This document shows positions 1-64,000 of a stretch of DNA of 64,000 bases, in pieces. The DNA comes from Bacteroidales bacterium. GTDB taxonomy: Bacteria; Bacteroidota; Bacteroidia; Bacteroidales; ML635J-15. The notes beneath the pieces are model-generated. The model did not search any database and had not been told where the DNA came from. It saw nothing but the letters and a program-made list of their open reading frames with translations. Positions within the stretch are counted from its first letter, which is position 1. The number at the start of each line of letters is the position of its first letter. The stretch lies in NCBI GenBank assembly GCA_003249955.1, contig QKHS01000010.1:1-64000 (forward strand). Reading direction: 5' to 3'. Both the position numbers and the translations under genes were made by a program.

Positions 1-560
1 TCCATGATTTTTATTTGCCTTTGCAGTCCGGCATAATAATTAGTATAATCACTTATCTGCCGCTGAACAGATTCTGTTTTACGTCCATAATAGTCCAGAT
101 CGTCAAAGTTGCGTGAGGTTCTGATTATACGTAAAAGTGACGAGTAGGATTGCTGAAGTTCTCCCAGATTTAAGATTAATGAATCGGGAAAATACTTAAT
201 GTCTGATAGTGTGTCGAGAATGCCTGAAATATAAACAACATCCTGATAATTTGCAGTATTTTCAATTATTGCAATAACAGAATCTCTTTTAATTTTCTGA
301 TTTTCACTGTAAAATATGCATGTTACTTTACCGGAAGCAAATGATTCCAGTGGCACAGGCGGGTTTTGTGTAACAATACTAACCCGGGAAGCTATAATAT
401 CAGGGTACTTAAAAAACCAGCTTCCGGCCAATATTGCTACAATTACCAAAAGGATTACAAGAATACCGGCACGCAGTAACCAGTTGGGAGCAGCACCCAT
501 CACTTCCTGATATTCTTCACTCCGGATTTCTGTTTTGTTTATTTCTTCTGTTTCCTTCAT
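1..560 (-). CDS. HlyD-like membrane fusion/secretion protein (partial, runs off window start)
   Basis: Minus-strand frame open from ATG at 560 to window edge: MKETEEINKTEIRSEEYQEVMGAAPNWLLRAGILVILLVIATILAGSWFFKYPDII...; single N-terminal TM helix; lies beyond a peptidase-ABC exporter. Confidence 0.7.
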   Translation of the reverse strand, partial: MKETEEINKTEIRSEEYQEVMGAAPNWLLRAGILVILLVIVAILAGSWFFKYPDIIASRVSIVTQNPPVPLESFASGKVTCIFYSENQKIKRDSVIAIIENTANYQDVVYISGILDTLSDIKYFPDSLILNLGELQQSYSSLLRIIRTSRNFDDLDYYGRKTESVQRQISDYTNYYAGLQRQIKIM

Positions 561-590
561 ATGCTTTATAATTGCCACTGTGTTTTTATT

Positions 591-1671
591 GCCACCAAAA
601 CACTAAGACACTAAAGGCTAATTACCTTTTTTTTGTGCTTTTGTGCTTTCGTGGCTACTTAATTTTATTCCCATTACCAGTTTTATCTTTTTTGCCACTA
701 AAACACTAAGACACTAAAGGCTAATTACTTTTTTTTGTGCTTGCGTGCTTTCGTGGCTATTTAATTTTACTTCCATTACCAGTTTTATCTTTTTTGCCAC
801 CAAGACACTAAGACACTAAAGGCTAATTACCTTTTTTTGTGCTTTCGTGCTTTCGCGGCTATTTAATTTTATTTCCATTACCAGTTTTATCTTTTTTGCC
901 ACCAAGACACTAAGACACTAAGACACTAAAGGCTAATTACCTTTTTTTGTGCTTTCGTGCTTTCGCGGCTATTTAATTTTATTTCCATTACCAGTTTTAT
1001 CTTTTTGCCACTAAAACACTAAGACACTAAAGGCTAATTACTTTTTTTTGTGCTTTCGTGCTTTCGTGGCTAATTAATTTTATTTCCATTCCCAGTTTTA
1101 TCTTTTTTGCCACTAAGGCACAAAGACACTAAGGGAGATTCTTTTTTTTTGTGCTTTCGTGCTTTCGTAGCTACTTAATTTTATTTCCATTACCAGTTTT
1201 ATCTTTTTGCCACCAAGACACTAAGACACTAAAGGCTAATTACCTTTTTTTGTGCTTTCGTGCTTTCGTAGCTACTTAATTTTATTTCCATTACCAGTTT
1301 TATCTTTTTTGCCACCAAAACACTAAAACACTAAAGGCTAATTACCTTTTTTTTGTGCTTGCGTGCTTTCGTGGCTATTTAATTTTATTTCCATTACCAG
1401 TTTTATATTTTTGCCACTAAAACACTAAGACACTAAAGGCTAATTACCTTTTTTTGTGATTTTGTGCTTTCGTGGCTACTTAATTTTATTTCCATTACCA
1501 GTTTTATCTTTTTGCCACCAAGACACTAAAACACTAAAGGCTAATTACCTTTTTTTGTGCTTTCATGCTTTCGTGGCTATTAAATTTTACTTCCATTACC
1601 AGTTTTATCTTTTTTGCCACCAAGACACTAAGACACTAAAGGCTAATTACCTTTTTTTGTGATTTTGTGGC
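591..1671. repeat. Tandem array of 11 ~102-bp units, each an imperfect inverted repeat
   Basis: GCCAC[C/T]AARACACTAAGACACTAAAGG...CCTTTTTTTGTGCTTTCGTGCTTTCGTGGC repeats start at 591, 694, 796, 898, 1007, 1109, 1209, 1311, 1413, 1514, 1616; linker TATTTAATTTTATTTCCATTACCAGTTTTATCTTTTTT. Confidence 0.95.
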
Positions 1672-1695
1672 TACTTATTTTTACTTTTAACTGTT

Positions 1696-1753
1696 GCCTT
1701 CGACTACGCTCAGTCAACGGATGCTCAGGTGACTGAGCGTAGCCGAAGTCACC
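1696..1753. repeat. Long hairpin/REP-like inverted repeat just 3' of the ABC exporter
   Basis: Arm GCCTTCGACTACGCTCAGTCAAC (1696-1718) is nearly the reverse complement of GTGACTGAGCGTAGCCGAAGTCACC (1729-1753). Confidence 0.8.
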
Positions 1754-1756
1754 TTT

Positions 1757-3946
1757 TTAATTCCCCAATTCCAACTGATTTTTTACCAATTCATAATATG
1801 CTCCTTTTATTGCTGTTAATTGTTCATGTGTGCCTGTTTCCACTATTTCTCCTTTTTCTATTACTACAATCTGGTCGGCATGTTTTACTGTACTAAGCCT
1901 GTGAGCAACAACAACCACTGTTCGTCCCCTGAAAAACTGATTAAGATTGTCCATAATCTTTCTTTCATTGTTTGCATCCAGAGAATTTGTAGCCTCATCG
2001 AAAAACAAATAATGAGGATTTTTATATACTGCTCTTGCAATAAGAATTCTCTGTTTTTGCCCCTGACTTAAGCCATTCCCTTCACTGCCGATTTTTGTAT
2101 TGTATCCAAGTGGCAAACCTTCGATAAAATCCTGAATATTAGCAACTTTAACAGCTTCCTTTAGTCTTTCCGCATCTATATTCTCTGCCCCTACTGCTAT
2201 GTTTTTTGCAATACTGTCGTTAAAAATAAATCCTTCCTGCATAACTGCCCCAACCTGACTACGCCACCAACTCTGAGAAAAGTTAGTTAAAGGATTTTCA
2301 CCGACAAGTATCTGCCCGCTGTTTAACTCATAAAAACCAAGCATAAGCTTAACCATGGTTGTTTTTCCGCTACCGCTTGTGCCGACAATTGCAGTAATCT
2401 TATTTTCAGGTATTTCCAGACTTACTTTTTTCAAAACCATCTCACCGTGAGGCTTGTCGTACTGAAACTCAACGTCCTGAATTCTAATTGATTTATCGTT
2501 GGGCAGAACTGCAACTTTCTGTTCTTCTATATTTTCTTCATCTGCCTGATTATGAATCTCGCCCAAACGTTCAAGACTTATTTTTGCATCCTGCCACGAC
2601 TGTATAAAACCAATAAACTGGGTAATAGGGGAATTTAACTGCCCGATAATATATTGAACGGCAATCATCATCCCGAGTGTCATGTTTCCTGTTATTACAG
2701 AGTAGGCAGCCAGAAAAGAAATAACCAGATTTTTGCTTTCATTTATAAAAACAGTCCCCAGATTTTGATACTGGCTTAAAGCCAGGCCTTTTATGCTTAT
2801 TTTAAACAAACGAACCTGTATTCTTTCCCAGTCCCAGCGCATTTGTTTCTCGGCATTCTGCAGTTTTATTTCCTGCATACCCTGAATAAGCTGTATTTTA
2901 TTGCTTTGTTCGGCAGAAGCTTCGCGGAACCTTTTAAAATCCAGTTCACGGCGTTTTTTCATAAACAGATAAATCCAGCCTATATACAAAGCTGAACCAA
3001 TTAAAAACACGACAAAAATTATCAGTGAATAATATGCTAAAACCGCCCCGAAAATAATAAGATTTACAAAAGAGAATATCGTGCTGAGGCTTTGTCCTGT
3101 TAAAAAACTTTCGATACGGTTATGATCCCCGATTCGCTGCATTAAATCACCGGTCATTTTTGTATCGAAAAACCCGATTGGCAATTTCATAAGCTTTATA
3201 AGGAAATCGGAAATAAGAGAAATATTTATTCTTGTGCTTATATGCAGCATTATCCATGAACGGATAAAGTCAACCGACATGCGGCTTACAAATAAAACCA
3301 TCTGTGCAATCAGTACCAAAGTGATAAACGACAGGTTATTGTTTGCAATACCATAATCGACAATGCTCTGGGTTAAAAACGGGAATATAAGTTGTATCAA
3401 ACTACCGAAAACCAGGCCGAGAACAAGCTGCCATATAAGCTTTCTGTGTGGTTTAAGATATTTAAACAGGAACCTGAATTTTGTTTTATCGGGCTTTTCG
3501 TCAGCCTGCTCATAAAAAGCGGGGGTAGGTTCCAAAAGCAAAGCAATTCCCTGATTTTCGCCGTTTTTGGTTGTGCTTATCCAATGCTCTGAAAACTCTT
3601 TTTGGGTGTAAGTAATTTTTGAAGATCCGGGATCGGCGACATAAACCTTGTTCTTATCAATTTTGTAAACAACTACAAAATGGTTCTGATTCCAGTGTGC
3701 AATAAAAGGCGTAACTTTTTCTTTTTCGAGATTTTCAAGCGTGGTCTTAACTCCCATTGTCCGCATGCCGATACTCTCGGCAGCATCGCTTATTCCCAGT
3801 AACGAAACTCCTTCACGGGTAATGTATGAACGCTGACGTAATGTTTGCGCAGTGTATGATTTGCCATAGTATTTTGCAATCATACGTAGGCAGGTTGCCC
3901 CGCAATCCATAGCGTCGGGTTGGGAATAATGAGGAAAATTATTCAT
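1757..3946 (-). CDS. Peptidase-domain (C39, double-glycine) ABC transporter, bacteriocin/RiPP exporter
   Basis: N-term QPDAMDCGATCLRMIAKYYGK (C39 Cys), HWNQNHFVVVYKI, TM domain, Walker A GTSGSGKTT, signature LSQGQKQR. Confidence 0.93.
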   Translation of the reverse strand: MNNFPHYSQPDAMDCGATCLRMIAKYYGKSYTAQTLRQRSYITREGVSLLGISDAAESIGMRTMGVKTTLENLEKEKVTPFIAHWNQNHFVVVYKIDKNKVYVADPGSSKITYTQKEFSEHWISTTKNGENQGIALLLEPTPAFYEQADEKPDKTKFRFLFKYLKPHRKLIWQLVLGLVFGSLIQLIFPFLTQSIVDYGIANNNLSFITLVLIAQMVLFVSRMSVDFIRSWIMLHISTRINISLISDFLIKLMKLPIGFFDTKMTGDLMQRIGDHNRIESFLTGQSLSTIFSFVNLIIFGAVLAYYSLIIFVVFLIGSALYIGWIYLFMKKRRELDFKRFREASAEQSNKIQLIQGMQEIKLQNAEKQMRWDWERIQVRLFKISIKGLALSQYQNLGTVFINESKNLVISFLAAYSVITGNMTLGMMIAVQYIIGQLNSPITQFIGFIQSWQDAKISLERLGEIHNQADEENIEEQKVAVLPNDKSIRIQDVEFQYDKPHGEMVLKKVSLEIPENKITAIVGTSGSGKTTMVKLMLGFYELNSGQILVGENPLTNFSQSWWRSQVGAVMQEGFIFNDSIAKNIAVGAENIDAERLKEAVKVANIQDFIEGLPLGYNTKIGSEGNGLSQGQKQRILIARAVYKNPHYLFFDEATNSLDANNERKIMDNLNQFFRGRTVVVVAHRLSTVKHADQIVVIEKGEIVETGTHEQLTAIKGAYYELVKNQLELGN

Positions 3947-5075
3947 TATTTACCAAAAACTTTTTATTCATATCTCTTATTTCAATCGCCTGTTCTTCCC
4001 ATCCCGGATTCTCTACGCGCCATTGCTCAACACTTATCCAACCGGTCTGGTTTTGCCATTTTGCAATATATGGATTATACCCGCATTTTGCCGGCTGTGA
4101 ATAAATGTTTTCCGTATCTTTTATAAATGCCCTGCAATCTGTACATATATGTCTGAATTCACAATCCTGACACACATCTATATCGTCCTTTTTTATAAAC
4201 CACCAATCTTTAAATCCGGGTTTTTCTATTGCTTCGGCAAGTGTTGTGTCCGAAATATGCCCGTAATTGTGTTTCATCGACGGACAATTTTTTATAAATC
4301 CGTCTGAATCAATACAGATTTTGCGGTTAAGACAGGTATTGTGAAGTTGTGATTCGGTGAAATGATCGACTGACATAGAAAAAAACTTAGTATCTACATA
4401 CCCGCATGTTGATTCCGGATTAAAAGCATTAGTTGTAAAATTGATAAATGCCACCTGATCATCTAAATCAACCTTCCTGTTTTCAGGTGAACTAAAAACA
4501 GTAACATTGTCTGTTTTGGGGTAAGTTCTGACAAGATTGGAAACAGACTCAAAATCACCAAACACATCAAAAGCTAAAAATATACTTAAAGTATGAAATG
4601 ACTTACTATAAGCCAACTTTACCAACTCTGTTATTTTATCCCTGTCACAAATTCCTTTAAAAAATCTTAGCTGAAGATGAAAGCAGTAAATATTATCCAG
4701 AGATTCCAATAATTTCGGGTAGTCGGTAGTATTAAAATCTGAAATATCTATAATTGCATTACTTATTACGGACGGGAAATCCCATTCCGGACTAAAATCA
4801 GGGAAAAGTTTGGTTTCATATTTTTCACCAAAATAAGCGTACCTGTTTATTTGCATGAAATCAAAATAGTCAATCAGAATTTTTTCGTGTTCTTTTCCAT
4901 AAAAGTCAATAATATCATTTATTTTCCAATACTTATGTTTTAACATAATCTCAGATAAAGAGTTTGGAATAAAATCTACCTCTGACAACTGAAAATCAAT
5001 TATGGTTGACCTGCAATAGCCAAAAGTTTTAAGGCAACTGCTTATTGGTATTAAATAAGTTTCCCCGTTTATCAT
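3939..5075 (-). CDS. Grasp-with-spasm-type SPASM-domain peptide maturase
   Basis: C-terminal CLNRKICIDSDGFIKNC...CQDCEFRHICTDC cysteine pattern; no CxxxCxxC radical-SAM motif; adjacent to ATP-grasp. Start at 5075 (MINGETYLIPISSC) preferred over 5162. Confidence 0.8.
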   Translation of the reverse strand: MINGETYLIPISSCLKTFGYCRSTIIDFQLSEVDFIPNSLSEIMLKHKYWKINDIIDFYGKEHEKILIDYFDFMQINRYAYFGEKYETKLFPDFSPEWDFPSVISNAIIDISDFNTTDYPKLLESLDNIYCFHLQLRFFKGICDRDKITELVKLAYSKSFHTLSIFLAFDVFGDFESVSNLVRTYPKTDNVTVFSSPENRKVDLDDQVAFINFTTNAFNPESTCGYVDTKFFSMSVDHFTESQLHNTCLNRKICIDSDGFIKNCPSMKHNYGHISDTTLAEAIEKPGFKDWWFIKKDDIDVCQDCEFRHICTDCRAFIKDTENIYSQPAKCGYNPYIAKWQNQTGWISVEQWRVENPGWEEQAIEIRDMNKKFLVNNE

Positions 5076-5076
5076 G

Positions 5077-5265
5077 TTAAAAAAATCTTGATATTGGTTT
5101 GTAAAAAGACCTGTAAAATGATTTTGGATTTTGCAGGTTGGGTTTTGGGACAGATAGAGCATCCCTCATCTCAATAACTCTTGATATTTCGTGTTTTTCA
5201 ACCTTTATATCATGATAGTTAAAGGGGAAATGCTCTTTTATTTTAACCAGATATATTTCTTCCAT
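5077..5265 (-). CDS. Candidate small 62-aa ORF fitted between ATP-grasp and SPASM genes
   Basis: MEEIYLVKIKEHFPFNYHDIKVEKHEISRVIEMRDALS...; overlaps end of upstream gene by 23 nt, and its TAA is 1 nt from the preferred ATG of the SPASM gene. Confidence 0.45.
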   Translation of the reverse strand: MEEIYLVKIKEHFPFNYHDIKVEKHEISRVIEMRDALSVPKPNLQNPKSFYRSFYKPISRFF

Positions 5266-6226
5266 TTATAAGTGTTTTTGCAATTTCTTTTTCGATATAA
5301 AAATTATTTTTCCCGCTTAAAAAATCAAACTGCCCAACAGGATTCACTTCGAGAAACCAGTAATCATTATTTTTATCAACTATAACATCCATTGATCCGC
5401 TTTCAAGTTTCATATCCTGCATAAAAACATGTAGTTTTTCTTTAATTTTCAGTGGTAAATTAAAGGGAACATGCCTGTTTTTCCTGTTAGTATTCCTAAT
5501 ATCAGTCTCATTAGAATCGCATGGTGGCAAGGCTGCCGATGCATAAAACTCTCCCAGCAGATAAAATATTCTTAACTCATATTTTTTATCAATCTTATTT
5601 TGAAATAAGGAATATAAAAAACTGTCAGAATCTGATGAATCAATGTTTACATCCATTGTTCCATGTCCAAAGGTGTAATTACTGTCGTAATAGTTAAGAT
5701 TGTCCTGAATATTTTTTGTTATGCATTCACCTTTACTCTCAATAAACGAAAGAAGTTCGTCGCGGGCTTGGGTTATAATAGTTTCAGGAACCCTTAGTCC
5801 TGCTTTTTGTGCTTTAAATAATGCTATCAGCTTGTTAGAATTGTAATGACCCGGATTATTGATATGCTGTTTTGTATCAATGATAAAATTAAAATAATTG
5901 TTTAGGGTTTCAATCTCATTTGAAAGGTGTTGGTTAACTTTTAACGCGATATTATTTGTTCTCAGGTTAAGAGAAGATTCGCCCGGAACGCCAAAAACGG
6001 GATAGCCCCGGCGGCACCATATATAGTCAAAATCTTCCAGGTCAAAAGTATAATCGTTTATCTTTAGTTGTAGCCTTGTTTCACTATCGGTAAACACGAC
6101 ATTCCAAACCAAATCCAGATTATTATCGAAATTATTTATCCTGACAAACTTCTTGTTGTAATAGTTCAACCATGAACAGACTTTGTCTGTGGAAGGATCT
6201 TCCATTTCTCCAACTATTAGTATCAT
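5243..6226 (-). CDS. Grasp-with-spasm-type ATP-grasp peptide ligase
   Basis: ATP-grasp features: KKYELRIFYLLGEFYASA, SGSMDVIVDKNNDYWFLEVNPVGQFDFLS. Confidence 0.85.
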   Translation of the reverse strand: MILIVGEMEDPSTDKVCSWLNYYNKKFVRINNFDNNLDLVWNVVFTDSETRLQLKINDYTFDLEDFDYIWCRRGYPVFGVPGESSLNLRTNNIALKVNQHLSNEIETLNNYFNFIIDTKQHINNPGHYNSNKLIALFKAQKAGLRVPETIITQARDELLSFIESKGECITKNIQDNLNYYDSNYTFGHGTMDVNIDSSDSDSFLYSLFQNKIDKKYELRIFYLLGEFYASAALPPCDSNETDIRNTNRKNRHVPFNLPLKIKEKLHVFMQDMKLESGSMDVIVDKNNDYWFLEVNPVGQFDFLSGKNNFYIEKEIAKTLINGRNISG

Positions 6227-6246
6227 CGTAAAAAGATTGTATCAAT

Positions 6247-7383
6247 TCAGTTTTTTTGTGAATTCCATTCTCTCGCCTTACGTATTATTTCCTTTTCCTG
6301 TTCGTCATTCCTGAAGAATAACAATGTCTTACTTTTCCGTCTGTTTACGTAATCAAGAACAATTGGATAATACTGATCTTCGGGCATGTATAATTGAGTA
6401 GCTAAAGAGTTAAAAACAAAACCATAGCTTGAATTTTTAACAGACCAATCAATCTTTTTCATTTGGTTCTGATATTTATCGAGATAAATACATTTTCTTA
6501 ATTTATTTATTTCCGTTAATGCTTTCCTGTCATATCTTTCAACCCAAAAGAATTTGCCATTAATATAAAAGCCATTCTCTTGCAGCGGATACTTATCATC
6601 ATATTTATACCCCATCGGTTTTAAAACGGAAGTAAACAACCTTACGTCAAAATACCCTTGCATTACAGATTCGAGTAACAATGGCAGTATTTCTTTTCTT
6701 TCAGGATTATGAAGGAATATTGTTAATATTTTACGCCAGTTTTCGTAACCACCATATATTTCCTCCGAAATAAAGCCACGTTCTTCGATCAATTTTACCA
6801 AATGAAAATAATTAACCGAATCAATATATTTTATTGTATCATTATAGTTATCATTATATATTATGTCGTTATTTTCTTTTCGGCTTTTCTCCCTTATTGC
6901 CTGATCTTTAGCAACTATGTCTTCAATTTGACGGACAAATGCTGTGTCGCTTACCATTTTTACCGAATCCAGAATTTCTTTAATCTCCGGAATTAATATC
7001 AGGTTTTTATATAAGTCATACGACTCAAAGAAATCTTTCCCTACATTTTTACGCATAAGATTTTCAACACAATAGATTAATCTTGAAGTATCGGGAGTAA
7101 GAGACAATAACTCACAATCTAATGCGTAAAACAAATCTTTCTGAAATGGTATCTTACAATAATTAAATGCTTTAAAATATTTATCTGCAGCTTTATCAAA
7201 ATTATTTTTTGTTATTTCCCGTTCTGCATCAAATATTAAAGCATAATATTCAGAAACGGAATCGTACCTGACCGAATTAATTATCAAACTATCCAGGTCT
7301 GTTACTGTTTTGTTTTGTGTTTTTCCATAATAACTCACAAACATTAATGTAACTAAAAAAAATACCCTAATTATAAATCTCAT
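6247..7383 (-). CDS. Secreted hypothetical protein in RiPP locus
   Basis: 378-aa ORF with signal peptide MRFIIRVFFLVTLMFVSYYGKTQ, between precursor and ATP-grasp genes. Confidence 0.7.
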   Translation of the reverse strand: MRFIIRVFFLVTLMFVSYYGKTQNKTVTDLDSLIINSVRYDSVSEYYALIFDAEREITKNNFDKAADKYFKAFNYCKIPFQKDLFYALDCELLSLTPDTSRLIYCVENLMRKNVGKDFFESYDLYKNLILIPEIKEILDSVKMVSDTAFVRQIEDIVAKDQAIREKSRKENNDIIYNDNYNDTIKYIDSVNYFHLVKLIEERGFISEEIYGGYENWRKILTIFLHNPERKEILPLLLESVMQGYFDVRLFTSVLKPMGYKYDDKYPLQENGFYINGKFFWVERYDRKALTEINKLRKCIYLDKYQNQMKKIDWSVKNSSYGFVFNSLATQLYMPEDQYYPIVLDYVNRRKSKTLLFFRNDEQEKEIIRKAREWNSQKN

Positions 7384-7463
7384 AATTTATTTAAATAAAA
7401 ATCATCACTCGTGTATTTTTGAATTACACAAGTGATGTAAATTTAATCATATTATCACTCTCT

Positions 7464-7703
7464 TTATTTTATAAAATTTAGCATCTGCTCTTCAGTGATA
7501 TCTCCATCTCTTACAATAACATACTCATTTTCAGTATCTCTTGGCCCTGTGTTACGAAAATAGTCTGTAGACCATTGAATAGGATAATTTTTATCCGGGG
7601 CTCCGGTTTCGTTCCAACCAGGAACTTCTCCGCCAATAAGTTTGCCCAATTCACTTCTTTCGATTTTCTCGAATTTTTCTTCATTTAATTTTTCGAAATT
7701 CAT
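7464..7703 (-). CDS. Putative RiPP precursor peptide with GG leader
   Basis: 79 aa: MNFEKLNEEKFEKIERSELGKLIGGEVPGWNETGAPDKNYPIQWSTDYF...; charged leader ending in GG, core rich in T/S and D/E; next to ATP-grasp, SPASM and C39 exporter. Confidence 0.8.
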   Translation of the reverse strand: MNFEKLNEEKFEKIERSELGKLIGGEVPGWNETGAPDKNYPIQWSTDYFRNTGPRDTENEYVIVRDGDITEEQMLNFIK

Positions 7704-7719
7704 AATAAATAATTTTTAA

Positions 7720-7824
7720 TTAGACATTTTGTGAATTATCACATGTCAAATTTAAAAACTGCCACTGCCAAATAATGTCAGTAGAAAAAATATTAAAAAA
7801 GAAACCACCTTTTGTATTTTTAAA
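7720..7824 (-). pseudogene. Relic of the C-terminal tail of the neighbouring HTH gene
   Basis: Minus-strand translation KNTKGGFFFNIFSTDIIWQWQFLNLTCDNSQNV* aligns without gaps to KNVKGGFSQNILYADKIRQWQVFDLTSDNTENA* of 8965..9321 (18/33 identical by hand count); no start codon, in-frame TAG just upstream. Confidence 0.75.
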
Positions 7825-7901
7825 CCCTGTGGCTCTCTAATTTTATGTGAGTTTTTTTTCGTACATACTTTCAGTTTCTTCTTAATTTTCTATTTCAGAC
7901 A

Positions 7902-8870
7902 TTAGTCTGTTTTAATGCAACGAACATTATATCTCAACAGTTTATTACCATCAAAAATCCGGCATCCCCTTTGGTTTTTGTAAACATATAAAATGTAGGC
8001 TTTATTAGCTATCTCCGGATTTGTAAACCATATTCCTGAGGTTGCACCAAAAAAATGAAACATTTCTGATCCTATGGGATCACAATAACCACCTAATTTA
8101 ATATTCAATCCAACATTTTTATCATCTGTTAAATAATCATATAATTCTAACGGTCCTTTTTGGTAATTTGCCATTAGTAAGTTAATATCATTTAAAGTCG
8201 GGAGCTTCCATCCGGGCGGGCAGGCATTTAATGCAATATCATAGTCATAATATCTGCCATATTCTTTAACCATCACTTCTTTTTTGTAATAACATGAACT
8301 CCCGGTTTCGGTCTCATATCTTAAATTTTCGCCCATCCAGCATTGATTCCCGATCTGCACTGTACTATATGCTTCATTATCTCTTTCATCGTAAAGTGTA
8401 CATCCGCAATCCAGGGGTAAAGTATAAGCTTCTGCCTGCAATACCTCCGAGACGGCACTATCGTTAAATGCCCAGATAAACAACTTATATTTCTTATTAC
8501 TTGCCAGTTTTAACTGGCGAAAACAGGTATCATTATAAAGATTTTCAGCAGTTTTAAAATCATTAACAAAATTAATTTTATAGCCTTTGGCTTTATCAAC
8601 ACGGCTCCACGACCATTCTATGCTGTTACAGGCACATTTTGTTTCTGTTCTAACCGGCCTTGATAGTATAGTATCTGCAAAAACAGAATCCTCAGAATAT
8701 TTAATACCCGGGTGTTTAGCGGTTCCGGAATTAGTGTATTCATTACCTCCTTCAATAAAACCGACGTAATTATCCTGATTTAACAAAACAAACAGTCCTG
8801 TATTGATATCCCGGCTTTTTACAGTCATAACAAACAATAGAAGACTAATCAAAATTAAATTTCTTTTCAT
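7902..8870 (-). CDS. FISUMP (Fibrobacter succinogenes major paralogous) domain protein
   Basis: CWMGENLRYETETGSSCYYKKE...YGRYYDYDIALNACPPGWKLPTLNDINLLM typical FISUMP motif; signal peptide. Confidence 0.8.
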   Translation of the reverse strand: MKRNLILISLLLFVMTVKSRDINTGLFVLLNQDNYVGFIEGGNEYTNSGTAKHPGIKYSEDSVFADTILSRPVRTETKCACNSIEWSWSRVDKAKGYKINFVNDFKTAENLYNDTCFRQLKLASNKKYKLFIWAFNDSAVSEVLQAEAYTLPLDCGCTLYDERDNEAYSTVQIGNQCWMGENLRYETETGSSCYYKKEVMVKEYGRYYDYDIALNACPPGWKLPTLNDINLLMANYQKGPLELYDYLTDDKNVGLNIKLGGYCDPIGSEMFHFFGATSGIWFTNPEIANKAYILYVYKNQRGCRIFDGNKLLRYNVRCIKTD

Positions 8871-8964
8871 GGCATATTTCTTATTAATATAATGTATTAT
8901 TACTCAAATTATTTTAAAAAGCTCTTTAATTAAACTCAGATTCTTTGTTGCTGACTTAATTTCA

Positions 8965-9312
8965 TTAAGCATTTTCTGTATTATCACTTGTCAAATCAAA
9001 AACCTGCCATTGACGGATTTTATCAGCGTACAAAATATTTTGAGAAAATCCGCCTTTTACATTCTTAAGATCAATACTTTCTGCATTTTTCGGAAAGAAT
9101 TTAATTTTAAGACTTCCATCTATTTCATATTTATATGACCCGATATAACTATCGTAAACAACAGGACAGCCAATATCTTTTAAAGTTTGGATTATTCTAT
9201 ATATTTTTCTTTCAGAAACTTCAAGTTTTTCTGCAAATTTTTTAGGGGAACCGGTAGCCTTTAACCTTATAAGTTGGTCAACCCTTTCTAAAAGTTCTTT
9301 TCCTTCGGACAT
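8965..9312 (-). CDS. HTH-domain protein with GG-containing C-terminal tail
   Basis: MSEGKELLERVDQLIRLKATGSPKKFAEKLEVSERKIYRIIQTLKDIGCPVVYD (HTH_11-like) then DLKNVKGGFSQNILYADK... Confidence 0.75.
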   Translation of the reverse strand: MSEGKELLERVDQLIRLKATGSPKKFAEKLEVSERKIYRIIQTLKDIGCPVVYDSYIGSYKYEIDGSLKIKFFPKNAESIDLKNVKGGFSQNILYADKIRQWQVFDLTSDNTENA

Positions 9313-9681
9313 ATCAATCAAATATTTTTAATCATCCTGCATAAAACTTACCTCTTCTCTTCTCACTGCAATCTAATTCCATCTAACAGGACTCCTATCT
9401 CTTTTTTATTAAACAATCAACTTTCTTTATGTTTTATTTCAGTTATAACAGCACTAAAATGAATACACTACATTTAAAAACATATAAACGATAAAAATAA
9501 TATAAATATTTTATTATACAAACGATTTTTTATAAAATAATTACATACAAATTATGTCTTATACAAATAAATTTAAATTCTAACATATAAAAAGATATTT
9601 ACTAAATTATCCCATATTTTTATCATTTCAATTCTAAACACCATATATTCCGTAATTTGATAAAATATTAAAAGACTCTTT

Positions 9682-9867
9682 TTATTTTTTCATATTAACA
9701 CCTTTATAATAAACAACAGGACATCCCATATCTTTCATAGTTCTTATTATTCCGTACACCTTTCTTTCAGAAACTTCAGATTTTTCTGCAAATTCTTTAG
9801 GACAATCTGTTGCTCTCAAACGTATAAGCTGACCCACCCTTTCTAAAAGATCTTTTCCTTCTGCCAT
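9682..9867 (-). CDS. Truncated paralogue of the HTH protein (61 aa)
   Basis: MAEGKDLLERVGQLIRLRATDCPKEFAEKSEVSERKVYGIIRTMKDMGCPVVYY closely matches the N-terminus of 8965..9312, then ends. Confidence 0.6.
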   Translation of the reverse strand: MAEGKDLLERVGQLIRLRATDCPKEFAEKSEVSERKVYGIIRTMKDMGCPVVYYKGVNMKK

Positions 9868-10003
9868 AGTTATTTTAATCTCTTTTGTTTTACAAAAAAC
9901 ATCATACTATAAAAATACAACAAAATTAAACCGGCAGTAAAATTACAATAAAAATATCACATTTATTACATTATTTTTATTTATTTTGTTGCAATAAAGC
10001 AAT

Positions 10004-10168
10004 AAAAAAAACGGCGTGGCTTATTGCCCACCGTTGCAGAGGCCCGGCCAGGAGCCCGAAGAACAGATATAGCAATGTCCACGCCTTAGCATGGCATTTG
10101 GCTTACTATCCTGTTCTTCTCTTTTAATCTGGCCGATTTGTGCAACAGAATTCAGCTAAACGCTGTTT
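10004..10168 (-). ncRNA. Candidate structured RNA (sRNA or 5' leader), minus strand
   Basis: Nested stems: AAACGGCG(10009)/CGCTGTTT(10161); GTTGCA(10033)/TGCAAC(10141); CGGCCAG(10045)/CTGGCCG(10129); GAAGAACAG(10058)/CTGTTCTTC(10111); hairpin CAGC/GCTG (10153-10165); A8 at 10004-10011 gives a U8 end on minus strand. No ORF. Confidence 0.55.
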
Positions 10169-10586
10169 ATTTTATTTACTTTTTATTTAGTTTTCGTTTA
10201 CTTTCTTAATAATTTTAAAATGTTATTTATTCTATATTGTAAAGATATGAACATTTTTTAAGCCTGCAAACATTAATTATTATAAATTATTCTTACATAT
10301 ATAATTATTAATAATAAAGCCTTAGTAAATCTGAGTTTTAACTCCGGACAGAATTCTTTGTAAAACTTAAATAATTTACTACAGTTTAAAATGCATTATC
10401 CAGGAGTTATGTTCGGTCTCATTCCAAACTACCCGAATATGTATTGATCTTTATCTGAACATTGTAAAAATCCGGATTCAGAAAGCGTTCCTGTTGCTGC
10501 CGGATTTCTGATTTTCTCTTTTTTTTCTTTTTTTTCTTTGTTTTAAAAATTTTACTAAATTTACCCCTTGTTTAAAAGCTGTTGTT

Positions 10587-11105
10587 ATGTATAAATCATT
10601 TTTTACGCTTGCGTTATTATTAGCGTCGGTATTGCTGTTTTCGCAGGAGAATACTTTGAGTAGCTTTGTTCAGGACCAGAACGAAAAACTGAGTTTTGAC
10701 ACAAGTAAGCTGGTTCAGGCTCCCAATACAAATGTATTTTTAATACCTCCCGAATACTTTGTTGCAGATCCCTCGATAAACGGATTTGCACATGCCGGTT
10801 CTGCCACAACAATTCAGGTAATTGAAGTCCCGGGAGTTTCATATAACGTTATTGAAGCTTCCATGACACCTGAGTACATAGAATCACAGAATTACACGTA
10901 CATAGAAAAAACCGAATTTAAAACAGAAGCAAACAAAAACGGGATAATATATATTGTCCGGTTTACATCAGGAGAGGTTGAATATGAACGTGCAATGTTT
11001 TTCACCGGTGAAGAAAACACAATATGGGTAAACATAAATTACCCTTTAAGCATGAAAAAATTAATTTATCCGGCTGTAGAGGCCTGCTTTAAATCTGTAC
11101 AATAA
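10587..11105 (+). CDS. Hypothetical secreted protein
   Basis: 172 aa, signal peptide MYKSFFTLALLLASVLLFSQ; 6 nt upstream of the adhesin gene. Confidence 0.75.
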   Translation: MYKSFFTLALLLASVLLFSQENTLSSFVQDQNEKLSFDTSKLVQAPNTNVFLIPPEYFVADPSINGFAHAGSATTIQVIEVPGVSYNVIEASMTPEYIESQNYTYIEKTEFKTEANKNGIIYIVRFTSGEVEYERAMFFTGEENTIWVNINYPLSMKKLIYPAVEACFKSVQ

Positions 11106-11111
11106 CTGACT

Positions 11112-14100
11112 ATGAAAACAATAACCCGATTAACCATATTAGCCATACTGTTCAGTTTTTCATTAAATTCATACGCCCAAAATGATCTGGTACACCCAAT
11201 GTATTATTTTTCACATGACCAGAATATGTGGGGACCCGATTCGGCTTACGGAATAAATGTTGACCATACTTTTTTCGATATTAACATTGATGAATCATGG
11301 GGATTTTCCGAGATTGAGGAATTTCTCGGTCAGCAGTTCGGAGTAGGAATGGATCTGGGAATTTTTGCAATGCTGCGTTCTTCGTTTGAAGCTCACGGAT
11401 TTTATACCGGCAGTTTCAGTCTGGACTACCCCATTGAAGTAACCCTTGATTTTCCCGAAGATTTTACTTTTAACTACGGAGGTCCTGCAACAATACATTC
11501 ATCTTACGAAGTAACAGATGGATGGAACCTTGAAACATCATTTCCTCCGGTTGGAGTAATAACCCTGGATCTTGAGTACGAATTTGATCCGTTTATGGAC
11601 ATTCTGGTCTGCGTTTTCAGTTGCGACACTATTCATCTTATCCCTGCGAGCGTATCTGTTCCGCACACCGTTGATACACTTTTCCATATAAACGCAGAAA
11701 CGGAATATTGTATTTACCCGTGTTATGTAGGCGATCAGTTTCAGTTCTGTCACGATTACGAATTACCTATAGATATTGACTTTACCGACCTGGTTGGTTT
11801 TAATTTTGAAGCACATGTTGATTTACCGAATGTTATTACCGAGGATTATATAGAACCTGGCACCAACTGTCTTATAGCACAGGGTGACGATCCGTATATG
11901 GACATTAACCTTGATGTAATCGGGTTTCTCTATGTTATGGCCGGATTTATTCCGCCACCCGAAGGACCTCAGATACAGGCAGCAATAGATTTCTTAAATG
12001 ATACTATTCAGTACCCTATTGAAACCCCGCTTGGAGATATCGTTTTTCAATTAGAATATTCACTTTTAAGTGTCGATTTTGTTGTAACAAACACTTTAAA
12101 CCAGGATATCTATTTTTGTCCTACTATCTGGGCGACACTTGATTTCCCGGTAGAAATGCCTTTTTCTGTAACAGACCCTACAAATTCAAATGCCGAAGTT
12201 CAGAGCGGGTTCGGCGACACCGTAACTTTCGCTGTAGGCAACGACTTAACAATAACCTATCCCTGCCACGAATGGGATTCCATGTATGTCGGAGTCCGGT
12301 ACAACATAGAGCCCACAATAAGAAACCACACATGGGACAGCATTGCATTTTCATTTGTAATCGAAGCTCTGAGTGCAGACATCACCATTGTTACTCCGTT
12401 TAAATCTCAGATAGCATCAGCAGTAATGCCGGAATTTACATTACCTGTAAACTCTGATGTTCCTGTAAAGTCTCCCGAAATTCTTTATGCCGGATATTAC
12501 GAATCCGATACCGACAGCAACGGAGAGTCAAAAGATATAGGACCGTGGCATATAGGGCCGCTGTTCGAATGGACTGTCAGTTTAGGCTATGTCCCGGTAA
12601 CATGGTTTGACCAGACCTGGGATCTTATGCATTTTGAAGAGGATATTGTATTTCCCGGGACATACATAAAACCATACGACAAATCAGAGGTAAACGCTCT
12701 GTTGTTCACAGACGGAGCATATTGCTACGGAGATCCTTATGACTACGTTTATGCCGAAGCTCAAAACGGGATAGAACCATACGACTTTGAATGGTCAACC
12801 GGAGACTTAACTTACGACCTTTATACAGACACAGACAGCATTTACGCTATCCCCGGATTTTACACCGTTACTATTACAGACTCTAACAATTGCGAAAGCT
12901 ACGATTCCTTAACAGTAGCCGTGAATCCTCCTATTATACATCAATTAACCGCGACAGACCTTACCTGCTACGGTTTCTTTACCGGCAGCATAGAAACTGT
13001 TGTGAACGGAGGAACATATCCGTATTTCTTCGACTGGTCAAACGGAAGTATTGCACAAAATCCTGATGACCTCACTTCGGGTTGGTATTATGTTACAATT
13101 TCCGATTTTGCACATTGTTCTGTCACCGATTCCGTGTTTATAGACCAACCTGAATCACCGGTAACGATTTCGGCTGTTCCGACTCATCTGCCTTGTCACG
13201 GGACCGATTACGGTTCTATTGACATAAGTCTGTCTGGAGCTACTCCTCCTTATACCGTAGAATGGTCAAGCGGGCAGACATATCAGGATCTGCACAATAT
13301 TCCTGCAGGCGTTTACACTATTTCCGTTACCGATGCCAACGACTGTTTGTGGTCACAAAGCATAACCATTATTGAACCCGACACTTTGGTCACACATATT
13401 ACATCGTCTGATATTCCGTGTAACGGACTTGACAACGGGATATTAAACGCTCAGACAAGCGGGGGAACACCACCATACCACTACTACTGGTTCCACGATC
13501 TTGACAATAATTCCCAGATACTGACCAATATGCATCCCGGTCTATATTTTGTTTCGGTAGTTGATGCAAACGGCTGTGCCGACACGGCAAGTGCTCTTAT
13601 CTCCCAGCCTGACGAACTTATTCTTTCAGAAACAATATTCAACGTTAGCTGCAAAGGTGGTCACAACGGTTATATTATTGTCACCCCAATGGGAGGTGTT
13701 CCTGATTATGACATTACGTGGAATAATGGGTATTTTTCCGATTCAATAGGAAATCTGCCTGTAGGAAATTATACTATTACCGTAATTGACGATAACGGAT
13801 GCCAGAATATACAAACTTATACCATCACAGAACCTTCTTACTTCCTGAACTCAGATTTTATACAAATACAAAATGTTAGTTGTTTCGGGTTCAGCGATGC
13901 CAGTGCAAACGTAAGCCCTACAGGAGGAACTTCTCCGTACAATGTTAATTGGGAAGAAGGCGTTTCACAGGAAAATTTCACCGGATACGGAATGCCGGCA
14001 AACATATACTACAATATTACGGTTGTGGACAATAACAATTGTGTTTATTTTGACAGTATTAAGTTTACACAGCCTCCTCTGCTTGTATTAAACGGAAGCA

Positions 14101-15020
14101 CATCTCCTGTAACCTGCGGAGTTTCTGCAGGAAGCGGAACCGTTTCTCCGTCAGGCGGAACACCTCCGTATATGTTTAACTGGCCAAATGGTGAGACAAC
14201 ACAAACAGCTTCTAACCTTGGTTATGGGCTAAATTATGTAACAGTAACAGACTCTAAATCCTGCGTTGACAGCCTTGAGCTGACAGTTCAGAAAACAGGA
14301 AAAATTTACGGAGACTACATAGTTATAAGTCAGAACCTCTGCTATGGAGACAGCCTTGCAGTTGCAGCAGCTACACTTGATGACGGATTTAATCCCAAAA
14401 CATTCGTATGGTCAACAGGTTATACAGGAGATACAGCCTCAAATCTGCCGGCCGGAAATTATCTGGTTTATGCATCCGACAAATTTAATTGTACCGACAC
14501 TATCGAAGTAAATATAACACAACCCGATTCGATAATGCCAAATCTTATACTGACACAACCAAGTTGTTCAGCAGTATTTGACGGAGCTGTTGAGGCAATA
14601 CCTTCAGGCGGCACACCTGCTTATTCTTACCTTTGGGATGATAATTCAACTACTAATAAGATCAGCGAAATCAGGGAAGGTAACTACTATCTTACAATTA
14701 CAGACAATAACAATTGTAGTTTTGTTTACACCATTGAATTGCCCGAAGCTGAGTTCTGCATAGTTATTTATAACACATTTACACCTAACAATGACGGATC
14801 AAATGATGTCTGGTATATTGAGAATATTGAAGAATTTGAACGCAGCGAGATATGGATCTACAACAGGGTAGGAAATCTTGTTTATTATGCCGAAAATTAT
14901 CAGAACGACTGGAAAGGGACTTTCGAGGGGAAAGATCTGCCGGAAGGGACATACTATTTTATAATTGACTTGGGCACAGGCAAAGACCCGCTTAAAGGCC
15001 ATGTTACAATAATCAGATAA
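11112..15020 (+). CDS. SprB-repeat adhesin with gliding-motility/T9SS type B C-terminal domain
   Basis: Multiple SprB-like repeats (VSCKGGHNGYIIVTPMGGVPDYDITWNNG...), C-term YNTFTPNNDGSNDVWYIENIEEF...NRVGNLVYYAENYQNDWKGTFEGKDLPEGTYYFIIDLG. Confidence 0.92.
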   Translation: MKTITRLTILAILFSFSLNSYAQNDLVHPMYYFSHDQNMWGPDSAYGINVDHTFFDINIDESWGFSEIEEFLGQQFGVGMDLGIFAMLRSSFEAHGFYTGSFSLDYPIEVTLDFPEDFTFNYGGPATIHSSYEVTDGWNLETSFPPVGVITLDLEYEFDPFMDILVCVFSCDTIHLIPASVSVPHTVDTLFHINAETEYCIYPCYVGDQFQFCHDYELPIDIDFTDLVGFNFEAHVDLPNVITEDYIEPGTNCLIAQGDDPYMDINLDVIGFLYVMAGFIPPPEGPQIQAAIDFLNDTIQYPIETPLGDIVFQLEYSLLSVDFVVTNTLNQDIYFCPTIWATLDFPVEMPFSVTDPTNSNAEVQSGFGDTVTFAVGNDLTITYPCHEWDSMYVGVRYNIEPTIRNHTWDSIAFSFVIEALSADITIVTPFKSQIASAVMPEFTLPVNSDVPVKSPEILYAGYYESDTDSNGESKDIGPWHIGPLFEWTVSLGYVPVTWFDQTWDLMHFEEDIVFPGTYIKPYDKSEVNALLFTDGAYCYGDPYDYVYAEAQNGIEPYDFEWSTGDLTYDLYTDTDSIYAIPGFYTVTITDSNNCESYDSLTVAVNPPIIHQLTATDLTCYGFFTGSIETVVNGGTYPYFFDWSNGSIAQNPDDLTSGWYYVTISDFAHCSVTDSVFIDQPESPVTISAVPTHLPCHGTDYGSIDISLSGATPPYTVEWSSGQTYQDLHNIPAGVYTISVTDANDCLWSQSITIIEPDTLVTHITSSDIPCNGLDNGILNAQTSGGTPPYHYYWFHDLDNNSQILTNMHPGLYFVSVVDANGCADTASALISQPDELILSETIFNVSCKGGHNGYIIVTPMGGVPDYDITWNNGYFSDSIGNLPVGNYTITVIDDNGCQNIQTYTITEPSYFLNSDFIQIQNVSCFGFSDASANVSPTGGTSPYNVNWEEGVSQENFTGYGMPANIYYNITVVDNNNCVYFDSIKFTQPPLLVLNGSTSPVTCGVSAGSGTVSPSGGTPPYMFNWPNGETTQTASNLGYGLNYVTVTDSKSCVDSLELTVQKTGKIYGDYIVISQNLCYGDSLAVAAATLDDGFNPKTFVWSTGYTGDTASNLPAGNYLVYASDKFNCTDTIEVNITQPDSIMPNLILTQPSCSAVFDGAVEAIPSGGTPAYSYLWDDNSTTNKISEIREGNYYLTITDNNNCSFVYTIELPEAEFCIVIYNTFTPNNDGSNDVWYIENIEEFERSEIWIYNRVGNLVYYAENYQNDWKGTFEGKDLPEGTYYFIIDLGTGKDPLKGHVTIIR

Positions 15021-15021
15021 T

Positions 15022-15957
15022 ATGAAAAACTTTAGATTTATATATTTTACATTTATATTGTGCTTTACAGCAATCAGCTTATTTGCACAACAACTGCCAC
15101 ATTTCAGGAATTATTCATTTAATCTGCAGACACTCAACCCGGCATCTGTTTCGTTAAAAGACATTCCAGATATTATGCTTGATCACAGAGCACAATGGAC
15201 AGGCTTCAGCGGGGCTCCCAAAATCTCAACAATATCCGGCAAATATAGTTTTCGTGATGATATGAGTGCCGGAGCTTTTATAATGAACGATTCTTACGGA
15301 ATTTCCCGGAGACTCGATATCAATCTTAATTATGCATATGTACTTAAAACCGATAATTTTAATCTTAGCTTCGGACTTGCATGGACTTTAACCCAATTTA
15401 AACTGCTAAGCAGCCAGATAACGATTTACGATGCTGTTGACCAAAGTTTGAATCAGAGTATAGATGACAAAACATGGAAACCTGATGCAAATGCAGGAAT
15501 TATGATTTCAGCAGATAAGTATTTTGCAGGATTTTCGATTCTTCAGCTTTTTAAATCCAGGTACATGTTCTTCGACAACACCAATCAGGTTCCCGGACTT
15601 ATCAGAGATCAAAGACATTTTTACATTACAGGAGGCTACAAACTCAGCGACAGCAACGGGCTACACAACTTTACCCCCACTTTGAACATGTACTTTGCAA
15701 AGTCAACACCTTTTAAATTTGACCTCATAGCTAACTACACATATAAAAACACATTTCTTGCCTCACTAAATTTCAGCAAAGGAGATGCTTTGATTCTAAC
15801 GGCAGGTTATAAATATGACAGATACATTTTCACTTATTCATTCGATATGGTAATGTCAAGAATAAGAAATGTAAGTAGCGGAGCTCACGAAATATGTATC
15901 GGAATGTTTTTATACAAATCTGAAAAAGATAAAGGAGGATCAAATTCAATGTTTTAA
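15022..15957 (+). CDS. PorP/SprF family T9SS membrane protein
   Basis: QQLPHFRNYSFNLQTLNPASVSLKDIPDIMLDHRAQWTGFSGAPKI; located after SprB-like gene. Confidence 0.9.
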   Translation: MKNFRFIYFTFILCFTAISLFAQQLPHFRNYSFNLQTLNPASVSLKDIPDIMLDHRAQWTGFSGAPKISTISGKYSFRDDMSAGAFIMNDSYGISRRLDINLNYAYVLKTDNFNLSFGLAWTLTQFKLLSSQITIYDAVDQSLNQSIDDKTWKPDANAGIMISADKYFAGFSILQLFKSRYMFFDNTNQVPGLIRDQRHFYITGGYKLSDSNGLHNFTPTLNMYFAKSTPFKFDLIANYTYKNTFLASLNFSKGDALILTAGYKYDRYIFTYSFDMVMSRIRNVSSGAHEICIGMFLYKSEKDKGGSNSMF

Positions 15958-16090
15958 TCACTTTTTTTCCGGATTTCAATAACCTTCCTCAGAATTTTAC
16001 GTCAAATAAGAAAACTTTCAGCCTTTGGGTCATAGTAAAATTCAAACAAATTTAGTATTTTTGTGAACTAAGGCTTATTAAAGACGAAAT

Positions 16091-19000
16091 ATGAAGATAT
16101 ATAAAGTACTTGCGTTAAGCATAGCAGTATTTTTATTCGCGTTTAATTATACTCATGCCCAATGCCTTACATGTAATTCTCAGGACCCGGCCGGAATCGT
16201 TTCAGGTGCCGGAGTTGAAGCTTCAATAGGTACCTGGAATATTGTAACTGCAACATTCAGCGGGCAGGATTATGCTGTTTTCAGTCTTAGCCAGGGATAT
16301 ACTTACGAATGGCAAATATGCGGAGCAGGGGGATTTTCTACTCCTATGCTTACATTATTTACAGGATCAGGCTGTAATTCCCAGACTTTTGTCACATCAA
16401 ATTCCGGAGCATGTGCAAACATTACATACATTGCACCTGAGAATCAAAATATTACAATTCTGTTATCCGAAACAGATTGTTCGGCAAATGCCACCAACCT
16501 TTCACTGCAATGGAAATCCTCATGTTCTCCCAATTGTGGCACAGATGTAAATCACGGAGGAGCAGACTGGATTATAAGCACAGATACCTACGTGGGCGGT
16601 AATCATACAAACATAGGAAACTTTGTGGTTAACGCAGGTGTAACAGCTTATCTTTCATGCCATACTTTTCATGTAGAAGCTGTTAACATTACCGTTAACG
16701 GAACAATTGACGGAAATTATAAAGGTTCTGTAGGCGGCACAGGCGGTGCCGGAGGAGCAGCCTCAGCAGGATCAGACGGATCGTGCGGGTCCGGAGGACC
16801 GGGTCAGCCGGGAACTGACGGACAAGGCTCAGGCCCCGGTTTTGCAGGTATGGCCGGGCTTTTGGGCGGGTGTACAGAGCTGGATTGCGGAGCCTGTACA
16901 GACGGTTACATTGCAGGTAGTGGCGGTGCCGGAAGCGGAAGCGGAGCTGCACATTATGCAAACGGCGGGACAAGCGGTTCAGGAGCTCAGGCCGCCGATG
17001 TAAACGGATCCGATGCTATCGGCGGTTTTGGCGGAAGCGGGCCTTTTTTCGGAGCTTTTGCTTATGGCGATAATACTTCGTTACAGGTTCTGGCCGGCTC
17101 CGGTGGTGCCGGGGCAGGTGGCGGCGGTGGCGGATACACTCCCGGAATAAACGGCGGAAACGGTGGTGCCGGTGGTGGCAGAGTAGAACTTATTGCTTCA
17201 AACACATTTACATGCTCGGTAACCGGAGCTGTTTTATGTAACGGATATGACGGAGAACATGGCGGAAACGGAGGTTTCGGCTCGCTGGACGATAATTGGG
17301 GATGTTTTTCCGGCGGAGATCTCGAAAATACAGATAACTGCGGGGTTTGTCCTGCAACAGGTAATTATTACGGTACCGGCGGTGCCGGCGGTGGTGCCGG
17401 CGGTGGCAGCGGAGGCGGAATTCTTATTTCATCTGCCGATCTGGCAACAATACTCGGAAATCTTGAAGTCGCCGGTGGCGAAGGAGGTCATGCCGGATAT
17501 CCCAATACCACGCACGGAACTTGCTTTCGCAATGCCAGAGGTGGTTCCGGTGGCGTTGGCGGAAGAATAAAAATATTCAGAAATCCTTGTCTGGAAAACC
17601 AGATTAATCCAACCAGCGATGTTCTGGGGGGACTTCCGGGAGCCTCTGTGGGAGGATCTGTTGAAAGAGCTCCTTCAGGAGTATTATTACTTCTGGATCA
17701 CCCAAGTTATGTTGCTTTCGATGCCGGTGAAATAGGCTCAGATCAGGATATTTGCATTAACGGGCTTCCCAATGCTCTTAATATGACTACTCCTCCGAGT
17801 GGCGGTATAGGCACTTACACTTATCAGTGGTGGAAATGTACCGGAGGCAGTTGTACCAATCCACCGGTAGGCTACACTCCTATAGGCGGTGCTACCTCAA
17901 ATACTTATTCTCCTCCTGCTCTTGCAGTGACAACTTATTACTCGCTTATGGTTCAGTCCGGCAGCGAGGAGTGCCGCCAATGGACAAGCCCGGTTATAAT
18001 TACTGTTCATCCCGATCCGGATATTTCCATAAATGCATCTGCAAATGACGTATGTGAAGATCAGCCAATAACCATTACAGCAACGATTAACGGAGGATTC
18101 GGAGCTTGTACCATCCAATGGCAATATTCCGATGATGGTGTTACATGGAATAATGTAGGCACCAACAGTACCACATATAGTGTTCCGACAGCAAATTCGT
18201 TTACCAACAGACAATACAGAGCAACTTATGATTGTACAGCAGATGGTTGTAACATGGGTACTTCAAATATAGAAGTGATTAATGTGGCAGAACCTCCTGA
18301 ATGGGATAATATTTCAGTTACCCCACCGGAACTTTGTTTAGGAGGAAACGTTACTTTTTCGGCTTCAGTTACAGGTGGGCTCGGAGGAACAATAGTCTGG
18401 TATGTAAGCCCTGCCGGAGCCGGCACCTGGGTAGTTGTAACTTCTCCCGACAATCCAGGAACAGGCAGTTGGGATTACCAGCCGGTATATACTCCGGGTG
18501 GATCAGGCTGTGCAATAGACGATGCACCTGTAAATACTGTTAATGTTGTTGACGATCCGCAAATAACCATTTCTACCGCGGACACAGAAACCTGCGAAAA
18601 TGACCCGCTGACTCTGACTTCGAATACAAACGGAGGCTCAGGAACATGCTCATACCAGTGGCAATACTGGGACGGATCTACATGGGTAAATGTCGGTACC
18701 GATTCTGACACATATACAATTCCTGCCGACGTTCCCTTCTTAAACGAAATATACCGTTGTCTTTATACTTGTACCGGAACAGGATGCGATCAGGCAATTT
18801 CCAATGAACTTACGATTACAGTTTTTGAAAATCCTGATGTTACTGCTACTGCAAATCCAAATCCTCAATGTGCAAACGAACCTGTTGATCTTACTGCAAA
18901 CGGAAGTAACGGATCTGCCCCATATACATATTTCTGGGACAATGGACTTGGTGCAGGACAAAACCATACCGTTAACCCGGCATCAAATACAACATACTCA

Positions 19001-22000
19001 GTTACATTAACCGACTCTCAGGGATGTACAGCAGAAGCCACCGTTGATGTAACTGTCAATCAACTTCCTTCTGTTACCGCTACCGCGACACCAAATCCTC
19101 AATGTGCAGGAGAACCTGTTGACCTGACTGCCAACGGGGCAGGCGGAACAGCGCCATATACATACAACTGGGATAATGGTCTTGGTGCAGGACAAAACCA
19201 CACGGTTACCCCTTCTGCAAATACAACTTATTCTGTAACTGTAACCGACAACAACGGATGTACTGCCGAAAATACAGTTGATGTGGTCATAAACGAGCCT
19301 CCTGCTCTTACTGCATCTGCTGATCCTAATCCACAATGCGTGAGTGAACCTGTTGACTTAAGTGCAACTGCCTCAGGCGGAACTGCACCATATTCATATT
19401 TGTGGGACAACGGTCTCGGTGCAGGAGCAAATCACACTGTGAATCCTGTTGTAAACACAACATATTCCGTTACCGTTACTGATGATCTTGGCTGTACTGC
19501 CGAAGCTTCCGTATCTGTAATGCTAAATACTTTACCAAATGTTACCGCAACAGCAAGTCCTAACCCTCAATGTGCAAACGAACCTGTTGACTTATCAGCA
19601 AATGCAGTTGGCGGAACAGGCCCATACACATACGACTGGGACAACGGATTAGGAACAGGACAAAACCACACTGTAAATCCTGCATCTAATACAACCTACA
19701 CGGTAACCGTAACAGATGCAAACGGATGTTCAGCAGAAATTCCTGTAAATGTTATTGTAAATCAGTTACCGGCAGTTACCCCTACAGCAACCCCAAATCC
19801 CCAATGTGCAAATGAACCTGTTGATTTAACTGCAAACGGAACAGGCGGAACAGCTCCGTATTCATATACATGGGATAACGGGCTTGGCACAGGACAGAAC
19901 CACACTGTAACCATTTCTGTAAATACTACCTATTCGGTAACAATAACAGATGATTTGGGATGCTCTGCCGAAAACACTGTTGACGTTATTATTAACGAAG
20001 TCCCAACCCTTACTGCTACTGCAGATCCTAATCCACAATGTTCTGCAGAACCTGTTGACTTAAGTGCAAACGGTGCAGGCGGAACAGCCCCTTATTCTTA
20101 TGTCTGGGATAACGGCCTGGGTGCAGGACAGAGCCACACTGTAAATCCTGTTGCAAACACAACTTACTCTGTTACTGTAACAGATGATGCAGGTTGTACG
20201 GCAGAAACCACTGTTAATGTCTTAATAAACTTATTACCGTCAGTTACAGCTACTGCAAACCCGAATCCACAATGTGCAAACGAGCCTGTTGACCTTGGTG
20301 CAAATGGTGCAGGGGGAACCGCTCCGTATTCTTACACATGGGATAACGGACTTGGGGCAGGGCAAAATCATACTGTTAACCCTGCTGCAAACACGACATA
20401 TACAGTAACTGTTACAGATAACAACGGATGTACTGCAGAAAACTCCGTCGCGGTTTCTGTTTTTGAGTTACCTGACGTTATTGCTTCTGCCAGCCCCAAT
20501 CCTCAATGTGCAGGCGAAGACGTTAATCTTACAGCAAATGCAAATGACGGGTTGCCACCTTATTCATATACATGGGATAACGGGCTTGGTGCAGGACAAA
20601 ACCATACTGTAACCCCGGTTTCAAACACATCATATACTGTTACCGTAACAGATGGTAACGGTTGCACAAACGAAAACACTGTTAATGTTGTTATTAATCA
20701 GGCTCCTTCAGTAATTGTTACTGAAACCCAACAAGCCACATGCGGAACCAATAACGGGGAAGCGGCAGCGACAGCCTCAAACGGAACAGCTCCTTACTCC
20801 TATTTGTGGTCTAATGCCGATAACAGCGCCGACGGGATTGCAGAAAATCTTCCTCCCGGACTTATAAGCGTAGTTGTTACTGACGACAACGGATGTACAA
20901 CAACAGGATCAGTTGTTATTACCAGTCCGTCTTCTATGGTATTACTAACCTCAGAAGTGACTCCGGTTTCCTGCTTTAACGGCAGCGACGGAACGGGAAA
21001 TATTAATATTTCAGGCGGTACTGAACCTTATGACGTAACCTGGTCCAACGGAATAACATCAGGCTCACAAAGCGGAGTTTCAGCAGGAGATTTAAGCATT
21101 TCAAACCTGACAACTGGAACATATATCGTTCAGGTAACAGATGCTGACAATTGTGTAATTACAGAAACCTTATCCATAACACAGCCACCGGCAATTACAC
21201 TGATTTCAAACATCACATCTCAGTTATTGTGCTTTGGCAACAGTAATGCAGAAGCCGAAATAACTATTAATGGAGGAACTCCGTTGTATAACTACACATG
21301 GGATAACGGCTCAGTTTCAGGATCAGCAAATAATGCAGGTTCAGGTCCGCACACTTTATCAGGCCTTGACGCAGGAACATATACCATTGTTGTAACTGAT
21401 GCTAATTCATGTACTGAAAGTTTTACAATGACAGTAACCCAGCCGGACATAATTGCTATAAATGCTGCCATGACCGGAGAACCGTCATGTAATGGTTTCA
21501 CTGACGGCACAGCTTCTGTTACAATATCAGGCGGAACATTAAATTACAGCATGAGTTGGGACAATGGTTCCGTAAACGGTAGCATAACAAATATCGACGT
21601 AGGTCCGCATAGCCTGACGAACCTTAATGCAGGAAATTATACAATTATAGTTACAGATGCAAATTCGTGTACTCAATCAACAAATCTGAGCATAACAGAA
21701 CCTGCTGCTTTAACAATTGCTCTTAACCTTGTTCAGGATGTTTCCTGCTTTAACGGTTCAGACGGGATATTCAGCGTTATGGCAGGTGGAGGAACCGCAC
21801 CTTTTGATATTGCCTGGGATAACGGAACCTCATCGGGATCATTAATTGATGTTACTGCCGGGCCTCATAATATTTCCAATACTGAAGACGGCACATTTAA
21901 CGTACAAATTACAGACGCAAACGGTTGTAATATTTCTGACAATATAAACATTTCGCAACCTGCGGTTTTAAATCTCAGCAGTGTAATGACATCTGCTGTT

Positions 22001-23602
22001 TCATGTTTTGGTTATGCCGACGGGGAAGCTGATATTACAGTTTCCGGAGGAACTGCAAATTACAATCTGGCATGGGAAAACGGGACTACATCAGGGAACA
22101 TAAACGGAGTAAGCGCCGGAACATATCCTATAAATTCATTAACTGCCGGCAACTACATTATAACTGTCACTGACGACAATTCCTGCACTCTCACGGCAAA
22201 TCTAACTATTACTCAACCTGCCCAGATTACCAACACAATAAATGTGACATCTAATGTTAACTGTAACGGTGGAAACGACGGTGCTTTTGCATTGCTTATT
22301 TCCGGAGGAACAGCAAATTACGACATTAACTGGACAAACGGAACATATTCTGACAATCTTATAAATGCAGATGCAGGACCTCACAATATTACAAACATTC
22401 CTGCAGGTAATTACTCTCTTACAATTACCGATGCAAATACCTGCGAACAAACCGAAACTTTTAACATTACACAGCCGGCAGCAATTACTCTTACAGTAAA
22501 TTCTTCGGTTAACGTTTCATGCACGGGAGGCTCAAACGGGAGTTTTAACATTTCTGTTGGAGGAGGAACACCTCTTTACGATCTGTCATGGGATAGCGGC
22601 ACAACTTCAGGTTCACTCACCGGCATAAACGCAGGTACTCAGAACATAACAAATCTCGATTACGGGACATATACAATAATTGTTACGGACAACAGCGGTT
22701 GCACTCAAACCACAAGCATACTTATTGACCAGCCTGCAACAATTTTAAACATGAGTGTTTTTTCTGTTACAGATGCAAGTTGTATCGGGGTTGCCGACGG
22801 CTCTGCCACAGTTGAGGCTACAGGCGGAGTTGCTCCATACGCATTTGTGTGGGACAATCCGGGCGGAATTGATGAAAATATTATAAATGTAACTTCAGGC
22901 ACATATAACGTAACCGTTACAGATGCATGGAACTGTACATTTACCATCCCGGTTATAATCGGCCAACCTGCAAACGGACTTACTGCCACTTACACAACTA
23001 CCGATGTTTCATGTAACGGCTGGTCCGACGGTAGTATTAATATCACCCCTTCAGGCGGGACTCCTGCATACAGTTACATTTGGGACCCTGATGTTTCATC
23101 GGGCAGTACGGCAAACGGCCTGGCTACAGGAACTTATAATGTAACTGTTAACGATGCCGGAACCTGCGAACTTATTCTTGCCATCGATATTATTGTTGAC
23201 CCCAACGCATTATCCGTAAGCTTTGTAAGTTCTGATTCTGTTTCCTGCTTTGGAGGAAACGACGGCAGTCTTACAATCATAGCTTCCGGAGGACAGTTCC
23301 CTTATGATTATTTATGGAGCAACGGGCCGACAACTGAGACTACTACAGGCGCTGCCGGGAATTACACTATTACTGTTACCGATGATAACGGATGCGAGGT
23401 TAATGCAGACAGCACTATTTATGAACCGGCAGCTTTATCTGGAATTGTAAGTTCAACTTCCCATGTAAACTGTTTTGGCGGAAGTGACGGAAGCATTACA
23501 GTTTCTGCATCTGCAGGGACACCTCCTTATACTTATTATTGGGAAAACAGTGCCGGAACAAATACCGGAATCACAACTCCTGTAGCAAACGGATTTCAAT
23601 AA
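16091..23602 (+). CDS. Giant SprB-like adhesin, segment 1 (signal peptide, Gly-rich region, 78-aa repeats, SprB repeats)
   Basis: 2503 aa; reading frame breaks at ~23590 in the middle of a SprB repeat. Confidence 0.9.
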   Translation: MKIYKVLALSIAVFLFAFNYTHAQCLTCNSQDPAGIVSGAGVEASIGTWNIVTATFSGQDYAVFSLSQGYTYEWQICGAGGFSTPMLTLFTGSGCNSQTFVTSNSGACANITYIAPENQNITILLSETDCSANATNLSLQWKSSCSPNCGTDVNHGGADWIISTDTYVGGNHTNIGNFVVNAGVTAYLSCHTFHVEAVNITVNGTIDGNYKGSVGGTGGAGGAASAGSDGSCGSGGPGQPGTDGQGSGPGFAGMAGLLGGCTELDCGACTDGYIAGSGGAGSGSGAAHYANGGTSGSGAQAADVNGSDAIGGFGGSGPFFGAFAYGDNTSLQVLAGSGGAGAGGGGGGYTPGINGGNGGAGGGRVELIASNTFTCSVTGAVLCNGYDGEHGGNGGFGSLDDNWGCFSGGDLENTDNCGVCPATGNYYGTGGAGGGAGGGSGGGILISSADLATILGNLEVAGGEGGHAGYPNTTHGTCFRNARGGSGGVGGRIKIFRNPCLENQINPTSDVLGGLPGASVGGSVERAPSGVLLLLDHPSYVAFDAGEIGSDQDICINGLPNALNMTTPPSGGIGTYTYQWWKCTGGSCTNPPVGYTPIGGATSNTYSPPALAVTTYYSLMVQSGSEECRQWTSPVIITVHPDPDISINASANDVCEDQPITITATINGGFGACTIQWQYSDDGVTWNNVGTNSTTYSVPTANSFTNRQYRATYDCTADGCNMGTSNIEVINVAEPPEWDNISVTPPELCLGGNVTFSASVTGGLGGTIVWYVSPAGAGTWVVVTSPDNPGTGSWDYQPVYTPGGSGCAIDDAPVNTVNVVDDPQITISTADTETCENDPLTLTSNTNGGSGTCSYQWQYWDGSTWVNVGTDSDTYTIPADVPFLNEIYRCLYTCTGTGCDQAISNELTITVFENPDVTATANPNPQCANEPVDLTANGSNGSAPYTYFWDNGLGAGQNHTVNPASNTTYSVTLTDSQGCTAEATVDVTVNQLPSVTATATPNPQCAGEPVDLTANGAGGTAPYTYNWDNGLGAGQNHTVTPSANTTYSVTVTDNNGCTAENTVDVVINEPPALTASADPNPQCVSEPVDLSATASGGTAPYSYLWDNGLGAGANHTVNPVVNTTYSVTVTDDLGCTAEASVSVMLNTLPNVTATASPNPQCANEPVDLSANAVGGTGPYTYDWDNGLGTGQNHTVNPASNTTYTVTVTDANGCSAEIPVNVIVNQLPAVTPTATPNPQCANEPVDLTANGTGGTAPYSYTWDNGLGTGQNHTVTISVNTTYSVTITDDLGCSAENTVDVIINEVPTLTATADPNPQCSAEPVDLSANGAGGTAPYSYVWDNGLGAGQSHTVNPVANTTYSVTVTDDAGCTAETTVNVLINLLPSVTATANPNPQCANEPVDLGANGAGGTAPYSYTWDNGLGAGQNHTVNPAANTTYTVTVTDNNGCTAENSVAVSVFELPDVIASASPNPQCAGEDVNLTANANDGLPPYSYTWDNGLGAGQNHTVTPVSNTSYTVTVTDGNGCTNENTVNVVINQAPSVIVTETQQATCGTNNGEAAATASNGTAPYSYLWSNADNSADGIAENLPPGLISVVVTDDNGCTTTGSVVITSPSSMVLLTSEVTPVSCFNGSDGTGNINISGGTEPYDVTWSNGITSGSQSGVSAGDLSISNLTTGTYIVQVTDADNCVITETLSITQPPAITLISNITSQLLCFGNSNAEAEITINGGTPLYNYTWDNGSVSGSANNAGSGPHTLSGLDAGTYTIVVTDANSCTESFTMTVTQPDIIAINAAMTGEPSCNGFTDGTASVTISGGTLNYSMSWDNGSVNGSITNIDVGPHSLTNLNAGNYTIIVTDANSCTQSTNLSITEPAALTIALNLVQDVSCFNGSDGIFSVMAGGGTAPFDIAWDNGTSSGSLIDVTAGPHNISNTEDGTFNVQITDANGCNISDNINISQPAVLNLSSVMTSAVSCFGYADGEADITVSGGTANYNLAWENGTTSGNINGVSAGTYPINSLTAGNYIITVTDDNSCTLTANLTITQPAQITNTINVTSNVNCNGGNDGAFALLISGGTANYDINWTNGTYSDNLINADAGPHNITNIPAGNYSLTITDANTCEQTETFNITQPAAITLTVNSSVNVSCTGGSNGSFNISVGGGTPLYDLSWDSGTTSGSLTGINAGTQNITNLDYGTYTIIVTDNSGCTQTTSILIDQPATILNMSVFSVTDASCIGVADGSATVEATGGVAPYAFVWDNPGGIDENIINVTSGTYNVTVTDAWNCTFTIPVIIGQPANGLTATYTTTDVSCNGWSDGSINITPSGGTPAYSYIWDPDVSSGSTANGLATGTYNVTVNDAGTCELILAIDIIVDPNALSVSFVSSDSVSCFGGNDGSLTIIASGGQFPYDYLWSNGPTTETTTGAAGNYTITVTDDNGCEVNADSTIYEPAALSGIVSSTSHVNCFGGSDGSITVSASAGTPPYTYYWENSAGTNTGITTPVANGFQ
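16731..17570 (+). other. Glycine-rich low-complexity region of giant adhesin
   Basis: GSVGGTGGAGGAASAGSDGSCGSGGPGQPG...GGAGAGGGGGGYTPGINGGNGGAGGG; recurrent GGYGGTGCCGG DNA motif. Confidence 0.85.
18830..20707 (+). repeat. Eight tandem 234-bp (78-aa) protein-coding repeats
   Basis: Eight copies of VTATAxPNPQCANEPVDLTANGxGGTAPYTYxWDNGLGAGQNHTVxPxxNTTYSVTVTDxxGC... Confidence 0.9.
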
Positions 23603-25173
23603 CAGATGCCAACGGTTGCGGTCCCGTAGCTTTAACCGCAACGGTTAACGAGCCTGCTGTTGCTTTATCGGTATCGGTAATCGAAGTTAACCAACCTACA
23701 TGTAACGGATATAGTGACGGCTCTGTAACGGCAACAGCTTCAGGTGGTACAATGCCGGTATTCTCATATCAATGGGCTGCCCCTATTGCATTCTTCAACG
23801 GGCAAACACCTTCTGCACTCAGTGCCGGAAATTACTCGGTAACAATAACTGACTCAAACGGATGTACTGCTGAAAATAGTTTTACTCTTGACCAGCCATC
23901 TCCTGCAACTGTAGGAATTACATTTGTTCAGCCCGGCTGCAACGGAGATTCTGACGGATCTGCAACGGCAACCGGAAATGGAGGAAACGGCGGATTTACA
24001 TACCATTGGGAAAACTCATCGGCAACGACAATATCGTCTGTTGCAACAGCATCCGGACTTGCAACAGGCACATACTACGTAACTGCCACAGATGCTTCGG
24101 GTTGTACTGCAACATCTTCGGTTTTGGTTACACAACCTGCTGTTTTAACTGTAAGTTTAAGTGGCATTGATGCTTCTACTTATGGCAACAATGATGGTTC
24201 TGCTACTGCAACCCCATCGGGTGGAACAGCAACATATTCTTATGAATGGGAAAATCAGGCAAACCCCGGGGTAATAATTGCCACAACCCAGACAGCATCA
24301 AATCTTTATACCGGGACATATTGTGTTACCGTAACCGATTTAAACGGATGTACTGTTTCTGACTGCATATTCCTGAACCAGCCACCGGATCAACTTGCAG
24401 GAGTTATTGCAAATCATGATGATATCTCATGTTTTGGCTATGACGATGGCAGTATTACAATAAACGGTTATGGGGGAACGCCTCCGTATATTTTCGTATG
24501 GGAGCATCCGCTTGGGACAAACATAGGAAACGGACCAACAATAAGCAATCTGGAACCGGGAAATTATTATTTCACGATTATGGATCAGCTTGCATTTGAA
24601 TGGGATACAATAATTACAATTACGGAACCTTCACTTTTTACTTTCGAAGGCATAACCAATACCAACGTTTCCTGTTTCGGCGGTTCTGATGCTCATATCG
24701 AAGTAACTGTAAATGATGGTACTGCTCCTTATTCTTATTCATGGGAAAATATCAGCGGCCCTGTAACTACAAATAACGACACACTTTATAATGTCCCTGC
24801 CGGTACTTATTCGGTTACAATAACAGACGCAAACGGATGTGGCCCGTTAACTGCCTCTTCGGTAGTCAACCAGCCACCTGTTCTCGACGTCACCATAACT
24901 CTTGTAACTAACCCTGTTTGTTTTGGAGACTCAAACGGAGAAATAAATACTACAGTTAGCGGAGGAACCCCGCCATATATAAGTTATCAATGGGCTGCTC
25001 CTATAGATGCTTATTCAGGTACTAATCCTACGGGACTGGCTTCCGGATCATATACTGTTACTGTAACCGACAATTTTAAACTGTACAGCAACAGACACTT
25101 ATGTTTTAACACAACCAACAGCAGTAAGCGGAATTTTAAACGCGACTTCCACAACAGGATTCGGGGCTTCTGA
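23539..25173 (+). CDS. Giant SprB-like adhesin, segment 2 (shifted frame)
   Basis: SITDANGCGPVALTATVNEPAV... continues the SprB repeats in another frame; ends by frameshift at ~25078. Confidence 0.85.
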   Translation: MGKQCRNKYRNHNSCSKRISITDANGCGPVALTATVNEPAVALSVSVIEVNQPTCNGYSDGSVTATASGGTMPVFSYQWAAPIAFFNGQTPSALSAGNYSVTITDSNGCTAENSFTLDQPSPATVGITFVQPGCNGDSDGSATATGNGGNGGFTYHWENSSATTISSVATASGLATGTYYVTATDASGCTATSSVLVTQPAVLTVSLSGIDASTYGNNDGSATATPSGGTATYSYEWENQANPGVIIATTQTASNLYTGTYCVTVTDLNGCTVSDCIFLNQPPDQLAGVIANHDDISCFGYDDGSITINGYGGTPPYIFVWEHPLGTNIGNGPTISNLEPGNYYFTIMDQLAFEWDTIITITEPSLFTFEGITNTNVSCFGGSDAHIEVTVNDGTAPYSYSWENISGPVTTNNDTLYNVPAGTYSVTITDANGCGPLTASSVVNQPPVLDVTITLVTNPVCFGDSNGEINTTVSGGTPPYISYQWAAPIDAYSGTNPTGLASGSYTVTVTDNFKLYSNRHLCFNTTNSSKRNFKRDFHNRIRGF

Positions 25174-25351
25174 CGGAAATGTTTCAGTTTCCCCGGCCGG
25201 AGGCATTCCCGGCTATACTTATGAGTGGGAAAATTCTGCAAATCCCGGAATAATAATATCAACATCTGACTTTGTAAATAACCTCCCGGCAGGTAATTAT
25301 TGCGTTACTGTTACAGATGCAAATATCTGCGAATTTACAGATTGTATTGAC

Positions 25352-28300
25352 TTGCCTCAACCTGAACAACTGGCAGTAATAATTGATGCTGAAAACATTG
25401 ATTGCAACGGTAACGATAACGGAAGTGTAAACGCTGTTGTTACCGGAGGTATTCCCGACTATACTTATGTATGGAGAAACAGCATGGGATCTCTTGTCAG
25501 TACCAATCAAAGCATTACAGATTTACCACCCGACACATATTCGGTAACTGTAACTGATGCAAACGGATACACTGCAAATGCAAGCGTTATTATAACTGAG
25601 CCGGATATTATTATTTCTCCGGTTACATCAATTTCTCATGTAACCTGCTTCGGGTTAAGCAACGGCAGCATTATTCTTAATCCTTCCGGAGGCGAAATGC
25701 CTTACACCATGTCATGGTACGAAATCAATACTCCGTCAGATATTTTAAGTACCAGCAGTATTCTCAATAATGTACCGGCAGGATCATATCACTTTAGCCT
25801 TACTGACAATAATAATTGTTCTCACGATACTGTAATTGAAATCACTCAACCGGATGCATTAATAATTTCTTCGGTAGAAGTTCACAATTTACCTTGTCCT
25901 TATGATATAAATACAGGTTGGGCTGTTGTACATTTCAGCGGAGCAACTCAACCATACACATTTACGTGGACAGATGCTTCTTCGATAAACATCGGAATAA
26001 ATAATGATACGGTAACAGGACTTGTTCCCGGAGATTACAATATTATGATCCAGGATAATAACTCCTGCCCTTCGGCAAACGCCGGTTTCAGCGTAACCAT
26101 CCCCGAGGCATTTAACCTGACTGGCATAACTGACTCTGTAAGCTGTTTTAACGGAAACGACGGATCTGTTTTACTTAGTGTTGAAGGCGGAACGCCAGGG
26201 TACTCATATGACTGGACTCCGGAAGCAGAAAATACAGCTTACCTGCAAAATTTAAATGCCGGTAATTATTCTGTCATCGTTTCAGATGCAAATTCATGTA
26301 CTGCCGAAACTTCATTTATAGTTGGAGAGCCCGATGCAGAATTAACAGCTTCTGTTATTCAGACTGAATTTATTCTTTGTTATGATGACTCAACTGCAGA
26401 ATTTGAACTGACTGTTTCTGGCGGAACACCTCCATATTCAATAAACTGGTCAGATACAGAAGCAAATACGGGATTCCTGAATCTGGCGGAAGAAGGGACT
26501 ATTTCCCAGTCAGGACTTCCTTCATCAGATTACAGCATTACCGTAACAGATTCGCGGTTCTGTGAAACGACAACAAGTATCAGCATTTCACAACCTGTAA
26601 ATATTATTTATAGCTTTGAAGATATTGAACCGGCATCATGTAACGGATTTGCAGATGCTTCTGTTGCAATTTCGGCAAACGGTGGAACAGGAAGCCTTAA
26701 CTATTTATGGGATGAGATGACTTCACCGGTTACAACTACGGTTTATAGCGATATAATTGCCGGATGGCACTACATTACAATTACCGATGACAATATGTGT
26801 CAGAAATATGATTCTGTTTTCATCAGCCAGCCGGACATATTAACATCTGATCTTGTTAACGATCTTTATGTTTTATGTTACGGAGATTCTACAGCAAGCA
26901 CTTCCATAGTTATTTCCGGCGGGACTCCTGATTATACAATTCAGTGGTACAACGAAAGTTTCGAAAATGCCGGGAATTCCCAATGGATAAACGGTCTGGG
27001 AGCCGGAGATTACTACTTAAGCATTACAGATTCACATGATTGCTTATATGTTGATACAGTTACAGTAAATCAACCTGACGCATTGACGGCTTCAATGGAC
27101 AGTATAAATCCTTCATGCTATATGTATCAGGACGGACAAATTTGGGTAACAGTTACCGGAGGAACGCCTGAATATTCATATGATTGGGACAGTCCGGGAG
27201 CAACAGATTCCGATACTGCATTCAGTGTGCCTCAGGGAATGTGGCATGTAACAGTAACCGATGCAAACATGTGCCGGATTTATGACTCTGTCTCAGTTGC
27301 CCATCCCGACCGGATTGAGATAAGCGATGTTACAACCCATGTTGATTGTAGTGCCTTTATGGGAACATCAACTTTAACAGTAACCGGAGGAACAGTTCCT
27401 TACGAATATGCATGGTCAACGGAAGACAGCACATCATCTGTTATTAATTTACCGGGTGGACCTCACACAGTTACTGTTACGGACAATAATTCCTGCTCAT
27501 TATCTTATGAAATAAATGTCCCCGTAATTGGCAGAAATTATGTGAACCTTTTGCAAACGAATTACATTTTATGTTACGGCGATTATACAGGAGCACTTCA
27601 GGTTCAGGTATCCGGACATCCTCCTTACAGCTACAACTGGAACATTACTCCGGCTTCGGACACCTCTTTTTACGACAATCTTCCGGCAGGAGAATATTCA
27701 GTTACAGTTAACGACAGTTGGAATTGCATTGGAGATACAACATATACAATTACCCAGCCTGACGAACTTATTATTTCTTTCGCCAGCCAAAATGTTCTTT
27801 GCCGTAACGAATCCACCGGATGGATTTCGACAACTGTAACGGGAGGAACAGCAGATTATAGCCTTAACTGGCATCACAACAGCAGCAGTAATTACGATCT
27901 TACAGATTTACCTGTCGGGACATACTATCTTGACGTTACAGACGAAAACGGATGTTCGGCTTCAAATTTCATAACTATAACAGAACCTGACTCATCATTA
28001 TTTGCCGCAATTGCTGTTACCAATACAAACTGTTTCGGTTCGGACGACGGACAGGCTTTTGCTCAGGGACAGGGCGGAACGCCACCTTACTCATATCACT
28101 GGACAGGTCCGAATAATCACATTATTGACACCGCAGTAACAGGAATGAATTTATTCCCCGGATATTACAGATTGACTGTCACAGATGCAAACAATTGTAA
28201 ATATTACACTCAGGCATCTATAGGAGAGCCAGGGCCAATTACCATATCCGTTGATCAATACATGGGGCCGTCTTGCCAGGGAAACTGGGACGGATACATT

Positions 28301-28759
28301 GCTCTTGATTCTGTTACCGGAGGTACACCTCCTTATTATATCCGAATTTCCGGAGATATGTTCTACCTTGAGCAGGAAAGTTTGTTAGTTGACAGCCTTT
28401 ACGGCGGCTCATACAGAATAGACATAGTTGACTCTCATAATTGTATTCAACAGGGGAGTTCTTATGTTGTAATTCTTACAGATGCCGACATAGACTGTCT
28501 TCAGATACCTGCAGCATTCTCTCCTAACGGAGACGGCTATAATGATGAATGGCAGATAGACAACCTGTATATGTTCCCCAAGATACTTATTCAGGTTTAT
28601 AACAGATGGGGACAATTACTTTATGAAGGTGGTGCATGGGACGATTTCTGGGACGGGACATATAACGGAAACGTTGTCCCTACCGGCGCATACATTTATC
28701 ATATTGATATGAATAATAATCTTAAACCACGAACCGGAACTGTAACAATTGTAAGATAA
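25352..28759 (+). CDS. Giant SprB-like adhesin, segment 3 with T9SS type B sorting domain (frame actually open from ~25081)
   Basis: SprB repeats and C-term IPAAFSPNGDGYNDEWQIDNLYMFPKILIQVYNRWGQLLYEGGAWDDFWDGTYNG...TVTIVR. Confidence 0.9.
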   Translation: MPQPEQLAVIIDAENIDCNGNDNGSVNAVVTGGIPDYTYVWRNSMGSLVSTNQSITDLPPDTYSVTVTDANGYTANASVIITEPDIIISPVTSISHVTCFGLSNGSIILNPSGGEMPYTMSWYEINTPSDILSTSSILNNVPAGSYHFSLTDNNNCSHDTVIEITQPDALIISSVEVHNLPCPYDINTGWAVVHFSGATQPYTFTWTDASSINIGINNDTVTGLVPGDYNIMIQDNNSCPSANAGFSVTIPEAFNLTGITDSVSCFNGNDGSVLLSVEGGTPGYSYDWTPEAENTAYLQNLNAGNYSVIVSDANSCTAETSFIVGEPDAELTASVIQTEFILCYDDSTAEFELTVSGGTPPYSINWSDTEANTGFLNLAEEGTISQSGLPSSDYSITVTDSRFCETTTSISISQPVNIIYSFEDIEPASCNGFADASVAISANGGTGSLNYLWDEMTSPVTTTVYSDIIAGWHYITITDDNMCQKYDSVFISQPDILTSDLVNDLYVLCYGDSTASTSIVISGGTPDYTIQWYNESFENAGNSQWINGLGAGDYYLSITDSHDCLYVDTVTVNQPDALTASMDSINPSCYMYQDGQIWVTVTGGTPEYSYDWDSPGATDSDTAFSVPQGMWHVTVTDANMCRIYDSVSVAHPDRIEISDVTTHVDCSAFMGTSTLTVTGGTVPYEYAWSTEDSTSSVINLPGGPHTVTVTDNNSCSLSYEINVPVIGRNYVNLLQTNYILCYGDYTGALQVQVSGHPPYSYNWNITPASDTSFYDNLPAGEYSVTVNDSWNCIGDTTYTITQPDELIISFASQNVLCRNESTGWISTTVTGGTADYSLNWHHNSSSNYDLTDLPVGTYYLDVTDENGCSASNFITITEPDSSLFAAIAVTNTNCFGSDDGQAFAQGQGGTPPYSYHWTGPNNHIIDTAVTGMNLFPGYYRLTVTDANNCKYYTQASIGEPGPITISVDQYMGPSCQGNWDGYIALDSVTGGTPPYYIRISGDMFYLEQESLLVDSLYGGSYRIDIVDSHNCIQQGSSYVVILTDADIDCLQIPAAFSPNGDGYNDEWQIDNLYMFPKILIQVYNRWGQLLYEGGAWDDFWDGTYNGNVVPTGAYIYHIDMNNNLKPRTGTVTIVR

Positions 28760-28769
28760 TTTCGTTAAA

Positions 28770-29696
28770 ATGATGAAAATGAAAAAAATACTTATATATA
28801 TTATTCTGCTTGCATTTACAGGCAAAGCTTTTTCTCAGCAAATACCTCTTTACAGTCAGTATCTTGAAAATAATTATATTATTAATCCCGGTGTTGCAGG
28901 CTCGGAAAAAAACTATTCCCCGTTAAGATTAAGTGTGCACAAACAATGGATAGGAATTCAGGAATCGCCATCAACACAATATGTGACGTTACACCACCGG
29001 CTGGTAAATGACATTATGGGAATAGGCGGAATGATTTTTCATGATTCTTTCGGACCTATACGGATGATCGGGGTTCAGTCAACATACGCGTATCATCTTA
29101 AAGTTAATAACAAATTAAGGGTTTCGTTCGGGATAAATGCAATATTTATGCAGTATATAATGAGAATAAGCCAGGATGACTTTTATGGTTACGAGCCGAT
29201 ATTAACCCGGGAACGAACCAGTGTTACTGTTCCGGATGCTAGTTTCGGAGCATACGCTTATTCAAAAGATTACTGGGGAGGAATCTCAATTGCTCACGTT
29301 CTTCAGTCTAAAATGAAGATTACCGGAACCTGGATGGACAACTCAAATAAAATGGTCAGACACTATTTCATTATGGGAGGCTACAAGTTCTCCTTTCCCG
29401 GGCAGTATAACCTGGAAGTTGAGCCATCTTTTTTAATGAAATTTACAGAAACAACTCCGCTTCAGACAGATGTAAACGTTAAGTTACGTATAAACAAAAG
29501 ATTTTATACAGGTTTATCTGTCCGTGCAGGTGATTCGTTTGTAACTATGTTCGGTTTCACTTTCGAAGATTACTTCTTCGGAATGTCATATGACTTTACT
29601 TTCAGCGATTTGTCAGCACATACAGTTGGTTCCCAGGAGCTTATTTTCGGATGGAATCTCGGGATAAAAACAAAGCAGGGAAGAGCATTTTATTAA
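28770..29696 (+). CDS. PorP/SprF family T9SS membrane protein
   Basis: QQIPLYSQYLENNYIINPGVAGSEKNYSPLRLSVHKQWIGIQESPSTQ. Confidence 0.93.
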   Translation: MMKMKKILIYIILLAFTGKAFSQQIPLYSQYLENNYIINPGVAGSEKNYSPLRLSVHKQWIGIQESPSTQYVTLHHRLVNDIMGIGGMIFHDSFGPIRMIGVQSTYAYHLKVNNKLRVSFGINAIFMQYIMRISQDDFYGYEPILTRERTSVTVPDASFGAYAYSKDYWGGISIAHVLQSKMKITGTWMDNSNKMVRHYFIMGGYKFSFPGQYNLEVEPSFLMKFTETTPLQTDVNVKLRINKRFYTGLSVRAGDSFVTMFGFTFEDYFFGMSYDFTFSDLSAHTVGSQELIFGWNLGIKTKQGRAFY

Positions 29697-29724
29697 TAAA
29701 TGAAATTATTTTATTTTTTATAAG

Positions 29725-29751
29725 TTTGTATCAAAATTTAATTTATATTTG
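29725..29751 (+). promoter_or_regulatory. Possible Bacteroidota promoter (TTTG ... TATATTTG)
   Basis: TATATTTG at 29744-29751 fits TAnnTTTG; upstream TTTG at 29725, spacing shorter than usual. Confidence 0.4.
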
Positions 29752-29799
29752 TAACTAAGTGAAAATTGTTGTTTATACCAATATTTTAACCGCCTTCAT

Positions 29800-30717
29800 A
29801 TGAAAAGATTTTTACTTGGCTTTGCCTTTTTAGTTCTCGCAACAACAGGATACGTTAGTGCGCAGCAACTTCCTTTATACAGTCAGTATATGCTAAACGA
29901 TTTCTTTATCAATCCTGCAATTGCCGGAAGCAAAGAATATTCGCCTGTATTATTAAGTATTCACAAACAATGGATAGGGATTAAAGATTCTCCTTCTACC
30001 CAAACACTGAGCGGGCACACAATGTTATCAAACAATAACGTTGGTATCGGAGCAATTATCTTTAATGATGATTTTGGCCCGGAGAGTCGTATTGGAATTC
30101 AGGCAATTTATTCTTACCATTTCCATATCGACAGGTTGAATAAGATTTCTCTCGGTTTAGCTGCAACAGCATTTCAGTATAAAATGGATCAAAGATTTTT
30201 TACGTTGACAATTTATGATGATCCTGCAATAACATATATGGTTGAAAAAACTATCGTTCCTGATGCTACTTTTGGCGTTTATGCTTATGGTAAAAAATAT
30301 TATGCCGGTATTACTGCTGCTGATCTTTTCCAGTCAAAATTAAAAATAAACCGTAATCTTGATGATAATAAAATGGTTCGTCACTATTTTGTAATGGGCG
30401 GATATAAATTCGATTTCCCGAATTCACCACAGTTACAGATAGAACCGTCATTATTAATGAAGATGACTGAAATTACTCCTCCGCAGTTTGATATCAATCT
30501 CAAAATGTATTATGACAAAGACTATTGGTTTGGAATGTCTATTCGTCCCGGAGACTCTTTTATAACAGCAATAGGTTTCAAACATAACCAGTATTATTTC
30601 GGTTATGCATATGACTTCACTTTCAGCGATTTATCATCTTATACTTTCGGATCACAGGAAATAATCTTCGGCGTTAACATTGGTGAAAATGTACGCAGAA
30701 GCCGTTCATTCTTCTAG
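29800..30717 (+). CDS. PorP/SprF family T9SS membrane protein
   Basis: QQLPLYSQYMLNDFFINPAIAGSKEYSPVLLSIHKQWIGIKDSPSTQ; paralogue of preceding gene. Confidence 0.93.
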   Translation: MKRFLLGFAFLVLATTGYVSAQQLPLYSQYMLNDFFINPAIAGSKEYSPVLLSIHKQWIGIKDSPSTQTLSGHTMLSNNNVGIGAIIFNDDFGPESRIGIQAIYSYHFHIDRLNKISLGLAATAFQYKMDQRFFTLTIYDDPAITYMVEKTIVPDATFGVYAYGKKYYAGITAADLFQSKLKINRNLDDNKMVRHYFVMGGYKFDFPNSPQLQIEPSLLMKMTEITPPQFDINLKMYYDKDYWFGMSIRPGDSFITAIGFKHNQYYFGYAYDFTFSDLSSYTFGSQEIIFGVNIGENVRRSRSFF

Positions 30718-30745
30718 ACCAGAGAAATCAATACTATAAACACAT

Positions 30746-30774
30746 AAAAAAAACCGGAGTTTCCGGTTTTTTTT
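30746..30774. terminator. Bidirectional intrinsic terminator
   Basis: AAAAAAACCGGAGTTTCCGGTTTTTTTT between convergent genes. Confidence 0.85.
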
Positions 30775-31369
30775 ATGTTGTCTTTAAAATATTACCAATA
30801 TAATCAAGCAGTTCTTCTTTACCATTTCCGCTTACCGAAGAAGTAATAAAAATTTCAGGAAGAGTTTCCCACGTTTCCGACAATACGGTTTTATAATTAT
30901 CTATATTTTCTTTTAGTTTTCCTGTTCCTGTTTTGTCTGCTTTGGTAAAAACTATGCAAAACGGGACAGAGTTACTTCCCAGCCAGTACATATAGTCAAT
31001 ATCAATTTTCTGGGCAGGAATACGGCTATCAATAAGTACAAAAAGGCAGACCAGATTCTTCCTTTTCAGAATGTACGAATTTATCATTTTAATAAATTTT
31101 TCACGTAAAGTCTTTGGAACTTTGGCATATCCGTAACCAGGTAAATCGACCAGATACCACTGTTTATTAATAACAAAATGGTTTATTTTCTGAGTTTTTC
31201 CGGGACTTGATGAAATCTTTGCAAGTCCCTTATTGTTTGTAAGCATATTTATCAACGACGACTTCCCGACATTAGACCTGCCAATAAACGCTATTTCGTT
31301 CAGATCATCATCCGGGCACTTCGTAAAGTCCTCATTTGACATCAAATACTCTGCATTTTTTATTATCAT
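30773..31369 (-). CDS. engB: Ribosome biogenesis GTP-binding protein YihA/YsxC
   Basis: GRSNVGKSSLINMLTNNKGLAKISSSPGKTQKINHF, DLPGYGYAKVPK, FTKADK. Confidence 0.96.
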   Translation of the reverse strand: MIIKNAEYLMSNEDFTKCPDDDLNEIAFIGRSNVGKSSLINMLTNNKGLAKISSSPGKTQKINHFVINKQWYLVDLPGYGYAKVPKTLREKFIKMINSYILKRKNLVCLFVLIDSRIPAQKIDIDYMYWLGSNSVPFCIVFTKADKTGTGKLKENIDNYKTVLSETWETLPEIFITSSVSGNGKEELLDYIGNILKTT

Positions 31370-31380
31370 AAGTTTCTGTT

Positions 31381-32721
31381 TTATCTCGTGAGAATTTTCT
31401 CAAGTTCATTGTAAAGTTTTTCCTCGTTAAAAGGCTTTGCAACAATATTCATATCTTTGTCAACAAGAAACATCGAAGGGGTTGCATAAATTGCATAGTT
31501 AACAACAATTTCACTATCCCAGCCTTTGTAATCGCAAATAACATCCCAGGGCATCTGATTTTCTTCAAGAAAGTTTTTTAATGCGGTCTCATCTGAATCC
31601 AGACTAACAGCAACAATATCAATTTTTGCTTCCTTAAAAATATTCCCTGCTGCTGCAAGCCTTGGCATTGTAACCTGACAGTGTTCGCACCATGTAGCCC
31701 AGAAAATTATCAAAGTGTAGTCCGATTTCATATCGGAAAGCCTGAAGTCCTTACCCGATATAGCATTAGCTGAGAAATCAGGAGCCTTCTTTCCTACCGA
31801 TAGTTCTGTATTACTTTTAATCCTTAGCTTAAGACTTTCGTTATCATCACTGCACACATCACCAAATTCAAGACTTAATTCTGCTGCAGGTTCATCCAGA
31901 CCCAACGACTCAAAACCGGTAAGTATATATTCAAACAAAAAACTGAAAATCCTGGGATCTTCAAAAAAAACATAATCCAGAACTTCCTTACCTGCCAGAT
32001 AATAAGTATTTGGATCATTACTCTTAAACAGTTTGAAGTAATTTAAAACGACATTGGTGTAAGCATCCGAATTAAGAAGAGCCACATCATTCATCTTAAA
32101 ACTTTTCAGATAGTTTTTCTTAAGAAACTCGTTCTTTTCATAATCATTTAACTTTGCCGACACCGTAAGTTCCTTAAAACAAACCAGATATCTTCCGGCA
32201 AAACTGTCAGGATTTTGCTTAATAACTTTATCAACATTCCTGTTTTTGAGCTTTATTTCGCTGGCCAGTTCTGCCTCCGCTTTTCTCCTGAATTTTCCAT
32301 CCGGATATATTTCTGTCAATTGACTAAGAACATCTATTTTATAATCGAAAATATAATTCTCAACTATATAAGAATATAGTTGTGTATTTTCTTCGGATCT
32401 TACAACCTTTAAATTGTATTGCGGATTTTCAATTTTAGTAGAAATCTCAATATCTTCATTATTATAAATCAAATCGAAATAATCCTGAGTATCAAGAAAT
32501 ATTCTGTACAGTCCTACAGGTTGTTCATCCAGATTATATGTAAAACTGCCGTTCAAATCGGTTCTTATTGTTTCTACGACCTTACTTTCATCTCCAAACT
32601 GTGAACACAGATTTACTTCCCGACGCATATATCCTTCTATCCTGCCTTTAAGTGTGTATTGAGCAGTTGCAGCCAAACTCCCCAGCAGAAATATTACAAC
32701 CAAATATTTTTTCATATTCAT
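31381..32721 (-). CDS. TlpA-like thioredoxin-fold protein
   Basis: C-terminal FWATWCEHCQVTMPRLAAA redox motif. Confidence 0.9.
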   Translation of the reverse strand: MNMKKYLVVIFLLGSLAATAQYTLKGRIEGYMRREVNLCSQFGDESKVVETIRTDLNGSFTYNLDEQPVGLYRIFLDTQDYFDLIYNNEDIEISTKIENPQYNLKVVRSEENTQLYSYIVENYIFDYKIDVLSQLTEIYPDGKFRRKAEAELASEIKLKNRNVDKVIKQNPDSFAGRYLVCFKELTVSAKLNDYEKNEFLKKNYLKSFKMNDVALLNSDAYTNVVLNYFKLFKSNDPNTYYLAGKEVLDYVFFEDPRIFSFLFEYILTGFESLGLDEPAAELSLEFGDVCSDDNESLKLRIKSNTELSVGKKAPDFSANAISGKDFRLSDMKSDYTLIIFWATWCEHCQVTMPRLAAAGNIFKEAKIDIVAVSLDSDETALKNFLEENQMPWDVICDYKGWDSEIVVNYAIYATPSMFLVDKDMNIVAKPFNEEKLYNELEKILTR

Positions 32722-32751
32722 AATAATGAGACATCAAAAATAAACTATATT

Positions 32752-32796
32752 ATTAAAAAAAAGGCTGCAACTGAATAATTTCATATGCAGCCTTCA
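32752..32796 (-). terminator. Intrinsic terminator of 32813..35230
   Basis: AAGGCTGCA...TGCAGCCTT followed on the minus strand by a T run. Confidence 0.7.
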
Positions 32797-32812
32797 ATAA
32801 TATTACAGAGAC

Positions 32813-35230
32813 CTACTTTTTGCAGGCATCACAATACATGCTCTTTACTCTGGTATTGGCAAATGTCTGGACAGACAATTTATCTCCGGCAAATAGTTTA
32901 CAGAAATAGTCTTTATCCTGGTTCTTGACTTTTTCCAAAGCATAATAGAAATTATTGGAATGAACTTTATATTCTACTTTTGAGCAAACAGACACGTAGG
33001 TTGTAAGTAAAACCAAAGGTACGCGGTCATCATAAATCCATGGTTCCAGCAATTTTATTGCATATTCGTAATCTGCATGATTAATAAAAATACTGGCAAG
33101 TTTCAAAGAGTTTTCCCATGTCAGTTCATCAAATCTTATTATTTCCTTAATTTTTGCAAGGCTCTTTATTACCAATGGATGATCATATCCAAGTGAATCC
33201 TTGTAAATATCCATAATCTGATACTGAAGTTCAATGTTTAAAAGGTCCACAAGATCAACATTTATAGGAGTATTATAAATCTTGTCTATTCTTGCCTGAA
33301 GCTTATCCGTAGTATTGGTATTTTCAAGATCCGAAACAGTAACTTCGCATAAAATGTCATTATAATCAACATAAATGTTCGCATTATCCAATTGGTAAAG
33401 ATCATCAACTTTTGTCATATAGTCCTCATCCAGAACATCCATAAATACAAACTGGGTTAACCATATCTTATTCATATTAAGTCCTACGTACTCTCTGCCC
33501 TGAGGAATTCTCATGTCAGAAACAGCCTTTTCGTTATAACGGCCTTCAACAACTCTCTTAAGAATATATTTTTGTATTGAGAGAGCAAGATCCAACTGGT
33601 TTGCATCAACAGCTTTGTTAAACTGATCTACAACATAACGCTGTTCTTTTTCTCCGTCAATATCGTAAGTAATCCAGATCGTAACATCGGCATAACGATG
33701 ATTTGCCAGAAGAAACTCCATTTCTGTTGATTTTGAGTTAACATAAGCAACTGCGGCATCAAGATCCATTTCACATACTGCATCATAAATAGTTCCTTTT
33801 GCATCAGCCTGTAAATCTTTAAGGTTAGGAGCTGTTACTATTGAATCAACAATACTTGCATTCTGGTTTTCCTCTAAAGCCTTAACAATGCTCTGAGCTC
33901 TTTTTTTCTGCAAAACGGCATTCTCACTCTGTGTACCTTCAAGTGAAGAGTATGCAGAGATAAATATTTTATTGATAATAAAATCAGGTTCGTTCAAAGC
34001 TGCCAAAACAGGAACCATATCATCAGGTTTGTAATTAAATTTACCCTGCTCGAAAGGAATTCTGAAGTTTAATTCTGTTGAAGTTGCAGTAGGAGCATAT
34101 TCAGGAACACCTGCAGGCAGAAGAGTATCCGGTAATAATCCGATTTTGGGAACAAAGTCATATATTTTTTTGTCAACCCATGACTGTGGAATATTTGCAC
34201 ACACAGATTTTTCTTTAACAACCATTAAATTAATCTCAACATCTTCAGGTTTAAATTCAAGTGGCAATTCGCCCAAAACAACTTCTAGTTTTGTAACTTT
34301 ATTTTTCTTCCCTTCTCCCTGAGCCTGATTGTTCTTATAAATCTTTTTCGACCACATACGTTTGGTCATATAACCTATATTTACATTAGAGTAATCTGCA
34401 ATATTCTGACTCTTACATTTATCAAACTGATTTTTCTGAACAATATCAACAGCCAGAGCATCTTTTTTACCCTTCATAAATCTGCGGAACTTCTTTAAGT
34501 CATTGTATTTAAATACAATTTCGCCATTGTCATTAATCGACAATCCCTGTTGTAAATCAACAAGATCCGGCATTTTACGGCTTGTTTTTTTACATACTTT
34601 ATCATCATATGGCTGAAGTCCGTATGCTTTTGTTGTAGGAGGTACAATAAGTTCTCCCTCGGCATAACCTGAATATGATAACGATGCATAGTTCCCCATA
34701 TAAACAGATACAAAAACCTTTTTACCTGTTTCATCTACTTTTCCGCTTACACCTGCAAAGAAGTATTTCTGTGCCAATAAGTCTTTTGAATATTTTCCGG
34801 TTTTCCATCTTTCCAGAATCTGGTCTGCCAGTGATTCATAAGATATATACTCATTGGAGACCCTGATTGTAATACGACCTACAACTTCAGCTCCAATACC
34901 TGTTCCACCTGCAGCAATAAGTCTGTCCCTAACAGTTTTATAAGCCCCGCGTCCGTCAAGACTGGCTTCCTGAGATTCTGCCATCATAATTGCATGCTCT
35001 CTGGCAGGTTTAATAAAGAAATCATGTGTTTCAAACCCTTCAAGGCCCAATGAATCCATAAAAGTATTAATTTTATAGATCATTACATCCTGAAACAGTT
35101 TTTCATTAAATGCTGTAGGGTTAATGGGATCGGTAGAATAAATATCGCCGTCCATAAATGTCTTTTGAGCTTGCAAATTCACTGAAATAGCAAGCATTGC
35201 GGTAACAATAAAAATAAAAAGCCTTCTCAT
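32813..35230 (-). CDS. Large secreted hypothetical protein (OmpA-like stretch)
   Basis: Signal peptide; INKIFISAYSSLEGTQSENAVLQKKRAQSIVKALEE resembles OmpA-family region. Confidence 0.75.
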   Translation of the reverse strand: MRRLFIFIVTAMLAISVNLQAQKTFMDGDIYSTDPINPTAFNEKLFQDVMIYKINTFMDSLGLEGFETHDFFIKPAREHAIMMAESQEASLDGRGAYKTVRDRLIAAGGTGIGAEVVGRITIRVSNEYISYESLADQILERWKTGKYSKDLLAQKYFFAGVSGKVDETGKKVFVSVYMGNYASLSYSGYAEGELIVPPTTKAYGLQPYDDKVCKKTSRKMPDLVDLQQGLSINDNGEIVFKYNDLKKFRRFMKGKKDALAVDIVQKNQFDKCKSQNIADYSNVNIGYMTKRMWSKKIYKNNQAQGEGKKNKVTKLEVVLGELPLEFKPEDVEINLMVVKEKSVCANIPQSWVDKKIYDFVPKIGLLPDTLLPAGVPEYAPTATSTELNFRIPFEQGKFNYKPDDMVPVLAALNEPDFIINKIFISAYSSLEGTQSENAVLQKKRAQSIVKALEENQNASIVDSIVTAPNLKDLQADAKGTIYDAVCEMDLDAAVAYVNSKSTEMEFLLANHRYADVTIWITYDIDGEKEQRYVVDQFNKAVDANQLDLALSIQKYILKRVVEGRYNEKAVSDMRIPQGREYVGLNMNKIWLTQFVFMDVLDEDYMTKVDDLYQLDNANIYVDYNDILCEVTVSDLENTNTTDKLQARIDKIYNTPINVDLVDLLNIELQYQIMDIYKDSLGYDHPLVIKSLAKIKEIIRFDELTWENSLKLASIFINHADYEYAIKLLEPWIYDDRVPLVLLTTYVSVCSKVEYKVHSNNFYYALEKVKNQDKDYFCKLFAGDKLSVQTFANTRVKSMYCDACKK

Positions 35231-35332
35231 TTACGATATTTTATTAGGTTAATATTATTTTTGCCTAAAAATAACAATTATCTTTAATCTAAAAAACATT
35301 TATTTGTTTTTGCTATTAACATGTTTTAAACC

Positions 35333-35713
35333 ATGTTTGAAAACCTTAGAATTGATAAATACTTATGGGCTGTGCGCGTTTTCAAGACACGGAATATCGC
35401 TACAGAAGAATGTAAAAAAGGCCGTGTTCTTATAGATACATTTCCGGTAAAACCTTCCCGCACAATAAAGACAGGAGACATAATACAAATAAAGGTTCCA
35501 CCTGTATTAAGAACATTTAAGGTACTGGGCTTAATCGACAAAAGAGTATCTGCTGTTATTGCAAAAGATTATGTCCTGGAAACTACTCCCGAAAGCGAGT
35601 TTGAAAAACTGAAGCTTGCCAGAAATACATATGTTCAACACGACAAAGGTGCCGGAAGACCGACAAAAAAGTCAAGAAGATTAATTGAAAAATTTAAAGA
35701 TGACGAAATATGA
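35333..35713 (+). CDS. hslR: S4-domain RNA-binding protein (Hsp15-like)
   Basis: LRIDKYLWAVRVFKTRNIATEECKKGRVLIDTFPVKPSRTIKTGDIIQIK. Confidence 0.88.
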   Translation: MFENLRIDKYLWAVRVFKTRNIATEECKKGRVLIDTFPVKPSRTIKTGDIIQIKVPPVLRTFKVLGLIDKRVSAVIAKDYVLETTPESEFEKLKLARNTYVQHDKGAGRPTKKSRRLIEKFKDDEI

Positions 35714-36255
35714 TAATTGCAGAACAAAAAAGAAAAGAAAATATTATCGAATATATAATTTATATCCGTCAGATTCAGGATATAATAAGAGCTGTCGATT
35801 TTGACATTCAGGCTCTTGACAAAATGATAATTAATGAATTCACTGTTAGTGAAAAGATAAAAATAAAAATCCGTCAGTGGTATGCCGATTTAATAATCAG
35901 CATGAAGGAGCAAAAAATTGAAAAAGAAGGAGATCTTGATTTTATTAACAGTTTAATTGATAGTCTGGAAAATCTGCATAATGAATTATTAAGCAATTCA
36001 GAAGAATATAAGCATGCCGAATTATACCGCTGGGCAAAGCCTAATATTGAAGAATTCAGAGTGCTCTCAGGAAAAACACAATCTTCAGACATAAGAGTAT
36101 GCATTGATGCTCTTCATAGCCTGTTCCTGCTTAGGATAAAGAAAGAAAACGTTTCTGATGAAACCATGCAGGCAATGCAGACTTTCAGTAATCTTCTGGC
36201 TCACATTGCATTAAAATTCAGGGAAAAAGAAAATCAGATATCTGCCGGATTTTAA
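35710..36255 (+). CDS. DUF4924-like protein
   Basis: MIIAEQKRKENIIEYIIYIRQIQDIIRAVDFD; 4-nt ATGA overlap with hslR. Confidence 0.75.
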   Translation: MIIAEQKRKENIIEYIIYIRQIQDIIRAVDFDIQALDKMIINEFTVSEKIKIKIRQWYADLIISMKEQKIEKEGDLDFINSLIDSLENLHNELLSNSEEYKHAELYRWAKPNIEEFRVLSGKTQSSDIRVCIDALHSLFLLRIKKENVSDETMQAMQTFSNLLAHIALKFREKENQISAGF

Positions 36256-37286
36256 TTGTAATCAGGATCATATTCCGACAAATTCAATATTTTCTGGTAA
36301 TCTGTTTCATCCATCAGTTCGGGTAAAGTAATATTATTATTCTGCACATAAGATTTCACGATCTGCAGGCCAATCCAGTTTGCAGTTCTTGGCGGACTAT
36401 CCGGTCCGAATTGTGCGGTAAAAGGAGCACTCTCCACAAACTTTCGGATAGTAAAATAATCTGTAACAAAAAGTAACTTGTTCTCAATAATGGCTGTCCA
36501 CATATCCCTTTCAAACTTTTTGCAGAATTTCAATTGATCTTCAGTATATTTATTTATTCTGGATTCTTCAAAATGAGGGAACATTGCATGCAGAAAATAC
36601 AGCCTGCGACCGTTATAAATCATATACTCCAGCAGATTTTCGTTTTTCGGGATAAACGGATATTCATCATCTGCCCATGCGGTCATAACATCAACGGCAA
36701 TCTGTTCACGGGTCATTTCCATCTTTGAATATTCAGGGATATCCAGCATATTGTACAATTCGCAATCACTACCCAGATATTTATCCAGACCTATCCCGAT
36801 AAATCCTCCGGTTACGACAACCGAGTGATTAAATCCCGCAACAAAAGACACAATTCTTGGGATTTTAACTTCCGGCCGGTAGTATAAAAGATGTTTAAAC
36901 CCGCCGGTAAGTTCCTCATTGGTTTTACTCATATCCTTATATAATTGTCCCACGGTTTTTGTGGCCTCAGTAACTGAATAATCGTTAAGAAAAGTTTGCA
37001 AATAAGTAAGATACGAAGAATTTTCCACCCCTCCTATTCCGATTATCTCGTAATTATAAACCTCGAAAAACTCTGAATATTTCTCATTAAGTTTCTCAAT
37101 ATTTTTATACGGATCTCCTTCCGGGACATTCTGCAACTCAAGATCAAACCGTTCAACTTCAACAGTCAGGTCAATATCCGAGACATCCACATCCAAAGGA
37201 TCTCTGCCAACAAAATATCTTACCACAAAAAAAACAGCCACAGCGAGAATTACTAAAGCTGCTATGTAAATTAAATTCTTCTTCAT
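36252..37286 (-). CDS. gldB: Gliding motility lipoprotein GldB-like
   Basis: DVDVSDIDLTVEVERFDLELQNV... typical GldB opening; located near nadE. Confidence 0.8.
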   Translation of the reverse strand: MKKNLIYIAALVILAVAVFFVVRYFVGRDPLDVDVSDIDLTVEVERFDLELQNVPEGDPYKNIEKLNEKYSEFFEVYNYEIIGIGGVENSSYLTYLQTFLNDYSVTEATKTVGQLYKDMSKTNEELTGGFKHLLYYRPEVKIPRIVSFVAGFNHSVVVTGGFIGIGLDKYLGSDCELYNMLDIPEYSKMEMTREQIAVDVMTAWADDEYPFIPKNENLLEYMIYNGRRLYFLHAMFPHFEESRINKYTEDQLKFCKKFERDMWTAIIENKLLFVTDYFTIRKFVESAPFTAQFGPDSPPRTANWIGLQIVKSYVQNNNITLPELMDETDYQKILNLSEYDPDYN

Positions 37287-37312
37287 TTTTAATATTACAT
37301 GAAAAATATTAT

Positions 37313-37320
37313 TATTTTTG
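37313..37320 (+). promoter_or_regulatory. Possible -7 element TATTTTTG
   Basis: Matches TAnnTTTG upstream of 37358 CDS. Confidence 0.35.
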
Positions 37321-37357
37321 TACCTATTGAATTACTAATTTTAAAAACCATAAAGAT

Positions 37358-38047
37358 ATGAAAAAAATTATTGTATGCATATTAGCTGTTGTTTTAACAG
37401 GAAATATTTTTGCTCAGAAAATATCAGGCGGATTATTTGTTGGCCCGACTATGTCGTGGATGAGTACCGACAGTAAAACAATAACAACTGAAGGGATGAA
37501 GTTCGGGTACAATTTCGGAGCACTTATGGATATCAACCTGACAGACAATTTCGCATTCTCTACAGGAATTCAGTTTAACAATATGGGTGGCAACGTTAAA
37601 TTTGTTAACGGAGCTTACAATATTACTCCTGACGAAGGTGTTGCTTATGATACATTATCAGCCGGCAGTGAAATTAATTACAATCTTAATTACCTTGCTA
37701 TTCCTGTAGGTTTTAAAGGCAAAACAAACGAAATAGGATACCTTACTTATTTCCTTAAAGCCGGAGTAACACCATTAATTAATATCAAAGCTCTGGGAAA
37801 CATTGGTGCAGATGAAAAAATTCTTCTCGGAAAAGAAATAAATTTAATTAATGCAGGCTGGCATATTGGCGGTGGTGCCGAATATTCTCTTTCAGGAAAC
37901 ACCAGAGTTCTGTTTGAAATACTTTATACCGGCGGGTTACTTGATATAGACAGTTCGGATGTTTTCACAACTGCTGCATTGGATGCAAAAACAAATCCTA
38001 AAGTTGTACTAAGCGACATCCATTTAAAAGTTGGTATTTTATTCTAA
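37358..38047 (+). CDS. PorT-like outer-membrane beta-barrel protein
   Basis: Signal peptide; KISGGLFVGPTMSWMSTDSKT...GYNFGALMDINLTDNFAFSTGIQF. Confidence 0.75.
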   Translation: MKKIIVCILAVVLTGNIFAQKISGGLFVGPTMSWMSTDSKTITTEGMKFGYNFGALMDINLTDNFAFSTGIQFNNMGGNVKFVNGAYNITPDEGVAYDTLSAGSEINYNLNYLAIPVGFKGKTNEIGYLTYFLKAGVTPLINIKALGNIGADEKILLGKEINLINAGWHIGGGAEYSLSGNTRVLFEILYTGGLLDIDSSDVFTTAALDAKTNPKVVLSDIHLKVGILF

Positions 38048-38070
38048 AATATTTTTTCAATAAACAATAC

Positions 38071-38098
38071 GCCCGGCCGTTTTTCAGTCGGGCTTTTT
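38071..38098 (+). terminator. Intrinsic terminator
   Basis: GCCCGGCCGTTTTTCAGTCGGGCTTTTT. Confidence 0.65.
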
Positions 38099-38111
38099 AA
38101 TTATCAAAATT

Positions 38112-39776
38112 ATGAAAACAGCACTGGCACAACTAAATTTTCATGTCGGGAACCTGGAATACAATACTGCAAAAATTATTGACAGCATAATTTCAGCAGA
38201 ACAGAACGGAGCCGAACTGGTTATCTTTTCGGAACTTGCAATTTGTGGCTACAGTCCTCTGGATATGCTGGAACAAAAAGCATTTGTGGAAAAATGTGTT
38301 GCCCAGTTGGACAAAATATGTGCTTACACGAAAAACATTGCTGTAATTGTAGGGTTACCAACACTGAATAAAAGCAGCCGTGGAAAAAACCTGTATAATT
38401 CAGCAGCATTTTTGTTTGAAGGGAAAGTTCAGAAAATTTTTCACAAGACCTTGCTCCCCACCTACGATGTTTTTGATGAGTACAGGTACTTTGAGCCTAA
38501 TGATGTTTTTGAAATTATAGAGTTTAAAACTAAAAAAATAGCAGTTACAATTTGTGAAGACTTATGGGATGAGCAACGCACGTACGGAATATTTGACCGC
38601 GAAATGCTTTACAAAAACTCTCCTTTGGAACTTCTAAAAAAATATAAGCCCGATGTTGTTGTAAATATATCAGGTTCGCCTTATTCGTACAATCAGGCAG
38701 ATAACCGTCAGGAAATATTATTTAAAAATGCTGTAAAATATTCCATACCTATTATTTACGTGAATCAGACCGGAGCAAATACAGATTTAATATTCGATGG
38801 CGGCAGCATGGTTATCAATAAAGCCGGCAACACTGTATTACAATGCGAATATTTTGAAGAAGATTTTAAAATTATTGATCTGGATCAGACAGAGAATATT
38901 CCTCCGATAAAAAAATCTGGTATTTCAGACAACAAAAGAATCTCATTTATCAGCAAAGCACTTATTTCGGGAATAAAAGATTATTTTGCAAAATCAGGAT
39001 TTAAAAAAGCGGTTCTGGGATTATCCGGCGGAATTGATTCTGCTGTCACACTGGCACTTGCAATACAGGCACTCGGAAACGAAAACGTAGATGCCTTGCT
39101 TATGCCGACAGTATTTTCGAGTAAGCATTCTGTTGACGATTCTGTCGAAATGGTACAAAGATGCAATATCAGACACTATATTATTAATATAGAAAAACTA
39201 AGAAACAGCTTTTCCGAAACACTTTCAGAAGTTTTCGAGGGCACAAGGCAGGATGTAACAGAAGAAAACATTCAGGCAAGAATAAGAGGAAGTGTACTTA
39301 TGGCTTATTCCAACAAATTCGGACATATCGTACTTAACACCTCAAACAAAAGCGAAGCTGCAGTAGGCTACACGACTCTTTACGGTGACATGAACGGTGC
39401 TTTATCGGTATTGGGCGACGTTTACAAAACCGATGTCTATTTGCTGGCAGAATATTTAAATTCAGAATACGGGAATATTATTCCGCAGAACATAATTACA
39501 AAAGCACCTTCTGCTGAATTAAGACCGGACCAAAAAGACAATGACTCTTTGCCAGAATACGACACACTTGACAAAATTCTTTTCTCGTATATAGAACAGA
39601 AAAAATGTGCCGGAGATATTGAGGAATCAGGTTTCGACAGAAAAACGATTGATTATGTTTTAAGAATGGTTAACAATAACGAATACAAAAGGTTTCAGTC
39701 TCCTCCTGTTTTAAGAGTCTCGTCCAAGTCGTTCGGCTTCGGGCGACGCATGCCCGTTGTTGCAAAATTTATTTAA
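38112..39776 (+). CDS. nadE: Glutamine-dependent NAD+ synthase
   Basis: N-terminal nitrilase domain (FSELAICGYSPLDML) and LGLSGGIDSAVTLALA synthetase motif. Confidence 0.96.
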   Translation: MKTALAQLNFHVGNLEYNTAKIIDSIISAEQNGAELVIFSELAICGYSPLDMLEQKAFVEKCVAQLDKICAYTKNIAVIVGLPTLNKSSRGKNLYNSAAFLFEGKVQKIFHKTLLPTYDVFDEYRYFEPNDVFEIIEFKTKKIAVTICEDLWDEQRTYGIFDREMLYKNSPLELLKKYKPDVVVNISGSPYSYNQADNRQEILFKNAVKYSIPIIYVNQTGANTDLIFDGGSMVINKAGNTVLQCEYFEEDFKIIDLDQTENIPPIKKSGISDNKRISFISKALISGIKDYFAKSGFKKAVLGLSGGIDSAVTLALAIQALGNENVDALLMPTVFSSKHSVDDSVEMVQRCNIRHYIINIEKLRNSFSETLSEVFEGTRQDVTEENIQARIRGSVLMAYSNKFGHIVLNTSNKSEAAVGYTTLYGDMNGALSVLGDVYKTDVYLLAEYLNSEYGNIIPQNIITKAPSAELRPDQKDNDSLPEYDTLDKILFSYIEQKKCAGDIEESGFDRKTIDYVLRMVNNNEYKRFQSPPVLRVSSKSFGFGRRMPVVAKFI

Positions 39777-39836
39777 TATCGGATATGCACTTTACTGTTT
39801 TTTTGTATCTTTAGCCGGATAAAAAAATTAATACTT

Positions 39837-40196
39837 ATGAGAAAAATTACCTTATTTTCAATTGCTGCAATTATGATTATTGCATTGGCATCATGCGGAG
39901 GCCCCAAATCAGATGTAAAAAAAATGCTTAAAATGTTTAAAGAGTACACCGAAATTGCAGTTAAAGCAACAGAGGACAAAGTGCTTGACGACAAAGAAAT
40001 AGAAGAATTAAACAAATTAAGCCTCGAAATAGATGAGTTTTCTAAAGTATTGGATGAGAAATACAAAAGCGACTCTGATGCTCAAAAAGAAATGCAAAAT
40101 TACATGAAGGAAGAAGACAATAAAAAAATCATGGTTGAATACACCGATGCCCTTATGTCATTATGGGATTGTGAAGGTGCTGAAAATCTGGAGTAA
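39837..40196 (+). CDS. Small charged lipoprotein, paralogue 1
   Basis: MRKITLFSIAAIMIIALASCGGPKSDVKKMLK... lipobox ASC. Confidence 0.85.
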   Translation: MRKITLFSIAAIMIIALASCGGPKSDVKKMLKMFKEYTEIAVKATEDKVLDDKEIEELNKLSLEIDEFSKVLDEKYKSDSDAQKEMQNYMKEEDNKKIMVEYTDALMSLWDCEGAENLE

Positions 40197-40337
40197 CAAA
40201 AAAACTATTAAGTTTTCAACACATTGTTAGTAAAACTTCTGAAAAAACTGAAATAATATTAATAATTTGTTTCAATTTAAAAAAATATTGCGTTTATTTA
40301 CACTTTAAATAATTTTATAACTTAAATTTTATCAATT

Positions 40338-40703
40338 ATGAAAAAAATCGCTATTTTACTAAGTTTAGCTGCTTTTATTCTCACTCTTGCATCATGTGGT
40401 GGTCCTGAAGCTGACGCTAAAAAAATGATCAAAAAAATCGAAAAGTACACTGAAGTAGCTAAAAAAGCTGCCGAGGATAAAAAACTTGACGACAAAGAAA
40501 TCGAAGAACTCAAAAACATCGGAAAAGAGTTAGACGATTTTGAAAAAGAGATGGACGAAAAATACAAAGAAGACAAAGAAGGTAAAGAAAAAGTTGACAA
40601 GTATCTTGAAGACAACAAAGCTGACCTTGAAAAAGTTTACGAAGACTTCTTTGCAGCTATGATGGCTCTTTACGAATGTGAAGGTGCTGACAAATTAGAA
40701 TAA
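40338..40703 (+). CDS. Small charged lipoprotein, paralogue 2
   Basis: MKKIAILLSLAAFILTLASCGGPEADAKKMIKKIEKYTEVAKKAAED... Confidence 0.9.
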   Translation: MKKIAILLSLAAFILTLASCGGPEADAKKMIKKIEKYTEVAKKAAEDKKLDDKEIEELKNIGKELDDFEKEMDEKYKEDKEGKEKVDKYLEDNKADLEKVYEDFFAAMMALYECEGADKLE

Positions 40704-40723
40704 CATTTAATTGTTAAAAATAG

Positions 40724-40755
40724 AAAAGACCGTCTTGATAAGACGGTCTTTTTTG
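40724..40755 (+). terminator. Intrinsic terminator
   Basis: AAAAGACCGTCTTGATAAGACGGTCTTTTTTG. Confidence 0.92.
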
Positions 40756-40830
40756 TTTTTAACCGGTGTTTCACTTAAGGAATTGATACATTCCGGGAAA
40801 AGAAAATTATGTCAAAATAATTCATATTTT

Positions 40831-40861
40831 TTTGCTGATTTATAAAGATTTAATATCTTTA
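40831..40861 (+). promoter_or_regulatory. Possible Bacteroidota promoter (TTTG-N19-TATCTTTA)
   Basis: TTTG 40831-40834 and TATCTTTA 40854-40861, 33 nt upstream of paralogue 3 start. Confidence 0.5.
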
Positions 40862-40893
40862 CGCTCGAAATATTAATTTATAAATTTTATATT

Positions 40894-41262
40894 ATGAAAA
40901 AAATTGCAATCTTATTAAGCCTTGCTGCTTTTATTTTGACTTTAGCGTCTTGTGGCGGACCAGAAGCTGATGCTAAAAAAATGATGAAAAAAATCGAAAA
41001 GTACACTGAAGTAGCTAAAAAAGTTGCTGAAGATCAGAAAATCGATGACAAAGAACTCGAAGAATTAAAAACTCTTGCTAAAGAACTTGATGAGTTCGAA
41101 AAAGAAATGGATGCAAAGTACAAAGACGACAAAGATGCTGAAGAAAAAATGAAAAAATTCGAAGAAGACAACAAAGCTGAAATGGAAAAAATTTACGAAG
41201 AATTCTTCTCAGCAATGATGGCTCTTTACGAATGCGAAGGCGCAGACAAATTAGATTTATAA
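40894..41262 (+). CDS. Small charged lipoprotein, paralogue 3
   Basis: MKKIAILLSLAAFILTLASCGGPEADAKKMMKKIEKYTEVAKKVAED... Confidence 0.9.
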   Translation: MKKIAILLSLAAFILTLASCGGPEADAKKMMKKIEKYTEVAKKVAEDQKIDDKELEELKTLAKELDEFEKEMDAKYKDDKDAEEKMKKFEEDNKAEMEKIYEEFFSAMMALYECEGADKLDL

Positions 41263-41284
41263 TATTTTCACAAACTACTTTTAA

Positions 41285-41317
41285 AAAGCCATCCTTTTCG
41301 GATGGCTTTTTTTTTGA
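41285..41317 (+). terminator. Intrinsic terminator
   Basis: AAAAAGCCATCCTTTTCGGATGGCTTTTTTTTT. Confidence 0.92.
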
Positions 41318-41526
41318 ATATATTACACGTTAAGAAGCTCGGATCAGTTTCATTATTAATTATTATACACTTCCGGCAAAACAAATCCTGCTACTGTCAG
41401 TTATTTTTCCGTGCATCCCGTCATAAACAGGAAGTAAAGCCACTACATTAAACAACAAACCCAAAATCATAGTACACATGATTAACAAAACAAGCAATTA
41501 ATACAGCCTACTTATATACTATAAAC

Positions 41527-41555
41527 AAAAAAGGCTGTTCCACAGAACAGCCTTA
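41527..41555 (-). terminator. Intrinsic terminator of 41577..42467
   Basis: AAAAAAGGCTGTTCCACAGAACAGCCTT (minus strand ends in T run). Confidence 0.85.
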
Positions 41556-41576
41556 AGAGTCTCAAATAATCTTAAT

Positions 41577-42467
41577 TTATAGTGTGTCTGCTGTCAGATC
41601 TTCGTACTCAACTTCGAACTGACCTCCCGTTATTGATTTTGTCTCATTATTGCTATCAAGATAATTGAAAAAGAATGTGCCGCGAAGAATTTTGTCGGTG
41701 CTGTTATTCTCAATTACTGTAACAGAACCATTCACAGCCGGGAATTCATAAAACCCCTGTTGAAACTTTGCATATACAGGGCCGTCAGTTGTAATATAAT
41801 GTACCCCTGCTGTAATTGCAGGAGACATCCATATTGAGACACTTTGCCAGGCTTCTGCCCTGTCACACTCTCCGTTTACAAATAACATAGAATCATTTCT
41901 GTAAGCCAGAACAGTTGCAGCATTCCATGTCTGAACTGCATCTGTAAAAATAAAGAGATTGTTAAATGAAGTGGTATCTGTTGTGTTATAATACTGGTAA
42001 GGTACATTTGTAAAAGTACCGTCACTAATAGTTTTAAATGTATTATCAGATGTACGGTAAGCTTTAAAACTGAAAGTCCCGCTTATAGACTTTGCTTCTT
42101 CGTTTATTGAAGATATACGCACAAAACCTGTCCCGTTCTCATTGTTTGATGTAGAGTACCTTGTAGCACCGGCACTCATATTAGGAATAAACTCTGCATA
42201 ATTTCCATTGGTTGAACTAAGTGTATATTCTCCCAATTCGGCAGAATTGATATTTAGAATAATGGTTTGCCCGTTGGCAGAAGTTCCATATACTTTAATG
42301 CTGTGGTCTGTAATCACTGCACGGGGATCAGGAGTTCTCCAGTTGGTGGAATTTACCAGACTATACATAACCGGGGTTTGCTCAGGGCCAGTACTGCTAC
42401 CTCCACATGATGTAAAATATATTGCAGCAACAATAAAAACAGAAATTATTACCAGTTTCTTATTCAT
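41577..42467 (-). CDS. Lipoprotein of unknown function
   Basis: Lipobox FTSCGGSSTGPEQTP; beta-rich body. Confidence 0.8.
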   Translation of the reverse strand: MNKKLVIISVFIVAAIYFTSCGGSSTGPEQTPVMYSLVNSTNWRTPDPRAVITDHSIKVYGTSANGQTIILNINSAELGEYTLSSTNGNYAEFIPNMSAGATRYSTSNNENGTGFVRISSINEEAKSISGTFSFKAYRTSDNTFKTISDGTFTNVPYQYYNTTDTTSFNNLFIFTDAVQTWNAATVLAYRNDSMLFVNGECDRAEAWQSVSIWMSPAITAGVHYITTDGPVYAKFQQGFYEFPAVNGSVTVIENNSTDKILRGTFFFNYLDSNNETKSITGGQFEVEYEDLTADTL

Positions 42468-42682
42468 AATAATTTTTTTACAAACTTACATTATTAAAAC
42501 AACATTTCAAAACGCAATATTACAGGGAATCCTCCGGTAATTACGCTTTTATTCATAACGCAAAAATAAAAAAAAGGTTGATTCTAAAAGCGATGTTTTA
42601 ACAAACAATAATTTTGAATTGCTCCTATGACAGGAATTAGCTTAAAAATATTATTTTTGCATTGCATTTAAAAATACAAAAA

Positions 42683-43780
42683 ATGGGATTACATTGCGGA
42701 ATTATAGGTATTGCAAACTGTGGAAAGACCTCAGTTTTTAACTGTATGTCAAACACCAAAGCCGAAACTACAAGTTTTGCTTTTTCAAGCAACAAGTCGA
42801 ATATAGGAGTTATTAATGTTCCTGATGCAAGACTTAAACAACTCGAGAAATTCCAGAAAACAGAAAAACTTGTTCCGGCAACCGTTGATATAATTGATAT
42901 TCCCGGTTTAACAAAAGGGTCCAGTAATGGCGAAGGTGTGGGAAATACATTTTTGGCAGATATCCGCAATGCCGATGCTTTAATACATGTTCTGCGCTGC
43001 TTCGACGATGACAATCTTCCGCATATTGACGGTTCGGTTAATCCGGTAAGAGATATGGAAACCATTGATCTTGAGCTTCAGGTTAAAGATATTGAATCGG
43101 TAACCAAAAAGATTGCACGTATGGAGAAACTTGTAAAAGTAGGTGATAAAGATGCCAAAGCTGCAATTGAAGTGCTTAAAGTTTATCAGGATCATCTCGA
43201 AAACATGCAAAATGCCAGAACCGCACCTGTTAAAGAAGAGGACAGAAGATATGTTGCAGATTTATCTTTACTTACAGCAAAACCGGTTATGTTTGTCTGT
43301 AATGTTGATGAATCGTCAATGGTTACCGGAAATAAATATGTGGAAGCTGTAAAAAATGCTGTCACAGAAGAAGGCGTTAAAATTTTAACTGTTGCTGCTG
43401 CATTGGAATCGGATATTGCAGAATTGGAGACGGACGAAGAAAAACAGGAATTCTTAACCGACTACGGACTTACAGAGCCCAGTGTTAACAAGATAATCCG
43501 AGAAGCATATGACTTATTAAATCTGCATTCGTTTTTCACTGTAGGTCCAAAAGAGATAAAGGCCTGGACAATAAAAAAAGGAATGACTGCTCCCGAAGCT
43601 TCCGGCGTAATTCATAGCGACTTACAACGTGGATTTATTCGTGCCGAAGTAATGAAGTACGAAGACTTTATAAGTTTCGGATCGGAAGCTGCCGTAAAAA
43701 ATGCAGGTAAATTTCATGTCGAAGGCAAAACTTACGTAGTTCAGGACGGCGATATTATGCACATAAGATTTAATGTTTAA
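42683..43780 (+). CDS. ychF: Redox-regulated ATPase YchF/OLA1
   Basis: MGLHCGIIGIANCGKTSVFNCMS, DIPGLTKGSSNGEGVGNTFLADIRNADALIHVLRCF. Confidence 0.95.
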   Translation: MGLHCGIIGIANCGKTSVFNCMSNTKAETTSFAFSSNKSNIGVINVPDARLKQLEKFQKTEKLVPATVDIIDIPGLTKGSSNGEGVGNTFLADIRNADALIHVLRCFDDDNLPHIDGSVNPVRDMETIDLELQVKDIESVTKKIARMEKLVKVGDKDAKAAIEVLKVYQDHLENMQNARTAPVKEEDRRYVADLSLLTAKPVMFVCNVDESSMVTGNKYVEAVKNAVTEEGVKILTVAAALESDIAELETDEEKQEFLTDYGLTEPSVNKIIREAYDLLNLHSFFTVGPKEIKAWTIKKGMTAPEASGVIHSDLQRGFIRAEVMKYEDFISFGSEAAVKNAGKFHVEGKTYVVQDGDIMHIRFNV

Positions 43781-43783
43781 AAA

Positions 43784-45154
43784 ATGGCTCAACAAATTTC
43801 TATACCCAAAGGCACAAGAGATTTCGGTCCTGCCGAGATGAATAAAAGAAATTTTATCTTTAAAACCATACAATCTGTTTTTAATAAGTATGGCTACTCT
43901 CCTATTGAAACTCCGGCAATGGAAAACCTTTCCACATTAATGGGAAAATACGGAGATGAAGGAGATAAACTTTTGTTCAAGATTCTGAATTCAGGCGATT
44001 ATACAGTAAATGTAAAACCAGAAGACTTCAACAGTCAGAATCTTTCAAAAATCACAGGTTCAATCTCTGAAAAAGGTTTAAAATACGATCTCACAGTTCC
44101 TTTTGCACGATTTGTTGTTCAGCATCGTAACGAAATAAGCTTTCCTTTTAAGAGATACCAGATTCAGCCTGTATGGCGTGCCGACAAGCCGCAAAAAGGA
44201 CGTTACCGCGAATTTTATCAGTGCGATGTTGATGTTATCGGCTCAAACTCATTATTAAATGAATTTGAACTGATGCAGATTATTGATGATATTTTTTCTG
44301 AACTCAAAATAAACGTCACTATAAAAATCAACAACCGTAAAATACTCTCAGGAATTGCCGAAGCTGTTGGCGAAGCAGATAAATTCATGGCAATTACGGT
44401 TGCTATTGACAAAATTGACAAAATCGGTACTGAAAAGGTTTGTGAGGAGTTAAGAAAAAATGAACTTTCCGAAGATGCTGTTCAAAAGCTGATTCCGATT
44501 CTCGAAAACAAACGCGACACATCAGGCAGTATTGAATTTCTTGAGAATATGCTGAGTGCAAGCGAAACAGGACTTAAAGGGATAGAAGAAATCAAAACTG
44601 TTTTTGAATACCTTAATTCAAATCCGCTGAAAACAAAAGTTGAACTGGATTTAAGCCTTGCCCGCGGATTAAATTACTATACCGGAGCAATATTCGAGGT
44701 AAAAGCCAATGACATCGAAATAGGAAGTATCTGTGGCGGAGGACGTTACGACAATCTTACCGAAATATTCGGGCTTAAAGATATTTCAGGTGTTGGTGTC
44801 TCATTCGGAGCCGACCGTATTTATGACGTAATGGAACAATTAAAAGCATTTCCCGAAGCAACTGCAAAGTCAAGTGATGTTTTATTTGTAAACTTCGGCA
44901 AAAAAGAAGAAGCTGTTTGCCTTAAACTGGCAAAAACACTTCGCCAAAACGGAATAAGTTGTGAGGTTTATCCCGAAAAAGCAAAACTCGACAAACAATT
45001 TAAATATGCCAATAACAAAAATATCAGTTATGTTGCAATAATCGGCGAGAATGAGCTGAACGCAGAAACAGTTACAATTAAAAACATGGCCGAAGGTAAG
45101 CAGGAAAATATATTGTTTTCTGAACTGTCCGGATATTTCAACAGCCAGCTTTAA
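43784..45154 (+). CDS. hisS: Histidyl-tRNA synthetase
   Basis: [40 protein letters not shown]. Confidence 0.96.
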
Positions 45155-45227
45155 TCAACTCATTTAATCCGGGAAAATGTAAAACGGCCTGATTATAATT
45201 TGTGCAAGCTTAAAACCACACTGATTG

Positions 45228-46814
45228 TTACAATAAGTCTGAAACTTCTACAGAAAATAATGTTTTGTTATTTGAGAAAAACAGCCTCCCGTCAATTATT
45301 ATCTGAAAAGAAGAATTAAACAGCTCTGATATAACATTACCGTTTAGATCTGTAACATACAAATCTTTCCCAGACTTAAACAACATCATATTTTCATCTG
45401 AATAAGAATCACGCACAATTGAGTCTTTGCTATATTCGCCTGCAATGTTAAGGCCGTCATCAAGCAAATAAACTTTCCCGCTTTTACCTATAACAGCAAA
45501 ATCAATATCCTGAACAAGCTTAAAACTTCTTGCTGTTTCATCATAAATGTATAAATCTCTGATGCTAATTAACCTGCCATAATCAGAAAATTCATCAGAA
45601 GTTTTTGATTTCTCAGCCAAAATATTTCCATCACTCAGTGAAATCAGGAAAAGACTGTTCTCTGATGATATCAAAACTTTCCCGTTGTTTGCACGATAAT
45701 CAGTAATCATTTTTATTTTTTCGCCGAAACTGACAACATATTTAAAATCTCCGTTAATTTTATCATAGACGACCAGATATGGATTTCCTCTATTTAACAT
45801 CTTTTTATTTGACGCTACAAATCCGTAGTTTATTACATAAAGGCAACTATCATCGGTAAACACGGAACTCATGCCTGTTTCTTCATATGGCACTTCTTTT
45901 TCCCAAACAGTTGTCAGATTTCTAAAATCTAAAGAGCATATCTTTGTTGATGTGGCAAAGTATATTATTCCTGAATCATATAAAATATGTGAGCCTGTTG
46001 TATAAACGGTCTCAGGAGTTCCGTAAGAATAAAAACCGAAACCTGTAATAGCTGCTGAAATTGCACCTACAGCAGTAATCAAAAGATCCTGCCCGGTATA
46101 TTTTGCATCAACTACGAACGAATTATCCACAGGGATTTTCCATCCTTTACCATTGGCATAATTATACGATGATAAAAATTTTGAGCCAAGTATTACAACA
46201 GAAGTATCATCAGAAACAGCATCACGAATCACCCAATCTTTATCTGTTGGTTTTACCCATATACTATTCCCGGTTTCCAGATTAACAGCTTTCACCGAGT
46301 GAATCTCACTACTCATTGTCTCGGTAATGTATGATATCGCTGTCTTATTATCTGATCTGACAGCGACAACCGGATTGTTTATTTTCCAGCACTTTTTCCA
46401 CGTATAAATATCTCTGGCTATATATTTTAAGCCCTCACTATACATTATCTTATTGCCGGATATTCTCAGATCGGTATAATCCGAATAATTAAATTCTCTT
46501 ATTACAGGCTGGGTTCCGGAAATAAAATCATAAATCATGGCAAACTCCTGATACCTGTTCTGCGGATATTTCTTTTCGGGACTTTTCAAAAATACAAGAT
46601 ACTTTGAGGTATCACCGAAGCTTTCTTCCAGTTTATTAATACTTTTTATTTCTCCGGGTAATTCGTGGCCAACAACATAAATACTGCTGTCTTTAAGATA
46701 ATTTATTCCCGCTGTTTGTTTTACCGAGTTAAAGTTTATTTTATATGACTGAGCATATGCAAAAATTCCCTGAAAAATAAAAACTGAAATCAATACTCTT
46801 TTTAAACAAACCAT
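45228..46814 (-). CDS. Secreted PQQ-like beta-propeller protein
   Basis: Signal peptide, repeated blade-like segments (GNSIWVKPTDKDW..., LTTVWEKEVPYEE). Confidence 0.65.
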   Translation of the reverse strand: MVCLKRVLISVFIFQGIFAYAQSYKINFNSVKQTAGINYLKDSSIYVVGHELPGEIKSINKLEESFGDTSKYLVFLKSPEKKYPQNRYQEFAMIYDFISGTQPVIREFNYSDYTDLRISGNKIMYSEGLKYIARDIYTWKKCWKINNPVVAVRSDNKTAISYITETMSSEIHSVKAVNLETGNSIWVKPTDKDWVIRDAVSDDTSVVILGSKFLSSYNYANGKGWKIPVDNSFVVDAKYTGQDLLITAVGAISAAITGFGFYSYGTPETVYTTGSHILYDSGIIYFATSTKICSLDFRNLTTVWEKEVPYEETGMSSVFTDDSCLYVINYGFVASNKKMLNRGNPYLVVYDKINGDFKYVVSFGEKIKMITDYRANNGKVLISSENSLFLISLSDGNILAEKSKTSDEFSDYGRLISIRDLYIYDETARSFKLVQDIDFAVIGKSGKVYLLDDGLNIAGEYSKDSIVRDSYSDENMMLFKSGKDLYVTDLNGNVISELFNSSFQIIIDGRLFFSNNKTLFSVEVSDLL

Positions 46815-46941
46815 ATCAATTATTTATATAATTTTTTGATCTTCAAAACTATATAAATTTCTATCATGTATCAAGTAAAATTTTTAGAAATCAAGCTGAA
46901 ATATTCTACCTGCAGATCAGAAAGTTATTATCTGATAGTTT

Positions 46942-47367
46942 TTAGTTCCCTGCCATACGTCTTGCTTCTTCCTTTCTGGCTTTGTTTGCTTCAAACAACG
47001 GCTTTACTTCCGGCTTTTCTATCTCCAGAATTGTAAAGACCCCCAATACTGTTCCAAGTGGAGCATTCATACAGGCGATACCGGATATAACCATGCAAAA
47101 AATACGGTTACGGCGCTCTTTAAGGTATTTACCGCATAAAATACTCATTATACCCATTGCTACTACCAATAAAAATCCAAAAAGTCCGAATATTAAAATA
47201 ACGCCTCCTGTAATCTGCATTTCTGCTCCTCCTGAATGACCTCCGGAAACAATCATCCCGGCTCCCATTACTACATAAATCAACACAAACAAAGATGCAA
47301 AAATCTTCAAGCCTCCCGAAATGAAGTGAAATATTGCAATCGTATCAAGATTGTTCCTCTGTTCCAT
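46942..47367 (-). CDS. Small membrane protein
   Basis: 141 aa with TM helices; 23-nt overlap with upstream prsW-like gene. Confidence 0.75.
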   Translation of the reverse strand: MEQRNNLDTIAIFHFISGGLKIFASLFVLIYVVMGAGMIVSGGHSGGAEMQITGGVILIFGLFGFLLVVAMGIMSILCGKYLKERRNRIFCMVISGIACMNAPLGTVLGVFTILEIEKPEVKPLFEANKARKEEARRMAGN

Positions 47368-48103
47368 AATCTTTTGTATTTTCTGTTTCTGTAAAATTAA
47401 TATTTCCCGTTTGATCTGATTCTGTTTCTTTGACCGGTTTTACCTTATACCTTGCAAGTTCCCGTATTTTTCTGAAACCATAAATATACATAAAAATAAG
47501 ATAAATTACAAACACCAGCAACAACCAGTCGTAACCGGCCATAATAACAAAATCGTAAAATCCGTGCAATAACCATGGAACAACAAACGCCAGAGCCAGA
47601 TAAGATGACCTGCGCCATGGATTAAACTTTGCCATTCCGAGATAATATCCCATGGAAATACCAAATATTGCATGAGCCGGAACTGCTGTAACTATACGTA
47701 TTAATCCCGTCCCGATTCCACCATCAAAAACATACATTATATTTTCAACAAGAGCAAATCCCATAGAAACAAAAACTGCATAAACAATTCCGTCAAATCT
47801 TTCATCAAAATGTCTGCTGCGCCATACCAGCAAAAGCACAACCAGGTATTTAAACATCTCTTCCACAAATCCTGCCTGAAAAAAGGCTTCGTAAACAGAT
47901 CTCTGTATGCCGTTCAGATAAGGAAGCGGGAAACCGGAAAACATGCCTGTTATCAAAACCGGAACAACGGAAAACATCCCTCCTGCTAAACTTAAAGTAA
48001 GCAACCAGAATGGTTCTCTGTTAAATTTGTCTCTTACATAAATATAAATCGTAATAATTAAAACAGGTGCTATAGCCAGCGATAAATAGGTAAAATAAAT
48101 CAT
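47345..48103 (-). CDS. PrsW family intramembrane protease
   Basis: FVEEMFKYLVVL, FALVENIMY, AVPAHAIFGISMGYYLG motifs. Confidence 0.88.
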   Translation of the reverse strand: MIYFTYLSLAIAPVLIITIYIYVRDKFNREPFWLLTLSLAGGMFSVVPVLITGMFSGFPLPYLNGIQRSVYEAFFQAGFVEEMFKYLVVLLLVWRSRHFDERFDGIVYAVFVSMGFALVENIMYVFDGGIGTGLIRIVTAVPAHAIFGISMGYYLGMAKFNPWRRSSYLALAFVVPWLLHGFYDFVIMAGYDWLLLVFVIYLIFMYIYGFRKIRELARYKVKPVKETESDQTGNINFTETENTKDYGTEEQS

Positions 48104-48113
48104 ATTCTGTTTT

Positions 48114-49358
48114 TTAGTTAAACCTTATTGAATCTGCAGGGCTGATTCTTGAAATAATCAATGATGGAAGAATCATCATTAAAACCGTTACAACCATTGT
48201 TCCCGCATTAAGAATTAAAATATGCAGGAAATTCAGATTTACAGGAACAGTTGCGACATAATACGATTCAGGGTCCAGAGTTATAACACCTGTGTACATC
48301 TGAATCAGACACAGACTTATTCCGACAACATTTCCTATTATCAACCCTTTCCCGATAAGAAATCCTGAAATATAGATAAATACTTTCTCTATCTGAAAGT
48401 TCTCAGCACCCATGCTTTTGAGTATCCCTATCATGTTTACCCTTTCAAGAATAATCACCAATAACCCGGAAACCATATTAAACCCGGCTACACTTACCAT
48501 TAATATTAAAATTACCCAGACATTAATATCAAGCAATGACAACCAGTCAAAAATCCCCGGATACTCTTCACTGATATTTCTGACTTTAAGCATGCTGCCA
48601 TCGGGACTGAAATTATTACCCACAATACGATTAATATTTTTTTCGTATTCTGTTATTTTTGAAAAATCATCAACATGAATTTCAAATCCTGTAATCTGGT
48701 CATCTTCCCAATCGTTAAGTTTTCGCAAATGTTTAATATCAACAAAAACAAATAATTTGTCAAGATCTTCAAGCTGGGTATTGTAAATTCCTGCAACTGT
48801 AAACTTTCGCATTCGCGGCGGGTCCTGAATAAAATACGCGGCAAAGCTATCTCCTTTCTTCAACTTAAGAGCATTTGCAATGTATTGTGAAATTACAACA
48901 TTGTTAGATTTAACAGAGTCCGTTATAACTAATGTATCTCCTTCAACCATATACTGGTTAAAAAATTTCCAGTTAAAATCACGGTCAATCCCCTTAAAAA
49001 CAACCCCGTGAAGATAATCTTCGGTTTTAAGAATTCCTGCCTTTACGATAAACTTATTTATGCTCTCTATACCTTTCATGCCGGAAATTTTCCCTACCCA
49101 ATCCTGATTTTGGGTTATCGGCAAAGTCTCGTAAGATGTATTGTTATCGTAATTTACAATTTGAATATGAGCCCCGAAACCTATTACTTTCCCGGAAATT
49201 TCCTTTTTAAATCCTGTTACAATAGAAACCGCCAGAATCATCACCGCCAGTCCAATAGCAATACCGCCAACAGCAACAGCAACAATAGGTCTGCTGAAAC
49301 TGTTTGCCGAATGTCTTTTACTGACAAGCCTGCGTGCAATAAATAATTCAGTGTTCAA
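48114..49358 (-). CDS. FtsX-like/LolC-type ABC transporter permease
   Basis: MNTELFIARRLVSKRHSANSFSRPIVAVAVGGIAIGLAVMILAVSIVTGFKKEI... Confidence 0.88.
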   Translation of the reverse strand: MNTELFIARRLVSKRHSANSFSRPIVAVAVGGIAIGLAVMILAVSIVTGFKKEISGKVIGFGAHIQIVNYDNNTSYETLPITQNQDWVGKISGMKGIESINKFIVKAGILKTEDYLHGVVFKGIDRDFNWKFFNQYMVEGDTLVITDSVKSNNVVISQYIANALKLKKGDSFAAYFIQDPPRMRKFTVAGIYNTQLEDLDKLFVFVDIKHLRKLNDWEDDQITGFEIHVDDFSKITEYEKNINRIVGNNFSPDGSMLKVRNISEEYPGIFDWLSLLDINVWVILILMVSVAGFNMVSGLLVIILERVNMIGILKSMGAENFQIEKVFIYISGFLIGKGLIIGNVVGISLCLIQMYTGVITLDPESYYVATVPVNLNFLHILILNAGTMVVTVLMMILPSLIISRISPADSIRFN

Positions 49359-49693
49359 TACAGTATTTTTTTGTAAAAATAGAATTATTTTTGAGATGGT
49401 GCAAAAACAAAAAATAAAGTTGTTTTAATGCAAGCTACCTGCAAATAATGGTTCAACACCATTTATATTACCATAAATATATGTACAACCGGAATATTCC
49501 GTTTACCCGGACACAAAACTTAATCGTGTTTTTAATAATTCCCTAACGGTCTGTTTTTCCCATTCGGTAATTACTTTTAGCCAACTGTATTCTATCCACT
49601 GCCAACTGTACATCAACAAAAAATTATTAATCCGGATAATATAATTTTGAGCTCTGTAAAAACATGTATTCTAATTTTTTAACATTTATAATT

Positions 49694-52414
49694 ATGAAAA
49701 AATTATCAAAAGCAGTACTTTTTTCAATTGCATTTTTATTTTTGGGGAACTATTTATTTTCACAAATGCCACTTTTGGACTGGGCATATAGTTTCGGATC
49801 ATCTTCCGGAGATATAGCTTACGGACAAACAACAGATGCTGCAGGAAACATTTACACTGTCGGAGCTTTCAAAGGGGTAATGGACCTTAATCCGGGACCG
49901 GAGTTCCTGATGGTATCTTCAGCAGGGGATTATGACATATTTATCCAGAAACTTGATCCTTCAGGAAACTTGTTATGGGGGAAACGTATTGGCGGTATCT
50001 GGGGAGATCAGGCATATGATGTTGCTGTGGACAATTCCGGCAATGTTCTGGTAACCGGAGGATTCAGGAATACTGTAGATTTTGACCCGGGATCGGGAAT
50101 CACAAACCTTGTTGCAGATAACACATTCCAGTCATTTTGTGTATTTGTCCTTAAACTCGACAGCAATGGAAATTTTCTATGGGCCAGAAAAGCAGAAACA
50201 ACAACTATCGGATATGGAATTGATACCGATAATGCAGGAAATGTATATTCGGCAGGTTATATGGGAGCCGGATGGCTTGACTTCAATCCTGGTTCGGGGA
50301 CATCAACAATTGCAGGCGACATATTCATATGGAAACTGGATGCAAGCGGGAATTACGTATGGGCAAAAGGATTGTATGATGCCGGTTCGTCAACAGCCCT
50401 TTCGGTAGGAATACACGGTTTGCAGGTTGACGGCTCCGGCAATGTTTACACTTGCGGCTCATTTGATGAAACTCAGGATTTTGATCCCGGAAGCGGAGTC
50501 ACAAACCTCGTCTCAATGGGATCACAGGATGCCTACCTGTTAAAACTGAATAGTGCCGGAGCTTTTCAGTGGGTAAAACAATTTGGAGGCAGCAGTCTGG
50601 ATTATGGAAATGCATTGCACAGAAGCTCATCAGGCGATTTGTACATGGCTGGACTTTTCATGGGGATAGCTGATTTCGACCCCAATTCCGGCACCGGTCA
50701 GTACGCCTTTCAGTCTGCCGGCAGCCTTGATATCTTTGCACTAAAAACAGATGCAAACGGGAATGTGTCCTGGGCAACCGCTTTTGGAGGTCCTGCAATG
50801 GAATATATTGGTGATATTTCCGTAAATTCACTAAATGAGGTATGCGTTACCGGCACATTTCAGGAAACAGCAGATTTCAATCCTGACCCTGTTGAAACAT
50901 ATGAAATAACCTCGGCAGGCAACAAAGATATATTTATTGAGAAACTTGATGCCAACGGACAGTTCCAATGGGTAGAAACTTATGGCTCTTCTTCCGCTGA
51001 TAACGGATGGTCTGTCATTTTCGGTACAGGAAACTGTATTTACGCGGCAGGAGATTTTTGTTCAACAATTGACTTTGACCCTGCCGAAACTACATTAAAC
51101 TTAACATCTGCCGGATTAGGAGATATTTATGTTATTAAATACAATGAGTGCTCAGATTCCGAATCTGAAATAAGTCCTGCTGCATGTGAAAGCTATACTT
51201 CTCCAGGCGGGAATTACACATGGACACTAAGCGGGACATATTATGACACTATTCCAAATGCAGGCGGATGTGATTCCATTATTACTATAAATCTCACAAT
51301 TAACTACCATACTACCGGAACAGATGTAATAACAGCATGTGATTCTTATGAGTGGATTGATGGGATTACTTACACTTCGGATAATTCAACAGCTACGCAC
51401 ACAATTGTAAACGGAGCTGTTAACGGATGCGACAGCATTGTAACTCTGGATCTTACAATAAATCATTCTGTTACAGGTACAGATATAATCTCAGCATGTG
51501 ATTCTTATCAATGGATTGACGGAGTTACTTACACCTCGGACAATTCAACAGCAACATATACAATTACCAACGGGGCAGCTAACGGTTGTGACAGCATTGT
51601 AACTCTGAACCTTACAATAAATCATCCTGTTACAGGAACGGATATTATTCAGGCATGTGATTTTTATCAATGGATTGACGGAGTTACTTACACCTCGGAC
51701 AATTCAACAGCAACATACACAATTGCCAACGGGGCAGCTAACGGTTGTGACAGCATTGTAACCCTGTATCTTACAATAAATCATCCTGTTACAGGAACGG
51801 ATATTATTCAGGCATGTGATTCTTATCAATGGATTGACGGAGTTACATACACCTCGGACAATTCAACAGCAACATACACAATTGCCAATGGGGCAGCTAA
51901 CGGTTGTGACAGCGTTGTAACCCTGAACCTTAGTATTCTTTCTGCAGACAATTCAGTTACAACAAACAACAACACTATTTTATCCAATGCTATTGGGGCA
52001 GAATATCAGTGGCTTGATTGCGACAATAATTACATATCAATTCCCGGAGAAACAAATCAATTATTTACAGCACTTACAAACGGAAATTACGCCGTTGAAG
52101 TAATTCAGAACGGATGTGCCGACACCAGTTTGTGTGTAAGTATTACAAATGTATATATCCCTGAAAATGATTCAGATAACCGGATACTGATTTACCCCAA
52201 TCCTGGCAGTGGCATTTTTACAGTAGAATTATCAAATATTGAAAACAATACTGTAATTTTGTCTGTTTATAATATTTTAGGCGAAATTATAGAATGTGCA
52301 ATTACTGAAAAGGAAATGAACATTATGGATTTGTCAGAACAACCAAAGGGAGTTTATTTCGTCAAACTGGAAATTCAGAACAGTAATATAACCAAAAAGA
52401 TAATAATACAATAA
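49694..52414 (+). CDS. SBBP-like beta-propeller protein with T9SS type A sorting domain
   Basis: Repeated AGNIYTVGAF/NVLVTGGF/DFDPGSG blades; C-term ILIYPNPGSGIFTVELSN...GVYFVKLEIQN. Start MKKLSK preferred. Confidence 0.9.
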   Translation: MKKLSKAVLFSIAFLFLGNYLFSQMPLLDWAYSFGSSSGDIAYGQTTDAAGNIYTVGAFKGVMDLNPGPEFLMVSSAGDYDIFIQKLDPSGNLLWGKRIGGIWGDQAYDVAVDNSGNVLVTGGFRNTVDFDPGSGITNLVADNTFQSFCVFVLKLDSNGNFLWARKAETTTIGYGIDTDNAGNVYSAGYMGAGWLDFNPGSGTSTIAGDIFIWKLDASGNYVWAKGLYDAGSSTALSVGIHGLQVDGSGNVYTCGSFDETQDFDPGSGVTNLVSMGSQDAYLLKLNSAGAFQWVKQFGGSSLDYGNALHRSSSGDLYMAGLFMGIADFDPNSGTGQYAFQSAGSLDIFALKTDANGNVSWATAFGGPAMEYIGDISVNSLNEVCVTGTFQETADFNPDPVETYEITSAGNKDIFIEKLDANGQFQWVETYGSSSADNGWSVIFGTGNCIYAAGDFCSTIDFDPAETTLNLTSAGLGDIYVIKYNECSDSESEISPAACESYTSPGGNYTWTLSGTYYDTIPNAGGCDSIITINLTINYHTTGTDVITACDSYEWIDGITYTSDNSTATHTIVNGAVNGCDSIVTLDLTINHSVTGTDIISACDSYQWIDGVTYTSDNSTATYTITNGAANGCDSIVTLNLTINHPVTGTDIIQACDFYQWIDGVTYTSDNSTATYTIANGAANGCDSIVTLYLTINHPVTGTDIIQACDSYQWIDGVTYTSDNSTATYTIANGAANGCDSVVTLNLSILSADNSVTTNNNTILSNAIGAEYQWLDCDNNYISIPGETNQLFTALTNGNYAVEVIQNGCADTSLCVSITNVYIPENDSDNRILIYPNPGSGIFTVELSNIENNTVILSVYNILGEIIECAITEKEMNIMDLSEQPKGVYFVKLEIQNSNITKKIIIQ
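51311..51946 (+). repeat. Four tandem 159-bp (53-aa) coding repeats
   Basis: TGTDIIQACDSYQWIDGVTYTSDNSTATYTIANGAANGCDSIVTLNLTINHPV; starts 51311, 51470, 51629, 51788; last copies nearly identical in DNA. Confidence 0.93.
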
Positions 52415-54247
52415 ATGATTAACCCGTCTCATAATATCTTTAAAAAGGCATGGCTACGGCTATGCTTTTTTTCATTGTTTTCGGCCTGCTTATACGGGCA
52501 GACAGTGGCACAATCAGAATCTGAAACTGACAGTCTTATAAAGATTGTAGAAACATATCCACATGACACAAATACAGTAAACGCATTATATAAATTAAGT
52601 ATCGGGTACCTGTATTATGATAAATCAGAAGCTTCAAAATATGCCTTTGAGGCATTGGACTTATCAAAAAAACTTAATTATAAAAAAGGAAAGGCATTGT
52701 CTTACGCAGCCATCGCCAATATAGGAAATGTTTACGGAGATTACAGCAAGGCTGTGGAATTCTATTTAAAAGCAATTGAGATATTTGAAGAATTAAATGA
52801 CAAACTTACACTTGGAAAATTACACGGTTATCTGGGCGACGTTTACGGTTTTATAGGTGGGAATGATTTTAACCCGGAAATAAATAGAAGATCAGGTCTG
52901 AAACATCACCTGAAGTCAATTGAGTATTTGCAGGAATGTGATAACAAGCCTGAACTGGCAAGAGCATATTCGTCTCTGGGGAATGCTTATGTTATTGTGG
53001 ATAGCCTTGACAAAGCTAATTACAGTTATAACAAATCCCTCGACCTGCTAAAAGAATATCCCGATATATTTACAAGCATTGCGGCTAATACCGGAATAGC
53101 AGGCGTATATTATAAACAAAAGAAATATGACGATGCTGTAGCAAAATATCAGCAATGTTTATCCGGCATTCCCTACTCCGGAGAATTTGACAACAACATT
53201 TCAATTATTCTTCACGATATGTCAATGTCTTTTCTGGAATTGAAAAGGTATAACGAGGCAATACAAGCTTTGGACAGCTCTCTGGCAATATCGCAAAGAA
53301 TAGGTGACGTGCGGGGTATAAGAATGGCATATTCTGGGCTGGATAATGTCTATTATGCCATGGGTGATTATAAAAAAGCTTATGAGGCATTTAACGAATG
53401 GGTCACACTGGAACAGGATCTGCTTAGCGAAAACACTCAAAAACAAATAAATGAATTACAGGAGAAATATGAGTCCGAAAAAAAAGAACTTGAAATTACA
53501 GACCTTAACCTTAAAAATCAGAAACTTGAATCTAAAATCTATGAAAGAAATATTATAATAGGCTTATCTACCGGAATCTTTGTCCTTATTATTCTATTAA
53601 TTCTTCTTTACATAAAACACAAACAGACAAAAGAGTTAAAGAAAAGATCCGAACTTGAACACAAAGCCCTGAGGGCACAAATGAATCCGCATTTTATTTT
53701 CAACAGTCTTAACAGTATCCAGAGAATGTTTATGGAAGGAAACTTCGACATTGCCAATGATTATATGGGTAATTTCGGACAATTGCTAAGAATTATTCTG
53801 GAAAACAGCGGCAAATCTCACATTAGTGTCAAAGACGAAATAAACACATTAAAATTATATCTTGAAATAGAGAAAATGCGCACAGACGAAACGATCAGTT
53901 ATGAAATAAATGTTGACCCAAAGATTGACATTCTTAACTCTTACATGCCTCCGCTTATTATTCAGCCATTTGTGGAAAATGCAATCTGGCATGGTATATT
54001 GCCAAATGACAGTAACGGGAAAATCATAATTGACATACTGAAGAAAGATGAAAAAAAACTGATTTGCACAATAACTGACAATGGAATAGGAATAAACCAT
54101 AGTCTTAAAATGAAAAAAAATGACAATCATATTTCCAAAGGAATGAAAATAACAAGAGAAAGGCTTAACAACATTCATTCTGTTATTGCAGAAGAGCTTG
54201 AAACCGGCGGAACAAAAATCACAGTATTAATCCCTGTAACAAAATGA
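52415..54247 (+). CDS. TPR-containing LytS-type sensor histidine kinase
   Basis: TPR repeats, TM helix, LRAQMNPHFIFNSLNSIQRMF (His_kinase), ITDNGIGI. Confidence 0.93.
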   Translation: MINPSHNIFKKAWLRLCFFSLFSACLYGQTVAQSESETDSLIKIVETYPHDTNTVNALYKLSIGYLYYDKSEASKYAFEALDLSKKLNYKKGKALSYAAIANIGNVYGDYSKAVEFYLKAIEIFEELNDKLTLGKLHGYLGDVYGFIGGNDFNPEINRRSGLKHHLKSIEYLQECDNKPELARAYSSLGNAYVIVDSLDKANYSYNKSLDLLKEYPDIFTSIAANTGIAGVYYKQKKYDDAVAKYQQCLSGIPYSGEFDNNISIILHDMSMSFLELKRYNEAIQALDSSLAISQRIGDVRGIRMAYSGLDNVYYAMGDYKKAYEAFNEWVTLEQDLLSENTQKQINELQEKYESEKKELEITDLNLKNQKLESKIYERNIIIGLSTGIFVLIILLILLYIKHKQTKELKKRSELEHKALRAQMNPHFIFNSLNSIQRMFMEGNFDIANDYMGNFGQLLRIILENSGKSHISVKDEINTLKLYLEIEKMRTDETISYEINVDPKIDILNSYMPPLIIQPFVENAIWHGILPNDSNGKIIIDILKKDEKKLICTITDNGIGINHSLKMKKNDNHISKGMKITRERLNNIHSVIAEELETGGTKITVLIPVTK

Positions 54248-54990
54248 TAAAAGCAATTATAATAGATGATGAGAAAGATGCCAGATTTGTTTTAAGAAAT
54301 CTTACAGAAAAATATTTTAACAATATCAGGATAATTGACGAAGCTGACGGAATTGAAACCGGGTTAAAGACGATTGAAGACAACAAACCCGATTTGGTAT
54401 TTCTGGATATTCAAATGCGAAAAGGTACAGGCTTCGACTTGTTAAAAAGAATAAAAAATGTGGATTTTGAAGTTATTTTCATAACTGCACACAATCAATA
54501 TGCTGTTGATGCTTTTAAATTCAGTGCTCTCGGTTATTTACTCAAACCTATAAAAATTACAGACCTCAGGGAAGTAATAGAGAAATTTGAAAAAAATCTA
54601 AATTCTTCAAAAAACAATATTAATCAGAGATTAAAAGTATTAATTGAAAACTATGGGAATGAGGGAGAAATTCACAAACTTATTATCAACACTCCCGAAG
54701 GCTTTCAGGTTGTGAAGTTAAAAGATATTATCAGATTGGAAGGTGACAGAAATTATACTCATTTTATAGTAATGAACAACAGCAAAATTACAACAAGCAA
54801 AAACCTTGGAGAATACGAAGAGCTGTTGAACGGTTTCGGTTTTTTCAGAATTCATCAAAGCACTATCATCAGCCTTAGACATGTAACAGGATTTCAGAAA
54901 GGTGACGGTGGCATGATAAAAATGACAGACGGAGAAAGCCTTAAACTCAGCAGACACAGAAAAGATGATTTTCTTAAGAGGTTTATGTAA
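54244..54990 (+). CDS. LytTR-family response regulator
   Basis: Receiver AIIIDDEKDAR...LVFLDIQM; LytTR domain RNYTHF...FFRIHQSTIISLRHV. Confidence 0.95.
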   Translation: MIKAIIIDDEKDARFVLRNLTEKYFNNIRIIDEADGIETGLKTIEDNKPDLVFLDIQMRKGTGFDLLKRIKNVDFEVIFITAHNQYAVDAFKFSALGYLLKPIKITDLREVIEKFEKNLNSSKNNINQRLKVLIENYGNEGEIHKLIINTPEGFQVVKLKDIIRLEGDRNYTHFIVMNNSKITTSKNLGEYEELLNGFGFFRIHQSTIISLRHVTGFQKGDGGMIKMTDGESLKLSRHRKDDFLKRFM

Positions 54991-55170
54991 ATATGATGTT
55001 TTATTACCCATTGTTGCAAAACTATTGCATTGTAAAGTGATACAATATAAATTTATCTGAAAATAACAACTTAGCTAAAATATCATTTAACGCAGCAAAC
55101 CCGGAATTATTTATTTTTGCAAACAGCATATAAATAAACTATATTTGCTTTTATATAATAAATAAAGTTT

Positions 55171-57264
55171 ATGAAAAAGCTTGTTTTATCTCTTTGTTTA
55201 TCAGTTATAATGTCTGCCCTTATTGCTCAGCAATTTACAAATTTTTATTCAGGATACCGTGAGAATTACTCAGTCGTATCTGATGATAGTTCAATTTATG
55301 TTGGTTGTGGAGGGGTAATAAATATTTACAGAAAAGATGGAAGTTTTAAAGCAATTAAACCTGTAACATTCGGCTTAGTATATTCCTCAGTAAGAGACTA
55401 TAGCGGTAATATATGGTTTGGGATCTACTCTTATATTTCAGGTGATGAAAAAGGAGGCCTTTTAAAATATGATGGCAATACATGGGAGTTTATTCCTCTG
55501 AATAATCCTGTGAATGAATATTGTTTGAATGATGTTACCTGTGATTTGAATAATAATATTTGGGTTACAATAAACAGTTATGCAGGCTTTGGGGCTTTAA
55601 TTGCAAAATATAACGGAACGGAATGGACAAATTATCATGTTTTTGGTGATAGTGTTACATTAAATGATGCAACACAAATTGTTTGTGACACCAACAATAT
55701 TATTTATGCCGGAATCACAAGCAATTATTCGGGAGGCTCAAACGGAATAATTGCTATCAGCGAAACGGACACTGTAATTTATACTGCGAGCAATTCTAAT
55801 CTGGAAATAGCCTGCAAGCATTCTTCTTATGTTGACAGGAATAATAATGTATGGTTCGGAGGATGTTATAAAAAGTTAAATCGTTTTGATGGCGAAGAGT
55901 GGCATCAGGAAGCTCAGGATACAGTTCCTGGGTATTCTTTTTATTCAATTTATCAGGATACTGCCGGATACATGTGGTTAGGAACTCCCGGAGGTTTATT
56001 GGTTGAAAATGAATCAGATTGGGCAGAACATCTTGCAGGAGAAGAACTCATTTTTGATTACATCTATGACATAGCATCTGATAATGAAGAAAATATATGG
56101 ATAGCAACTTCTAATAATCCCGGAGCAGATGATATGAGGAAAGGATGTCTTACTAAATACGATGAAGACGGATTCCATAATTATTTCCCTAACACACACA
56201 TAGGAAGACCAAAACAAATAAATTTTATTAATAATAAAACCTACACATACAGTTACTCCCCTTTATCTGTATTTGACGGGAACACATGGGATATAGATCA
56301 TCTTAAATATCCGAGAGCAATAGCAGGAGACGCTGATGGCAACACATGGATAGGAACTACCGATGGGCTGTATAAGTTAACATCTGGAAATATTTATGAA
56401 CAAATAGAAGTTCTCTGCGATGATACAATTTCTTCGGTGCAGTGCATCGGAACACTTGAAGATATTGTTTGGGTAATAGCCAACGGATCTGATCTTTATA
56501 AATTTAGTGAAAACGTCTGGACAAAAACAAACATGACCGGACATGGGTTATCATCCGCATCCAGAATATTTATAAGAGATGAGAATGAGATATGGGTAAC
56601 TTCTCTTAACTCTACATTTAAATACGACGGAAACCAATATACAATTTACGACACTACTATTGGATTTCTACCGCACCAGTATATTAATGATATTTGTTTC
56701 ACAGGTGACAGTATATGGTTCGCAACAAGATACGGGGCAGTATTAATCTATAATTCAGAACTGAGTTTTCATTGTAACGACTCAAGTTTTTCTTCAGGAT
56801 ACAGTAATTTACAAACTGTTCAGGTTGATAAAAACGGACTTATATGGTTTGGAAATAAAAAAGGAGCCATGACTTATGATGGCGAAAACATAACTTATAT
56901 TCAACCCTCAGGTCATGAAGAAGAGATATATACCATTCGCGAAGATCCTGAACGGAATCTTTGGTTCTGCGGAGAAAAAGCAGTTTCAAAATATACCTTT
57001 GATAACAGTAATGTCGGGGAATTTAAGAAAGATAAGATTTTTTTACAGATATTCCCTAATCCGGCAAACGAATGTGTATCAGTGTATATTCCTGAAAACA
57101 ATAACACAGAGACACTTGAAATTTATACAATTACCGGCAGTCTTCTGAAAACTTTTGCAGTTAATTCCGAGAATAACAAAATATCTTTAAAAGATATAAA
57201 ACCAGGAATCTATTTTCTTAGAGCACAAAAATCAGGTATGAGTGCGAAGCTGGTTGTTAAGTAA
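55171..57264 (+). CDS. Two-component-regulator-propeller-like protein with T9SS type A sorting domain
   Basis: Blades such as GNIWFGIYS, GYMWLGTPGGLLV, LIWFGNKKGAMTYDG; C-term LQIFPNPANECVSVYIPENN...GIYFLRAQKSG. Confidence 0.88.
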   Translation: MKKLVLSLCLSVIMSALIAQQFTNFYSGYRENYSVVSDDSSIYVGCGGVINIYRKDGSFKAIKPVTFGLVYSSVRDYSGNIWFGIYSYISGDEKGGLLKYDGNTWEFIPLNNPVNEYCLNDVTCDLNNNIWVTINSYAGFGALIAKYNGTEWTNYHVFGDSVTLNDATQIVCDTNNIIYAGITSNYSGGSNGIIAISETDTVIYTASNSNLEIACKHSSYVDRNNNVWFGGCYKKLNRFDGEEWHQEAQDTVPGYSFYSIYQDTAGYMWLGTPGGLLVENESDWAEHLAGEELIFDYIYDIASDNEENIWIATSNNPGADDMRKGCLTKYDEDGFHNYFPNTHIGRPKQINFINNKTYTYSYSPLSVFDGNTWDIDHLKYPRAIAGDADGNTWIGTTDGLYKLTSGNIYEQIEVLCDDTISSVQCIGTLEDIVWVIANGSDLYKFSENVWTKTNMTGHGLSSASRIFIRDENEIWVTSLNSTFKYDGNQYTIYDTTIGFLPHQYINDICFTGDSIWFATRYGAVLIYNSELSFHCNDSSFSSGYSNLQTVQVDKNGLIWFGNKKGAMTYDGENITYIQPSGHEEEIYTIREDPERNLWFCGEKAVSKYTFDNSNVGEFKKDKIFLQIFPNPANECVSVYIPENNNTETLEIYTITGSLLKTFAVNSENNKISLKDIKPGIYFLRAQKSGMSAKLVVK

Positions 57265-57278
57265 TATATTCTGCAAGC

Positions 57279-58937
57279 TTAATTCTGCAACAATATTTTT
57301 GCATTTTCAATTGCCTGAACGCTAAGTTTTTCACCGCTTATCATAGATGCTATTTCCGTTAAGCGTTCTTCTTCGCTCAAAACTTTTATTTTAGTAAAGC
57401 TACGGTTATCATCGCTGTTTTTGTAAACCTTGTAGTGAGTTTTTCCCATAGCAGCTACCTGCGGAAGATGAGTTATGCTTATAACCTGAAAATCTCCGGC
57501 AAGTGAGTTCATTATTTTACCCATTTTTGATGCAATTTCGCCGGAAACACCTGTGTCAATTTCATCGAAAATGATTGTAGGAACAGAAGCTGCCTGTGCA
57601 ATTACCGATTTTAATGTGAGCATCAAACGGGAGAATTCTCCTCCGGATGCAATTTTTTCAAGTTGCTGAGGCGGAATCGCTTTATTGGCAGAGAACAGAA
57701 AACTTATATTATCAAATCCCTGAACAGCAGGCTCTGCACTCTTTTCATTCTTAACGTTGAAAACAGCATGTACTATTCCAAGCTCTTTAAGAATACCTGT
57801 TATCTCTTTTTCAATTGCAGGAAATGATTTTTCGCGTTTCACACTCAGCGAATCAGCCATTTTCTTTACTTTTTCAAAGCTTTTATTCTGATCTGCAGTC
57901 AATGTTGAAATCTTTTCTTCCAACTCTTCAGCATTGTTCAGATACGATTTGTATTCCTGATATTTTGTTTTAAGTTCAGCAATATCCGAAGCCTGATGTT
58001 TTAATAAAAGCTTGTTGATAAGATCTATCCGTGCATTAAGTTTTTCAAGTAAAGGCGGATTTATTTCTGCTTTTTCAGCATCAGAGCTTAGCTGTTCGCT
58101 TATGTCGCGCAGTTCAATAATTACGGAATCCAATCTTTCACTTATTATTCCGGCATGTTTGTATTTTGGAGAAAGTCTTGAAACAAACGATTTTGCTTCC
58201 CTTAGTAAGGTCTCTGCCGAGATTTCTTCCGATTCAAGAGCATTTAATGCATTACCCAATGCTGATTTTATTTCGGTTGCATTTTCGAGTAGCAAAGATT
58301 GTTCTTCCAGATATCCGAGTTCTGCATTATCTCCAAGTTTGGCAGATTCAATCTGCTCTGCCTGAAATTTATAGTAGTCTGTTTCCTTTAGTGCTGCGGC
58401 AAGTTTCTTTTTTGTAGCTTCAAGCTCTGACGAAACACTGCTGTATTTCTGAAATTCAGCCTGATAAAGCCGGACATCTTCTGTTGTGTGTGAAGCTATA
58501 TCAATAATCTGAGTTCTGTATGACATTAATCCCAGAGCAAGATTTTCATGTTGGGAATGCAGGTCGAGTAATTTTTCAGAAACAGATTTCAACACGCTTA
58601 GATTAACAGGCGTATCATTTATAAAAGCACGTGATTTACCTTCCGGCAATATTTCACGGCGAATAATCGTATTTAAATCAAAATCCAGATCGTTTTCTGA
58701 GAATATGGATCTGAGATTTTCGTTTTTCAGTCTGAAGGATGCTTCAACAACACATCTGGTAGTTTTATCAACCATAACATCTGTATCGGCACGTTTACCC
58801 AGAAGAAGCGATATTGCTCCCAGAATAATTGACTTCCCGGCACCTGTTTCTCCGGTAATTACAGAAAAACCTGAATCAAAAGATAATTCAATACTGTCTA
58901 TAAGCAGATAGTTTTTTATTGACAGTGTTTTTAGCAT
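57279..58937 (-). CDS. recN: DNA repair protein RecN
   Basis: MLKTLSIKNYLLIDSIELSFDSGFSVITGETGAGKSIIL; FDEIDTGVSGEIA. Confidence 0.96.
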   Translation of the reverse strand: MLKTLSIKNYLLIDSIELSFDSGFSVITGETGAGKSIILGAISLLLGKRADTDVMVDKTTRCVVEASFRLKNENLRSIFSENDLDFDLNTIIRREILPEGKSRAFINDTPVNLSVLKSVSEKLLDLHSQHENLALGLMSYRTQIIDIASHTTEDVRLYQAEFQKYSSVSSELEATKKKLAAALKETDYYKFQAEQIESAKLGDNAELGYLEEQSLLLENATEIKSALGNALNALESEEISAETLLREAKSFVSRLSPKYKHAGIISERLDSVIIELRDISEQLSSDAEKAEINPPLLEKLNARIDLINKLLLKHQASDIAELKTKYQEYKSYLNNAEELEEKISTLTADQNKSFEKVKKMADSLSVKREKSFPAIEKEITGILKELGIVHAVFNVKNEKSAEPAVQGFDNISFLFSANKAIPPQQLEKIASGGEFSRLMLTLKSVIAQAASVPTIIFDEIDTGVSGEIASKMGKIMNSLAGDFQVISITHLPQVAAMGKTHYKVYKNSDDNRSFTKIKVLSEEERLTEIASMISGEKLSVQAIENAKILLQN

Positions 58938-58944
58938 AATATTA

Positions 58945-59856
58945 CTATTCTGACGACGAGTCCTTCATTATTTTTTCGTACTTGGATGAGTTTGCAGGAT
59001 CAACTTCTTTCATGATGTTATAAATCCTTGATTTTTCATCAGGAAACCCTTCCGAGAAAATATTGATAATTTCGTCACCTTTTGTGGTTGTGAATATCGA
59101 CATTAAAAATGAGCCCGGTTTGCGTCTTTGTACATCCTTAAGATTTTCTATAGCCTGTTCTATACTTGCCCTGCCTTCGGTTGGTTTTTCTGCCATCTTA
59201 TCAAGCCCCTGACGGTGATATACATACATAAAATCGCGCAGTCCTGAATATTGGTCATTCAAAAGATTCTCTACAAGCCAATATCTGTTTTTTAAATTTT
59301 CAAAAGCTTTCCAACCGGCTTCGGATGATGCCTGCGCATTCTGAACTATTTTTTCTGCAATCTGGAAATATGGTGTTCCTCCGTTAGAACTGAAGGTGTC
59401 GTAATCCATCCCTATGATAATATAACAGTAATATGCCAGCACCGAAGTAAGATTACTTGTAAACGTGTTCGGATTGAATTCAAGAGGTTCAAACTCAACA
59501 TATTTAAATTGAAAATTATTATCAAGATGATTTAATATAGGCGACATATAAGAAGTTCCGTAAACAGGTCTTGAGGAATTTATCTGTATTTTTCCCTTGA
59601 ATTCGTCAGAAGAAATCTGCTCCTCAATAGTAATAAAGATGTTACACTCTATTCTTTCGTCTTTAGAGTAAACGTGGTTTGTCCAGGCCGTGTTGTTTAT
59701 AAATTCGTATAGCTCCTGTTGCATAGTCTGGAACAATTTTTCATTTGTTGTTCCCTGCAACTTTGAGTAGTTTATCTGAATTCTGCAGTCAAGTTCCTGT
59801 GCCGTCATAATGACAGAAAACATAACAAGAGCTAAGAATATTAATGTTTTTTTCAT
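58945..59856 (-). CDS. porD: DUF4835/PorD-like T9SS-associated protein
   Basis: QELDCRIQINYSKLQGTTNEKLFQTMQQELYEFINNTAWTNHVY; between recN and coaBC. Confidence 0.85.
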   Translation of the reverse strand: MKKTLIFLALVMFSVIMTAQELDCRIQINYSKLQGTTNEKLFQTMQQELYEFINNTAWTNHVYSKDERIECNIFITIEEQISSDEFKGKIQINSSRPVYGTSYMSPILNHLDNNFQFKYVEFEPLEFNPNTFTSNLTSVLAYYCYIIIGMDYDTFSSNGGTPYFQIAEKIVQNAQASSEAGWKAFENLKNRYWLVENLLNDQYSGLRDFMYVYHRQGLDKMAEKPTEGRASIEQAIENLKDVQRRKPGSFLMSIFTTTKGDEIINIFSEGFPDEKSRIYNIMKEVDPANSSKYEKIMKDSSSE

Positions 59857-59859
59857 GAA

Positions 59860-61065
59860 TTACCGGTTTTTTAAATAATCCTCTAATTTATCAATAATAT
59901 CAATTGCAACCAAATTCTTGGGCTTTAATTTAAACTCAAAAACCTCCTCTTTATTGTTAATAATGGTAATTTTGTTGGTATCAGTGTTAAATCCGGCACC
60001 GGCATCATTCATAGAATTTAAAACAATAAAATTAAGATTCTTCTTTTTGAGTTTTGTTATGGCATTTTCTGTTTCGTTTTCTTTTTCGAGTGCGAAGCCT
60101 ACAGTAATTTGTCCGGCAGATTTGATCTTTCCGAGTTCAGCAGCAATATCTTTTGTTGGCGTAAGACTTATATTAAGATTGTCTTTGCCACGTTTAAGTT
60201 TCGAATCTGTTGAATCAGACGGCGTAAAGTCGGCTACTGCAGCAGCAAGTATTGCAGCGTCACAATCAGAAAATATTTCCACAGCTTTTTTATGCATCTC
60301 CGAAGCTGAGTTAACATCAAACCGGTGAATGGACGGATGATTGGTTTGCATGCTTACAGGACCTGATACCAGAAACACTTCAGCTCCTCTGGATGCGCAT
60401 TCTTCGGCAATAGCAAAACCCATTTTACCGGAAGAATGATTTCCTATAAATCTTACAGCATCTATTTTTTCGTGAGTAGGGCCGGCGGTTATAAGGATTT
60501 TTCTGTCCTTAAGAGAGTTTTTTTTTTGAAAATAATCTCTTATTTTCTCAACTATAATCTCCGGTTCTTCCATTCTGCCTTTTCCTATAAGCCCGCTGGC
60601 AAGTTCTCCGTCGGCAGGTTCAATAAAATGATTCCCATATCCTCTCAGGATTTTTATATTATTTTGTGTTGCCGGGTGCTTAAACATATCAAGATCCATT
60701 GCCGGAGCAATAAATACCGGACATTTGGCCGATAAATAAGTTGTAATAAGCAAATTGTCTGCAACACCGTTTGCCATTTTACCTATGGTATTTGCCGTAG
60801 CAGGAGCAATTATAAGAGCATCCGCCCAAAGTCCTGAATCTACATGCGAATTCCAGTCTCCGTTTTCAGGATTAAAGAATTCCACCATAATCGGGTTTTT
60901 GGAAAGAGTTGCAAGTGTTAAAGGAGTGATAAACTCTTTTGCCAAATGGGTCATTATTACCTTTACTTCGGCACCTTCTTTTACCAGTAGCCGGGTAAGA
61001 GAAGCAGCTTTGTATGCTGCAATACTTCCGGTAACACCTAGTAAAAACTTTTTGCCGCTTAGCAT
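59860..61065 (-). CDS. coaBC: Bifunctional phosphopantothenoylcysteine decarboxylase/synthetase
   Basis: LLGVTGSIAAYKAASLTRLLVKEGAEVKVIMT; ITAGPTHEKIDAVRFIGNHSSGKMG. Confidence 0.96.
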   Translation of the reverse strand: MLSGKKFLLGVTGSIAAYKAASLTRLLVKEGAEVKVIMTHLAKEFITPLTLATLSKNPIMVEFFNPENGDWNSHVDSGLWADALIIAPATANTIGKMANGVADNLLITTYLSAKCPVFIAPAMDLDMFKHPATQNNIKILRGYGNHFIEPADGELASGLIGKGRMEEPEIIVEKIRDYFQKKNSLKDRKILITAGPTHEKIDAVRFIGNHSSGKMGFAIAEECASRGAEVFLVSGPVSMQTNHPSIHRFDVNSASEMHKKAVEIFSDCDAAILAAAVADFTPSDSTDSKLKRGKDNLNISLTPTKDIAAELGKIKSAGQITVGFALEKENETENAITKLKKKNLNFIVLNSMNDAGAGFNTDTNKITIINNKEEVFEFKLKPKNLVAIDIIDKLEDYLKNR

Positions 61066-61098
61066 AATGATATTATTTTATCTTAAATGATAGCAGGA

Positions 61099-61434
61099 TT
61101 ATAATTCTGTTTCAGGAGAAGCTTCTGTTCTTGCATAATAAACGTTATCAGCAAGAAATTCTTCCATAGCAATAAGTGTCGGTTTTGGCAACTTTTCATA
61201 ATATCTTGAAACTTCAATTTGTTCGCGATTCTCATGAACCTCTTCAAGGTTATCATTATATGTTGCAAATTCTTCCAGTTTTTCGTACAATTCTTTTCTT
61301 AATTCAGAATTAATCTGGTCAGATAATTTTGAACATACAACCACTGCTTCATAAATATTACCGGTTTTTTCAGCAATTTGAACAATGTTTCTTGTAACGG
61401 TAGATACCGGAGCGTCTGTTTTTTTAAAGTCCAT
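61099..61434 (-). CDS. rpoZ: RNA polymerase omega subunit-like protein
   Basis: MDFKKTDAPVSTVTRNIVQIAEKTGNIYEAVVVCSKLSDQIN; between coaBC and bamD. Confidence 0.82.
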   Translation of the reverse strand: MDFKKTDAPVSTVTRNIVQIAEKTGNIYEAVVVCSKLSDQINSELRKELYEKLEEFATYNDNLEEVHENREQIEVSRYYEKLPKPTLIAMEEFLADNVYYARTEASPETEL

Positions 61435-62227
61435 TTTTATTTTCTATAAATTTTAACGAATTTGTGTATATCTTTTCAGCTTCTTTGATTTTCTTTGATT
61501 CCGGAAATTTGTCAACAAATGCATAATATTCGTCAATTGTTGTCTTGTATCTTTCATACTGTTTGCTGTAAACACTGTTTTCGGCAAGCAGGTATGATGA
61601 TTTAACTATAGTGAACATTATATCCTCACGGTACTGAGTATCCGGAAAATCTTTCAACACATTTTTTAAAGCTGTTGATGCTGCTTTATAATCCATAATA
61701 GTATAAAACAACATTGCATTATTGTAAGCCTTTGTTTCCAGCTTAAACTGAAGCTTGTCAATCAATTCTTCAGCTTCAGCTCTTTTTTCCGATTGAGGAT
61801 ATTTTTCAATAAACAACTGTAACTCTGATATTGCAGAAATTGTGTATGTCTGCTCAAGCGATGATGCCGGAGATATCAGATAATAACAATAAGCAGCCAG
61901 ATATTCAACCTCTTCTACATGCTCGCTTGCAGGATAAATTCTTGCAAAATCTTTGAAGAGATAAGCTGCCAGCGAAAGTTCTCCCAATCCATAAGAGCAA
62001 TATGCATTATAATATGTGATTTTTTCTGCTTTATCCGTACCTCTGTAAATACCTCTCAAATCTTCAAATAATGACTGAGCCCGATAATAGTCTTCAGCTT
62101 CGTAATACTCAACAGCTTTCGTGTATTTTAATTCGTAGTCAGAACTTTTCATCAACTTCGAATAATCACTACAGGAAGCAGCCAGAATGAATACCGGCAA
62201 TAAAATAAAATAATATTTAAGCTTCAT
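61424..62227 (-). CDS. bamD: Outer-membrane assembly lipoprotein BamD
   Basis: Lipobox LAASCSDYSKLMKSSDYELKYTKAVEYYEAEDYYRAQSLFEDL; start MKLKYY preferred. Confidence 0.9.
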   Translation of the reverse strand: MKLKYYFILLPVFILAASCSDYSKLMKSSDYELKYTKAVEYYEAEDYYRAQSLFEDLRGIYRGTDKAEKITYYNAYCSYGLGELSLAAYLFKDFARIYPASEHVEEVEYLAAYCYYLISPASSLEQTYTISAISELQLFIEKYPQSEKRAEAEELIDKLQFKLETKAYNNAMLFYTIMDYKAASTALKNVLKDFPDTQYREDIMFTIVKSSYLLAENSVYSKQYERYKTTIDEYYAFVDKFPESKKIKEAEKIYTNSLKFIENKNGL

Positions 62228-62341
62228 TTTAAACATTTTGCAAAGATACATTAATTATAAATAAGTAATTTAAAAATTTTTACCTGAAAATCATCAAATT
62301 GTGATTTGCATTCAATGTCTTAAAACGAATAATAAGGCTTA

Positions 62342-63100
62342 TTATTTTATGAGGTTTTCCCATGTTTGGGTTTTTTCTTCTTCCACTTTTGTTAAAGTGT
62401 TTAAAAGCCCTTTGTTTACAAAGTCTTCAACAGAGAACTCTTCTATTTTGTGAGAATTAAAAAACCAGATTTTTGTCGCATATTTTACAGCAATTTCAAT
62501 GTCGTGGCTGGAAAAAATTATGCATTTATTCTTTTTGTCGGATAATTCTTTTAAATCTGCCAGTAATTTTTGTCTTACATAATAGTCCAGAAAAGCTGTA
62601 GGTTCATCAAGAATTATTACCGGGGTTTCCTGAATTACCGCTCTGCAAATCATAGCTCTTTGTCTTTCACCGTCGCTTAACGACCATAAAGTCCTTTCCT
62701 GAAAATCCGTAAGGTTGAAATCTCTGATTGCAGATTCAATAATTCTGATATCGTCTGTAGTTTTATTGTCGAAAATATTTGTATAAGGACTTCTTCCCAT
62801 TGCAGCCAGCTCGTACACGGTAAGATTTGACAGAAATTCAGGCTTTGAAGGAACAAAACTTATTAATCTGCATCTTTCACGTAACGATATTTTGTTGATA
62901 TCTTTGTTTTTAAGTGTAATCCGGCCTGATAATAAAGGTTTTATTCCTGTAAGTGTATTAAGTAATGTTGACTTTCCGCATCCGTTACGACCTATTATGC
63001 AAATTATATCTCCGGCTGAGGCATTTAATGATACCGGAGCGGTTAACGGCTTTTTATATCCGAATTCCAGATTATCAGTATGTAATAAGCATTCGGTCAT
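62342..63100 (-). CDS. FecE/BtuD-type ABC transporter ATP-binding protein
   Basis: GRNGCGKSTLLNTLTGIKPLLSG, LSDGERQRAMICRAVIQETPVIILDEP. Confidence 0.93.
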   Translation of the reverse strand: MTECLLHTDNLEFGYKKPLTAPVSLNASAGDIICIIGRNGCGKSTLLNTLTGIKPLLSGRITLKNKDINKISLRERCRLISFVPSKPEFLSNLTVYELAAMGRSPYTNIFDNKTTDDIRIIESAIRDFNLTDFQERTLWSLSDGERQRAMICRAVIQETPVIILDEPTAFLDYYVRQKLLADLKELSDKKNKCIIFSSHDIEIAVKYATKIWFFNSHKIEEFSVEDFVNKGLLNTLTKVEEEKTQTWENLIK

Positions 63101-64000
63101 TAAATCATCGTTTTTTTATTTTTGATTACAATCCAGATAATAAACGGAGCTCCTAAAATGGCTGTAATTGCATTAATCGGCAAAATGCCGTTTTCGGTAA
63201 AAGCGTGAGAAAGCAAATCTCCGCACAACATAAAGACTCCTCCCATTAATATTGATGCAGGAATCAGAATAAAATGATTTGAAGTGTTAAATATCCATCT
63301 TGACACATGAGGCACAGCAATACCTATAAACCCAAGAGGTCCGCAATATGCTGTCACCGCACCTGTTAATATACTGACAGCCAAAAAGTTAAGCATTCTC
63401 AAAGCTTTGATATTTACCCCCATACTTGTTGCAAAACTTTCTCCCGGAAGCATTAAGTTAAGTTTCTTTGAAAAAGCAAAAACGAGCAATATTCCGAAAC
63501 TTACCATTGGCCATAAAACAGAAATATCTTTACTCGAAACAGAACTAAGGCTTCCCATCGTCCATACGACAAAAGATTTTACGTTTATTTCGGTGGCAAA
63601 ATATTGCAAAATGCTTACAATTGAATTTACTACTCCGGCAATTAAAATACCTGTTATAAGAATAGATAAAATATCGCGAACTCTTAATGATATTGCAAGT
63701 ATTGCAGCCAGAATTAAAGCTGATCCGGTCCCTGCTGCAAGTAAAAGTAACAGATTGGAACTTGTTCCGGAACCTGCAAAATGTCCGCCACCCATAACAA
63801 TCAAAGCAACACCCAGACTTGCTCCGCTACTTACCCCCAAAACATAAGGCCCGGCTAAAGGATTACGGAATATTGTCTGCATAAGCAAACCCGAAACAGA
63901 CAGAGATGCTCCTGCAAGTATGGCAACTATCATGCGTGGAAAACGGAATTCTTTAAGTAATAAATAGTATTCATCAGAAACCGAGGACGGATGAAAAATA
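63100..64000 (-). CDS. FecCD-type ABC permease (partial, runs off window end)
   Basis: RFPRMIVAILAGASLSVSGLLMQTIFRNPLAGPYVLGVSSGASLG; frame is open upstream of the 63933 ATG to the window edge. Confidence 0.93.
   Translation of the reverse strand, partial: IFHPSSVSDEYYLLLKEFRFPRMIVAILAGASLSVSGLLMQTIFRNPLAGPYVLGVSSGASLGVALIVMGGGHFAGSGTSSNLLLLLAAGTGSALILAAILAISLRVRDILSILITGILIAGVVNSIVSILQYFATEINVKSFVVWTMGSLSSVSSKDISVLWPMVSFGILLVFAFSKKLNLMLPGESFATSMGVNIKALRMLNFLAVSILTGAVTAYCGPLGFIGIAVPHVSRWIFNTSNHFILIPASILMGGVFMLCGDLLSHAFTENGILPINAITAILGAPFIIWIVIKNKKTMI

Follow-up and report, generated by a model that had tools for sequence, protein, structure and literature searches.

A structured RNA on the minus strand

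Upstream of a candidate RiPP locus, in a window of 64,000 nt (the whole stretch of Bacteroidales DNA that we analysed), lies a segment, 10004-10168, whose G+C content of ~0.5 stands out from flanks of 0.16-0.3. It raises the question of whether it specifies an RNA and, if so, whether that RNA acts on its own or on the genes that follow it. A first-pass annotation had called it a candidate for an unannotated structured RNA, GC-rich in AT-rich surroundings and built on the minus strand from a hairpin CAGC/GCTG, a rod, a GC-rich 3' hairpin and a U8 tract. The base composition is as claimed, every one of the named stems is found at its minus-strand place (Table 1), and the claim as a whole is borne out by the fold, by covariation and by the lack of an Rfam match. 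Read from 10168 to 10004, the segment has a minimum free energy of -69.2 kcal/mol, equalled by none of 200 shuffles and far more stable than chance predicts (z = -5.3). The strand of the RNA is not given by folding alone, because the plus strand of the same segment folds about equally well (z = -5.1). In the modelled helices of homologues, however, 319 G-U cells stand against 55 A-C cells, an excess that points to the minus strand, which we have therefore taken as the RNA strand. A peptide hidden in the segment was considered and rejected: among the 21 nearest relatives in the family, the longest open stretches occupy differing reading frames, with no frame in common.

Table 1. Coordinates of the RNA, its promoter and the genes that follow it, in minus-strand order
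Feature	Coordinates	Strand	Remarks
Bacteroidota-type promoter	10240..10270	-	-33 TTTG 10270-10267, 19 nt, -7 TATCTTTA 10247-10240
AT-rich 5' leader	10169..10232	-	placed from promoter position, between putative start site and first hairpin
H0, 5' hairpin CAGC-GTTTA-GCTG	10153..10165	-	most conserved family sequence, AGCGUU
P1 5' strand CTGTTGCA	10141..10148	-	partner 10038-10031
P2 5' strand CGGCCAG	10129..10135	-	partner 10051-10045; loop of possible hairpin H1
P3 5' strand GAAGAACAG	10111..10119	-	partner 10066-10058
Segment a, 5' arm of apical hairpin P4, AATGCCATGC	10089..10098	-	a-b covariation
Segment b, 3' arm of P4, GGCGTGGACATT	10074..10085	-	partner a or d
P3 3' strand CTGTTCTTC	10058..10066	-	fold and covariation
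P2 3' strand CTGGCCG (10051-10045) inside GGGCTC/GGGCCTC flanks	10039..10057	-	
P1 3' strand TGCAACGG	10031..10038	-	overlaps segment c
Segment c, ACGGTGG	10034-10028	-	local 5' arm of terminator hairpin
Segment d, GCCACGCCGT	10011..10020	-	partner b at long range, or c in the local hairpin
U8 tract	10004..10011	-	intrinsic-terminator-like end, from sequence
61-aa HTH_11-like gene	9682..9867	-	136 nt past U-tract
Second HTH gene	8965-9321	-	
FISUMP protein gene	within 1757..9321	-	listed between second HTH gene and possible precursor peptide
Possible precursor peptide	7464-7703	-	
ATP-grasp gene	5243-6226	-	NCBIfam 224.1, just below cut-off 230
SPASM gene	3939-5162	-	NCBIfam 290, above cut-off 175
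C39-peptidase ABC transporter	1757-3946	-	

A large family in the Bacteroidota

With the window sequence as query, a DNA search found no homologue in its own genus and family and no match among plasmid and phage sequences; in 394 genomes of the order it found about 13 clear homologues of 70-77% identity. Orthologues of a neighbouring 172-aa gene, used as a synteny anchor, were flanked by different genes. A single-sequence covariance model recovered distant copies within the genus, and a model built from 19 sequences (R2) found copies in 18 of the 31 genomes of the family, with up to 30 in one genome; the window's own genome has one. The wider searches returned copies in 159 of the 394 genomes sampled for the order and, at phylum level, in 43 of 398 (E ≤ 1e-4), and since few candidates per genome were scored in these, the copy numbers from them are lower bounds. 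Named members come from records of Bacteroides finegoldii, Phocaeicola massiliensis and Parabacteroides distasonis, some of them plasmid records of these gut species, and from Prevotella sp. oral taxon 299 and Chryseobacterium sp. As judged by sequence comparison, the window RNA is one copy of a large Bacteroidota RNA family, whose copies have covarying helices and lie upstream of same-strand genes.

The family is new to Rfam 15. Across 79 sources (the window and 78 loci from relatives) no gathering-level match fell on the RNA, and the window RNA matches no family, 6S-Flavo (RF01685) included, which has no match in the window and none in the whole of its own genome at E ≤ 1. We found no earlier description in Rfam and a library of open-access papers, with one possible exception: HMP2_1881, a 108 bp Bacteroidetes candidate RNA that is reported to lie near radical SAM domains and to be expressed in faecal samples (PMC8040213). 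The likeness is one of description, and copies of the present family also precede many other kinds of gene.

The DUF805 and DUF805b RNAs (RF03081, RF02914; 35 and 68 positions) are a Bacteroidota cis-regulatory RNA class, as the present family probably is, but have coordinates separate from those of the family described here. They occur shortly downstream of the RNA in 3 of 20 loci, never on it (L083:1327-1396; L122:1803-1871 and 2407-2475; L120:1674-1708), and in none of 40 further loci scanned with Rfam. In L120, the DUF805-class RNA begins six nt past the leader; it is possible that the two serve as tandem regulatory RNAs.

Core helices are maintained by covariation

In a MAFFT alignment of 19 sequences, with the structure taken from one of its rows, the covariation score was 0.470 against 0.186 after shuffling. 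Among 101 sequences, 90.4% of cells are paired against 59.8%, 38 of the 40 modelled pairs have changed on both sides and none of 500 shuffles did as well, figures that are inflated because the alignment was fitted to the model. When the two strands of each helix were compared with mismatched partners, own partners formed on average 9.0 bp against 4.95 for P1, 7.7 against 4.2 for P2, with both-side changes at all 8 pairs, 8.6 against 4.35 for P3, and 7.9 against 6.3 for the apical hairpin P4 (a-b), where the maximum of 2000 permutations was 6.8. Two control pairings of unrelated segments displayed no such gap. On inspection of the alignment, P2 can in most copies be read as a loop-loop contact between two hairpins (stems around GAAA/UUUC and GGU/ACC), and the GGGCTC and GGGCCTC that surround its 3' strand can form a small hairpin, H2.

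Two conserved pairings compete for one strand

The first-pass annotation had also noted that GGCGTGG (10085-10079) is a 7-nt complement of CCACGCC (10019-10013) and had proposed that the two form either a pseudoknot or an alternative structure that would break the terminator-like hairpin. We confirm the complement, and recognize in it a selected alternative pairing that covaries across the family: a helix (b-d) that joins segment b of the apical hairpin to segment d, just ahead of the U-tract, is near-universal, and it lay outside the search model R2. The longest helix that b and d can form has a mean length of 8.5 bp (8.49) in 101 copies, as opposed to 6.6 bp (6.59) for mismatched partners, a difference reached in 0 of 2000 permutations, and where the helix ends, the first mismatch is G-U in 79 cases as against A-C in 6. 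The pairing is maintained through changes of sequence, as in TAGCGTGAT/ATCACGCTA and GCGGGCTTA/TAAGTCCGC; likewise, between the gut copies L237 and L242 it shifts from AGCGTGG/CCACGCT to AGCGTGA/TCACGCT.

Because both helices use segment b, a-b and b-d cannot be fully formed together. The family therefore has what a transcription-attenuating leader should have, namely two mutually exclusive, conserved pairings that share a strand and both covary. Mean energies in the family are -15.1 kcal/mol for b-d, -13.1 for P4 and -8.0 for the local tail fold. In the window, the 7-bp b-d helix (-15.3 kcal/mol) and the local tail hairpin (-16.1 kcal/mol) are about equal. A local intrinsic terminator, present in the window copy, is not found in every member: in several subfamilies the hairpin is weak or absent, the tail fold being near 0 in type 1 copies of genome G017 and averaging -3.4 in G108. 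At the 3' end of the family, 8.3 of the last 12 nt are T compared with 25% T in the flank, although the search model itself in part selects for a conserved U-tract; copies of the G006 type have a poor one.

Promoters and downstream genes

The -7 consensus of Bacteroidota-type promoters is TANNTTTG, from which the window box TATCTTTA differs by one mismatch. In the family, 39 of 79 copies have the consensus itself 35-80 nt ahead of their first hairpin (expected 2.6), with TTG farther upstream of it in 33 (expected 0.3). ORFs around the copies were called with a simple script and not a gene finder; a downstream ORF could be called for 77 copies and lies on the same strand in 74, mostly less than 100 nt from the RNA end, and upstream ORFs are split 43:23 by strand. 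The family thus has the promoter and the close same-strand gene of an attenuating leader; the window copy has them with one promoter mismatch and a gap of 136 nt.

The first downstream genes are usually accessory: T9SS-sorted and BspA-like surface proteins, lipoproteins, HTH genes at the head of RiPP clusters and, among defence genes, DndC, ZorA and methyltransferases. They suggest no single common signal. Two copies in G017, a related genome, stand at the heads of RiPP operons (L063 and L064), each followed by an HTH gene, a leader-like peptide or short ORF and an ATP-grasp-like ORF. Elsewhere in G017, the next ORF often belongs to a conserved family of small ORFs (MNK-IRNI...) and lies ~25 nt past the U-tract (L060, L205, L207, L210, L211, L216, L218, L220). 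Contig ends are 150-400 nt away from many of the copies in G017, G108, G046 and G204, and long flank stretches are repeated between copies in G108 and G017. Upstream of three Flavobacteriales copies (L228, L231, L232) is a similar-looking gene on the opposite strand, which we take to be a possible IS1595-type transposase.

In the window, the next minus-strand gene is, as the first-pass annotation had it, the HTH gene at 9867. This and the second HTH gene are consecutive HTH_11-like paralogues, the first being without the C-terminal half of the second. By its predicted gene content, the same-strand run 1757..9321 is a RiPP locus of the grasp-with-spasm type, and HTH and RiPP genes may well form one operon. 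A sequence between the RNA and the HTH gene, TAATTTTG (9882-9927, minus strand), could be a second promoter. The link of the RNA to the RiPP operon is weaker in the window because the HTH gene lies 136 nt downstream and possibly has this promoter of its own; control of the operon by the RNA is nevertheless plausible and would match copies L063 and L064.

A cis-acting leader is the probable reading

We argue that the RNA is probably a cis-acting 5' leader, one of a large Bacteroidota family, that sets read-through into the downstream operon. During transcription, the core of the leader would fold with a-b (P4) formed. Segment d, on emerging, would then invade P4 and create b-d beside the U-tract, aided in some subfamilies, the window included, by the local c-d hairpin, and polymerase would be released ahead of the gene. 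A signal favouring one state of the core, be it a small molecule, a protein or the folding rate, would set the extent of read-through, and in the window the operon so regulated would comprise the HTH and grasp-with-spasm RiPP genes. Termination, sensing and polarity are inferred parts of this scheme, and which way the switch works is a guess.

The first-pass suggestion of an attenuator leader thus stands as the best reading, given that the copies are directly followed by same-strand genes and that two of them head RiPP operons. Its terminator-like hairpin holds for a part of the family: since the local hairpin is weak or absent in several subfamilies, termination would there have to rest on the unusual long-range helix, or the 3' end acts otherwise. 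With attenuator leaders and riboswitches that carry an expression platform, the family has in common a promoter-proximal structured leader, alternative pairings on one strand and a U-tract before the gene. It differs from them in that its downstream genes are unrelated to each other, that it is not known to have a ligand or binding protein, and that some subfamilies pair the terminator arm with the apical hairpin instead of forming a local hairpin.

Alternative explanations

The promoter, and the U-tract as part of a terminator, would equally serve a stand-alone, trans-acting small RNA, to which the downstream genes were mere neighbours, and in the window the 136-nt gap and the possible second promoter are consistent with such an RNA. 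We nevertheless consider it unlikely. The regular position of the copies, 74 of 77 ahead of a same-strand gene and mostly within 100 nt of it, speaks against it, and nearly every helix varies freely in sequence between paralogues, as a conserved site for pairing in trans would not be expected to do.

The abundance of the RNA could also reflect the spread of a mobile or duplicating promoter-leader cassette and not regulation. In G006 and G024, similarity between paralogues spans ~78 nt upstream, which takes in the promoter, to 35-77 nt downstream, with none beyond; leaders identical at 139 of 145 nt stand before different genes in Phocaeicola massiliensis and Parabacteroides distasonis (L238, L240); and members are found on plasmid records. 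Yet no transposase or terminal repeats are tied to the RNA, and covariation is strong, including that of the non-nested b-d helix, across sampled genomes that total hundreds of millions of bases, which argues for selection on the fold. Spread alone is therefore an improbable account, although cassette spread and leader function may both be true together. The genes behind L238 and L240 are a lipoprotein-like gene and a DUF4433 gene.

EAR and put RNAs are cis-acting leaders ahead of functionally unrelated operons, and a processive antitermination element of this kind, whose fold modifies RNA polymerase with no signal sensed, would fit a promoter-proximal RNA that precedes unrelated gene runs with no obvious ligand theme. 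Such a mechanism, however, needs no mutually exclusive a-b/b-d pairing beside a U-tract, and it is in this switch-type pairing that the family differs from EAR and put; in Rfam, neither yields a sequence or structure match to it. UpxY, a specialised paralogue of NusG, does not vary with the copy number of the RNA. As a trans factor it was rejected, the copy-rich genomes of the genus having low-scoring matches only, at the level of ordinary NusG, and members above the cut-off occurring mostly in genomes without RNA copies. We regard antitermination as quite doubtful. The window's own genome has two UpxY-type antiterminator genes above the cut-off beside its one leader copy.

A 6S-like RNA, as the first-pass annotation had wondered, is highly improbable, for although the long rod with internal loops recalls 6S-Flavo, a rod-like RNA of the same phylum, the family has no Rfam 6S match and, in place of a stand-alone gene in one or a few copies, presents a multi-copy (up to 30 per genome), promoter-proximal leader that heads a same-strand gene in 74 of 77 cases.

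Implications

Returning to the cis-acting leader, if this reading is true, one RNA architecture would, within a single genome, control accessory genes that number in the dozens and are unrelated to each other, and would do so across a phylum. A bolder version, which we put forward tentatively, is that of a phylum-wide class of switch RNAs, in which the terminator arm is paired long-range to the apical hairpin and one common signal would gate phage defence, RiPPs and surface proteins. The phylum concerned dominates the human gut and is without several well-known RNA regulators, and the members on plasmid records of gut species make the RNA testable in culturable strains. Were the leader reading to hold, it would provide a shared handle on when the Bacteroidota turn on their defence systems, RiPPs and surface proteins.
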